Assembly: GCA_026414995.1 (NCBI GenBank)
Contig: JAOAHY010000003.1
Location: 1 to 45,168 of the forward strand
Source: Caldisericia bacterium
Lineage (GTDB): Bacteria > Caldisericota > Caldisericia > B22-G15
Reading direction: 5' to 3'
Length of the DNA stretch: 45,168 nt
Below are positions 1 to 45,168 of the stretch, in pieces. The position numbers were made by a program, and so were the translations under genes. Numbering within the stretch: position 1 is the first letter of the stretch; each line of letters begins with the position of its first letter. Below the pieces are notes generated by a model, which was not told the origin of the DNA, did no database searches, and saw only the letters and a list, made by a program, of their open reading frames with translations.

Positions 1-608
1 TATCACTTTTTGTTGGCTTTGCTGCAATGTTTTCAGCAATTGTAATTGGTGTCATTATTGGTGCGCTTGCTGGTTATTATGGAGGTATACTTGATACACT
101 TCTAATGAGATTTACAGATATTATGTTTTCTATTCCTGTTTTACCTCTTTTAGTTGTTTTAGCATCAGTTATTCCTGGTGGTGGTATATGGAAAATAGTT
201 CTTGTTATTGCAATTTTTGGTTGGATGGTTGATGCAAGATTAGTTAGAGGTGTTTATCTTTCATTAAAAGAACAAGAATTTGCTGAAGCAGCAAGAGCAA
301 TTGGTGCTTCAAATTCAAGAATAATATGGAGACATCTTCTTCCTAATTCAATGGCTCCAATTATTGTCTCTGCAACTCTTGCAATTGGTGGAAATATAAT
401 TTACGAAGCATCTTTAAGTTACCTTGGTTTTGGAATTATGCCTCCAACTCCTTCTTGGGGAAATATGCTTCAAAATGCACAAAGTGCAATGTTTAATGCT
501 CCATGGCTTATTTGGTTTCCTGGACTTGCGTTATTTATAACAGTACTTGCATTTAACTTTCTTGGAGATGGGTTAAGAGATGCTCTTGACCCAAGATTAA
601 AGATATAA
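1..608 (+). CDS. oppC: Oligopeptide/dipeptide ABC transporter permease, OppC/DppC type (5' partial)
   Basis: Inner-membrane permease of a peptide-family (or alpha-galactoside/oligosaccharide-type) ABC importer. The reading frame is open from base 3, before the first ATG at base 27, and the codons upstream of that ATG continue a family-like membrane segment. The true start therefore lies outside the window. Visible parts are several hydrophobic segments, an AGYYGG turn and the cytoplasmic EAA loop (EFAEAARAIGAS, then RHLLPNSMAPI), which docks on the ATPase. The C-terminus (GDGLRDALDPRLKI) is typical of OppC/DppC. It is followed after 17 nt by its two ATPase genes, as in opp/dpp operons. The substrate cannot be told from this portion. 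Confidence 0.93.
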   Translation, partial: SLFVGFAAMFSAIVIGVIIGALAGYYGGILDTLLMRFTDIMFSIPVLPLLVVLASVIPGGGIWKIVLVIAIFGWMVDARLVRGVYLSLKEQEFAEAARAIGASNSRIIWRHLLPNSMAPIIVSATLAIGGNIIYEASLSYLGFGIMPPTPSWGNMLQNAQSAMFNAPWLIWFPGLALFITVLAFNFLGDGLRDALDPRLKI

Positions 609-625
609 AGCAAAGGGAGAATTTA

Positions 626-1624
626 ATGAAGAATGAAGTTTTATTAGAAACAAGAGATCTAAAAACTTATTTTTACACTGATGAGGGTATTGTTAGAGCA
701 GTTGATGGAGTTGATATTAAGATCAATGTAGGTGAGACACTTGGTTTAGTAGGAGAATCTGGATGTGGCAAATCAGTAACCTCTCTTTCAATAATGAGAC
801 TTGTACCATGGCCTCCTGGAAAAATTGTTAGTGGTGAAATAATTTTCAAAGGAGAGGATTTGTTAAAGAAATCAGAAGAAGAGATGAGAAGAATTAGAGG
901 AAGCCAAATTTCAATGATTTTTCAGGAACCAATGACTTCATTAAATCCTGTTTTTACAGTTGGATTTCAAATAAGTGAAGCAATTCTTATTCATCAAGAT
1001 GTAACAGAGGAGGAGGCAAAAAAGAGGGCAATTGAGATGTTAAATTTAGTAGGAATTCCAGATCCTGATAAAAGATACAACGAATATCCACATCAACTTT
1101 CTGGTGGTATGAGACAGAGAGTTATGATAGCAATGGCTTTATCATGCAATCCTGATCTTCTAATTTCAGATGAGGCAACAACTGCTCTTGATGTCACAAT
1201 TCAAGCTCAAATTCTTGAACTCATGAAGGATCTTAAGAGAAAAATTGGAATGGCAATATTAATGATTACCCATAACCTTGCAATAATTGCTGAAATGGCA
1301 GATAATGTTGCAGTTATGTATTCTGGAAAAATTGTAGAATATTCTGATGTTAAAACAATTTTTAAATCTCCACAACATCCATATACATATGGCCTTTTAA
1401 ATTCAATTCCACTTGTAACTAAGAGAAGAAAGAAAGGTGAAAGATTACCTATTATTGAGGGAGTTGTTCCAAATCCATACCATCTTCCAAAAGGTTGCTA
1501 CTTCCATCCAAGATGCCCATATGCAACTAAAATTTGTAGAGAAGAAGAGCCACGCTTAGAAGAAATCTCACCTAATCACTTTGTTAAATGTTGGAACTAT
1601 TTAAAACCTAATATGGGGGTATAA
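626..1624 (+). CDS. oppD: Peptide ABC transporter ATP-binding protein, OppD/DppD type
   Basis: First of two ATPase subunits that power peptide-type import at the cytoplasmic face of the permease. At 332 aa it has the usual length. Walker A is GESGCGKS (residues 43-50), the Q-loop lies in MIFQEPMTSLNP, the ABC signature is LSGGMRQR and Walker B is LLISDEATTALD. The C-terminal oligo_HPY extension has a cysteine cluster (CYFHPRCPYATKIC), which in this family can carry an Fe-S cluster. The start is set by AAAGGGAG about 8 nt upstream of the ATG. The next gene begins 2 nt after the stop, so the pair is translationally coupled. Opp and Dpp cannot be told apart from the ATPase. Confidence 0.95.
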   Translation: MKNEVLLETRDLKTYFYTDEGIVRAVDGVDIKINVGETLGLVGESGCGKSVTSLSIMRLVPWPPGKIVSGEIIFKGEDLLKKSEEEMRRIRGSQISMIFQEPMTSLNPVFTVGFQISEAILIHQDVTEEEAKKRAIEMLNLVGIPDPDKRYNEYPHQLSGGMRQRVMIAMALSCNPDLLISDEATTALDVTIQAQILELMKDLKRKIGMAILMITHNLAIIAEMADNVAVMYSGKIVEYSDVKTIFKSPQHPYTYGLLNSIPLVTKRRKKGERLPIIEGVVPNPYHLPKGCYFHPRCPYATKICREEEPRLEEISPNHFVKCWNYLKPNMGV

Positions 1625-1625
1625 G

Positions 1626-2597
1626 ATGGCTGAACCATTGGTAAGTGTTAAGAATTTGAAGAAGTATTTCCCAATTCATGGTGGAATACTTGGCGGAGTT
1701 ATAGCACATGTAAAAGCGGTTGATGATATTTCTTTTGATATTTATGAAGGTGAAACTGTTGGTCTTGTTGGTGAATCTGGTTCAGGAAAAACAACAGTTG
1801 GTAAAACAATTTTAATGCTTTATCCACCAACATCAGGAGAAATTAAATTTCTAGGACAAGTAATAAATAAACTTAAAGGCGAAGAGTTAAGAAGAATGAG
1901 AAGAAATATGCAGATAATTTTCCAAGATCCATATGGCTCACTTAATCCAAGAATGCCTATTTCTGAAATAATTGGAGAGCCCTTAGTAGTACATGGTCTT
2001 GTGAAAAATAAAAAAGAGATGATTGATAGAGTAGTTGAAGTTATGGAAATGGTTGGTTTGAGACCTGAATATATTAATAGATACCCTCACGAATTTTCTG
2101 GTGGTCAAAGACAAAGAATTGGAATAGCAAGAGCAATAATTTTAAATCCAAAATTTGTTGTTTGTGATGAACCAGTTAGTGCTCTTGATGTTTCAATTCA
2201 ATCTCAAGTAATAAATCTTTTAAATGAATTACAAGAAAAATTAAAATTAACATATCTTTTTGTTGCACATGATATGGCAGTTATAAGGCACATGTGCGAT
2301 AGAATTGTAGTTATGTACCTTGGAAAAATTATGGAAATAGCACCAAATGATGAACTTTTTGATAATCCACTTCATCCTTACACTCAAGCTTTACTTTCTG
2401 CAGTTCCAATTCCAGATCCTGAAATTAAAAAAGAAAGAGCAGTTCTTCAAGGAGATATTCCATCTCCTATAAATCCACCGAAAGGTTGTGTTTTCCATAC
2501 AAGATGTCCAATTGCAATGCCAGTATGTAAAGAGGTTGTCCCTGAACAAAGAGAAATAAAACAAGGTCATTTTGTTTCATGTCATGCTGTTAAATAA
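1626..2597 (+). CDS. oppF: Peptide ABC transporter ATP-binding protein, OppF/DppF type
   Basis: Second ATPase of the importer, working as a heterodimer with the preceding subunit. It has 323 aa. Walker A is GESGSGKT (residues 49-56), the Q-loop lies in IIFQDPYGSLNPRM, the signature is FSGGQRQR and Walker B is FVVCDEPVSALD. The C-terminal oligo_HPY segment holds CVFHTRCPIAMPVC. It is the last gene of the transporter operon, since a strong hairpin begins about 10 nt after its stop codon. The internal GGGGGT at the end of the upstream gene may serve as ribosome-binding site. Confidence 0.95.
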   Translation: MAEPLVSVKNLKKYFPIHGGILGGVIAHVKAVDDISFDIYEGETVGLVGESGSGKTTVGKTILMLYPPTSGEIKFLGQVINKLKGEELRRMRRNMQIIFQDPYGSLNPRMPISEIIGEPLVVHGLVKNKKEMIDRVVEVMEMVGLRPEYINRYPHEFSGGQRQRIGIARAIILNPKFVVCDEPVSALDVSIQSQVINLLNELQEKLKLTYLFVAHDMAVIRHMCDRIVVMYLGKIMEIAPNDELFDNPLHPYTQALLSAVPIPDPEIKKERAVLQGDIPSPINPPKGCVFHTRCPIAMPVCKEVVPEQREIKQGHFVSCHAVK

Positions 2598-2607
2598 ATA
2601 AAATTAA

Positions 2608-2638
2608 AAGGGGCTCTTCGGAGCCCCTTAAAAATTTT
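2608..2638 (+). terminator. cUUCGg hairpin at the end of the peptide transporter operon
   Basis: A nine-base-pair stem, AAGGGGCTC pairing with GAGCCCCTT, encloses the very stable UUCG tetraloop with the canonical C-G closing pair. On the + strand it is followed by AAAAATTTT, a poor U-tract. Read on the - strand the tract is better (TTTTAATTTTA). It sits directly before the DUF167 start codon, where a Shine-Dalgarno would be expected. It may be a terminator, a 3'-end stabiliser or a processing site. Confidence 0.7.
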
Positions 2639-2896
2639 ATGAAAATAAAAGTTAAAATAACCCCCAATTCTAAGATCAATAAAATAGTTTTATTTAAAGA
2701 ATCCACTCTATTTATAAAAATTTCAAAACCGCCTATTAATAATAAAGCGAATTCAGAACTATTAAAATTTCTTGAAGATATTTTTGAAGTTAAAGGTGTA
2801 AAAATAATTTATGGAGAGAGGGGGAGAGAAAAATTAATTGAAATACCAATTGATGAAAATTCATTTCTTGAAAAAATTAAAATGATTTTAAATTAA
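2639..2896 (+). CDS. DUF167 (YggU-type) family protein
   Basis: Small cytoplasmic protein of 85 aa matching the DUF167/UPF0235 family: the N-terminal KIKVKITPNSKINKI, the central PPINNKANSELLKFL helix and the following KGVKIIYGERGREKLIEI strand are characteristic. The molecular function is unknown. No Shine-Dalgarno precedes the ATG, which lies about ten bases after the stem of the UUCG hairpin. It must be translated from read-through, from a processed mRNA, or from a leaderless transcript whose promoter I cannot identify. lspA follows 21 nt later with its own -10 box. Confidence 0.85.
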   Translation: MKIKVKITPNSKINKIVLFKESTLFIKISKPPINNKANSELLKFLEDIFEVKGVKIIYGERGREKLIEIPIDENSFLEKIKMILN

Positions 2897-2901
2897 AATT
2901 T

Positions 2902-2910
2902 TGGTAATAT
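2902..2910 (+). promoter_or_regulatory. Extended -10 box for leaderless lspA
   Basis: TGGTAATAT fits an extended -10 element (TGn plus TAATAT). The hexamer ends 7 nt before the lspA ATG, so the expected transcription start falls on or next to the start codon. There is no Shine-Dalgarno sequence. Confidence 0.5.
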
Positions 2911-2917
2911 ATATTTT

Positions 2918-3361
2918 ATGAAATATATTTACTTTGTAATCTTCTCTTCTATTTTTATCTTTTTAGATAGAATTTCAAAATATTTTGTAATAAAAAATAT
3001 AAAATATGGAGATAGTATAAAAATTTTAGGGAATTTTTTAAAATTTGAAAGAGTTGATAATAGAGGTGGAATTTTTGGTCTTTTTCCAAATGGAAAATAT
3101 ATTTTTATTACTCTTTCAATAATTGCATTAATAATAATCTTTATTTTTTTTATTAAATATGAATTTAAATTTACATTATTTATTTTTCTTCTATCTTTAA
3201 TATTTTCTGGAATAACTGGAAATTTAATTGATAGAATTTTTTATGGTTTTGTTGTTGATTTTATAAGTGTCAAAAACTTTCCAGTTTTTAATCTTTCTGA
3301 TTCATATATTACAATTGGAGTTATTTTAATTGTTTTTTATTTATGGAGAGAAGAGTTATAA
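2918..3361 (+). CDS. lspA: Lipoprotein signal peptidase (signal peptidase II)
   Basis: Membrane aspartyl protease that cleaves the signal peptide of lipoproteins after diacylglyceryl modification. At 147 aa it is slightly short for the family. It has four hydrophobic segments, LDRISKYF near residue 17, the NRGGIFGLF motif (residues 48-56), GNLIDRI (101-106) and the two catalytic aspartates D114 (GFVVDFI) and D128 (NLSDSYI). A client lipoprotein is present in this window, the amino acid binding protein with lipobox FISC. It overlaps rluD by 19 nt, a common lspA-rluD pairing. A -10 box 7 nt before the ATG suggests a leaderless message. Confidence 0.95.
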   Translation: MKYIYFVIFSSIFIFLDRISKYFVIKNIKYGDSIKILGNFLKFERVDNRGGIFGLFPNGKYIFITLSIIALIIIFIFFIKYEFKFTLFIFLLSLIFSGITGNLIDRIFYGFVVDFISVKNFPVFNLSDSYITIGVILIVFYLWREEL

Positions 3362-4254
3362 AGTTAGTTTCAAATGAGCATGGCGAGAGATTAGACTCAT
3401 TTTTAAAAAAAAATTTAATAGAATATAGCAGGGAGTATCTTAAAAGTTTAATAAAAGATGGAAAAGTAACTGTTAATGGTGAAATTAAAAAACCATCTTA
3501 CAAAATTAAGGAAAAAGATATAATTGAAGTGATAATTCCTGAACCAAAAGAGTTATCAATTAAACCAGAAAATTTAAATATTGAAATTATATATGAAGAT
3601 GATGACATAGCGATTGTGAATAAACCTCAGGGAATGTTAACACATCCAACTGGAAAGAAAAAAGAAAATACACTTGTCAATGCACTTCTTTTTCACCTTA
3701 AAAATCTTTCTCAAATCGGTGGTGTATTGAGACCTGGAATTGTTCATAGATTGGATAAAGATACATCAGGTCTTCTTGTTATAGCAAAAAATGATTTTTC
3801 TCATCAAATTCTATCAAGAGATTTAAAAGAGAGAAAAATAAAAAGAATATATTATGCATTAGTTAAGGGAGAAGTGAATCAAAATGAAGGAACTATTTCT
3901 ATACCTTTAACTAAAAATTTCAAATCAAAAAAGTTTGTTAAGCCATCTCTTCTTGGAAAAGAAGCAGAAACTCATTTTAAGGTAATAAAAAGATATAAAG
4001 ATTTTACCTTACTTGAGATTTCGCTCAAAACTGGTAGAACACATCAGATCAGGGTTCACTTAAGTTTTATTGGATATCCAATAGTTGGTGATAGAGTTTA
4101 TGGGATTTCAATACCTCAATTGAAAGGACAACTTCTTCATGCTAAAAAATTAATTTTAAACCATCCAAGAACAGGGCAAAGATTAGAATTTGATTCTCCA
4201 ATCCCCGATTATTTTGAGAATTTTTTAAAGAATCTTCAAGAATTCAGTAAATAA
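3343..4254 (+). CDS. rluD: RluA/RluD family 23S rRNA pseudouridine synthase
   Basis: Converts specific uridines of large-subunit rRNA to pseudouridine. It has 303 aa, with an N-terminal S4 RNA-binding domain (about residues 12-65, containing RLDSFLKKN and DGKVTVNG) and a C-terminal catalytic domain with the HRLDKDTSGLLV motif; D138 is the catalytic aspartate. The RTHQIRVHL motif is also present. The start codon lies inside the lspA reading frame, so the two genes are coupled. Its 3' end overlaps the convergent pyrG by 30 nt. Which uridines it modifies (RluD type or a paralogue) cannot be read from the sequence. Confidence 0.9.
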   Translation: MERRVIKLVSNEHGERLDSFLKKNLIEYSREYLKSLIKDGKVTVNGEIKKPSYKIKEKDIIEVIIPEPKELSIKPENLNIEIIYEDDDIAIVNKPQGMLTHPTGKKKENTLVNALLFHLKNLSQIGGVLRPGIVHRLDKDTSGLLVIAKNDFSHQILSRDLKERKIKRIYYALVKGEVNQNEGTISIPLTKNFKSKKFVKPSLLGKEAETHFKVIKRYKDFTLLEISLKTGRTHQIRVHLSFIGYPIVGDRVYGISIPQLKGQLLHAKKLILNHPRTGQRLEFDSPIPDYFENFLKNLQEFSK

Positions 4255-5793
4255 ATTGTTTGGAGAAAGGGGTTTAGAAGAAAATTCTGGGTGGTATTGA
4301 ACTCCAATATAAAAAGGGTGCTCACTATATTCAACAATTTCAACCTCTCCATCCTTGTTTCTTCCAGAAATAATAAATCCTCCTTGATTTAATTCTTTAA
4401 TAAAATCAAGATTAAATGTATATCTGTGTCTATGTCTCTCCTTTATAAAAGTTTGTTTATAAATTGAATGTGCTTTAGTATTTTCTTTAATTATAATTTC
4501 ACTCTCTCCTAATCTCATTGTTCCACCAAGTAACTTTATATCTCTCTGTGAAGAAAGAAGATCAACTACTGGGTAGGGAGTTTCTTTTTCAAATTCTGTT
4601 GAATTTGCCTCTTTATAACCAATTACATTTCTAAAAAATTCAATTAATATAATTTGAAGTCCAAGACAAATTCCAAGAAGTGGTTTTTTGTTTTCTCTTG
4701 CATATTTTGCTCCATTAATCATACCCTCTATTCCTCTTTTTCCAAAACCACCTGGAATTATTATTCCATCGACTCTTTCAAGATTTTTATATAAATTTTC
4801 AATATCTTCAGAAGAAATCCATTCGATTTCAACATTTATTCCTAATTCAACACTAGAATGAACAAGAGCTTCCTTTAAAGAAAGATATGCATCTTTTAAT
4901 TCAACATATTTCCCTAAAATGCCTACTTTTTTAGTTTTAGCACCTTTATTTATTTTTGATGTAAAATTTAACCAATTTGAGATTTCTAAATCTCTTTTTT
5001 CATTAAAAATACTATCTAAAATAGTTTTGATGTTTGAATTTAATAGAACCTCTGGAACTAAATAGTGGGATTCAAGATCCTTGACAGGAATTATTTTTTC
5101 TATTGGAATTCCAAGATAACGAGAAAGTTTTTCTCTTTCTTGAAGTCCTATATCTTTCTTACTCCTTAAAAATAAAATATCGGGGTATACTCCTAAACTT
5201 CTTAACTCTTTAACAGAGTGTTGAGTAGGTTTCGTTTTTAGTTCTTCTGTTGTTTCAAGATATGGTACATAAGTTACATGAAAAAAGAAAACATCTTTCT
5301 CTTCAATTTTTAATTCAGATGACGCTTCAATAAAAGGAAGAGATTCTATATCACCAACAGTTCCACCAATTTCAGTTATAATTATTTCACAGTTATCTTT
5401 TTTAATTACATCTTTTATACAATTTATAATTTCTTGAGTTAAATGTGGTATAACCTGTATTGTCTGACCTAAAAAATCACCTTTTCTCTCTTTTTCAATT
5501 ATTGTTTTGTAAAGATATCCACTTGTAATATTATTATATCTTGACAGATTTTGATTTAAAAATCTCTCATAATGACCAATATCAAGATCAACTTCACCAC
5601 CATCTCTTGTAACAAAAACTTCTCCATGTTGGTAAGGATTCATTGAGCCAGCATCTACATTTAGATATGGATCAAATTTTAACATTGATACATTGTAACC
5701 CATATTTTTAATTATGAGACCAAGAGATGATGCTAAAATTCCTTTACCTAAGGAGGACATTACTCCTCCTGTTAAAAATATAAATTTTGCCAT
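4225..5793 (-). CDS. pyrG: CTP synthase
   Basis: Makes CTP from UTP, ATP and glutamine, the last step of pyrimidine ribonucleotide synthesis. It has 522 aa, the short end of the normal range. The N-terminal synthetase domain opens with FLTGGVMSSLGKGILASSLG. The C-terminal glutamine amidotransferase domain has the nucleophile motif GICLGLQ near residue 376 and the HPEF His-Glu pair near residue 500. The UTP/CTP site segments TEIGGTVGDIES and TKPTQHSV are present. It is the last gene of the leftward operon, 11 nt after the 98-aa protein gene, and it overlaps rluD tail to tail. Confidence 0.98.
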   Translation of the reverse strand: MAKFIFLTGGVMSSLGKGILASSLGLIIKNMGYNVSMLKFDPYLNVDAGSMNPYQHGEVFVTRDGGEVDLDIGHYERFLNQNLSRYNNITSGYLYKTIIEKERKGDFLGQTIQVIPHLTQEIINCIKDVIKKDNCEIIITEIGGTVGDIESLPFIEASSELKIEEKDVFFFHVTYVPYLETTEELKTKPTQHSVKELRSLGVYPDILFLRSKKDIGLQEREKLSRYLGIPIEKIIPVKDLESHYLVPEVLLNSNIKTILDSIFNEKRDLEISNWLNFTSKINKGAKTKKVGILGKYVELKDAYLSLKEALVHSSVELGINVEIEWISSEDIENLYKNLERVDGIIIPGGFGKRGIEGMINGAKYARENKKPLLGICLGLQIILIEFFRNVIGYKEANSTEFEKETPYPVVDLLSSQRDIKLLGGTMRLGESEIIIKENTKAHSIYKQTFIKERHRHRYTFNLDFIKELNQGGFIISGRNKDGEVEIVEYSEHPFYIGVQYHPEFSSKPLSPNNLFTEFLKIL

Positions 5794-5804
5794 ATGTTTT
5801 TAGA

Positions 5805-6101
5805 TTATATCTCTATTTTTTCCATCACCTCAACTTCTACATGTGCTATATCGATTATTTTGCTTATTGCCTCAATAAGTGCTTTACCCATATCAGATTC
5901 GAGACCTTTTTTCCATTTATCAAGTGATTCAACTGTATATTTAACATAAAAAATATTTGCCTCTCCATAAAGAGGCTTATAAACATCATAATCTTTTGCT
6001 CCCCACTCTTTTTGAACTGGCATAAACTCATTTAGCCACTTTTTAAAATCTTCAATTGTTTTTCCCTCTCTTAATTTATCCTTATAAATGATGTAAAACA
6101 T
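5805..6101 (-). CDS. Conserved hypothetical protein, possible dimeric alpha/beta-barrel fold
   Basis: Soluble 98-aa protein I cannot name with certainty. The pattern FYIIYKDKLREGK, a helix ending in NEFMPVQKEWGAKDYDVY, then ANIFYVKYTVESLDKWKKGLES, resembles small ferredoxin-like dimeric alpha/beta-barrel proteins (NIPSNAP or antibiotic-monooxygenase-like). That is inference from layout only. The ribosome-binding site is excellent (AAAAAGGAGGTG about 8 nt before the ATG), so it is probably well expressed. It lies between the Mth938-like gene and pyrG in the same direction. Confidence 0.7.
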   Translation of the reverse strand: MFYIIYKDKLREGKTIEDFKKWLNEFMPVQKEWGAKDYDVYKPLYGEANIFYVKYTVESLDKWKKGLESDMGKALIEAISKIIDIAHVEVEVMEKIEI

Positions 6102-6168
6102 TTAAATCACCTCCTTTTTAATTTTATCTTCTACTTTAATTATCCAAATTTTAATTCATTTTTCAAAT

Positions 6169-6507
6169 TTAACAAGTTAAATGAAATGCCCCAGCTTTTC
6201 TTTTATTATCTATTTCATTAAATTTTTTCACTGCTTCCTTTGTTTTTAAAATATAATATTCAATTTTTTCATCTTTAAGTTTTTTAATTAAATCTTCGCT
6301 TACTCTCATTAAACCATTTGCACCTGTTCCAATTATTAAAACTTCTGGCTTATACTTCAAAACTTCAAAAAGATCTGCTTCTTTTAGTAAATGTCCTTCT
6401 TCTCTCCACCAATTTTCTATTATTTTATCCTCTATAATAATTAAATCACTTTTATAAACTTTACCTTCAATTATAATTTCGCCAAATTCATAAGAATCTA
6501 TTATCAT
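6169..6507 (-). CDS. Mth938-like (DUF498) family protein
   Basis: Protein of 112 aa of the Mth938/DUF498 family, whose human relative NDUFAF3 helps assemble respiratory complex I. The bacterial and archaeal function is unknown. The segments [37 protein letters not shown] and the closing [11 protein letters not shown] are typical. Its ATG overlaps the stop of the adenosine-specific kinase gene by 4 nt, so the two are translationally coupled. Confidence 0.85.
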
Positions 6508-6986
6508 AGTTTATACCCAATTTTTCTTAAAAACTCTTTTCTTTTATTTTTATCTTCATCGCTCTCAAAACCCAGTGGTGATTCACCATCAACAACGCCT
6601 AAAACTCCTCTGCCTTGTTGTGTTTCTACAACAATTACTTCTATTGGATTTGCGCTCGCAGCAAAAATTCTTACCACTTCCTCAACCATTTTTATTCTAT
6701 TCAAAACATTAATAGGATAAGCATCTTTTAAAAATATTACAAATATATGTCCAGCACCAATATTCATTGCATTTTCTTTTGCAAGTTCAATTAAATTGTC
6801 ATCATTTCCTGCAAATCTTATAAGTCTTGGACCAGATGATTCATTAAATGCAATTCCAAATTTAATTGATGTTGAACTTGTAATCAATGTTTCATATAAA
6901 TCTTCTACGGTTTTTATAAAATGTGATTGACCAATTATCACATTTAAATTCTCAGGATTTTTAATTTTAATTACTTTGATTTCCAT
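6504..6986 (-). CDS. Adenosine-specific kinase family protein (DUF355)
   Basis: Member of the small adenosine-specific kinase family (Adenosine_kin, formerly DUF355), known mainly from archaea and thermophilic bacteria and unrelated in fold to ribokinase-type adenosine kinases. The 160-aa sequence has family segments [54 protein letters not shown] and [16 protein letters not shown] chose the ATG at 6986 because a consensus AAGGAGG lies 9 nt upstream. A TTG at 6995 extends the frame but abuts that site and leaves no spacing. Biochemical assignment rests on few family members, so the true substrate here is inference. It is coupled to the Mth938-like gene. Confidence 0.85.
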
Positions 6987-7003
6987 AAAAATCAACCTCC
7001 TTA

Positions 7004-7447
7004 TTATTCAACTAAAATTTCTAAAATATTAATAGGAATATTAATTTTTATTTCATCAATTCTAATTGGAAATCCAAATACATAATTTATAAAATCATAT
7101 CTTTTTTCTTCAAATTGAACATTTAAATATACATCTCCGCTCTTTTTTGAAATGATTTTTATAAAGTCTGAAAAAGGTGAGTCAAGATTAATATTTGTGA
7201 GTTCTTTTACTAATTCATAAGATAAGAAGCAATACACCTTTGGATAAATTTTTATGTTTTTTATAAAAATTTCCTCATTTTCTTTAAGCTCACCAATTTT
7301 AATTTTTTTATTATAAGTTTCACTTTCTTTTAAATATACTTTCCAACCGAATCCAATTAAATAATTTTTGTTAATATTTTTTGATATAAAAAAAAGAAAA
7401 ACATAAAAAATTAAAATAAAGATAATTAAGATTATAGCTTTTTTCAT
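7004..7447 (-). CDS. Hypothetical membrane-anchored protein
   Basis: Unrecognised 147-aa protein. One N-terminal hydrophobic helix (about residues 4-22) is followed by a beta-rich, lysine-rich domain that is probably outside the cytoplasm. No motif was recognised. An upstream ATG at 7459 would extend the frame, but it overlaps a TATAAT box on this strand, so the methionine at 7447 (MKKAII) is the better start. Only 10 nt separate the -10 hexamer from this ATG and there is no Shine-Dalgarno, so the leader is very short or absent. It is the first gene of the leftward pyrG operon. Confidence 0.65.
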
Positions 7448-7457
7448 AATCATTAAC

Positions 7458-7466
7458 ATTATAACA
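7458..7466 (-). promoter_or_regulatory. Extended -10 box for the leftward pyrG operon
   Basis: On the - strand TGTTATAAT gives a perfect TATAAT with TG one base upstream. The expected transcript starts 3-4 nt before the ATG at 7447. Its upstream region overlaps that of the rightward promoter at 7474. Confidence 0.55.
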
Positions 7467-7473
7467 CTATTTA

Positions 7474-7482
7474 TGATATAAT
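7474..7482 (+). promoter_or_regulatory. Extended -10 box for the UPF0316 gene
   Basis: TGATATAAT is a consensus extended -10 element. The transcript should start near 7489, followed by a GGAGAG ribosome-binding site (7501-7506) and the ATG at 7512. It is back to back with the leftward -10 box, 13 bp away. Confidence 0.6.
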
Positions 7483-7511
7483 TTTACGATATAGTTTTTA
7501 GGAGAGATTAT

Positions 7512-8033
7512 ATGAATTATGAAGTTATTAAGATTGCTTTAACTATTTTTTCAATTAGAGTTGTTGGAATAACAATTTCAAGTTTTAGAACAATTCTTAT
7601 GGTTAAGGGTGAAAAACTTTTAACATTTATTTCCTCATTCTTTGAAACTGTACTTTATGTAATTGGTTTAAATCTTGTTTTGCAACATCTTGATAACTTC
7701 TTAAATTTATCTATTTATTCTCTTGGTTTTGCAGTTGGAAATTATATAGGAATGGTCATTGATGAGAAATTGGGAATTGGATATGAAACATTTATTGTTA
7801 TTCCTACAAAATGTGATGGAGAAATAACTAAACTTTTAAGAGATGAGGGTTATATAGTGACAAAAGTTAAAGGAGAAGGTTTGAAAGGTGAAAAAGATGT
7901 ACTTTATGTTACCTTAAAAAGAAAGGATATTAAAAAATTTGAAAATCTTATTAAAGAGTTTGATAAAGAGGCATTTTATTTTACACTTGAAACAAAAAAA
8001 GCAAGAAAATTTACATACTTGACAAAACATTAA
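7512..8033 (+). CDS. UPF0316 (DUF5698/DUF2179) membrane protein
   Basis: Protein of 173 aa of the UPF0316 family (B. subtilis YebE type); function unknown. Three hydrophobic segments fill residues 1-90 (the first containing SIRVVGITISSFRTILMVKG, a family signature). A cytoplasmic DUF2179-like alpha/beta domain follows (residues about 95-165, IVIPTKCDGEITKLLRDEGY). The cspA promoter lies across the last codons of this gene, with its -35 box inside the final residues. Confidence 0.85.
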   Translation: MNYEVIKIALTIFSIRVVGITISSFRTILMVKGEKLLTFISSFFETVLYVIGLNLVLQHLDNFLNLSIYSLGFAVGNYIGMVIDEKLGIGYETFIVIPTKCDGEITKLLRDEGYIVTKVKGEGLKGEKDVLYVTLKRKDIKKFENLIKEFDKEAFYFTLETKKARKFTYLTKH

Positions 8034-8046
8034 TTTCTGTTAAACT
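8019..8046 (+). promoter_or_regulatory. cspA promoter with consensus -35 and extended -10
   Basis: The -35 box is a perfect TTGACA (8019-8024). A 16-bp spacer ends in TGT and the -10 hexamer is TAAACT (8041-8046). The predicted start near 8053 gives a leader of about 44 nt. This is the only clear -35 hexamer I found in the window. Confidence 0.7.
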
Positions 8047-8052
8047 CAATTC

Positions 8053-8067
8053 GTACCTTGAAGGTAC
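8053..8067 (+). repeat. Perfect palindrome at the cspA transcription start
   Basis: GTACCTTGAAGGTAC is a seven-base perfect inverted repeat around one central base, beginning at the predicted transcription start. In RNA it can form a six-pair 5'-terminal stem-loop with a three-base loop. In DNA it is a symmetric operator-like site. A 5' stem-loop would suit an mRNA that must be stable or cold-responsive. Confidence 0.6.
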
Positions 8068-8096
8068 TAAACAATTTTTTAGGAGGAAGCATTAGC

Positions 8097-8303
8097 ATGA
8101 TTAAAGGTAAAGTTAAGTGGTTTGACTCATCAAAGGGCTATGGGTTTATTACAAGAGATGATGGTGGTGAAGATGTCTTTGTACATTACACTGCTATTGA
8201 GGGGACAGGTTTCAAAACATTAAAAGAGGGCGATGCAGTTGAATTTGAAGTTCAAGAGGGAAAAAAGGGACCACAAGCAAAGAATGTTAAGAAACTTTCT
8301 TAA
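8097..8303 (+). CDS. cspA: Cold-shock protein CspA family
   Basis: Small single-domain RNA/DNA chaperone of 68 aa that melts RNA secondary structure. It holds RNP1 (KGYGFIT) and RNP2 (VFVHY) on the beta-barrel face, plus [15 protein letters not shown] at the start. I chose the ATG at 8097 because AGGAGG (8081-8086) lies 10 nt upstream; a TTG at 8058 in the same frame falls inside the leader palindrome. It is monocistronic, with its own strong promoter and a strong terminator, so it is probably one of the most expressed genes here. Confidence 0.96.
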
Positions 8304-8327
8304 TAGATAAGAATTTAAGAAGTTTCT

Positions 8328-8366
8328 AAAAAGCCCTGGAATTTCCAGGGCTTTTTTATTTTTATA
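8328..8366 (+). terminator. Intrinsic terminator of cspA
   Basis: A GC-rich stem, GCCCTGGA pairing with TCCAGGGC and extended by five A-T pairs, has a three-base loop and is followed by CTTTTTTATTTTT. This is the clearest rho-independent terminator in the window. Confidence 0.93.
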
Positions 8367-8374
8367 GAAATTAT

Positions 8375-8382
8375 TATAAAAT
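8375..8382 (+). promoter_or_regulatory. Probable -10 region for the SLH beta-helix gene
   Basis: TATAAAAT lies just after the cspA terminator and 10-15 nt before the GGAAAGGAG ribosome-binding site of the next gene. The AT-rich context makes the exact hexamer uncertain. Confidence 0.4.
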
Positions 8383-8411
8383 TTATTAGAAGGAAAGGAG
8401 ATAATTAAATT

Positions 8412-11400
8412 ATGAAAAAAATTTTAATTTTAATAATTCTAATTTTTATATCTTTTGAAATAAATATAGTCAAAGGAGAAAATATATTTGTTGTTAAAAA
8501 CACGAATCCATATGGTGAGAATTCATTTCTTTGGGCTATTGAAGAAGCAAATAAAGAAGGTGGAATAATTAAATTTGATATACCAAAAGAAGATAAAAAT
8601 TTTAACGGGAAAAGCTGGACTATTTTTTTAAGAAGTAATTTACCAACAATAGAAAGAAAAATTATAATTGATGGATTGTCTCAAAATGAAAAATATACTG
8701 ATTTAGAAAAAAACACCCCTTTAATTGATATTGATGCATCTTTAATAACTTCTGATTCATTGTTTACATTTAAATATGATTTTGAATTATCTGGTCTAAA
8801 TTTTAAAAATTTTAAAAGCAAAGATTATATAAGAATTGAAACAAATAGGGGAACAATTAAAAATATTTCAATTGATAATGGAGACACTGGTATTCATCTT
8901 TTTAAATCAAGTAATATTAAAATTTTAAATTCTACTTTTAAAAATTTAAATTATGGCATTTATCTATATTATTCAAATTATAATATTATAGATGAAGTTA
9001 ATATTGAAAATTCAACTTTTGGAATAAGATTTTATTTTTCTTCATCAAATGAAATAAAAAATTCAATTTTTAAAAATAGTCAGACTGGTATAAGAATTTT
9101 TTATAATTCACTGAGAAATAAAATATATAAAAACACCATTTTAAATAATGAAGATGGAATATTTTTAAGGGATAGTTTTGGAGAAAAGAATGATTTATTT
9201 GAGAATAAATTTGTTAGTAACTTAAATGGAATACATCTTTATTATGGAACAGCCTCCTTAATTTATAAAAATGAATTTTATTCAAATGAAATTGGTTTAA
9301 ATATTGATTTTTTCTCTTCTGATAATTCAATATTTAATAATACATTTAAAGAAAATAATTATGGAGTTAAATTTTTTAATTCATGTGAGAAAAATATAAT
9401 AAAAGAAAACATTTTTGAAAAAAATAAAAAGGGTATTTTTTTTGAAGATAAAAGCAATAGATTTAATAGTTTTTCGAAAAATATTTTTATTGATAATAAT
9501 GAAAATATAAATTTAAGTGGTGGAAATGAAGGGATAACTCCAATAGAGGTTTCTTTTGCTAAAACTTTTGGAAAGAGTGTTTTGATTTCAACAAAAAGTG
9601 ATAAAAAAGGTAAAATTGAAATTTTTTCTTCTGATATTTTAGGAAATAATTCAATTTCTTTTTTAGGAGAAAAAAATATCAATAATTTTGAAGAAATCTT
9701 TTATATCTTAACAAATGAAGAACTTCTTGGAAAATATATTCTCTATACTTTTACTGATGATTTATTTAATACATCTGAATTTGGAAAGGTTCTTATTGAT
9801 AAAAAGGCACCATTTCTTGATCTTATTTTAAAAAAAACTACACAATCTGAAAAAGGGGGGAAAGTTGAATTTTTATCTGAAATTAAAAATTATGGAGATG
9901 AAGATATAGAAGGAGTTATATTTAAAATACAAATTCCAAGGGAATTTGGTGAGATAAATATTTTATCAAATCCTAAAGGTTCAAAATACAAGATTGAAAA
10001 CAATCAAATAATAGTTGAAAATATAAAGGTAGCTAAAAATTCAAATGAATTCATTAAATTTTCTTTTTCAATAGGAGATAAAGTTACAATTAATACAAAA
10101 TTTTCTCTTCATGGTGAGATAGAATATTTTCTTTATGGAAAATTAAAAATAATTGAAAAAAGTGACGAAAATGGCATAGATGATGGAGTGCCTCAGAGTT
10201 TTAACTTAGATGAACCAACTGAATTTACTATAACTGGTAAACCACAAATTTTGGTAGATATACCACAAAATTTAAATATAAACTCAAATTCTATTTTTTC
10301 ATTAAAATTTTCCATCAAAAATATTGGAAATTATTTAGATAAAAATGTAAATATAAAAATTTCAATTCCAGATTCTTTTGACTATTTATCTTCAAATATT
10401 GGTCAGTTTAAAAGAGAGGAAAGAACATTTTATTTAAATTTTGATTCTATAAAGGAAAATGAAATTTATACTATAAACCTTGAATTTAAATCAAAAGAGA
10501 CAATTTCTGACAAAAAAGAAAAAATTTCATTTTTATATAAAAGTGAAACAACAGAAATCAAAAAAGAGATAGATATTTTAATAAAAGGTGAAGGAAAAGA
10601 ATCTCTTTCTTTAAGAGTTGAGGGAGAAAAGGAGACAAATTTATATTCTTTTTATAATATTCAAGTTTTTATAAAAAATAGTGGAACAAAAGAAGCAAAA
10701 GATAAAATTCTAAAGATTGCAGTTCCAAATAATTTTAATGTTTCAAATGAATTTGAAATTAAAAGTGGTTTTATTGAAATAAAAATAGATAAAATAGGTA
10801 TAAATGAAGAGAAAAAAATAAGTTTAATTTTTAAATCTATTTCTTCATGTGATTCAATAAACACATTTGAATTTAATATTGATAATTTGATTTATAAGAA
10901 AGATGTTTTTATAAAATGTTTTAAAATTTTTCACAATCAAATTATTACTGGATTTCCTGATAGTACATTTAAGCCAGATATTCCAATAAAAAGGGTTGAA
11001 GTTGCAGCAATTTTGTCAAACACATTTATGTTAAGTAGAAGTAATTTAGAGACTTTACCAAAAGATGTAAAGGAGAGCCATTGGGGTAAAAATTATATAT
11101 TAAATGTTATTTCAAGTGGTCTTATGAGTGGATACAAAGATGGTACATTTAAACCAGATGAACCACTAAAAAGATCTGAAGCAGCAGCAATTATTTTTAA
11201 AATTCTTTCATTAGAAGAAGACTTTGGAAATTACTTTAAAGATATTCCTTCTTCATATTGGGCAAAAGGAATAATAGGAGGAGTCTATAAAAGTGGAATT
11301 ATTTCAGGTTATAAAGATAAAACTTTTAAAGGCGAGAAGAGTGTAACAAGGGCTGAATTTTTGGTTATGCTTCTAAAAGCAATTGGAAGAGAAGGGAATC

Positions 11401-11678
11401 TTGGTGAGATAAATAAATTTAAAGATTTAGATAAAAATCACTGGGCATATAAATATATTCTTGAATCAACAATACCACATATACTTATTAATCCTCAAAG
11501 AATAAAAGAAATAAAATTAGGACAAAGAGTGTTGCCTATATTTATTGAAAAAGATACTTCATTTTTACAAATTCTTAAAATAGGTGACAAATTAAAAGTA
11601 TCTATTCCATTTCTATATGAGGATTTAAAAGAAATAGAAGTTGAAATTTTAGAAAACGGATTTAAATTGAATCCCTAA
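8412..11678 (+). CDS. Secreted right-handed beta-helix protein with C-terminal SLH domains
   Basis: Large extracellular protein (1088 aa), probably held to the cell wall. A signal peptide (residues 1-22, MKKILILIILIFISFEINIV) is followed by a parallel beta-helix of short asparagine-rich repeats, NosD/PbH1-like, at about residues 130-372. Examples are GIHLFKSSNIKILNSTF, GIYLYYSNYNIIDEV and GIRFYFSSSNEIKNSIF. Residues about 460-830 look like immunoglobulin-like or DUF11-type beta domains. Three S-layer homology motifs lie near residues 840-1000 (GFPDSTFKPDIPIKRVEVA, GYKDGTFKPDEPLKRSEAA, GYKDKTFKGEKSVTRAEF). A short beta tail closes the protein. The ribosome-binding site is GGAAAGGAG. Its stop codon shares four bases with the convergent DUF401 gene. 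No catalytic residues are evident, so the ligand (glycan or other) is unknown. Confidence 0.9.
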   Translation: MKKILILIILIFISFEINIVKGENIFVVKNTNPYGENSFLWAIEEANKEGGIIKFDIPKEDKNFNGKSWTIFLRSNLPTIERKIIIDGLSQNEKYTDLEKNTPLIDIDASLITSDSLFTFKYDFELSGLNFKNFKSKDYIRIETNRGTIKNISIDNGDTGIHLFKSSNIKILNSTFKNLNYGIYLYYSNYNIIDEVNIENSTFGIRFYFSSSNEIKNSIFKNSQTGIRIFYNSLRNKIYKNTILNNEDGIFLRDSFGEKNDLFENKFVSNLNGIHLYYGTASLIYKNEFYSNEIGLNIDFFSSDNSIFNNTFKENNYGVKFFNSCEKNIIKENIFEKNKKGIFFEDKSNRFNSFSKNIFIDNNENINLSGGNEGITPIEVSFAKTFGKSVLISTKSDKKGKIEIFSSDILGNNSISFLGEKNINNFEEIFYILTNEELLGKYILYTFTDDLFNTSEFGKVLIDKKAPFLDLILKKTTQSEKGGKVEFLSEIKNYGDEDIEGVIFKIQIPREFGEINILSNPKGSKYKIENNQIIVENIKVAKNSNEFIKFSFSIGDKVTINTKFSLHGEIEYFLYGKLKIIEKSDENGIDDGVPQSFNLDEPTEFTITGKPQILVDIPQNLNINSNSIFSLKFSIKNIGNYLDKNVNIKISIPDSFDYLSSNIGQFKREERTFYLNFDSIKENEIYTINLEFKSKETISDKKEKISFLYKSETTEIKKEIDILIKGEGKESLSLRVEGEKETNLYSFYNIQVFIKNSGTKEAKDKILKIAVPNNFNVSNEFEIKSGFIEIKIDKIGINEEKKISLIFKSISSCDSINTFEFNIDNLIYKKDVFIKCFKIFHNQIITGFPDSTFKPDIPIKRVEVAAILSNTFMLSRSNLETLPKDVKESHWGKNYILNVISSGLMSGYKDGTFKPDEPLKRSEAAAIIFKILSLEEDFGNYFKDIPSSYWAKGIIGGVYKSGIISGYKDKTFKGEKSVTRAEFLVMLLKAIGREGNLGEINKFKDLDKNHWAYKYILESTIPHILINPQRIKEIKLGQRVLPIFIEKDTSFLQILKIGDKLKVSIPFLYEDLKEIEVEILENGFKLNP

Positions 11679-12883
11679 AATTTTAATTTAAAAAGAAGTA
11701 AGTAAATTAAAATTAACAAAATAGAAGAAAAAGAAATTGATGTTGTTAAACTTTTATACATTTTAGATATCTCACATTTAAAATAATTCATAGTTACAAT
11801 TAGACAAAGATGAAGCGGAGAGAAAAGAATCCCACAAACTGCACCACTATAGGCAAGTCCCATTAAAGAGAAAGAAAGAGTTCCATTTGGATAAAAAAGA
11901 TTTAAAATTATTGGGTATGATATTGCAACACCCATAGATGTTAAACCAGTTAAAAATGCACTTATAAATGGCATTAAAAAAATAATAAGAAAAGGAGATA
12001 TTTTAAGAATTGAAAGTGAAATTGATATATCATTTGCTATTCCAGAATTTAAAAGGTTTCTAAAGAAATAAACACCTATTGGTAAAAATAAATTATCTAA
12101 ATTTATAGATTTTTTAATATAATCTATTAATTCTTTTTTATTTGGTTTTAAAAATAAAATAGAGAGAATAAGAGAGATTCCGATTGCAAATACAACCTCA
12201 AAATTAAAAACAAGGATAAGAATTAAAATTAAAAGAATTGGTGAAAAATATTTTAGAAAATTTTTAAAACTTCCATCTTCACTTTTATTTTCTGGTACAT
12301 AAACTCCCTTAAAACCAATTAAAATTCCTACAAAAACAAGAACCAAGGGAATAAAAATGTGAGCAAGTAGTGCACTTCTAATTGAAACATTTAAAAATTT
12401 TGCAGCAAGAATTATACCAGGATAAGTAGGGAAAGCTCCTTCAAGAACATGTCTAAACCAATAATTCATGTATGCTTTTTTTTCATTTGTTGTTTTTATA
12501 TCTTTTGTTAAACTATCTACAAGAGGTGCTGAAAAAAGAGCTCCTCCGGGCATTGGTAAAAGGCCAATAAGCATAGATGAAAGAAAAATAGTTATTTTTC
12601 TTTTTGGAAAAAGTGAATTAAGATTTTTAATCATTTTCGAAAGTATCTCTTTTCCTTGAAGAAGATATGAAAGAAAATATATTAAAATAAGAGTAATTAT
12701 TAATTCAATTGTATCTTTTAATGTTAAGGCATTATAAAAATTTTTAAATAGATTATATGGTTTATATGGATAGATTAATCCAAGAATTGTAGCACCAATT
12801 ATTAAAGATATCCCTGGTTTAATCTTCTTTTGTATAAGAAATACAATCAATAAAAAAGAGAGAATAATCTTTAAAATAGTCAT
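11675..12883 (-). CDS. DUF401 family membrane protein, possible ion-coupled transporter
   Basis: Polytopic inner-membrane protein of 402 aa with about ten hydrophobic segments, matching DUF401, which belongs to the ion-transporter superfamily. The loop LIGLLPMPGGALFSAPLVDS and the AYMNYWFRHVLEGAFPTYPG segment are family-like. The ATG follows the ssnA stop codon with no gap (TAAATG), so it is coupled to the aminohydrolase. A plausible reading, by context only, is that it takes up or exports the substrate or product of that enzyme. The 3' end shares the bases CTAA with the stop of the SLH gene. Confidence 0.8.
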   Translation of the reverse strand: MTILKIILSFLLIVFLIQKKIKPGISLIIGATILGLIYPYKPYNLFKNFYNALTLKDTIELIITLILIYFLSYLLQGKEILSKMIKNLNSLFPKRKITIFLSSMLIGLLPMPGGALFSAPLVDSLTKDIKTTNEKKAYMNYWFRHVLEGAFPTYPGIILAAKFLNVSIRSALLAHIFIPLVLVFVGILIGFKGVYVPENKSEDGSFKNFLKYFSPILLILILILVFNFEVVFAIGISLILSILFLKPNKKELIDYIKKSINLDNLFLPIGVYFFRNLLNSGIANDISISLSILKISPFLIIFLMPFISAFLTGLTSMGVAISYPIILNLFYPNGTLSFSLMGLAYSGAVCGILFSPLHLCLIVTMNYFKCEISKMYKSLTTSISFSSILLILIYLLLFKLKF

Positions 12884-14215
12884 TTAAATTGACTCAAACC
12901 TTTCCCATAAGTTTTTCGCTACTCTAATGCTCTCATAAAATATTTTTTCTTCATCAATTCCTAAAATTTTTCCATCTTTCAAAATTATCTCTCCATTAAC
13001 ATAAACATCACTCACAAATCTACTTGAAAGACCAAATATAAAATGTCCAAAGAAATTAGTTTCATTTAATGGGGTAGGAGGATTGTAATTAAGTAAAACA
13101 AAATCGCTTTTGTAATCTTCTTTAATCTCTCCAATTTTTTCATTAAATATAAGTTTGGCAATTTTTGGATTATTTACAAATAAAAGTTTGTAAGACTCAT
13201 TAAAACCAATATTAGAGTTTTGTTTTTCATGTTTATGAGCGATATATAAAACTTGGGTTTCTCTAAACATATCTTGCGTAAATCCATCTGTTCCTAATCC
13301 CACAACTACACCTCTGTTTAATAAAGAAAAAATATCTGGTAAACCAACTGCATTGTTCATGTTTGATTCAGGATTATGAACAACAATTGATTTTTTATCC
13401 TTGATTAGATCTTTCTCTTTTTCATCTATATGAACACAATGAATAAGGAGCGTTTTTTCATTTAACATATTCTCTTTGTTCAATCTTTCGATAGGAGAAA
13501 GTCCAAAAAAACTTAAATTATAATCTCTATCAAATTTGTCTTCAGATAAGTGAACATGAAAAGATGTTTTTTTATCTTTTCCAATTTCACTACACATTTT
13601 AAGTGTTTTTTCACTAATTGTAAAAAGAGCATGTAAACCAAAGGTTGGAACTATCATTTTATCCTCTCTTTTTTCGGTTTTCTCAATAAATCTTAAATTT
13701 TCAAAAATAGACTCTTTTGCCTTTTCTTCTCCCCATCTATCAGATACCTCGAAACATGTTGATAATCTTAATTTAATTAGATTTTGAGCATTTTCAATTT
13801 CATCTAGACTATATTTAATGAATCCGAAACTTGCATGATGGTCTATAATTGTTGTTACACCACATTTTACCGCGTCAATGATCCCTATTAATGCAGAGTA
13901 ATATATAGACTCTCTATCAAGTGCTAAATCTAATTTCCACCAAAGTTTGTCAAGTATCTCATAAAAATTCCTTGGAGAGGCTTGTTTTAAACTTATACCT
14001 CTTGCAAGAGATGAGTAAAGGTGATCATGAGAAATAATTAGTCCAGGAATTAATAATTTACCTTTTCCATCTATTATTTCACAATTATAATTTTTTAATT
14101 CATCTTCATTTTCAAAAATTTTTATTATTTTATTATTAAAAACAATCACACCATTTTTAATAAATTTAGGATTCTCCCCTCCAGTAAAAATTGATATATT
14201 CTTAATTGCTTTCAT
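12884..14215 (-). CDS. ssnA: SsnA-type aminohydrolase (amidohydrolase superfamily)
   Basis: Cytoplasmic metal-dependent deaminase-like enzyme of 443 aa, close in layout to E. coli SsnA, a putative aminohydrolase found near purine/selenium-related genes. Metal ligands are visible: HDH (H63, H65) in ISHDHLYSSLARGIS, then FHVHLSED, LIHCVHID and the aspartate of GLGTDGF. The segment LWWKLDLALDRESIYYSALIG followed by TTIIDHHAS is strongly SsnA-like. GGAGG lies 5 nt upstream of the ATG. The reaction has not been established for the family; deamination of a purine or pyrimidine derivative is inference. It is cotranscribed with a DUF401 membrane protein. Confidence 0.85.
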   Translation of the reverse strand: MKAIKNISIFTGGENPKFIKNGVIVFNNKIIKIFENEDELKNYNCEIIDGKGKLLIPGLIISHDHLYSSLARGISLKQASPRNFYEILDKLWWKLDLALDRESIYYSALIGIIDAVKCGVTTIIDHHASFGFIKYSLDEIENAQNLIKLRLSTCFEVSDRWGEEKAKESIFENLRFIEKTEKREDKMIVPTFGLHALFTISEKTLKMCSEIGKDKKTSFHVHLSEDKFDRDYNLSFFGLSPIERLNKENMLNEKTLLIHCVHIDEKEKDLIKDKKSIVVHNPESNMNNAVGLPDIFSLLNRGVVVGLGTDGFTQDMFRETQVLYIAHKHEKQNSNIGFNESYKLLFVNNPKIAKLIFNEKIGEIKEDYKSDFVLLNYNPPTPLNETNFFGHFIFGLSSRFVSDVYVNGEIILKDGKILGIDEEKIFYESIRVAKNLWERFESI

Positions 14216-14246
14216 TCATTCCTCCAAATAATAAAATTTCATAAAA

Positions 14247-14255
14247 ATTTTATCA
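14247..14255 (-). promoter_or_regulatory. Extended -10 box for ssnA-DUF401
   Basis: On the - strand TGATAAAAT gives an extended -10 element. The expected start lies near 14240, ahead of the GGAGG at 14225-14221. It is back to back with the dedA -10 box, 8 bp away. Confidence 0.45.
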
Positions 14256-14260
14256 CAATA

Positions 14261-14266
14261 TATAAT
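14261..14266 (+). promoter_or_regulatory. -10 box for leaderless dedA-type gene
   Basis: A perfect TATAAT ends 7 nt before the ATG at 14274, with no Shine-Dalgarno between. An earlier ATG at 14270 is out of frame and stops after three codons. Confidence 0.55.
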
Positions 14267-14273
14267 TAAATGG

Positions 14274-14894
14274 ATGAGTGAGATTTTTCATTACATTTTA
14301 AATCTAATAGATAAATTAGGATATTTAGGTTTATTTTTTGCAATGGTTTTAAATGGTTCTTTTATACCAATATCTTCAGAAATTTTTATAATACCAGCAG
14401 GATACCTTGCTTCAAAGGGAGATTTTAACCTTTTACTTGTCATTCTTTCTGGTTCATTGGGAAGTCTATGTGGTTCATTAATAAATTATTTTATTGGTTT
14501 TAAAATTGGGAGACCATTTATAGAGAAATATGGAAAGGTTTTAAGAATTAAAAAAGAAACATTAGATAAAGGAGAGGAGTGGTTCAAAAATTATGGAATT
14601 TATGCAGTGTTTTTTACAAAATTTATACCAACAATAAGACAATATATAACAATTTTACCTGGAATATTAAAAATGAACATCATTAATTTTGCCATTTTTT
14701 CCTTTATTGGTGATATTTTTGTTGTTACTTTTATGACTTTAATAGGTTACTTCTTTGGAGAATATAGGGATATTTTAAGACAATATATAGATGAAATATA
14801 TATAATATTTTTTACTTTAATTCTTCTTGGAGTTATTGTATATATTTTCTTTAGATTATTTAAAAAAAGAAAAGGGATAGAAAAACTTATTTGA
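14274..14894 (+). CDS. DedA family membrane protein
   Basis: Integral membrane protein of 206 aa in the DedA/VTT family, linked in other bacteria to lipid-carrier recycling and membrane homeostasis. The re-entrant segment NGSFIPISSEIFIIPAGYLAS and the conserved FFTKFIPTIRQYITILPGIL (arginine and proline positions of the family) are present, with four to five hydrophobic segments. It appears to be translated from a leaderless mRNA. The HExxH mini-protease gene begins 15 nt after its stop and has its own -10 box. Confidence 0.9.
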   Translation: MSEIFHYILNLIDKLGYLGLFFAMVLNGSFIPISSEIFIIPAGYLASKGDFNLLLVILSGSLGSLCGSLINYFIGFKIGRPFIEKYGKVLRIKKETLDKGEEWFKNYGIYAVFFTKFIPTIRQYITILPGILKMNIINFAIFSFIGDIFVVTFMTLIGYFFGEYRDILRQYIDEIYIIFFTLILLGVIVYIFFRLFKKRKGIEKLI

Positions 14895-14896
14895 TA

Positions 14897-14902
14897 TATA
14901 AT
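14897..14902 (+). promoter_or_regulatory. -10 box for leaderless HExxH protease gene
   Basis: TATAAT ends 6 nt before the ATG at 14909. No Shine-Dalgarno is present. An in-frame TTG at 14891 lies upstream of this box and would not be transcribed from it. Confidence 0.5.
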
Positions 14903-14908
14903 TATTAC

Positions 14909-15244
14909 ATGGAATTAAAAGAATTTATTAATTTGGTTGAAGAAATATATTTGAGTTTACCTAAAGATATAAAATCTTCACTTGAAAATATTGAAATAAC
15001 AGTTGAGGAGAAAGATAAAGGCCTTTTACTTGGTTTTTATAGGGGAGTACCATATAAATATAGAGGTCCTCATTATAATTTTGTTCTTCCTGACAAAATA
15101 GTTTTATTTAAAGAGGAAATCGAAAATGCGTCAATTCTAGAAAATATTTCTGTGAAAGAGAAGATAAAAAAAGTTTTACTTCATGAAATAGGACATTACT
15201 TAGGATTAAGTGAAGAGAAATTAAGAGAATTGGGAGTATATTAA
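14909..15244 (+). CDS. Zincin-like metallopeptidase family protein
   Basis: Small soluble protein of 111 aa belonging to the bacterial zincin-like family (formerly DUF1025). The HEIGHYLGLSE motif at residues 92-102 supplies the HExxH zinc site and the downstream glycine and glutamate. The central LGFYRGVPYKYRGP loop is also typical. No physiological substrate is known for the family. I chose the ATG at 14909 rather than the TTG at 14891 because of the promoter position and because family members begin near the equivalent LKEFINLVEE helix. The next gene starts directly after its stop codon. Confidence 0.8.
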   Translation: MELKEFINLVEEIYLSLPKDIKSSLENIEITVEEKDKGLLLGFYRGVPYKYRGPHYNFVLPDKIVLFKEEIENASILENISVKEKIKKVLLHEIGHYLGLSEEKLRELGVY

Positions 15245-17971
15245 ATGGCACAATTAATTTTTATTTTATTGTTTCTTATTTTTATTCTTTATGTTTTATC
15301 AAAATCTAAAGCAAGAATTAAACCTCAAATTGTTATATTGATATTTATCCCGTTTATAACTATTATTATTTTAAATCTTCTTTCAACAATTTTTGTTGAT
15401 TATTATTTTTTTGATAGTGTAAAGTATAAAAGTGTATTTTTTATTAGATTTTTCATAAATCTAGCAATAAAAGGTGCAGTTTTTGTAATTACTTTTTTAA
15501 TGCTTTATTTTATTACAAAATTTGAGTATATACTTACTCCTTTTGAAACTCCAGAAAGAAAAAGGGAAAAGATAATTTTTAAAATTATTCATTTTATAAT
15601 TGTTCTTATTTCATCAATAATATTCACAACACTAATTAACTTTAATTACAACAATATTTTAATGTTTTTTAATAGAGTTCCAACAGGAGTAATAACTGAA
15701 ATTTTAAATAAAGACATTTCATTTTATCTATTTACTCTTCCTTTCTTGAATGATTTATCAAATATATTTCTCTCTATTTTAATATTTATTCTTTTATTTT
15801 CTATATTTTTCTTCTTTCTTCTTTCAAAATTAAAGTACACCCTTTCAATTAAGTTAAAAGATGAAGATATACAGAGAAAGTTGTTAAAAATAGTGTCATT
15901 TATAGTTTTTGTAATTTCTTTAAAAACTTATCTTGCAATTTATAATTTAATGTTTTCAAAAAGAGGTGCAGTTTATGGAATAGGATATACAGATTATTAT
16001 ATTAGAATTCCAATTTATTATATACTAATAATTATTTTAATACTTCTTGGTATTGTCCTTTTATTTATTAATAATAGAATTTTTTTAAAAAAAAGAAGAA
16101 CATTTATAATTTTAACCTCTTTTTCTCTTATTATAATTTTATTTTTATATTCTATACTTCCCTCAATTTATCAAAGATTTGTTGTAAATCCAAATGAACT
16201 TTCAAGAGAAAGCATTTTTTTAGAATATAATATTAAATACACTAGATATGCTTATGGCATAGAGGATTTTAATTTTATAGAAATTGGGAATGTTTCAAAT
16301 ATAACAAAAGAAGTGGTAGAAAATAATCAAACAGTTATAAATAGTGCTAGAATTTGGGATCCAAGAGCACTTAAAGATACTTATAAAGAAATACAAGGTA
16401 TAAGACCTTATTATAAATTCAATGATGTTGATATAGATAGATATATCATAAATGGGTTATTAAGAGAAGTTATGATATCAGCAAGAGAACTTGATAAGAA
16501 TCTTCTCCCTGCTGATTCAAGAAGTTGGGTTAATCTTCATCTTAAATTTACACATGGATATGGAGTGTGCATGAGTGGAGTGGATGAAAGTACTCCTGAG
16601 GGACTACCAGTTCTTTTAATAAAAGATATACCTCCAAAAGTTGAAATAGATGGTGTTAAAATTACAAGATCTGAAATTTATTTCGGTGAATTAACAAATG
16701 ATTATATTTTTGTTAATACTTCAACAGAAGAATTTGATTATCCAAAAGGTAATGAGAATGTATATACAAAATATAAAGGTGAAAGTGGAGTAAAAATAGA
16801 CAATCTATTTAGAAAAATAATTTTTGCTATGCATTTTGGTGATATAAATATTCTTCTTTCAAGATATTTAACCAAAGGATCAAGAATCCTCTATTATAGA
16901 GAAGTTCTTGAAAGAGTAGATAAAATTGCACCTTTTCTTCTTTATGGATATGATCCTTATATTGTAATAGATAAGAACGGTAATTTGTTTTGGATAGGTG
17001 ATGGATTTACAATCTCAAATACTTTTCCATACTCTGAAGGAGTAAAATATGGAGATATAATGCTTAATTACATAAGAAATTCTGTAAAATTTACTGTAAA
17101 TGCATATAGTGGAGAGGTTAATTTTTATATTACAGATGAGAATGATCCATTAATAAAGGTTTATAGAAAAATTTATAAAGATTTATTTAAATCAATTGAT
17201 GAGATGCCTGAAGATTTAAGAGAACATTTGAGATACCCAGATGATCTTGTTGAGATCCAATCTTATATTTTAAGAGATTATCATATGAAAGATGTTCAAG
17301 TTTTTTACAATAGAGAAGATAGATGGGAAAAAGCAAAAGAGAAATACATTCAAGATATACAACCTATTATTCCATATTTTATTTTTATGAATATTGATGG
17401 AAAAGTTGAATTTGTAAATATTCTTCCTATGACGCCAGTTGGAAAGGGAAATCTTATCTCGCTCTTTGTTGGGAGATGCGATAAAGAAAATTATGGTAAA
17501 GTTATAATTTACCAATTTTCAAAAGAAACATTGATTTATGGACCACAACAAATAGAAGCAAGAGTTGATCAGGATGAAGAAATTTCAAAAACATTAACAC
17601 TTTGGAATCAACAAGGCTCACAAGTTATAAGGGGAAATACACTACTCTTACTTATTAATGGTTCAATTTTGTATATTGAACCTGTTTATCTTCAAGCAAC
17701 ACAAGGGAAAATTCCACAACTTAAAAAAGTTATATGTGCAACATTAGATAGACTAACTTGGGGAGATAGTGTAAAAGATGCTTTATCTGAAATACTTAAA
17801 TATGAAAAAGGGCCTGAAAAAGAGATAAATTTTGATGAAATTTTAAAATCTCTTAAAGAGGCATTAGATAATTATAAAAGATACTCTGGAGAAGGAAATT
17901 TTGAGTTAGCAGGAAAAGAATTAAAGAAAATAGATGAGTTGCTAAAAATTCTGGAAAGCTTAAAGCCTTAG
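15245..17971 (+). CDS. UPF0182 family large membrane protein
   Basis: Protein of 908 aa of the UPF0182 family: seven or so membrane helices in residues 1-310, then a long extracytoplasmic region. Family segments include RPYYKFNDVDIDRY, ARELDKNLLPADSRSWVN, KFTHGYGVCMSG, EIYFGELTNDYIFV, ILYYREVLERVDKIAPFL and TWGDSVKDALSEIL. The function is unknown. The ATG follows the stop of the mini-protease gene without a gap, and GGGAG about 10 nt upstream may help initiation. The stop overlaps that of the convergent patatin gene (shared TTAG). Confidence 0.92.
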   Translation: MAQLIFILLFLIFILYVLSKSKARIKPQIVILIFIPFITIIILNLLSTIFVDYYFFDSVKYKSVFFIRFFINLAIKGAVFVITFLMLYFITKFEYILTPFETPERKREKIIFKIIHFIIVLISSIIFTTLINFNYNNILMFFNRVPTGVITEILNKDISFYLFTLPFLNDLSNIFLSILIFILLFSIFFFFLLSKLKYTLSIKLKDEDIQRKLLKIVSFIVFVISLKTYLAIYNLMFSKRGAVYGIGYTDYYIRIPIYYILIIILILLGIVLLFINNRIFLKKRRTFIILTSFSLIIILFLYSILPSIYQRFVVNPNELSRESIFLEYNIKYTRYAYGIEDFNFIEIGNVSNITKEVVENNQTVINSARIWDPRALKDTYKEIQGIRPYYKFNDVDIDRYIINGLLREVMISARELDKNLLPADSRSWVNLHLKFTHGYGVCMSGVDESTPEGLPVLLIKDIPPKVEIDGVKITRSEIYFGELTNDYIFVNTSTEEFDYPKGNENVYTKYKGESGVKIDNLFRKIIFAMHFGDINILLSRYLTKGSRILYYREVLERVDKIAPFLLYGYDPYIVIDKNGNLFWIGDGFTISNTFPYSEGVKYGDIMLNYIRNSVKFTVNAYSGEVNFYITDENDPLIKVYRKIYKDLFKSIDEMPEDLREHLRYPDDLVEIQSYILRDYHMKDVQVFYNREDRWEKAKEKYIQDIQPIIPYFIFMNIDGKVEFVNILPMTPVGKGNLISLFVGRCDKENYGKVIIYQFSKETLIYGPQQIEARVDQDEEISKTLTLWNQQGSQVIRGNTLLLLINGSILYIEPVYLQATQGKIPQLKKVICATLDRLTWGDSVKDALSEILKYEKGPEKEINFDEILKSLKEALDNYKRYSGEGNFELAGKELKKIDELLKILESLKP

Positions 17972-18822
17972 AATGAAAAAAGTATTTTTTTAATTTTTTT
18001 AATTTCACTTAATGTTTTTTCTTTGCCCTTTTCAATTATTTCTTGAGTATTTGTAAAATCAAAAGTGCTTTTCTCAATATCAATTTTTAATACATAATCT
18101 GCTTTTTCTAAATTTATTTCAACTAATTTTTCTGTCATAACATCATAAATTCTTTTTAAAATAGATAAATCTGAATTTAAGTTTTTTATGCTTTCTTTTT
18201 TTAAACCTCTATGAATGTCAACAACAAGAATTTTTTTTGCTCCAAACTCTTTTGCTTTTATAACTGGTGCATTATCAAGAACTCCTCCATCAACAAGAAG
18301 CATTTTGTTATAACTTACTGGTTTAAAAATAAATGGATAAGACATAGTAGCTCTAAGTGCTTTATAAAGAGGTCCTTTATCAAAGATAATCTCCTTTCCA
18401 GTTAATAGATCTACTGCTGTGCAGAAAAATTTTATTTTTAGATTTTCTATTTGTTCTTCTTTTGTAATTTCTTTTAATAACTCTTCAATTTTATCTTCAC
18501 CTTCTTTTTCAAATAACCTTCCATATGTTGAAAGAAAAATAATTTCAAAAATATTGTTTAAATTTTTTATAAATGAAAATCTTGGTAATTTTAAAATTTT
18601 TGAATAATCAAAATTTAATGCCATATTTTTTATTTCTTCTGGAGTGTATCCTAGGGCAAATAAACCTCCAATTATTCCACCCATTGAAGTCCCACATATT
18701 AAATCAAAATTAATTCCACTGTTTATTAGTGCTTCAAGAACTCCAATATGTGCAAGACCTCTTGCTCCTCCACCCATTAAGACAATTCCAATTTTTCTTT
18801 TGAATAAACCAATTTTTTTCAT
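17968..18822 (-). CDS. Patatin-like phospholipase (RssA/YlbK type)
   Basis: Cytoplasmic or membrane-associated serine hydrolase of 284 aa with a Ser-Asp dyad. It shows the oxyanion-hole motif GGGARG (residues 17-22), the nucleophile elbow GTSMG (S46) and the catalytic DGG (D178). The ATG at 18822 is preferred over a TTG one codon upstream. A -10 box ends 8 nt before it and no Shine-Dalgarno is present, so the mRNA is probably leaderless. It stands alone, divergent from the formimidoyltransferase gene. Confidence 0.9.
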   Translation of the reverse strand: MKKIGLFKRKIGIVLMGGGARGLAHIGVLEALINSGINFDLICGTSMGGIIGGLFALGYTPEEIKNMALNFDYSKILKLPRFSFIKNLNNIFEIIFLSTYGRLFEKEGEDKIEELLKEITKEEQIENLKIKFFCTAVDLLTGKEIIFDKGPLYKALRATMSYPFIFKPVSYNKMLLVDGGVLDNAPVIKAKEFGAKKILVVDIHRGLKKESIKNLNSDLSILKRIYDVMTEKLVEINLEKADYVLKIDIEKSTFDFTNTQEIIEKGKEKTLSEIKKIKKILFSF

Positions 18823-18830
18823 CAAGATAA

Positions 18831-18839
18831 AGTATAACA
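18831..18839 (-). promoter_or_regulatory. Extended -10 box for leaderless patatin gene
   Basis: On the - strand TGTTATACT is an extended -10 element that ends 8 nt before the ATG at 18822. Confidence 0.5.
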
Positions 18840-18843
18840 GAGA

Positions 18844-18852
18844 TGATATAAT
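18844..18852 (+). promoter_or_regulatory. Extended -10 box for the formimidoyltransferase gene
   Basis: TGATATAAT is a consensus extended -10 element. The start is expected near 18859, just before GGAGG at 18863-18867. It is back to back with the patatin promoter, 10 bp between hexamers. Confidence 0.6.
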
Positions 18853-18875
18853 AATTCTAACTGGAGGTATTGTTT

Positions 18876-19775
18876 ATGGCAAAACTTATTGAATCAGTAC
18901 CTAACATAAGTGAAGGAAGGAGAAAGGATGTAATTGAGGAAATTGTAAAGGAAGTTAGAGATAGGCAAAATGTAAAACTTTTAGAGGTTTCTTCTGATGA
19001 ATCTCATAATAGAACAGTTGTTACGATAGCAGGAGAAGTTGAAGAGGTAATTGATGCGCTTTTTTATTTTACTAAAAAAGCAGTTGAACTAATTGATCTT
19101 AGAAATCATAAAGGAGAGCACCCTCGAATTGGTGCAGTAGATGTTATACCTCTTGTTCCAATTTCAGGTATTGATAAAAAAGAGTTAAATGAATATGCAA
19201 AAAAACTTGGTGAAAAAATTTGGAATGAACTTAAAGTACCAATTTATTTTTATGCTGATTCTGCAACAAATGAAGAGAGGAAAAAGCTTCCAAATATTAG
19301 AAAAGGAGAGTTCGAGGGATTAGAAGAAAAAATGAAAGACCCAAAATGGTACCCTGATATTGGTGAACCAAAACCACATATTTCAGCTGGTGCAACAGTA
19401 GTTGGTGTTAGAGAGTTTTTAATTGCATATAATATAAATCTTGGAACAAAAGATGTAGAAATAGCAGAAAAAATAGCAAAATCAATAAGAGAATCATCTG
19501 GTGGACTCATGTTTGTTCAAGCAAAAGGATTTTATTTGGAAGATAAACAGTGCGCTCAAGTCTCAATGAATATTTTAAATTTCAAAAAAGCACCACTTTA
19601 TAGAATTTATGAAATTGTAAAAATGGAAGCCGAAAGATATGGTACATACATTAAAGAAAGTGAACTAGTTGGATTAATTCCTTTAAAAGCTGTTTTAGAT
19701 ACTTTTGCTTTTTATTTAAAACTACCCGAACTTTCTCAAGATAAGGTTATTGAATATAAAATATTTAGTGAATAA
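18876..19775 (+). CDS. ftcD: Glutamate formimidoyltransferase
   Basis: Transfers the formimidoyl group from N-formimidoyl-glutamate (a histidine breakdown product) to tetrahydrofolate. It has 299 aa, the transferase domain only, without the cyclodeaminase half found in animal enzymes. The opening ESVPNISEGRRKDVIEEI, GEHPRIGAVDVIPLVP and the KPHISAGATVVGVREFLIAY segment are characteristic. The ATG at 18876 is chosen because GGAGG lies 8 nt upstream; a TTG at 18870 is too close to it. No other histidine-degradation gene is in the window. It could also feed folate one-carbon pools. Confidence 0.93.
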   Translation: MAKLIESVPNISEGRRKDVIEEIVKEVRDRQNVKLLEVSSDESHNRTVVTIAGEVEEVIDALFYFTKKAVELIDLRNHKGEHPRIGAVDVIPLVPISGIDKKELNEYAKKLGEKIWNELKVPIYFYADSATNEERKKLPNIRKGEFEGLEEKMKDPKWYPDIGEPKPHISAGATVVGVREFLIAYNINLGTKDVEIAEKIAKSIRESSGGLMFVQAKGFYLEDKQCAQVSMNILNFKKAPLYRIYEIVKMEAERYGTYIKESELVGLIPLKAVLDTFAFYLKLPELSQDKVIEYKIFSE

Positions 19776-19777
19776 AT

Positions 19778-20470
19778 TTAAAAACTGAATGTTCTTCCTT
19801 TTACCGCAGAAACTCCAGGTATTTCTAACTTCTTTTCAAAAATAATCATAAATCTTGTGAGAATTATTGAAATTACTACATAGATAAATGCAATAATTGT
19901 AAAAGATTGAATATAATAAAAAGTTTTGCTTCCAATAAATTTTGCAACACTGGTAAGTTCCATTACAGTTAATATCATAGCTAAACTTGAATATTGTGTG
20001 AGAGCAATTAGTTCATTTGTCCATGCAGGAATTACAATTCTCAAAACTTGTGGAAGAAGTATATATCTTATCACTTTAAATCTATTCATTCCAATGCTTA
20101 ATGCTGCATCTGTTTGACCTGTTGGGATAGCTAGAAAAGCAGTTCTAAAATATTCTGCTTGATATGCAGCGCTATTAAGACCCATTCCTAAAATTGCGGC
20201 AGTAAGTGGTGTAAATCTAACTAAACCTGTAGAAGGTAATCCAAAGTAAATTATGAAAAGTTGAACAACCATAGGGGTTCCTCTAATTATTTCTATATAA
20301 AGAGTCGAAAGAATTTTTAAAATCTTTGGGCCATAGAGTTTTAAAACTGCAAGAACTAATCCAAATATTAAACCAAAAAAAATTGAAACAAATGTTATAT
20401 AAAGAGTTAGATAAAAACCACTTAAAAGTAAATTTCCATATCTTTCAAAAATAATTAAATAAGCTTCCAT
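19778..20470 (-). CDS. Polar amino acid ABC transporter permease (second permease)
   Basis: HisMQ-type inner-membrane permease of 230 aa: about five hydrophobic segments, IEIIRGTPMVVQLFIIYFGL after the first helices and the cytoplasmic EAA-like loop ALSIGMNRFKVIRYILLPQV. Its ATG follows the ATPase stop codon without a gap (TAGATG). It differs clearly from the other permease of the operon, so the channel is probably a heterodimer. It ends 2 nt from the convergent ftcD stop. Confidence 0.92.
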   Translation of the reverse strand: MEAYLIIFERYGNLLLSGFYLTLYITFVSIFFGLIFGLVLAVLKLYGPKILKILSTLYIEIIRGTPMVVQLFIIYFGLPSTGLVRFTPLTAAILGMGLNSAAYQAEYFRTAFLAIPTGQTDAALSIGMNRFKVIRYILLPQVLRIVIPAWTNELIALTQYSSLAMILTVMELTSVAKFIGSKTFYYIQSFTIIAFIYVVISIILTRFMIIFEKKLEIPGVSAVKGRTFSF

Positions 20471-21220
20471 CTAATCTTTTTCCTCTTTGGTTATTATTCC
20501 AAGAAACTTTTTTATTCTCTCACTTTTAGGATTAAAGATTATTTCCTCTGGTGAACCTTTTTCAATTATTTTTCCACTATCAAGAAACATAATTTCATCT
20601 GCAACATCTTTTGCAAAATCTAATTCATGTGTAACAAGAAGCATTGTCATACCTTTTTCAGCTAAATTTTTTATTGCTCTTAAGACCTCTCCAATCAATT
20701 CCACATCAAGAGCACTTGTTGGTTCATCAAATAAAATTATTCTTGGATTCATAGCAATTGCTCTTGCAATTGCTACCCTCTGTTGTTGTCCACCAGAAAG
20801 TTGTGCAGGATAAAGCTTCCATAATCTTTTATCAATTCCAACAATATTTAAAGCATTTTCTGCAATACTTTCCGCCTCTTCTTTTTTCATTCCTTTAACT
20901 TTAAGTAGTCCAATTAAAACATTTTCAATTGCATTTAGATGCATAAAAAGATTAAAATGTTGGAAAACAAAGCCAATTTTTTCTCTAATTTTTGACAAAT
21001 TTACTCCACTTTTTGTTATTTCCTCATTATCAAGAAAAATTTTTCCAGAATCAGGTTTTGTTAGAAAATTTATACAATAAAGTAGAGTGCTTTTGCCTCC
21101 CCCACTTGGTCCAATTATTACTTTTATTTCATTTTCATTTATTGAAAATGAAACTCCTTTTAAAACTTCATTTTTACCAAAACTCTTCTTTAAATTTTCT
21201 ACTCTTAAGACCTCTTTCAC
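20471..21220 (-). CDS. glnQ: Polar amino acid ABC transporter ATP-binding protein
   Basis: ATPase of 249 aa that drives polar amino acid uptake (GlnQ/HisP group). Walker A is GPSGGGKST (with glycine where serine is usual), signature LSGGQQQR, Walker B IILFDEPTSALD, H-loop VTHE. It starts at a GTG (21220) that overlaps the upstream permease stop by four bases (GTGA), with an AGGAG-like site about 10 nt before. The exact amino acid is not determinable; glnQ is a group name here. Confidence 0.93.
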   Translation of the reverse strand: MKEVLRVENLKKSFGKNEVLKGVSFSINENEIKVIIGPSGGGKSTLLYCINFLTKPDSGKIFLDNEEITKSGVNLSKIREKIGFVFQHFNLFMHLNAIENVLIGLLKVKGMKKEEAESIAENALNIVGIDKRLWKLYPAQLSGGQQQRVAIARAIAMNPRIILFDEPTSALDVELIGEVLRAIKNLAEKGMTMLLVTHELDFAKDVADEIMFLDSGKIIEKGSPEEIIFNPKSERIKKFLGIITKEEKD

Positions 21221-21882
21221 CTTTTTTCTCCTAATCCTGGGATTCTATTTTTTTCATAAATTGAATAAAAAATATAATTTGAAAATCTCACCATAATAAA
21301 ATATAAAATAGCAATAAAAATATAAATTTCAAAATATCTTCCAATTGATCTTGAAATAAGTTCTGCTTTTGTCATAATTTCTGTTATACCAAGAACAAAA
21401 GCAATAGATGTATCTTTAAGAAGGGTTATAAACTCATTTGTCCAGGATGGAATCATTATTCTAATAGCTTGAGGTAATAATATATTTAAGAAAACTTGAG
21501 TTTTGTTCATTCCAATACTCAATGCTGCAAGAATTTGACCTGTTGGAATTGCTTCAAGGGATGATCTAAAAATTTGACTTTGATAAGCAGCGCTTCTTAT
21601 TCCAAGACCAAGTATTGCAGAAGTTAGTGGATCAAGATTAAATCCAAGATAAAGAATCAAGAAAAGAACCATTAAAGGAATTCCTCTTATTATTTCACCA
21701 ATAATTCTAAAGATTAAATTAAATGGGGAGGCAAGATATACCTCCCCAAAAGTTAATAGTGAACCAGCAATAAAACCAAGAGCTATTCCTGTTAAAGTGA
21801 GCAAAATTGTATTAAAAATTCCAGAGAGTATATAAACTATTGCTCTAATATTATAAAAAATTGTTATGTCAAAAATTTTCAT
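21217..21882 (-). CDS. Polar amino acid ABC transporter permease (first permease)
   Basis: HisMQ-type permease of 221 aa with IGEIIRGIPLMVLFLILYLGF and the EAA-like loop ALSIGMNKTQVFLNILLPQAIR. It lies 8 nt after the binding-protein gene and overlaps the ATPase start. Together with the other permease it would form the membrane channel. Confidence 0.92.
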   Translation of the reverse strand: MKIFDITIFYNIRAIVYILSGIFNTILLTLTGIALGFIAGSLLTFGEVYLASPFNLIFRIIGEIIRGIPLMVLFLILYLGFNLDPLTSAILGLGIRSAAYQSQIFRSSLEAIPTGQILAALSIGMNKTQVFLNILLPQAIRIMIPSWTNEFITLLKDTSIAFVLGITEIMTKAELISRSIGRYFEIYIFIAILYFIMVRFSNYIFYSIYEKNRIPGLGEKR

Positions 21883-21890
21883 TAATATAA

Positions 21891-22649
21891 TTATTCACCT
21901 GAAAAATATTTTTGAACTAAATCTGACCAATCTTTACTATTTTTAACTTCTTCCAAAGCTTTCTTTAAATCATTAAATAGTTTTTCATTATCTTTCTGGA
22001 CAAATATTCCAGCAGTTTCTGGGGCAAGTTCTGCAGTAACAACATAGTTATATTTTTGCTCATATAATTTTGCAACTGGAGTATCAATTATCATAGCGTC
22101 AATTGCTCCATTTTGAAGATCAAGCATTCCTAGAATAACAGATGTATATCTTCTCACATCTACATTTAATGCCTCTTTTTTCTGTATCCCTTCATCAAGA
22201 ATTTGTTCTCCGGTAGTACCTTTTTGAACTCCTACTTTCTTACCAGAAAGATCTGATAGACCTAAAGGTTTAAATGCACTTTTTACATTAACTATAATTG
22301 ATTGACCAGTAACCCAATAAGGAATTGCAGGAGCAACTTTAAGTCTATCTTCAGTTATTGTAATACATGCTATTGCAACATCAATTTTTTTCTTTTCAAG
22401 AGAAGGAATTATTGAGTCAAAATCCATGTTAACAATTTTTACCTCATACCCAAGCTTTTTTCCTAATAATCTTATTAAATCTAAATCAAAACCAACAAAT
22501 TCACCAGTTTTTTCATCAACATACTCAAATGGAGGGTAATCTGCAGATGTTCCAACATTTAAAACTTTAGGTTGTTTTTTACAAGAGATAAATAAACTTA
22601 AAACAAGTGATAAAATTAATACTAATAAAACAATTTTATTTTTAATCAT
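21891..22649 (-). CDS. Amino acid ABC transporter substrate-binding lipoprotein
   Basis: Extracytoplasmic binding protein of 252 aa anchored as a lipoprotein: a hydrophobic signal ends in FISC with the lipidated cysteine at residue 23. The SBP_bac_3 pattern follows: VGTSADYPPFEYVDEKTGEF, VGFDLDLIRLLGKKLGY, VAIACITITEDR and VGVQKGTTGEQI. It heads a four-gene operon (binding protein, permease, ATPase, permease). AGGAGG precedes the ATG. The lack of neighbouring metabolic genes leaves the amino acid open. Confidence 0.95.
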   Translation of the reverse strand: MIKNKIVLLVLILSLVLSLFISCKKQPKVLNVGTSADYPPFEYVDEKTGEFVGFDLDLIRLLGKKLGYEVKIVNMDFDSIIPSLEKKKIDVAIACITITEDRLKVAPAIPYWVTGQSIIVNVKSAFKPLGLSDLSGKKVGVQKGTTGEQILDEGIQKKEALNVDVRRYTSVILGMLDLQNGAIDAMIIDTPVAKLYEQKYNYVVTAELAPETAGIFVQKDNEKLFNDLKKALEEVKNSKDWSDLVQKYFSGE

Positions 22650-22667
22650 AAAAACCTCCTCTTAAAA

Positions 22668-22676
22668 ATTTTATCA
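22668..22676 (-). promoter_or_regulatory. Extended -10 box for the amino acid transporter operon
   Basis: On the - strand TGATAAAAT lies just upstream of the AGGAGG ribosome-binding site (22660-22655). The transcript would start near 22661, leaving almost no leader before the site. Confidence 0.45.
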
Positions 22677-22714
22677 ATTTAATTAAATCTAATCAATAAT
22701 TTTCTATGAAATAC

Positions 22715-23938
22715 TTAAAAAAGTGATGGAGGCTTTTCTGTTTCAAAATCTTCTATTACCTCAATCACTCCATATTCTCCATCAAAGCCTGGTTTTTTCT
22801 TTACTTTTCCTTCTCTCATATTTTTTATTAGTTTAAAAATTTTATCATCTATTCTACCTGATAGTTCGTTTAAGGGTAAAAAAAGAAGAACATTCATTTC
22901 ATTTCCAAATTTTTGAACTATTTTCATATATTCATCTTCAACAAATTTTGTGTTTTTGTTTTTTTGGTGTGCTTGAGAGATAATCTCAATTAAAGGAATT
23001 AAATTTTTAAATGGTATAAAATTATTTTCATTGAAATTTTCTCTATCTTTTAACTCATAAACTCTATGAAGAACTCCAAGGGTTAATGGTTTTTTACAAA
23101 CTGGACATATGTTTTTTATTTTAATTGATTCCTCAGGACTTAAAGATACTCCACAGTTTCTGTGTCCATCATAATGGTATTTTCCTTCTTCTGGAAAAAA
23201 TTCAATTGTGAATAGAAAACGTGTCTTATCTCTCTTTTTTATTGCATCTATTATTTCATCATATTTTAATTCACAATCAAAAACATTTCCCTCTCTTCCA
23301 ATATTTGAAGGAGAATGAGCATCAGAGTTAGATAAAAGAGCTATGTTATCTAATTTTGAAATAAGGTGATTCATAGGAGGGTCAGATGAAAGTCCTGTTT
23401 CAATTGCATAAATATTATCTAATTCATTTTGAAATGCTTCTTCTAAAGAATCAAAACCAGTTTCTGAACCAAAAATACCAAACCATGGAGTCCAAGCGTG
23501 AGCAGGATAAATAAAAGTATATGGCGCGACATCTTTTATTACTTTCACAAATTCACTACAACTAAATGGAAGTATTGGCCTTCCATCAATTCCTAAATCT
23601 GAATATTTTGATAGAGTTTTGTTTATTTTTTCCATATCTTCAATTGATTTAATTAAAAATGATATATGTACTCTTCTAGTTTTTCCTCCTTGTGAAAAAA
23701 TAAGAGCAACCTCGCCACTAATTATAAAATTTGTTCCATCATACTCATATATTCCATCATTTTTTTCCTTAAGATACATCTTTATTTCTTTTTCCCATTC
23801 AGGATGAGTTGAGTCTCCAGTTCCAAGAAGATTTATACCTTTAATTTTTGCCCATTGTGAAAGTGTAGAAATATCCATATCCTTACTTGTTGCTCTTGAA
23901 TATTTAGAATGTATGTGTAAATCAGCAACTATTTTCAA
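22715..23938 (-). CDS. Endonuclease Q family protein
   Basis: PHP-domain nuclease of 407 aa resembling EndoQ, which nicks DNA 5' of hypoxanthine, uracil and some other damaged bases. Metal-binding motifs are DLHIHSKYSRA at the start, GTGDSTHPEW, PAHAWTPWFGIFGS and LLSNSDAHSPSN. A zinc-finger-like segment follows at about residues 262-295 (CGVSLSPEES then CPVCKKPLTLGVLHR). EndoQ is common in Thermococcales and methanogens and rare in bacteria, and automatic annotation often mislabels it as a helicase or hypothetical. Its start overlaps the HIT gene by 17 nt. Confidence 0.85.
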   Translation of the reverse strand: MKIVADLHIHSKYSRATSKDMDISTLSQWAKIKGINLLGTGDSTHPEWEKEIKMYLKEKNDGIYEYDGTNFIISGEVALIFSQGGKTRRVHISFLIKSIEDMEKINKTLSKYSDLGIDGRPILPFSCSEFVKVIKDVAPYTFIYPAHAWTPWFGIFGSETGFDSLEEAFQNELDNIYAIETGLSSDPPMNHLISKLDNIALLSNSDAHSPSNIGREGNVFDCELKYDEIIDAIKKRDKTRFLFTIEFFPEEGKYHYDGHRNCGVSLSPEESIKIKNICPVCKKPLTLGVLHRVYELKDRENFNENNFIPFKNLIPLIEIISQAHQKNKNTKFVEDEYMKIVQKFGNEMNVLLFLPLNELSGRIDDKIFKLIKNMREGKVKKKPGFDGEYGVIEVIEDFETEKPPSLF

Positions 23939-24410
23939 TAAATTCCTCCTTTAATTTTTTATAAATTTCAAATAAACTATCTGGTATAACTCTTGTTTCA
24001 CCAAATACAGTCATAAAGTTTGTATCTCCAGACCAGCGAGGAACAATGTGAAAATGTAGGTGCTCTTCTCCTGCACCAGCAGCCCTACCAATATTAACTC
24101 CTATATTATAACCATCTGGTTTATATATTTTTTCAATTATTTTCTGTGATAAAATTAAAAAATTCATAATCTCTTTCATTTCATCATCATTTAGTTCATA
24201 AAGGTCTTTAATATGTCTCAAAGGAGAAATCATTAGATGTGCAGAATTATAAGGATATTTATTCATAATAATTATAGAGAAATTCCCTCTCTTTAAAATA
24301 AGATTTTCTTCATCTTTATTATCTTTAACCAGTTCACATATAAAGCAACCTGTTTTTTTCTTTGAAGATAATATATATTTTATTCTCCATGGAGCCCAAA
24401 GAACTCTCAT
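23922..24410 (-). CDS. HIT family hydrolase, Ap4A-phosphorylase-like
   Basis: Histidine-triad nucleotide-binding protein of 162 aa. The opening MRVLWAPWRIKYI with CFICELV (a Cys-x-x-Cys zinc site) and the triad HLHFHIVPRW near residue 120 place it with bacterial HIT proteins related to Ap4A phosphorylase and nucleoside phosphoramidases. It overlaps the endonuclease Q start. A -10 box ends 7 nt before the ATG and there is no Shine-Dalgarno, so the HIT-EndoQ transcript is probably leaderless. Confidence 0.9.
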   Translation of the reverse strand: MRVLWAPWRIKYILSSKKKTGCFICELVKDNKDEENLILKRGNFSIIIMNKYPYNSAHLMISPLRHIKDLYELNDDEMKEIMNFLILSQKIIEKIYKPDGYNIGVNIGRAAGAGEEHLHFHIVPRWSGDTNFMTVFGETRVIPDSLFEIYKKLKEEFIENSC

Positions 24411-24417
24411 ATTTCAA

Positions 24418-24423
24418 ATTATA
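24418..24423 (-). promoter_or_regulatory. -10 box for leaderless HIT-EndoQ operon
   Basis: A perfect TATAAT on the - strand ends 7 nt before the HIT ATG at 24410. Confidence 0.5.
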
Positions 24424-24430
24424 TAAAAAT

Positions 24431-24859
24431 TTAGATGTTTGGTAAAATGAGTAGATAAAAAATTATAGCAATAAGAAGTATGAAATAAAAATTTTTTGAT
24501 AACAAAATATTAGACAACTCTAAAAGAAAAATTGTTTTGAAATCAGATGATATAAAATTTTTTAGATTCTCTTTCAAATATATTCTTGTATTTCCCTCTT
24601 TTATATCTATAAAATCTATTTTTTTATCTCTTAAGAATTTTTCAAAAGCAGTTATATTTTCTTTTTCAACATAAATATCTAAATATCCTGAAAGATAATT
24701 TTCGTTTCTTTCAAATACAATATTTTTAACTTCAACTAATCCTAATTTTTCTCCCTCATCAAAAGTTTTCAAAATATCAATTATATTGTCAACTTTAAAC
24801 ACTTTGAATCCTAATAAAAAAATTGCTAAAAGAAACAATATTATAATTAATTTTTTCAT
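24431..24859 (-). CDS. Hypothetical membrane protein of the ECF sigma operon
   Basis: Unrecognised protein of 142 aa with an N-terminal hydrophobic helix (residues 4-20), a middle domain of about 95 residues that is probably extracytoplasmic (KNIVFERNENYLSGYLDIYV) and a C-terminal helix ending FYFILLIAIIFYLLILPNI. Its ATG overlaps the stop of the anti-sigma-like gene by four bases, so it is tied to that system. It may be a partner of the regulator, but nothing in the sequence proves this. Confidence 0.6.
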   Translation of the reverse strand: MKKLIIILFLLAIFLLGFKVFKVDNIIDILKTFDEGEKLGLVEVKNIVFERNENYLSGYLDIYVEKENITAFEKFLRDKKIDFIDIKEGNTRIYLKENLKNFISSDFKTIFLLELSNILLSKNFYFILLIAIIFYLLILPNI

Positions 24860-25551
24860 AATAAAACTTTTCTATTTCTTTTAAGAATAAAAAAGAGTGG
24901 GAGCAAAAATATTGTTGTAAATATTAAATATGGCAAATATGTTCCTAAATAATATGAAAAGGTTTTTTTTGGATAATTTTTATAATTTATTTTAACTGAG
25001 ATATAATCACTTTTTTCTTTTCCCCCTTCAATTTTTTCAACCAAAATCTCTCCTTTATCTGATAGAGTTTCAAACAAAAGATTAAACTCCTCTCTTGGAA
25101 TTTTTAAATTGCCAGTTTTTTCTTCTATTTTTTCATCTTTAACATAAAGAGTAAGTTCTATTTCATTTATATTTGAGTTATTTACAACATTTGAAATCGT
25201 ATATTTATGATTTTGTTTATTTAAATTTGAAATCTTTAAATTGTGCTCTTTATGAGTAAATGGGATTATCATTAATAAAATAAGGGTAAAATTTAATGCT
25301 AAGCCTAAATATATAGAAACTTTTCTTTTTATCTTCTCTTTTCTAATTTTATATAATATTTTACTCTCTAAATTTATTTTTTCTCTTAAATTTTTTATTT
25401 CTTTTAAATCTTTTCTTAAAATTTCTAATTTTTTGAAGTAATTAAACGCAATTTCATCCTCTTTTAAAATTTTAAAGAGTTTTTCTTTTTCCTCTTCAGA
25501 TAGTTCAGACTCAAAGAAGCGATTGATTAAATCTCTAATAACTTTTTCCAT
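24856..25551 (-). CDS. Anti-sigma-factor-like membrane protein without zinc ligands
   Basis: Protein of 231 aa placed as an anti-sigma factor would be, directly after the ECF sigma gene. Residues 1-60 form an acidic helical domain (INRFFESELSEEEKEKLFKIL) like the start of zinc-binding anti-sigma domains but without the His/Cys-x-x-Cys ligands. A helix at about 78-98 (YLGLALNFTLILLMIIPF), an extracytoplasmic domain of about 105 residues, and a second helix near the end (YLPYLIFTTIFLLPLFFIL) follow. The ATG at 25551 is preceded by an in-frame GTG one codon earlier; either could be used. The anti-sigma role is inference from position and layout. Confidence 0.65.
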   Translation of the reverse strand: MEKVIRDLINRFFESELSEEEKEKLFKILKEDEIAFNYFKKLEILRKDLKEIKNLREKINLESKILYKIRKEKIKRKVSIYLGLALNFTLILLMIIPFTHKEHNLKISNLNKQNHKYTISNVVNNSNINEIELTLYVKDEKIEEKTGNLKIPREEFNLLFETLSDKGEILVEKIEGGKEKSDYISVKINYKNYPKKTFSYYLGTYLPYLIFTTIFLLPLFFILKRNRKVLL

Positions 25552-25570
25552 CACTTTTTAGATTTAAAAA

Positions 25571-26152
25571 TTAAATTTTTGTTTCAGAATTACTATCTTT
25601 TCCGCTCAATTTCCTCTCTATCTCTCTTTTTAGTTTTTCTCTTGCTCTAAAAAGTCTCGATTTTATAGTTCCAATAGGAAGAGAAAGGACTCTAGACATC
25701 TCTTCATAACTTAAGTTATTAATTTCCCTTAACTCAATTATTAATCTGTCAAAATCTTTTAGTTTGCCAAGACATTCATTAACTATTTTTATTCTCTCTT
25801 CTTTTTCAATTTCATCCCAAACAGAAGACTTTGTATCTTCAATTTGAAATTCAAGTTCATCTTCATCTTTGTCTATAATTGTTAAAATTTGTCCTCTTTT
25901 TTTCAAATAATTAATAGAGAGATTGTATGCAATTCTATATAACCATGTTGAGAAAGATGAATTACCTTTAAAATTTTTTAAATTATTATATGCTATAAGA
26001 AATGCCTCTTGCGTTAAATCAAGTGCATCATCTCTATTTTTTACTATTGAAAAACATAAGTTAAAAATTTCATTTTGATGCTCTTTTATAAAATAAGAGA
26101 ACTTTTCAATATCTCCTTTTAAAATCTCATTTATTAATTCCTTTTCATTCAT
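25571..26152 (-). CDS. ECF-type RNA polymerase sigma factor
   Basis: Group IV sigma factor of 193 aa. Region 2 is at about residues 10-80 (FNLCFSIVKNRDDALDLTQE, then FKGNSSFSTWLYRIAYNLS). Region 4 is at about 120-175 (LKDFDRLIIELREINNLSYE, then GTIKSRLFRAREKLKREI). A short polar linker separates them. Its start overlaps the stop of the upstream beta-propeller-like gene by eight bases, and the anti-sigma-like gene follows. It most resembles the RpoE/SigW group. The target promoters are unknown and I see no obvious autoregulatory -35 motif. Confidence 0.93.
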   Translation of the reverse strand: MNEKELINEILKGDIEKFSYFIKEHQNEIFNLCFSIVKNRDDALDLTQEAFLIAYNNLKNFKGNSSFSTWLYRIAYNLSINYLKKRGQILTIIDKDEDELEFQIEDTKSSVWDEIEKEERIKIVNECLGKLKDFDRLIIELREINNLSYEEMSRVLSLPIGTIKSRLFRAREKLKREIERKLSGKDSNSETKI

Positions 26153-27233
26153 AATTTAATGTATAAATTTTTGAATCTATAAGAATTAAATAATAATCTC
26201 CATTAAAAATTATATCTTTAAATTTTCCCTTAAAAATAAAATTTTTTCCATTTATCTTTAAAATTTTATATTCACTATAGAAACTATTAAACTCCCAAAT
26301 TGATATTAAATTTTTATTTATATTATAAATTGTAATTGGCCTTATAAATGGAAAATAAATTTCTTGAGTAATTTTATAATCTTTAACAACTAAAATTTTA
26401 TCATTTAACAATAAATAATATTTATCTTCTAATTTAACAATTTCATTTATATCACTTTTAATATCGAATTTTATTTTAATATCACCATTAAAATTTAAAA
26501 ATAGAATAGAATTTGATGTATAAGAGTAACTTTGCCAGAATAAAATTATTTCTTCTTTCTCATAATCTATCAACCCTTTTGGGTTAAATAGAATTTCATT
26601 TTGAGGTCTTACATTTTTTTGAAGCAGTATCTCACCATTAAAATTTATAATTAAAAGATCGCCATCATTTTGAAAAACTAGAATTTTTTCACCATTTGAA
26701 AAAACAGTAGAATATGGCATACTATTCAAGTTTTCAAATTTTATATTTTTAAGTTCTTTATAACTATTTTTATCATAAAGAGAAAAAAGAATTGATAGAG
26801 AATCCTTTTTTAAATATTTAATAACAAAGCGTTCATCAAATATATATAATTCATAAGGATAGAAACCCTCTTTTTTAATTTCCTTTAAAGTTTTTAAATC
26901 CTTATTTAATATAACTAAATTATCTGAAAGGATATATATTTTGTCTTTATCGACTTCAAAATTTCTTATAAAATATTGAAAAGAAGAATACTTATCTTCA
27001 TTTAGTAAATATATTGATTTTGATGTTGCATAAAAAGGTGTATTTTCAATCTCTCCTATTTTAAAACTTAATGGAAGAACATCTTTTCCATATTTAAGAA
27101 TTGTTCCTTTTTGTGAAAATATAAATAAAAACAAAATATATAAAAAAAGAAAAAGCAAGAAATTTAATTTCTGAATAAATTTTTTTGGAAATTTAAACTC
27201 TCTTTTTCTTTTTATCTTAAATCTATCTTCCAT
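26145..27233 (-). CDS. Membrane-anchored beta-propeller-like hypothetical protein
   Basis: Unrecognised protein of 362 aa. A basic N-terminus (about residues 1-23) precedes one hydrophobic helix (NFLLFLFLYILFLFIFS), so the rest should face outward. The rest consists of repeated short beta-strand blocks (IYLLNEDKYS, IYILSDNLVILNKDL, LVFQNDGDLLIINFNGEILL, ILFLNFNGDIKIKFDI, YYLLLNDKILVVKDYK), the periodicity of a beta-propeller similar in layout to membrane-anchored DUF5711-type proteins. It heads the ECF sigma operon and overlaps the sigma gene, so it could be a sensor. TATAAT lies 9 nt before the ATG and no Shine-Dalgarno is seen. Confidence 0.65.
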   Translation of the reverse strand: MEDRFKIKRKREFKFPKKFIQKLNFLLFLFLYILFLFIFSQKGTILKYGKDVLPLSFKIGEIENTPFYATSKSIYLLNEDKYSSFQYFIRNFEVDKDKIYILSDNLVILNKDLKTLKEIKKEGFYPYELYIFDERFVIKYLKKDSLSILFSLYDKNSYKELKNIKFENLNSMPYSTVFSNGEKILVFQNDGDLLIINFNGEILLQKNVRPQNEILFNPKGLIDYEKEEIILFWQSYSYTSNSILFLNFNGDIKIKFDIKSDINEIVKLEDKYYLLLNDKILVVKDYKITQEIYFPFIRPITIYNINKNLISIWEFNSFYSEYKILKINGKNFIFKGKFKDIIFNGDYYLILIDSKIYTLNYE

Positions 27234-27242
27234 GATTAATAA

Positions 27243-27248
27243 ATTATA
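27243..27248 (-). promoter_or_regulatory. -10 box for the ECF sigma operon
   Basis: TATAAT on the - strand ends 9 nt before the ATG at 27233. The leader would be 2-3 nt at most. The radical SAM gene ends only a few bases away (27249), so the box overlaps that gene's end region. Confidence 0.45.
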
Positions 27249-28100
27249 CTATTTTTTAAATAATCCACTTCCATCACAAACATTGGTATTAAGAAAGGAT
27301 AAATTTTCTCTACATGTTGAGAAATATAAACCATATGAAAGAGCAATATCCCTAATATTTTTTAATAATCTCTCTCTATAGGAAGATTCAATATATAAAG
27401 AATTACCATATTTTTCTTTATATAATGGAATCATTTTTTCATAAATATCAGATAACTTTTCTTTAAATCTTTTCATTGAATCAAATTTTAATTTTAATGT
27501 TGAAGAAATAATTTGATTTGAATATTTTGAAACTAATCTAATTAAATCCTCTATTTTTCTCAAATCATCATTAAAAAAAGGAATAATTGGGTCAATTCTT
27601 ACTGCTGTTTGAATCCCATTTTCTTTTAAAATTTTTAACATATTTATTCTTCTTTCAGGAGATGGTGCATATGGTTCAATTTTTTTATAATTTTCGTCAT
27701 TAATTGTTATTGTCACAGTTACTACTACATTCATTTCTTTTAAAATATCAATATCCCTTAATAAGATGTCACTTTTAGTAACAATTAAAACCTTAATATT
27801 GTTTTCCATAAAAATTTTAAGTATTTCCCTTGTAATTTTTAAATGTTTTTCTATGTATGGATAGGGGTCTGAAGAATTTGAAAGCATAATATAAAAATTT
27901 TTATCAAAATTTTTTAAATCTCTTTTAACATTATCAATTAAATTTTGTTTTAACCTAACTTTATTTGAATTTTTAATATAAGAAGTGATATAACAATATA
28001 TACAATTGAATGAACACCCGGTATAAGGGTTTAAACTATATTTTTTTGGACAGGTACAAAATTTTCCCTTCCAGGGGTCGAATTCTTTAATTATTCTCAA
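27249..28100 (-). CDS. SplB-like radical SAM protein
   Basis: Radical S-adenosylmethionine enzyme of 283 aa. The Fe-S motif is CSFNCIYCY (CxxxCxxC), preceded by YSLNPYTG, which is typical of the spore-photoproduct-lyase-like group. Later segments include SDPYPYIEKHLKITREILK, VTVTITI, APSPERRINMLKILKENGI and RIDPIIPF. Extra cysteines (CTCPKK near the start and one near the C-terminus) may bind a second cluster or be structural. It starts at a TTG that overlaps meaB by 14 nt. Related archaeal and bacterial proteins begin with a similar REFDPW segment, which supports this start. No spore genes are visible, so photoproduct repair should not be assumed. Confidence 0.85.
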   Translation of the reverse strand: MRIIKEFDPWKGKFCTCPKKYSLNPYTGCSFNCIYCYITSYIKNSNKVRLKQNLIDNVKRDLKNFDKNFYIMLSNSSDPYPYIEKHLKITREILKIFMENNIKVLIVTKSDILLRDIDILKEMNVVVTVTITINDENYKKIEPYAPSPERRINMLKILKENGIQTAVRIDPIIPFFNDDLRKIEDLIRLVSKYSNQIISSTLKLKFDSMKRFKEKLSDIYEKMIPLYKEKYGNSLYIESSYRERLLKNIRDIALSYGLYFSTCRENLSFLNTNVCDGSGLFKK

Positions 28101-28989
28101 AATCTAACTCGTAAATATTTATTTCTCCTTCTTCTATTCCTTTTAATTTTTCTTCTTCCAATTTTTTAATGTATCTATTAATAAACCTCTCTCTTATAAA
28201 ATATTTAAATGTTTCTTTTCTTCTAATTCTTTCTCTTTTTTCAAAGATATCACAATTCAATATCTCCTCTCTTTTTATCTTAATATTCTCTATAAATTCA
28301 TCTATTCCTCTACCATTAATTGCACTTACAAGATATGTTTGAGGAACCTCTTTAAAAAAGAAATTAAAACTATTTTTAAGTGAACTATAAAAAACTTCAG
28401 CATTTTCATAATCGCCTTTAGTTACAACAAATATATCTCCTATTTCCATAATTCCACCTTTTAGAAATTGAATTTCATCTCCAAGGTATGGTGCCAGAAG
28501 AACAACTGTAAGATGAGAAAAATTTTTGATACTTGAATCACCTTGACCAATTCCTGCTGTTTCAACAATAATTGTTTTGAATGGAGAGGCAGAGAGTAGA
28601 TCTAAAACAAACGGGAGTGAAGGAGATATGCCAAAAGGAAAGTTTCTTGTTGCCATTGATCTTATAAAAAAGTTTTCACTTTTTGTTTTCATTCTTAATC
28701 TATCGCCAAGAAATGCACCTCCACTAATAGGACTTGATGGGTCACATAGAAGGCATCCAATTTTTTCATCTTCAAAAAAGGAAAGGAGTCTATCAATAAG
28801 TGTTGATTTACCAACTCCAAGAGGTCCTGTTATGCCTAAAATAAAAATTCTCTTTCTTAAAGGAAAGATAGCCTTTAAAATTTCAAATCCTTCATCTTCT
28901 CCATTTTCAACAAGAGTTATCGCTTTCCCTAATTTTAATCTATCCCCCTCAATTACCCCATTAACTAAAGACTCTATTTTTGAATTCAT
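28087..28989 (-). CDS. meaB: MeaB/ArgK family GTPase, mutase chaperone
   Basis: P-loop GTPase of 300 aa that in other bacteria loads cobalamin and protects methylmalonyl-CoA mutase. Walker A is GPLGVGKS (residues 55-62). DPSSPISGGAFLGDRLRM and ETAGIGQGDSSI are the MeaB signatures, and the base-recognition motif appears as TKGD rather than NKxD. It overlaps the cobalamin-binding subunit gene by 29 nt, a functional link. The large mutase subunit is not in the window. Confidence 0.93.
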   Translation of the reverse strand: MNSKIESLVNGVIEGDRLKLGKAITLVENGEDEGFEILKAIFPLRKRIFILGITGPLGVGKSTLIDRLLSFFEDEKIGCLLCDPSSPISGGAFLGDRLRMKTKSENFFIRSMATRNFPFGISPSLPFVLDLLSASPFKTIIVETAGIGQGDSSIKNFSHLTVVLLAPYLGDEIQFLKGGIMEIGDIFVVTKGDYENAEVFYSSLKNSFNFFFKEVPQTYLVSAINGRGIDEFIENIKIKREEILNCDIFEKRERIRRKETFKYFIRERFINRYIKKLEEEKLKGIEEGEINIYELDFENN

Positions 28990-29362
28990 TATTCAAAAAT
29001 TCAATAATTTCTTTTATACTTGAATCTGGAGTGAATATTTTTTTAAAACCATAAGATTTAAGAATTTCAATATCTTCTTTTGGAATAATTCCACCACCAA
29101 AAAGTAAAACTTCCTTCCCCTTCTCTTTTAAAAGTTCACTTACTTTTTTAAAAAGTTCCAGATGGGCACCAGACAAGCAAGAAAGACCAACTGCGTCAAC
29201 ATCTTCTTCAATTGCCATATTTACAATTTCTTCTGGTGTTCTTCTTATACCAGTATAAATAACCTCATACCCCTCGTCCATTAAAGCTCTTGAGATTACT
29301 TTCGCTCCTCTATCATGTCCATCAAGACCAGGTTTTGCAATTAAAATTCTTATTCTTTTCAT
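28961..29362 (-). CDS. Cobalamin-binding subunit of an acyl-CoA mutase
   Basis: Stand-alone B12-binding domain of 133 aa. The motif GLDGHDRGAKVI gives DxHxxG, whose histidine coordinates cobalt; GLSCLSGAH and LLFGGGIIPKEDI line the cofactor pocket. In this family a separate small subunit pairs with a large acyl-CoA-binding subunit of methylmalonyl-CoA mutase or a relative (isobutyryl- or ethylmalonyl-type). Which mutase this is cannot be read from the small subunit. GGAGGAAA precedes the ATG. It is followed by meaB. Confidence 0.9.
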   Translation of the reverse strand: MKRIRILIAKPGLDGHDRGAKVISRALMDEGYEVIYTGIRRTPEEIVNMAIEEDVDAVGLSCLSGAHLELFKKVSELLKEKGKEVLLFGGGIIPKEDIEILKSYGFKKIFTPDSSIKEIIEFLNNEFKNRVFS

Positions 29363-29377
29363 ATTTCCTCCAAAAGA

Positions 29378-29383
29378 ATTATA
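29378..29383 (-). promoter_or_regulatory. -10 box for the cobalamin-binding subunit operon
   Basis: TATAAT on the - strand lies six bases upstream of the GGAGGAAA ribosome-binding site (29371-29364). It is divergent from the dnaX -10 box. Confidence 0.45.
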
Positions 29384-29406
29384 TAAAAAAATTAAGAATT
29401 TTCTAT

Positions 29407-29412
29407 TATAAT
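29407..29412 (+). promoter_or_regulatory. -10 box for the dnaX cluster
   Basis: TATAAT in TTCTATTATAATTTT. The transcript would start near 29419, leaving a leader of about 30 nt with a weak AAAGG site before the ATG at 29450. Confidence 0.45.
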
Positions 29413-29449
29413 TTTATTATGAAACTCACTTTTTTGAGGCAAAAGGAAA

Positions 29450-30943
29450 ATGGAATATCTCACCCTATATAGAAAATATAGACCCAAAGATTTCAGTGAA
29501 ATAAAAGGTCAAGAACACATAGTTAAGGTATTAATTAATTCTCTTGAAATGAAAAAAATTTCACATGCATATCTATTTTCAGGTCCAAAAGGAACAGGAA
29601 AGACAACAATTGCAAGAATTTTTTCCAAAGGTTTAAATTGCGAATCAGGAATTACATCAAAACCATGTAATGTTTGTAGAAATTGCATAAGCATAAATGA
29701 AGGTACAAATATTGATGTTATAGAGATAGACGGAGCATCAAATAGAGGTATTGATGAAGTTAGAAGTTTAAAAGAAAGAGTAAATCTTGCACCAACTTTT
29801 GGAAGATACAGAGTTTTTATAATAGATGAAGCACATATGCTAACTCAAGAAGCATTTAACGCTCTATTAAAGACTCTTGAAGAACCACCTGAAAAAACCA
29901 TTTTCATTCTTGCAACTACTGATCCACAAAAATTACCTTTAACAATAATTTCAAGATGTATAAGATTTAACTTCAAAAGAATAAGCATAAAAGATTTGAT
30001 TGATACAGGAAAGATGATTGCAACAAATGAAAAAATTGAAATAGAAGATGAAGTTCTAGAAAGAATAGCAAATTATTCAGAAGGTTCATTAAGAGATTTT
30101 ATTTCAACTTTAGAAGAGATTGTTCTATTTAGTGGGAACAAAGTCAGTTTAAAAGATTTATTGTCTTTATATGGTGAAAGTGAAGATGAGATTTATAAAA
30201 AAATTTATACTTCTATTTTACAAGGAGATGACTCCTTGTTTCTTACTTTGATTCATAATTTGGTTGAAGAAGGAAAAGAGATAAATGAAATTTTAAGGGG
30301 TTTAATAAATTTTGGGAGAAAAGTTCTCTTTTTGAAAATTTTTGATGAAAAAAGAGATGACGATACTCTCTCTTTTTTTAAAAAAGATTTTCTTATAGAG
30401 ACTCTTGATACTTTAATAAACTTGAGTTCTGAGTTGAGATATTCACACTATCCAAGATTTCTTTTTGAAGTAAAAATTTTAAAGCTCCTTTTAAAATTTT
30501 CAAAAGAAAAATTTCCTGAAAAAGTTTATGTAAAATCACCTCAAGAGGTTACTTCTGAAACTATTCAAATAAAAAAAGAAGAAAAAAGAAGTTTTTTATG
30601 GAATGATTTTCTTGATGAGTTGAAAAAATCAAATAAAGCACTGTATGCTATGCTGAGATTTGGAAGATTTATTAAGTTAGAGGAAGAAAAAATTTATATA
30701 GAATTTCCATTTCCATATAAATTTCAAAAAGACACGGTTGAGAGCAAAAAAGATGAAATTAAAAAAACTCTTTTAAATCTTGGATATAGAGTTAATGATC
30801 TTATATTTTCACTTCAAAGTGAAGAGGATTATATAAAAGAAAAAGAGGAAATTGAAAAGTCTGATGAACTCCAAACCCTTTTTAAATTTTTTGAGGGTAA
30901 GGTTGAAAGAGTAGAAGAGAATATAGAGAATGAGGAATTTTAA
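29450..30943 (+). CDS. dnaX: DNA polymerase III subunit gamma/tau
   Basis: Clamp-loader ATPase of 497 aa. Walker A is GPKGTGKT (residues 45-52). Four zinc-binding cysteines are C64, C73, C76 and C79. Walker B is IIDEAH and the SRC arginine-finger motif is ISRCIRFNF. Domain III ends near residue 365. The remaining C-terminal part would be tau-specific, joining the polymerase. A run of seven adenines (30571-30577) falls in the frame A-AAA-AAA just after domain III. A -1 shift there would end at TGA 30604-30606 and give a gamma-like product of about 385 residues. It heads a long rightward gene cluster. Confidence 0.96.
   Translation: MEYLTLYRKYRPKDFSEIKGQEHIVKVLINSLEMKKISHAYLFSGPKGTGKTTIARIFSKGLNCESGITSKPCNVCRNCISINEGTNIDVIEIDGASNRGIDEVRSLKERVNLAPTFGRYRVFIIDEAHMLTQEAFNALLKTLEEPPEKTIFILATTDPQKLPLTIISRCIRFNFKRISIKDLIDTGKMIATNEKIEIEDEVLERIANYSEGSLRDFISTLEEIVLFSGNKVSLKDLLSLYGESEDEIYKKIYTSILQGDDSLFLTLIHNLVEEGKEINEILRGLINFGRKVLFLKIFDEKRDDDTLSFFKKDFLIETLDTLINLSSELRYSHYPRFLFEVKILKLLLKFSKEKFPEKVYVKSPQEVTSETIQIKKEEKRSFLWNDFLDELKKSNKALYAMLRFGRFIKLEEEKIYIEFPFPYKFQKDTVESKKDEIKKTLLNLGYRVNDLIFSLQSEEDYIKEKEEIEKSDELQTLFKFFEGKVERVEENIENEEF
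30571..30606 (+). promoter_or_regulatory. Possible programmed -1 frameshift site in dnaX
   Basis: The heptamer A-AAA-AAA, formed by the last base of ATA plus two AAA codons, matches the X-XXY-YYZ slippery pattern. The -1 frame reaches a stop ten codons later. I saw no clear upstream Shine-Dalgarno stimulator at the usual 10-14 nt and have not folded the downstream RNA. Transcriptional slippage on A7 would have the same outcome. Confidence 0.35.
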
Positions 30944-30963
30944 AAATAAATGAAAGGAGGGCA

Positions 30964-31851
30964 ATGATGGATAGAAGAATAGCCCCTTCTGATGAGAAGG
31001 GTTTGAAGTTAAAAGATTTAAATATATTAAAAAAAATAAAAAATTTAATAGATAAAAATGAAGCTCTTAAAAAAGAAAAGATAAATATAACAGTAAAAAG
31101 TGGAGAAGTTATTCTTGAAGGAAATGTGTCAAGTGAAAAAGTGATAAATGAGATTGAAAATTTATTAAAAGAAATAAAAAGTATTAAAAAAGTTATAAAC
31201 AATCTAACTTATGAGATAAAAAGAAGTTTGGATGCAAATATAGCGGAAGAGAGTTTAAAAATACTTGAAGAGAAAGGTTTTAAAAATCTTAACATAACTT
31301 ATAAAGGAGGAGTTCTAAATATATATGGAAATGTAAATAATTTAAAAGAAAAAAAGCAAATCGAAAAAATTCTTTCTAATTTAAAACTAACAAAAATTAA
31401 CAATTTTATAAAAATTAAACCAAGTTTTAATGTTAATGATTTTATTATTGAAAGTTTGGTTTATGATAATTTAAAGAAAAATAAAATTTTTAACTTAAAA
31501 ATTAAAGTGTTAAATAAAGTACTTTACCTTAGAGGAAATGTTGAAAATGAGAAAGAGAGAGAAGAAGTTTTAGATAAAGCATCAGAGGTTCCAGGAGTTA
31601 TAGAAATTATAAATGGAATAACATTAAGAGATGAAAAAAGTATTGATATTGAAATTGAGAACAACATAAGAGAAATTTTAAAGGGACCAGAATATTCAAG
31701 TGATAAAATAAATTTTATATCAATATCAGGTAATGTATTTCTAGAAGGTGAAGCATATAATCAAAATACACTTTATTCAATTGAGGAAAAAGTTAGTAAA
31801 ATAAAAAATGTTAAAAGAGTAATAAACAGGATAATTGGAGTTGTTAGATAA
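30964..31851 (+). CDS. Four-BON-domain protein, cytoplasmic
   Basis: Protein of 295 aa made of four BON-like repeats, each a helix followed by the strand-turn pattern of this domain: VKSGEVILEGNVSSEK, YKGGVLNIYGNVNNLK, VLNKVLYLRGNVENEK and SISGNVFLEGEAYNQ. BON domains usually sit in exported lipid-binding proteins such as OsmY, yet no signal peptide is present, so this copy is probably cytoplasmic. AAGGAGGG precedes two adjacent ATGs (30964 and 30967). The argS start follows directly after its stop codon. The function is unknown. Confidence 0.75.
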   Translation: MMDRRIAPSDEKGLKLKDLNILKKIKNLIDKNEALKKEKINITVKSGEVILEGNVSSEKVINEIENLLKEIKSIKKVINNLTYEIKRSLDANIAEESLKILEEKGFKNLNITYKGGVLNIYGNVNNLKEKKQIEKILSNLKLTKINNFIKIKPSFNVNDFIIESLVYDNLKKNKIFNLKIKVLNKVLYLRGNVENEKEREEVLDKASEVPGVIEIINGITLRDEKSIDIEIENNIREILKGPEYSSDKINFISISGNVFLEGEAYNQNTLYSIEEKVSKIKNVKRVINRIIGVVR

Positions 31852-33447
31852 ATGATTCTAAGACCTATTTTTGAAGAAAAATTCAAGAAATTCAATTTAA
31901 ATTCAAAAGATTTTAATTTAAACATACCAAAAAATAAAAATTTTGGCGATATATCATCAGATTTTTTAATAAATTTAAAAGATAAATCTATTAGAGAAGA
32001 GATAAAAAAAGAGTTTGAAAATGATAAATATTTTAAAAAAGTTGAAATAGTTGAACCTGGTTTTCTAAATTTATTTTTTTCTGAAGCATTTTACTCTTTT
32101 TTCATAAAAAAACTTTTAAATGATGGTGTTAATTTTTTAAAAGATTCTTTAAAATCTAATAAAAAAATTCAAATAGAGTTTGTATCTGCAAATCCAACAG
32201 GTCCTTTAACTCTTGGTAATGGAAGAAATGCAGTTATTGGTGATGTACTTGCTAATGTATTTGCTTATCTTGGTTTTAATGTCCAAAGAGAATATTATCT
32301 AAATGATGCTGGAAAAAAGGTAGAACTTTTAGTTGATTCAGTTTATGCAAGGGTTAAAGAACTTTTAGGAGAAAATGTGCTATTTCCAGAGGATGGATAT
32401 AGAGGAGAGTATGTAGTAGAAATTGCAAGGAATATTATTGACAGCAAAAAAATTTATCTTTTAAATAATAGAGAAAAATTTAGAGAAGAAATTTTAAATA
32501 TTATTATTGGTTGGATAAAAAAAGATCTATCTGATTTTGGAGTATATTTTGACAATTTTTTTTCAGAAAGAGAGATGAGAGAAAGGGGGGAGGTTGAAGA
32601 GGTTTTAAAAATATTAAAAGATAAAAATATGAGTTATGAAAAAGATGGGGCAGTTTGGTTTAAATCAACTCTTTTTGGAGATGAGAAAGACAGAGTTTTA
32701 GTAAAAAGTGATGGAGATTATACCTACTTTCTTACTGACATAGCATATCATATAAATAAATGGAGAAGAGGTTTTGAACTTGTAATAGATATTTGGGGTT
32801 GGGATCACATTGGGCATATTGAACCACTTAAAAATGCGCTTTCAATTTTTGGAATACCCCATAATTTTCTTAATGTTATTCTTTATCAGATAGTTCACTT
32901 AAAATCTTATGGAAAAGAGATAAAAATGAGTAAAACAAGTGGTGAATTTGTTCTTTTGAGAGAACTTATAGATGATATAGGCAAAGACACTGTAAGATTT
33001 ATATTTTTATCAAGAGCATCTGAAAGTCCACTTGATTTTGATATAGAAATTGCAAAAAAGAAAAATATGGAAAACCCAGTTTTTTATATTCAATATGCAT
33101 ATACAAGAGGTAAAGCAATAGAAAGAAAAAAATTAGAAAAAGGAATAGAAATAAATTTTGAAAATTTAGATCTTTCTTTTTCAGATCTTGAAAGAGAAAT
33201 ATTAAATAGATTGATTTATACAGAAGAAATTTTATATCAAGTAATAAATAAATATGCTCCGCATCTATTAACATTTCACTCACTAGAGATTTCAAAAAAA
33301 TTTCATACATTTTATCATGATTATCCTGTTTTGTCAGAGAACGACGAAAAAACAAGGAATAGAAGATATGCAATTGTAAAGTGTGTTGAAATTATATTAA
33401 ATATATTGTTAAATTTAATGGGTGTATCAACACCTGAGGAGATGTGA
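31852..33447 (+). CDS. argS: Arginyl-tRNA synthetase
   Basis: Class I aminoacyl-tRNA synthetase of 531 aa that charges tRNA-Arg. An N-terminal Add1-like domain spans about residues 1-85. The catalytic core has NPTGPLTLGNGR, in which the HIGH signature appears as TLGN (residues 120-123). A KMSKT motif (KEIKMSKTSGEF) and a C-terminal anticodon-binding DALR domain ending in LMGVSTPEEM complete the protein. The second His of HIGH is replaced by Asn, and the first by Thr. The ATG follows the BON gene stop without a gap. Confidence 0.95.
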   Translation: MILRPIFEEKFKKFNLNSKDFNLNIPKNKNFGDISSDFLINLKDKSIREEIKKEFENDKYFKKVEIVEPGFLNLFFSEAFYSFFIKKLLNDGVNFLKDSLKSNKKIQIEFVSANPTGPLTLGNGRNAVIGDVLANVFAYLGFNVQREYYLNDAGKKVELLVDSVYARVKELLGENVLFPEDGYRGEYVVEIARNIIDSKKIYLLNNREKFREEILNIIIGWIKKDLSDFGVYFDNFFSEREMRERGEVEEVLKILKDKNMSYEKDGAVWFKSTLFGDEKDRVLVKSDGDYTYFLTDIAYHINKWRRGFELVIDIWGWDHIGHIEPLKNALSIFGIPHNFLNVILYQIVHLKSYGKEIKMSKTSGEFVLLRELIDDIGKDTVRFIFLSRASESPLDFDIEIAKKKNMENPVFYIQYAYTRGKAIERKKLEKGIEINFENLDLSFSDLEREILNRLIYTEEILYQVINKYAPHLLTFHSLEISKKFHTFYHDYPVLSENDEKTRNRRYAIVKCVEIILNILLNLMGVSTPEEM

Positions 33448-33449
33448 GT

Positions 33450-34853
33450 ATGAACGATGTTATAATTGGCCTTGAGATACATGCACAACTAAAAACTGAA
33501 ACAAAACTTTTTTGTTCATGTAAGATTGATTTTAGCGCTCCTCCAAATACAAATATTTGTCCAGTTTGTCTTGGTCTTCCTGGTGCATTGCCCTCTTTAA
33601 ATGAAAAGGCATTGATTTATTCATTAATGATTGCAGAAGCACTTAATTGCAAGATAAACAAAAAATCTCTATTTCATAGAAAAAACTATTTTTATCCAGA
33701 TCTTCCAAAAGGATATCAAATTTCTCAATATGATATTCCTCTTGCTGAAGAAGGTTATCTTTCTCTTCCAAAAACTAACAAAAAAATTAGAATAAAAAGA
33801 GTTCATATGGAAGAAGACGCAGGAAAACTAATTCATCCAGAAGATATAATTGAAGCTAATTATTCTTATGTTGATTATAATAGATCTGGTGTTCCTCTTG
33901 TAGAAATTGTAACCTATCCAGATTTATCTTCTCCTGAGGAGGCTGTTGAATTTCTTGAGGAGCTAAGACTCATCTTAATATACCTTGGAGTTTCAACTGG
34001 AAATATGGAAGAAGGAGCTTTAAGATGTGATGCAAATATCTCAATAAGAGGACACTCAAGATGTGAAGTAAAAAATATGAATTCATTTAGATCTGTAAAG
34101 AGAGCTCTTTTATATGAAATTGAAAGACAAATAGATTTAATTAACAAGGGAGAAGAGGTTATTCAAGAAACTAGGCATTTTAATGAGAGCGATGGAAAAA
34201 CATATTCAATGAGAGGAAAAGAAGAGGCAGAAGATTATAGATATTTCCCAGATCCTGATCTTCCTCCTCTTTTAATTGATGATAATATTTTAAATAGAGC
34301 AAAAGAAAACATAAAGGAGTTACCTCAAAATATAAGAGAGAAATTAAAAGAATTTTCTCTAACAGAAACAGAAATTGAAACCATTGTTTCAAATTTATAT
34401 ATTAAAGATTTTTACTTTAAAACAATTAATTTCTTCAACGAGCCAAAAGTAATTTCAAATTGGCTTTTAACAGATATTTTAGGATTTATTAATGAGAGAA
34501 ATTTAGATAGAATACCTTTTTCACCCGAAGATTTTGCTGAATCTTTAAAAATGTTTTATGAAAAAAAGATTTCTTCAAAAATATTAAAAAAGATAATTGA
34601 ACTTTTATTTGAAGGAAAATCACTTGAGTATATAATTAAAAATGAAAATATTATGCCAATAACTTCAAAAGAGGAAATAAGAAAATTTGTTTTAGAGGTT
34701 ATAAAAGAAAATATGAAAGTAGTTGAAGATTACAAAAAAGGAAAAAACAAAGTTTTGCAATTTTTAATAGGGCAAGCAATGGCAAAAAGTAAAGGAAGAT
34801 TAGATCCAGATTTATTAAAAGAAGTTTTTATTGAGGAGCTTAAAAATGAGTAG
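33450..34853 (+). CDS. gatB: Aspartyl/glutamyl-tRNA(Asn/Gln) amidotransferase subunit B
   Basis: Subunit B of the GatCAB complex, which converts mischarged Glu-tRNA(Gln) or Asp-tRNA(Asn). It has 467 aa. Motifs include IGLEIHAQLKTETKLFCSC, CPVCLGLPGALPSLN (Cys-x-x-Cys), FYPDLPKGYQISQYD, RVHMEEDAGKL, DYNRSGVPLVEIVT and RYFPDPDLPPL. The C-terminal YqeY-type tail ends near residue 465. I chose the ATG at 33450 because AGGAG lies 8 nt before it. A GTG at 33444 overlaps the argS stop but leaves only 2 nt. gatA and gatC are not in the window. Confidence 0.95.
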   Translation: MNDVIIGLEIHAQLKTETKLFCSCKIDFSAPPNTNICPVCLGLPGALPSLNEKALIYSLMIAEALNCKINKKSLFHRKNYFYPDLPKGYQISQYDIPLAEEGYLSLPKTNKKIRIKRVHMEEDAGKLIHPEDIIEANYSYVDYNRSGVPLVEIVTYPDLSSPEEAVEFLEELRLILIYLGVSTGNMEEGALRCDANISIRGHSRCEVKNMNSFRSVKRALLYEIERQIDLINKGEEVIQETRHFNESDGKTYSMRGKEEAEDYRYFPDPDLPPLLIDDNILNRAKENIKELPQNIREKLKEFSLTETEIETIVSNLYIKDFYFKTINFFNEPKVISNWLLTDILGFINERNLDRIPFSPEDFAESLKMFYEKKISSKILKKIIELLFEGKSLEYIIKNENIMPITSKEEIRKFVLEVIKENMKVVEDYKKGKNKVLQFLIGQAMAKSKGRLDPDLLKEVFIEELKNE

Positions 34854-37800
34854 TTTTGTTCATCTTCATCTTCATACTGAATATTCACTTCTTGATGGTT
34901 TGATAAAATTTGATGATCTTTTTGAAAAATTGAAAAAACTCAATATGGATTCAGTTGGAATAACTGATCATGGTGGATTATATGGAGTTATTCCATTTTA
35001 TAAAAAAGCAAAAGAGGTAGGAGTTAAACCGATAATTGGTGTTGAACTTTACTTTTCTCCAACTTCAAGACATGAGAAGAAAGGAAAAGAAGATAGAGAA
35101 AATTATCATATACTTTTGTTTGCCAAAGATTATGAAGGATATTCAAATTTATCTAAACTTGTCACAATAGCTCATCTTGAGGGATTTTATTATAAACCAA
35201 GAATAGATATAGAAGTTTTAAGAAAACATAATAAAGGTTTAATTCTTACAACCTCTTGTGTTAAAGGAGAAATACCTTCTTATATTCTTGAAGGAAGGTA
35301 TGAAGAAGCAAAAAGTAGAATTTATGAATTTAAAGAAATTTTTGGGAATGATTTTTATATTGAACTACAAGATCATAATTTAAAAGAAGAAAAAGAAGTT
35401 TTACCAAAACTTGTTCAAATTGCAAAAGAAACAAATACAAAAATTTTTGCTTCAAATGATGTTCACTATTTAAATAGAGAAGATGCCAAAGTTCATGGAA
35501 TACTTTTATGTGTTCAAACTCAAACAACAATTGATAATCCTGATAGATTAAAATTTGAAACAGATGAATTTTACTTAAAATCTTTTGAAGAGATGTGGGC
35601 TACTTTTAAAGAAATTCCTGAAGCAATTTATACAACAATTGAAATAAAAGAGAAGTGTAATTTAGAAATACCACTCCAAATTCCTAAACTTCCAAAGTTT
35701 CCTTTAAAAGAAGGAGAAGAGCCATTTAAAGTTTTAAAAGAATTATGTGAAAAAGCTCTTCCAGAAAAATATGAAAAAATAACAGATGAGATTAAAGAAA
35801 GACTTGTAATGGAACTTAAAACAATTCATGATATGGGTTTTTCTGATTACTTTTTAATTGTTAGTGATTTTGTTTCTTATGCCAAAAGAAATGGAATAAG
35901 GGTAGGACCTGGTAGAGGAAGTGCAGCAGGAAGTATTGTTTCATATCTTTTAGGAATTACAGATGTTGATCCATTAAAATACAATCTTCTATTTGAAAGA
36001 TTTTTAAACCCTCAAAGAATCTCTCTTCCAGATATAGATATTGATTTTGCAGATGATAGAAGAGATGAAGTTATAAATTATGTTAGAAGAAAATATGGTG
36101 AAGATAGAGTTGCTCAAATCGCTACTTTTGGAAAAATGGAAGCTAGAGGAACAATAAGAGATGTTGGAAGAGTTTTAAATTATCCTGTTTCAGAGATGGA
36201 TAGAATTGCAAAATTAATTCCTTTTGGTTTAGATTTTAAGGAAGCACTTGAAAAAGAACCACTTTTGCTTAAAGAGATGAATGCTGATGAAAAAAAGAAA
36301 GAACTATTTCAAATTGCTATGAAACTTGAAGGTATTAACAGAAACTTTTCAACTCATGCAGCAGGAGTTGTAATTGGTGAGGGCCCTCTTTCTGAAATTG
36401 TACCACTTCAATTAACAAAAGATAAAGGAATCACAACTCAATATGATAAAGATTCTCTTGAAGATTTAGGTCTTCTTAAAATAGACTTTCTTGGTTTAAG
36501 AACATTAACTGTAATTGATGAGACAATTAAATTAATAAAAGAGAGAAAAGGAATAGAAATAAAAATAGAAAAAATTCCACTCAATGATGAAAAGACCTTC
36601 TCACTTCTGAGAGATGGTAAAACAATAGGAGTATTTCAACTAGAATCTTATGGAATGAGAAAAGTACTTTCAAGTTTAAAGCCTACAAACATTGAAGATA
36701 TAATTGCAGTTTTATCTTTATATAGACCTGGAACCCTTAAATCTGGTCAAGTTGAGGAGTATATTAAAAGAAAAAACTCAAATGAAAAATATGAAGTACT
36801 TCATCCAAAAGTTGAAGATATTTTAAAACCTACTTATGGAATTATGGTTTATCAAGAACAGGTTATGCAAGTTGCACAAAAATTAGCTGGTTATACTCTT
36901 GCTGAAGCGGATTTATTAAGAAAAGCAATTGGTAAAAAGAAAAAAGATTTGATGGAAAAAAATAGAGAAGATTTTATTTTAAGATGTGTTAATAATGGAA
37001 TCGATAAAAGCACAGCAGAAAAAATTTTCAATTATATAGAAAAATTCGCAGAATATGGATTTAATAAATCTCATTCTACAGCATATGCAATGATATCTTA
37101 TCAAACTGCATATTTAAAGGCAAATTATCCCAATGAATATTTTGTTTCTCTTTTATCATCTGTTGCTGGAAATGAAGATAAAGAGGAAATTTATATAAAA
37201 GATATTGAAAGTTTTGGAATTAAAATTTTACCGCCTCATATAAATAAAAGTGATATATATTTTACGCTTGAAGACCAAGGAATTAGATTTGGTTTTGCTG
37301 CAATAAAAAATGTTGGCGAAAATGCGGCAATTGATATTATAAATGAAAGAAAAAAAGGAGAGTTTAGGTCATTTTATGATTTTCTCTCAAGATGTAAAAA
37401 TACTAAAATAAATAAAAAAGTTATTGAAGCACTAATAAAATCTGGAGCTTTTGACGAATTTTCAAAAGATAGAGCAGCACTTTTTGAAGAACTTCAAAGT
37501 GATGAGAAAACAAAACCTCTTTTATTTAATGAAGTTCCGCAAAAAAGAAGAAAAGTTGATGAGAGTAAAATTTTAGAGTGGGAAAAAGAAGCCTTTGGTT
37601 TTTATTTTTCAGGACACCCTCTTAAATTTTATCTTGAAAAATTAAGAAAAGATGAAGTAAAAATTTCTGAATTACCACTTTTAGAGAGTGGTAAAATTGT
37701 AAATATAATTGGTTCAATTATTTCATTTAAACACCATTCAACAAAAAAGGGCGAAGGTTTTTTAAAATTTGTCCTTGAAGATGAAAGTGGAAAAGTAGAT

Positions 37801-38238
37801 GTTTTAGTATTTAATTCTCAAATAGATACAATTGAAAGTTATTTGAGAAAAGAAGGTCTTATTAAAATAGAAGGTGAACTCAAAATTGAAGATGAAAGAT
37901 TTTCTCTAAGAATGACAAAATTCATAGAATTTATACACAAAAGTGAACTTGACGATAAAATAAAAGACATTCAGGTAAAAGATGAGAATAAATCAAACTT
38001 TCATTTATATATAAACCTTAAGAAAGAACAACTAAAAGATGATATATTAGAAAAGTTATCGATTTCACTTAAAGAAAATAAAGGAACTACACCAGTAACA
38101 ATTTATTTACAGATCAATGGTAAAAAGGTTGAAGTTTCTCTTTCTGAAAAATATATGGTAAATCTCACACCATCTCTTCTTTCAAATTTATCTAAATTAA
38201 TTGGGATAGAAAACTTTTATTATAAAGAGGTATCTTAA
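34846..38238 (+). CDS. dnaE: DNA polymerase III subunit alpha
   Basis: Replicative polymerase of 1130 aa, DnaE1 type. The N-terminal PHP domain keeps all metal ligands I can check (HLHLHTEYSLLDG, ITDHGG, IGVEL, ASNDVHYL). It may therefore have proofreading or pyrophosphatase activity, since no separate epsilon exonuclease is visible here. Catalytic aspartates are in LPDIDIDFADDRR, with GPGRGSAAGS before and FGKMEARGTIRDVGR after. The C-terminal OB domain (VNIIGSIISFKHHS) and tail end with a tau-interaction-like region. The ATG at 34846 has GAGGAG 7 nt upstream and overlaps the gatB stop; a TTG at 34831 in the same frame is less likely. Confidence 0.97.
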   Translation: MSSFVHLHLHTEYSLLDGLIKFDDLFEKLKKLNMDSVGITDHGGLYGVIPFYKKAKEVGVKPIIGVELYFSPTSRHEKKGKEDRENYHILLFAKDYEGYSNLSKLVTIAHLEGFYYKPRIDIEVLRKHNKGLILTTSCVKGEIPSYILEGRYEEAKSRIYEFKEIFGNDFYIELQDHNLKEEKEVLPKLVQIAKETNTKIFASNDVHYLNREDAKVHGILLCVQTQTTIDNPDRLKFETDEFYLKSFEEMWATFKEIPEAIYTTIEIKEKCNLEIPLQIPKLPKFPLKEGEEPFKVLKELCEKALPEKYEKITDEIKERLVMELKTIHDMGFSDYFLIVSDFVSYAKRNGIRVGPGRGSAAGSIVSYLLGITDVDPLKYNLLFERFLNPQRISLPDIDIDFADDRRDEVINYVRRKYGEDRVAQIATFGKMEARGTIRDVGRVLNYPVSEMDRIAKLIPFGLDFKEALEKEPLLLKEMNADEKKKELFQIAMKLEGINRNFSTHAAGVVIGEGPLSEIVPLQLTKDKGITTQYDKDSLEDLGLLKIDFLGLRTLTVIDETIKLIKERKGIEIKIEKIPLNDEKTFSLLRDGKTIGVFQLESYGMRKVLSSLKPTNIEDIIAVLSLYRPGTLKSGQVEEYIKRKNSNEKYEVLHPKVEDILKPTYGIMVYQEQVMQVAQKLAGYTLAEADLLRKAIGKKKKDLMEKNREDFILRCVNNGIDKSTAEKIFNYIEKFAEYGFNKSHSTAYAMISYQTAYLKANYPNEYFVSLLSSVAGNEDKEEIYIKDIESFGIKILPPHINKSDIYFTLEDQGIRFGFAAIKNVGENAAIDIINERKKGEFRSFYDFLSRCKNTKINKKVIEALIKSGAFDEFSKDRAALFEELQSDEKTKPLLFNEVPQKRRKVDESKILEWEKEAFGFYFSGHPLKFYLEKLRKDEVKISELPLLESGKIVNIIGSIISFKHHSTKKGEGFLKFVLEDESGKVDVLVFNSQIDTIESYLRKEGLIKIEGELKIEDERFSLRMTKFIEFIHKSELDDKIKDIQVKDENKSNFHLYINLKKEQLKDDILEKLSISLKENKGTTPVTIYLQINGKKVEVSLSEKYMVNLTPSLLSNLSKLIGIENFYYKEVS

Positions 38239-38257
38239 AAATAAGGAGGTAAGATAT

Positions 38258-39277
38258 ATGAGAATAGGAGTTTTGACAGGTGGAGGAGATTGTCCAGGAT
38301 TAAATTCAACAATAAGAGCAGTTTTTTATAGAAGTTTAAATTACGGTTTTGAAGTTTTTGGTTTTTTTGATGGTTGGAAAGGATTGATAGAAGATAATGG
38401 AAGGCTTCTCAAACTTGAAGATGTTGAAGATATATTAAATTTAGGTGGAACTATTTTGTATTCATCTAGAACAAATCCATTTAAAGAAGAAAGGGGAGTT
38501 GAAAGAATTTTAGAAACATTAAATAAAGAAAAAATCAACGCTCTTATAGCAATAGGAGGAGACGATACTTTAAGTGTTGCTGCAAAACTCTATGAAGGAT
38601 ATAAGGTGAATACAGTTGGAGTTCCAAAGACAATGGATAATGATGTTTTTGGAACTGATTATACATTCGGTTTTGATTCTGCAACAACAATTTCAATGGA
38701 TGCTCTTGAGAAATTAAAAGATACAGCAAAGGCAATGAAAAGAATTTTGATTCTTGAAGTTATGGGAAGAGAAGCAGGATGGGTTGCTCTTTTTACAGGT
38801 CTAGCAGGTGGAGCTGATGTTACAGTAATTCCAGAAGAAAAATTTGATAAAGATAAATTTGTTGAAAAAGTAAAAAGAGCATTTGAAAGAAAAGGATACG
38901 CAGTTATTTGTGTATCTGAAGGGGTTGAGGTTGCAGAAAGAGAAGAAGTTGAGGTTGATGCATTTGGTCATAAACTTCTTCAAGAGAGAGGTGTTGGTAG
39001 TTATCTTGGAAAAATTATAAAGGATGAATTAAATATAAACACAAGAGTTGCTCAAATTGGTCATGTTCAGAGAGGTGGCGCTCCTACTCTTTTTGATAGA
39101 ATTTTAACAATAAGACTTGGAATAAAAGCAGTTGATATGGTAAAAAATGGTGAATTTGGAAAAATGGCAACACTTTTGAATGGTGAAATTACATCAATTC
39201 CTCTAAAAGAAGTTTTAAATAAAACTAAAAAGGTTGATGATTATTGGATTTCGATTAAAAATGTTTTTGAGATATAG
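38258..39277 (+). CDS. pfp: 6-phosphofructokinase, PPi-dependent type
   Basis: Group A phosphofructokinase of 339 aa, phosphorylating fructose 6-phosphate in glycolysis. LTGGGDCPGLNSTIRA and IGGDDTL hold the phosphoryl-donor site, PKTMDND the catalytic Asp (D127) and GHVQRGG a sugar-phosphate site. Two specificity residues differ from the ATP enzyme of E. coli: D103 (E. coli Gly104) and K124 (E. coli Gly124). In established work on this family Asp and Lys at those positions mark pyrophosphate use, so PPi rather than ATP is the probable donor. GGAGG precedes the ATG. The histidine kinase gene follows without a gap. Confidence 0.93.
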   Translation: MRIGVLTGGGDCPGLNSTIRAVFYRSLNYGFEVFGFFDGWKGLIEDNGRLLKLEDVEDILNLGGTILYSSRTNPFKEERGVERILETLNKEKINALIAIGGDDTLSVAAKLYEGYKVNTVGVPKTMDNDVFGTDYTFGFDSATTISMDALEKLKDTAKAMKRILILEVMGREAGWVALFTGLAGGADVTVIPEEKFDKDKFVEKVKRAFERKGYAVICVSEGVEVAEREEVEVDAFGHKLLQERGVGSYLGKIIKDELNINTRVAQIGHVQRGGAPTLFDRILTIRLGIKAVDMVKNGEFGKMATLLNGEITSIPLKEVLNKTKKVDDYWISIKNVFEI

Positions 39278-40963
39278 ATGAAATTTTTTAATTCATTAAG
39301 GTTTCAAGTAATTGTTTCATTTTTTGTTGTTGTGATAATCTCAACATTTCTTCTTGGTTCTATTATGATTAGAACCATGGAAGAAAACCTCTGGAAGGCA
39401 GAAGAAGAAAAGTTAACAACAATTGCAAAACAACTTGAAATAGCTTATACAAGAATAATTGAAAGGTTAATAACAACCGCATCTATTCAAAAGATAGATT
39501 TAAAAACAGCTAAAAGGTTGTATCTTGAAAGATCATTGGAAGATTATACATATACAATTCATGAACAAAATCCTCTTTATGGTGTTGGATATTTCATATA
39601 TGGAGATTATTTTAATAGACCAGTTGCATTTTATGAATCCTCCTCTACTTTTTCAGAAAAATATAGAGTTGTTTTATCTCTTTATGAAAATGAAGAGGAG
39701 TCAGGTTATGTTTGGGTTGAAGAACCAAAAGAGATAGTTTATTCAAAAATTAACCAACTCAAATTAACTCAAAGAAACATACTTTATATAGTTGTTTTGA
39801 TTTCTGGTCTTTTTGCAATTTACATATCAACAATTTTTGTAAGAAAAGTTACTACAATCAAAAAAGGCTTAGAAAATTTAAAAACGGATCTTTCATTTAA
39901 ACTTCCTAAAATGTCTGGAGAGATGGGTGAAATAAGTTTTGCAATTAATGACCTTGCTCAAACTCTTTTAATAACAAGAAGTAATTCTGAAAAAATTCTT
40001 GAAACTATAAATTCAGGGGTACTTGTTATTACAAAAGATGGAACAATAAAAGAAGTTAATAGGGCATTTGAAAAACTATTGGATTTAAAGAAAAAAGATA
40101 TTCTTGAAAAAAATTTTAACACAATCCCAATATTAAAAAATCTTCTTTTCGGTCTTTTTGAAAAGGGAAACTTAAAAGAAAAAAGAGTAAAAATTGGAAA
40201 AGATGAAAAAATATTTAACATACTTTCAACTCCATTTAATACAGATGAAATTTTAATTACAGTTGAAGATATAACTGAAGAAGTTAAACTTCTTGAAGAG
40301 AAAAGAAGAACAGAGTCATTAAAAACTCTTGGAATTTTTACCACAGGTGTTGCTCATGAAATAAGGAATCCTTTAACTGCTATTAAAGGTTTTGCACAAA
40401 TTCTTGAAAAGAAATTTGAAAATGATGGTGATGAATTAAAATATACAAGAACAATTCTTAATGAAGTAAAAAGGTTAGAAGATATTGTAAAAGATTTACT
40501 TATGTATGGAAGACCATCTCCTCCAAACAAAATTTTGTCAAACATTTCAAGTGTTATAAAAGATTCAGTTTCTCTTCTTCAGGAAAAAATCAGTGAGAAA
40601 AATATAAATTTAGAGTTAGATTTAGTTTATGATCCAAAATTTAATTTCGATCCAAAACAAATGGAGCAAGTTTTACTCAATTTGATATTAAATGCAATTG
40701 ATAGTTCTGATTTTAATGGAAAAATTATTGTTAAAACAAAAAAATATGAAGATGGAATTTTAATTGAAGTAAAAGATTTTGGATTTGGAATAAAAGAAGA
40801 AGATAAAGAGAAAATTTTCACTCCATTTTTTACAACAAAAGAAAAAGGAACAGGTCTTGGTCTACCAATTTCACAAAAATTAGTTGAAATGCATAATGGA
40901 AAGATATGGTTCAATTCAGATCAAAATGGTACAAGTTTTTTTGTTTATCTTCCAGTAATATAA
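39278..40963 (+). CDS. Sensor histidine kinase, NtrB/AtoS-like
   Basis: Membrane sensor of 561 aa. Helices at about residues 8-30 and 167-188 bracket an extracytoplasmic domain of about 135 residues of unknown ligand. A HAMP-like linker and a PAS domain (about 235-335) follow. The HisKA domain has H360 in VAHEIRNPLTAIKGFAQIL. The ATPase has the N-box NLILNAIDSS (N468, N472), DFGFGI and GTGLGL. It lies next to a sigma-54 response regulator, the usual partner type for this kinase subgroup. The start codon directly follows the phosphofructokinase stop. Confidence 0.93.
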   Translation: MKFFNSLRFQVIVSFFVVVIISTFLLGSIMIRTMEENLWKAEEEKLTTIAKQLEIAYTRIIERLITTASIQKIDLKTAKRLYLERSLEDYTYTIHEQNPLYGVGYFIYGDYFNRPVAFYESSSTFSEKYRVVLSLYENEEESGYVWVEEPKEIVYSKINQLKLTQRNILYIVVLISGLFAIYISTIFVRKVTTIKKGLENLKTDLSFKLPKMSGEMGEISFAINDLAQTLLITRSNSEKILETINSGVLVITKDGTIKEVNRAFEKLLDLKKKDILEKNFNTIPILKNLLFGLFEKGNLKEKRVKIGKDEKIFNILSTPFNTDEILITVEDITEEVKLLEEKRRTESLKTLGIFTTGVAHEIRNPLTAIKGFAQILEKKFENDGDELKYTRTILNEVKRLEDIVKDLLMYGRPSPPNKILSNISSVIKDSVSLLQEKISEKNINLELDLVYDPKFNFDPKQMEQVLLNLILNAIDSSDFNGKIIVKTKKYEDGILIEVKDFGFGIKEEDKEKIFTPFFTTKEKGTGLGLPISQKLVEMHNGKIWFNSDQNGTSFFVYLPVI

Positions 40964-40964
40964 A

Positions 40965-40973
40965 TGGTATAAT
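40965..40973 (+). promoter_or_regulatory. Extended -10 box for leaderless response regulator gene
   Basis: TGGTATAAT is a consensus extended -10 element ending 6 nt before the ATG at 40980, immediately after the kinase stop codon. It would let the regulator be made independently of the kinase. Confidence 0.6.
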
Positions 40974-40979
40974 TGTTTT

Positions 40980-42395
40980 ATGAATATGAGCAAAAATGAT
41001 AGAGTTACAGTGCTAATTGTTGATGATGAGGAAAATATTCTTGAATTTTTAAATGAAGCATTAAAAGAAGATTATATTATAATTAAAGCAAAAAATGGAA
41101 AGGAGGCTTTGAAAAAAGTAACTGAGTTTTATCCTGATGTTGTTCTTATGGATTATAAAATGCCAGGGATGGATGGGATGGAGGCATTTTTAAAAATTAA
41201 AGAAATTGACAAAGACCTTCCTGTAATTTTAATGACTGCTTATGGCACTAGTTCTGTTGCAATTCAAGCAATGAAAGAGGGTGCTTATGATTATGTTACA
41301 AAACCGCTTGACCTTGACGAAATTAGAGTGACCCTAAAAAGAGCAATAGAACTTAAAAAATTATCTGAAAAAATCAAAAAGAAAGAAATTCAATATGAAG
41401 GTGATTTTCAAGCAGAAGGGTTAATTGGAAAATCTCAAGTTATGCAAGAAGTTTATAAACAAATAGGAAAAGCAGCATCTTCAGATGTAACTGTTTTAAT
41501 TTTAGGTGAAAGTGGAACAGGCAAAGAACTTGTAGCAAAATCAATTTATAAAAATTCTTCAAGAAGAGACAAACCATTTGTGACAGTTAATTGTGCTGCA
41601 ATTCCTGAAGGACTTCTTGAATCAGAACTTTTTGGTCATGAAAAAGGTGCATTTACTGATGCAAAAGAAAGACACATTGGAAAATTTGAACAAGCAAAAG
41701 ATGGAACTATTTTTTTAGATGAAATAGGAGATATGAGTTTACCTCTTCAAGCAAAAATTTTAAGAGTTTTGCAAGAAAGAAGTTTTGAAAGAGTTGGAGG
41801 AACTGAAACAATTTTTACAAACGCAAGAATAATTGCAGCAACAAATAAGAATCTATTGAAACTTGTTGAAGAGAAGAAATTTAGAGAAGACCTTTATTAT
41901 AGATTAAATGTTTTTACAATAACTCTTCCTCCTTTAAGAGATAGAAAGGAGGATATCCCTGATCTTGTTGAATATTTTATTTTTAAATATTCACATAAAT
42001 ATCAAAAAGTTATTACAGGTATAGCACCAGATGTTATGGATATCTTTATGAATTATTCCTGGCCTGGAAATGTTAGAGAATTAGAAAATGCGATAGCACA
42101 TGCAATTGTTGCATCTCATGGTCAAATAATTTTAAAAGATTATCTCCCTCAAACAATTTTAGGGAACAAAAAAGTTGAAGTTACATCTAATAACATAAAT
42201 GATGATAAAGTTTTACCACTTAATGAGGTTGTTGCTAAAGTGGAGAAAGATATGATTATTAAAGCATTAAAACAATGTAAAGGTAATAAAACTAAAGCAG
42301 CAAAACTTTTGGGGATTTCAAGAAAATCTTTATTTAATAAAATTAGGGATTATAATATAATCATAGAAAACATTGAAAATATAAACGAGAATTAA
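40980..42395 (+). CDS. Sigma-54-dependent response regulator, NtrC family
   Basis: Transcription activator of 471 aa. The receiver domain has D58 as phosphoacceptor (VVLMDYKMPGMDG). The AAA+ domain has Walker A GESGTGKE (176-183), the sigma-54 contact loop GAFTDA (223-228) and Walker B IFLDEIGD. A Fis-type helix-turn-helix closes the protein (NKTKAAKLLGISRKSLFNKI). It implies that the organism has RpoN. I found no convincing -24/-12 promoter in the window, so the regulon is unknown. The start at 40980 is chosen over the next Met at 40986 because it matches the -10 spacing. Confidence 0.95.
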   Translation: MNMSKNDRVTVLIVDDEENILEFLNEALKEDYIIIKAKNGKEALKKVTEFYPDVVLMDYKMPGMDGMEAFLKIKEIDKDLPVILMTAYGTSSVAIQAMKEGAYDYVTKPLDLDEIRVTLKRAIELKKLSEKIKKKEIQYEGDFQAEGLIGKSQVMQEVYKQIGKAASSDVTVLILGESGTGKELVAKSIYKNSSRRDKPFVTVNCAAIPEGLLESELFGHEKGAFTDAKERHIGKFEQAKDGTIFLDEIGDMSLPLQAKILRVLQERSFERVGGTETIFTNARIIAATNKNLLKLVEEKKFREDLYYRLNVFTITLPPLRDRKEDIPDLVEYFIFKYSHKYQKVITGIAPDVMDIFMNYSWPGNVRELENAIAHAIVASHGQIILKDYLPQTILGNKKVEVTSNNINDDKVLPLNEVVAKVEKDMIIKALKQCKGNKTKAAKLLGISRKSLFNKIRDYNIIIENIENINEN

Positions 42396-42438
42396 ATTAA
42401 TTTTTTATTTATATATAAAAATTTTTAAATAGAGAGGT

Positions 42439-42446
42439 GCTATAAG
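42439..42446 (+). promoter_or_regulatory. Probable extended -10 box for the repeat-protein gene
   Basis: TGCTATAAG, beginning one base before this interval, resembles an extended -10 element. Its start would be near 42453, with the AAAGGAGAGG ribosome-binding site at 42473-42482 and the ATG at 42488. Confidence 0.4.
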
Positions 42447-42487
42447 GGAGTATGTTAATTAAAAAAAGAATGAAAGGAGAGGAAAGA

Positions 42488-45168
42488 ATGAAAAAATTTT
42501 TAGGGATTTTAATTATTTTATCCCTTCTTTTAACCTTCGCCCCTGTTAAAAATTTAACATTTTCTATATCAAATCCTGTTAATGTTATTAATGTTACATT
42601 AACACCAAATATTGTAGGAGAGTTAGTTAGAATAGATATTAAATTTATTTTAGGTGTTTCAATTTCAGCAAATTCTGATAATATAGTGATAACTTTTCCT
42701 AAAGATTCATTAGGTGATACATCAAAAGAATTTTATTTACCAACAAATATTCCTAAAACATCAGTTTTAATAAATGGAAGCAATAATATAACTGATGTTC
42801 AAGTAGATTTATTAAATAGAAAAGTCGCAGTTATAACATCAATAAATTTAGCAGCAGCAAATGAACATGTAATTACTTTTTTAACTACATCAGGTATTAA
42901 AAATCCAACAAAATCTGGTTTTTATTCATTGAAATTAAATACTTCACAAGAAACCGTGCTTTCATCTTCTCCATCTTTTTATATTTACCCCGGACCATTT
43001 CATCATGTTAAGATAATTCCAAATCCATCATTTTTCTCATCTAATAGATATGCTACTGGTCCTACAGCAGAATTTTATCTTGCAAGGTATGGTTCCTCTG
43101 GTGTAATGGATTATATTCCATCTGATATGTATGGAAATAATCTTTTTGAAGGATACACATACACTTTTGGAAATTGGGTTAAACCAGAAGATAAAGATTG
43201 TGGATATGAAACTTATGACATACCAACTGCAAGATGGTTTATAGTTTATGACCCAAATAATCCTTCACCTTCACCACCTGGCGGTCATACACCTGTAAAT
43301 TGGCATTGGTGGATTCCCGGTTTTAGTTCTAATTATGCAATAAGACTTTCTTCGCCAGGGAATAAATCTGATGATACATCATTATTCATTCATCCACTTT
43401 ATAATAAAAACCTTTCCGATTTTATTTTAGAAACTAAAATTGCATTTGATAACACTGTTGGTTATCATAGGGGAGTTAAATTTAGATTTAATGATTATGT
43501 TACAAGATACAATACAAAAGCAAATGGTTACTATGTTGATATATGGGGCCCTAATATAAGACTATTAAAGACAGTAAATGGAGTTGAAACTCTAATAACA
43601 CAAAGTCCCTTACCTGCTGCAATATCTGCAAACACTTGGTATACTTTAAAAATAGTTGCTAATGGATCAAATATTCAAGTATTTTGGGGTCCCTCATCTT
43701 TGCCTTTACCAACTACTCCAATAATAAATGCAACTGATACAACATTTACTTCAGGAATTTTTGGTGTATGGCAATATGGTGGTGATGCAATTGTAAGAAG
43801 AACAGATTGGGATGATTTTTATATTAAAACATTAACAGGAGTAACTCTATTTTCAGATAATTTTGAAACTAAAATAGCAGCACCAAATGATCCACCTGAT
43901 GATGGTGTTGATGCAAATTTTAGATATTGTGATTCAAATAATAATGGGGTTTATGATTGCATGGATTGTGTTTATCTTGACCTTGATAACTCTTTCTCTG
44001 TAACAAGAGGAGATATAAGAATTACAGCATCAACTTGTGGTGGAAGTTATGGACCAGGAAGTATTGTTAAAGCAGGTGATTCTGATATAGGAATATCATT
44101 AAGAACATTAAATGTCTTTTTAAACCCATCAACAGTTAGAGCAGGGGATGAAGATATAGGAGGACCTGCTATTGATATTGGAACTGGATTAATAGGTTTT
44201 GCTGCTACAGAAAAACATGCAGATAATATAAATTTAATTGCATCGTTTGAGCCCGGAGAGTGGATTTATAGAGATGCACCCATAGATCCATTTCCATTTT
44301 ATGTTTCACCAGGAGATACAAGATTAACAACTGTCACAATTGGTTCAGTTAATTACCCTGTAAATAGTGTTGTAAGTAATCCATTTGTAAAACATACTGA
44401 TGGTGGACCCACATTAAATACTTATGATCCAGGTGAATATATTTATCAGGATAATGATAATAGTGGAACTGTTACAGTAGGTGATTTAAGATTAACTACT
44501 GTTGGAGTTTATCCTGCTGGTTCAACTGTTGCAGCAGGAGAAATTGATATTGGGACAGTTCTAATACTTTTTAATTTTGCTACTGGAACACCAGAAAAAT
44601 TTGTAGATGCAAATGTTAATTTAATGTATAACATAGGAGAGTGGATTTATAGAGACAATGATAATAATAAGATAGTTTCTCCAGGAGATACAAGATTAAC
44701 ATCTGTAACAATTGGAGCAACAACTTATACAGCAGGTTCTACTGTTGCAATTGGTGATTTAGATTTAGGAAAAGCACTAATTCCATTTGGTGATTTGGAT
44801 TTAGGAGAACCACTTATAAACTTTGCGGCGAATGAAAAACACGCTGAAAACTTAGTTTCAGATAATTTATATAATCCTGGCGAATGGATTTATAAAGATA
44901 ACGATGCATCAAATACCGTAACAACCTATGATTTAAGACTTACCTCTGTTACAATTGGTGTAATAACTTATCCTGCAAACTCAAATGTAACATCTGGGTA
45001 TGCTCTTAGACCATTTGCTGCAGATGAAAAATATTATGATTACGATTTTACAACAACATTTACGACAGAAGATTGGATATATAGAGATTTAGATAATTCA
45101 AATACTGTTACAGCAGGTGATAAAAGATTGTCAAATGTTACAATTGGTGGAAAATCATATCCTGCTGG
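42488..45168 (+). CDS. Large secreted repeat protein (3' partial, EF-hand-like repeats)
   Basis: The reading frame runs open for 893 codons to the window edge. A signal peptide (about residues 1-22, FLGILIILSLLLTFAPV) starts it. Residues about 25-150 form a beta-domain with IVITFPKDSLGD. Residues about 170-460 contain a segment like concanavalin-type lectin (DUF1080/LamG-like) domains: NGYYVDIWG, NTWYTLKIVANGSNIQVFWG, DWDDFYIK. From about residue 475 it repeats a unit built around GEWIYRDNDN and GDTRLTSVTIG. Each unit holds a 12-residue loop with Asp at positions 1, 3 and 12, as in EF-hand or dockerin loops, and most then have a GDxDIG motif. An in-frame ATG at 42452 is rejected because AAAGGAGAGG lies just before 42488. 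The function is unknown; a calcium-stabilised surface filament or cell-wall protein is inference. Confidence 0.85.
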   Translation, partial: MKKFLGILIILSLLLTFAPVKNLTFSISNPVNVINVTLTPNIVGELVRIDIKFILGVSISANSDNIVITFPKDSLGDTSKEFYLPTNIPKTSVLINGSNNITDVQVDLLNRKVAVITSINLAAANEHVITFLTTSGIKNPTKSGFYSLKLNTSQETVLSSSPSFYIYPGPFHHVKIIPNPSFFSSNRYATGPTAEFYLARYGSSGVMDYIPSDMYGNNLFEGYTYTFGNWVKPEDKDCGYETYDIPTARWFIVYDPNNPSPSPPGGHTPVNWHWWIPGFSSNYAIRLSSPGNKSDDTSLFIHPLYNKNLSDFILETKIAFDNTVGYHRGVKFRFNDYVTRYNTKANGYYVDIWGPNIRLLKTVNGVETLITQSPLPAAISANTWYTLKIVANGSNIQVFWGPSSLPLPTTPIINATDTTFTSGIFGVWQYGGDAIVRRTDWDDFYIKTLTGVTLFSDNFETKIAAPNDPPDDGVDANFRYCDSNNNGVYDCMDCVYLDLDNSFSVTRGDIRITASTCGGSYGPGSIVKAGDSDIGISLRTLNVFLNPSTVRAGDEDIGGPAIDIGTGLIGFAATEKHADNINLIASFEPGEWIYRDAPIDPFPFYVSPGDTRLTTVTIGSVNYPVNSVVSNPFVKHTDGGPTLNTYDPGEYIYQDNDNSGTVTVGDLRLTTVGVYPAGSTVAAGEIDIGTVLILFNFATGTPEKFVDANVNLMYNIGEWIYRDNDNNKIVSPGDTRLTSVTIGATTYTAGSTVAIGDLDLGKALIPFGDLDLGEPLINFAANEKHAENLVSDNLYNPGEWIYKDNDASNTVTTYDLRLTSVTIGVITYPANSNVTSGYALRPFAADEKYYDYDFTTTFTTEDWIYRDLDNSNTVTAGDKRLSNVTIGGKSYPA
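43920..45168 (+). repeat. Tandem EF-hand-like repeat array within the edge protein
   Basis: Repeat cores (GEWIY-type, each beginning about four residues before the Gly) start at 44246, 44423, 44627, 44870 and 45059, giving units of 59, 68, 81 and 63 residues. A diverged, cysteine-bearing copy precedes them near 43923. The array continues beyond the window. Loops seen include DNDNSGTVTVGD, DNDNNKIVSPGD, DNDASNTVTTYD and DLDNSNTVTAGD. Confidence 0.8.

Follow-up and report, generated by a model that had tools for sequence, protein, structure and literature searches.

Tandem repeats with paired EF-hand-type loops in giant, putatively surface-located proteins of Caldisericia

The Dx[DN]xDG loop has been described as a Ca2+-binding element in no fewer than 16 structural contexts (PMC3123361). 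As in EF-hands, it spans 12 residues, with ligands at positions 1, 3, 5, 9, and 12 and a hydrophobic residue at position 8. Several described families use such loops outside the cell. Type I dockerins (PF00404) carry a pair of calcium loops with Asp at position 12, as two loop-helix elements about 20-25 residues apart, and occur as one C-terminal copy. Thrombospondin type 3 repeats (PF02412) form strings of Asp-rich calcium loops in extracellular proteins, and GEVED (PF20009) and SdrD_B (PF17210) present a DxNxDGxxxxGE loop in repeated secreted domains. Two consecutive EF-type loops within one short polypeptide are also found in PDB entries 2ojr and 3vdz, ubiquitins that bear designed double lanthanide-binding tags. 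The repeat described here comes from a Caldisericia bacterium and is organised around two such loops per unit.

The window, i.e., the whole stretch of DNA that was analysed, comprises the first 45,168 bases of the 115.6 kb contig JAOAHY010000003.1. The frame of the repeat gene runs past the window edge to contig position 51769, in line with the initial annotation, which had described the protein as still open there. It counts 3,105 codons from ATG 42452, or about 3,093 from ATG 42488, which is the likelier start because it is preceded by GGAGAGGA. A single undetermined base lies at contig position 45169 (L003:3169), inside unit 6 and directly past the window edge, and the frame is open across it. 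The features of the window are as follows.

39278-40963, plus strand: NtrB-like sensor histidine kinase adjoining the repeat gene (Pfam PAS, HisKA, HATPase_c; synteny)
40980-42395, plus strand: NtrC-like sigma-54 response regulator, directly upstream of the repeat gene (Pfam Response_reg, Sigma54_activat, Fis HTH)
42488-45168, plus strand: giant putative surface-protein gene, N-terminal part (open frame; GGAGAGGA before ATG 42488; about 3,093 aa overall)
42488-42565, plus strand: probable Sec signal peptide, MKKFLGILIILSLLLTFAPVKNLTFS (judged from sequence)
43397-43684, plus strand: concanavalin/lectin-like domain, weak 3keto-disac_hyd match (Pfam E 0.0023, below cut-off)
43916-44119, plus strand: repeat unit 1, four Cys; loop 1 at 43931-43966, DSNNNGVYDCMD, loop 2 at 43979-44014, DLDNSFSVTRGD (profile matches, loop scan)
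44210-44386, plus strand: repeat unit 2, both loops degenerate (profile matches)
44387-44572, plus strand: repeat unit 3; loop 2 at 44450-44485, DNDNSGTVTVGD (profile matches, loop scan)
44594-44788, plus strand: repeat unit 4; loop 1 at 44606-44641, DANVNLMYNIGE, loop 2 at 44654-44689, DNDNNKIVSPGD (profile matches, loop scan)
44834-45025, plus strand: repeat unit 5; loop 2 at 44897-44932, DNDASNTVTTYD (profile matches, loop scan)
45026-45168, plus strand: repeat unit 6, cut by the window edge and ending near 45229; loop 2 at 45086-45121, DLDNSNTVTAGD (profile matches, loop scan)

Profile matches place 13 repeat units in the giant protein, six overlapping the window and seven beyond it. The initial annotation of a tandem repeat in a giant secreted protein is supported, the protein measuring about 3,093 residues. 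It had counted at least five GEWIYRD-type units and one diverged cysteine-containing unit, and five GE[WY]IY/EDWIY units and one Cys unit are indeed found across the window; the unit length of 59 to 81 residues given there is recovered as the spacing between the first Asp residues of the named loops. From its N-terminus, the protein consists of a signal-peptide-like segment, a beta domain, a weak concanavalin-like domain (the 3keto-disac_hyd match reaches a Pfam E of 0.00024 in the G002 ortholog), and the repeat region. Downstream of the repeats and outside the window, Pfam reports Ig-like domains (three Glucodextran_B matches, and Big_6 below cut-off) and a Cu_amine_oxidN1 domain at the C-terminus. 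Judging from annotation and position, the protein would be located on the cell surface, with Cu_amine_oxidN1 as its envelope anchor. Every one of the 41 Caldisericia genomes searched (e.g., G007, G008, and G015) encodes this domain, from 2 to 97 times, with 26 copies in the genome of the window; it is C-terminal in the surface proteins checked, and looks like a class-wide anchoring or sorting domain.

The unit, of about 65 residues, contains two loops spaced by four residues (DxNxNGxYDxGE-xIYx-DxDxSxxVSxGD), followed in the unit alignment by RLTxV, YxAGSxV, GDxDxG, and a final strand, with AGSxVxxGDxDxG as the conserved half. Where the initial annotation had recognized one loop with unexplained flanks, the loop (loop 2) stands, while the flanks resolve into a conserved C-terminal half and, upstream, a loop 1, intact or worn, of the pattern D/N-x-N-x-N-G-x-Y-D-x-G-E, which precedes loop 2 by four residues. 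EKHxDN, taken for flanking sequence, is actually the degenerate start of loop 1, and GDxDIG, also assigned to the flanks, lies inside the unit as its third conserved acidic site. The acidic loops, described there with Asp at positions 1, 3, and 12 and a hydrophobic residue at position 8, are present: the repeat region has 13 strict EF-hand-type loops, against a mean of 0.06 and a maximum of 2 over 2,000 shuffles, and the protein's remaining 2,031 residues have none. The 12-residue pattern D-x-[DN]-x-[DNS]-x-x-[ILV]-x-x-x-[DE] is found in loop 2 of nearly all units, and in loop 1 of a subset.

Conservation was assessed over 53 diverse units. In loop 2, D1 is retained in 48/53 (91%) and D3 in 44/53 (83%), while Val, Ile, or Leu at position 8 and D12 are found in all 53; position 5 is Ser, Asn, or Asp, position 9 is Ser, Thr, Asn, or Asp, and positions 1, 3, 5, and 9 hold ligand-type residues in more than 90%. 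The two acidic positions of GDxDxG are acidic in 87% and 79% of the units. Loop 1 is more worn than loop 2, all six tested positions being kept in 15 of the 53. Ligand positions tend to be retained or lost jointly, for example positions 1 and 3 of loop 1 (odds ratio 95; p 1e-9, which is indicative given 53 related rows) and positions 1 and 5 of loop 2 (p 3e-7, over the same related rows, whose kinship inflates p-values). Such joint keeping and loss is what a metal site would predict.

The Asp-, Asn-, and Gly-rich segments could instead be tight turns of a metal-free structural repeat, formed within a beta domain without any ion. This reading is unlikely, even though loop 1 is degenerate in many units and a few units without both loops still keep the C-terminal half, retaining the RLT, YxAGSxV, and GDxDxG core, so that metal would not be needed in every unit. 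Turns would need neither the full EF-loop spacing, including the ligands at positions 9 and 12, nor a hydrophobic position 8 in 53/53 units, nor the joint loss of ligand positions.

Cysteines also recur at fixed places in the repeat. Unit 1 (43916-44119) contains CDSN..DCMDC..TCGG, and in unit pairs of families f4 and f5 (L033, L032), one unit carries GCGE and the next YxCGS. The recurrence suggests disulfides within or between adjacent units.

Structure prediction, which had been proposed as a check on the repeat, yields a confident small beta domain. The AlphaFold2 model of a single unit (query, repeat unit 4, with the alignment of 53 natural units) has a pLDDT of 97.2 and a pTM of 0.84, and consists of strands without any helix; the model of a two-unit tandem (pLDDT 92.2, pTM 0.84) is also helix-free. 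In neither model do helices stand on either side of a loop, as they do in an EF-hand, and the units score below the Pfam EF-hand cut-off. The unit departs from EF-hand and other Dx[DN]xDG proteins by its lack of flanking helices, by loops only four residues apart, and by what appears to be a new fold context. Foldseek returns no PDB fold match (best E 2.5 for the unit and 3.4 for the pair), but it is weak for a 68-residue, strand-poor domain, so the statement that the unit has no known fold is provisional and PDB-based. The BFVD viral models, searched with the unit, contain no match either.

Comparison with named families agrees with the initial annotation, which had called the family unnamed. 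No unit reaches a Pfam or NCBIfam family cut-off, PDB profile searches give no significant relative, and the literature search revealed no publication on surface repeats of Caldisericia or on a family with loops paired in this way. Diverged dockerins plugging into cohesins could, in principle, build a surface complex. Loop 2 has the dockerin-type pattern, 3/53 units match Dockerin_1 weakly (best E 0.011; 13.5 bits among units scored singly, for a cut-off of 22.9 bits), and the organism's own genome contains cohesins and dockerins, with four matches each. Such an origin is, nevertheless, very improbable. When the unit profile is set against 16 genuine dockerins, some of them encoded in this bacterial class, hhalign gives a probability of only 7% over 20 columns, which bears out the earlier view that the units are unlike dockerins. 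Their loops are 4 residues apart instead of about 20-25 with a helix between, the model contains no helices, and the true dockerins of these genomes are found by Pfam in other proteins, whereas the units are not.

Cohesins and dockerins are widespread in Caldisericia, the former in 35/41 genomes and the latter in 21/21, and they are sometimes adjacent in one protein (e.g., G000:C28:1981-2529, G000:C12:8135-8677, and relatives). To our knowledge, no cellulosome has been described in the phylum Caldisericota.

GEVED and SdrD_B are calcium-stabilised surface beta domains with a DxNxDGxxxxGE loop, and GEVED is the nearest named family. One unit of G007 reaches 23.8 bits against a GEVED cut-off of 24.4, although this match covers half of the profile and loop 1 only; weak GEVED matches occur in 5/53 units, but in neither unit 1 nor unit 4 of the window. 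SdrD_B stays below cut-off, with 1/53 units matched (E 0.077), and loop 1 of the archaeal repeat discussed below scores 25.9 bits for a cut-off of 29.7. That the units are a variant of one of these families is, nevertheless, improbable: no match attains a cut-off, the C-terminal signature of true GEVED members (GEVED-like motif GEVEDY) is absent from the unit alignments, and profile comparison with three GEVED-type sequences yields 18% over 20 columns, in loop 1 only. Loop 1 is all that is common to them, the rest of the domain is different, neither family has a second loop four residues on, and there is no PDB fold match. For thrombospondin type 3, no TSP_3 match is obtained at E<=1 in the whole protein or in the 53 units, nor across six genomes, where no positive control matched either; unlike in those repeats, each loop pair sits here inside a 65-residue domain with a conserved core. 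The best PDB profile matches are the tagged ubiquitins, 2ojr (E 0.03) and 3vdz (E 0.13), with their two consecutive metal-binding loops. They are not significant, and these near-identical loops stand 3 residues apart, without the C-terminal half.

A closer relative may exist in archaea. Proteins of Bathyarchaeota contain the repeat KFVDxNxNGxWDxGExVVYDxNxNGxYxxGD, itself unnamed, in tandem arrays of secreted proteins (11/151 genomes of that class), and hhalign aligns it to the Caldisericia unit with a probability of 96.9% over 39 columns. Both loops are in identical register (D7, N9, N11, G12, aromatic 14, D15, G17, E18, D23, N25, N27, G28, D34). The archaeal repeat is shorter, about 50-58 residues, and appears to lack the RLT and GDxDxG half; the alignment ends after the 39 columns, though AGSxV may have its equivalent in a PxxGTxL segment. 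Of four proteins read, two finish with a dockerin-like tail, and two are cut by locus ends. The likeness could reflect either common descent or convergence on two loops.

Within Caldisericia, clear arrays are found in three of six families (f1, f4, and f5), with up to 42 matched units per genome. Family f3 shows few, weak matches in two genomes (E 1e-5 and 8e-5), and no matches are obtained in the remaining Caldisericia families, nor in family f7 of the same phylum. In total, 15 of the 54 genomes searched contain unit matches. The unit-bearing proteins of relatives are also very large, with N-terminal units, and the four that were scanned all carry Cu_amine_oxidN1 at the C-terminus, one just below cut-off. 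Viral contigs scanned with the consensus unit, and phage and plasmid proteins searched with one unit, give no match. Planctomycetota matches to the consensus alignment were rejected as family members, as they consist of single loops only, in other proteins. Three Planctomycetota loci (L045, L046, and L049) encode an S41/CtpA-like peptidase with about four DxNxNGxxDxGE calcium-type loops inserted within the catalytic region.

Between this genome, G002, and G004, the units match up in one consistent order (1; 6-9; 10-12; 13), which holds throughout even though few columns are available and several forks have weak support. This genome has an insertion, units 2-5, and G002 and G004 alone have two further units in common. 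From these pairings, the array is read as old and position-specific, with lineage-specific gains or losses, and not as a recently homogenised repeat. Between this genome and G002, which belong to one genus, the repeat region is much less similar (38% identity) than the two adjoining upstream genes (89-94%). G002 and G004, from different genera, nevertheless have giant proteins with 68% identity. This mismatch (L024, L026 versus L003) could be due to replacement, transfer, or fast change of the repeat gene.

The gene neighbourhood is also conserved. In eight genomes covering all three families (f1, f4, and f5), the orthologous repeat gene is immediately preceded by the gene of an NtrC-like regulator, and no such regulator is found at any other repeat-gene locus examined. 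The block comes after dnaE in f1 and f5, separated from it by pfkA in f1. In f4, fatty-acid genes precede the regulator and the repeat gene, and the stretch examined shows no kinase. As far as gene order goes, the occurrence of regulator and repeat gene together in two different surroundings argues for a functional link. A search for a sigma-54 promoter ahead of the repeat gene gave none, window-wide matches being at chance level. Both f5 regulators (L035:5874-7190, L036:4300-5634) lack the GAFTGA segment, and that of L035 also lacks the Walker-A lysine, while the f1 and f4 versions are intact; because this GAFTGA-type loop is lost, the f5 regulators may no longer act through sigma-54. A pilus cluster, suggested by a possible PilSR pair, was ruled out, the upstream genes being dnaX, a BON-domain protein, argS, gatB, dnaE, and pfkA.

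Taken as a whole, the preferred reading, which we hold to be reasonably probable, is that of a calcium-stabilised tandem beta module that makes up the outer portion of a surface fibre, distal to the cell. All-beta units of about 65 residues would be strung along the N-terminal region of a very long surface protein, presumably the end farthest from the cell, and the C-terminal Cu_amine_oxidN1 domain would tie this protein to the cell envelope. Each would be organised by a pair of EF-hand-type loops with a conserved Ile-Tyr strand between them, and by the third acidic turn, GDxDxG. Calcium is abundant outside the cell, and each unit would probably take up one or two Ca2+, in loop 2 and in loop 1 where it is intact. 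This would lock an otherwise strand-poor domain and probably stiffen the array into a rod or an adhesive head, with a structural or adhesive role. The frequent decay of loop 1 would be tolerated, as loop 2 and the remaining fold could still hold. Synthesis of the repeat protein would probably be linked to the sensor kinase and the NtrC-like regulator encoded next to it.

A bolder version is tentative and rather doubtful. It proposes a new small fold with two adjacent, possibly binuclear EF-type sites, common to Caldisericota and Bathyarchaeota, in a metal-switched surface rod tied to a dedicated two-component system. If true, the engineered double lanthanide-binding tag would have a natural counterpart in this two-site fold.

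Unnamed domains are common in uncultured lineages, and the units represent a real, previously unnamed domain family, in which a known principle, that of the EF-type calcium loop, is set in what may be a new fold. The unit would add a further structural setting for this loop, an unusual one with loops only four residues apart, and the short loop pair, arranged in tandem and apparently self-contained, is attractive as a scaffold on which to bind calcium or lanthanides. With a profile of the units, surface proteins that are at present labelled hypothetical could be annotated. The regulator's constant presence next to the gene makes the stimulus of the putative surface fibre a directly testable question. 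The unit occurs in many copies in putative giant surface proteins of a barely cultured bacterial class, and has a cousin in archaea.
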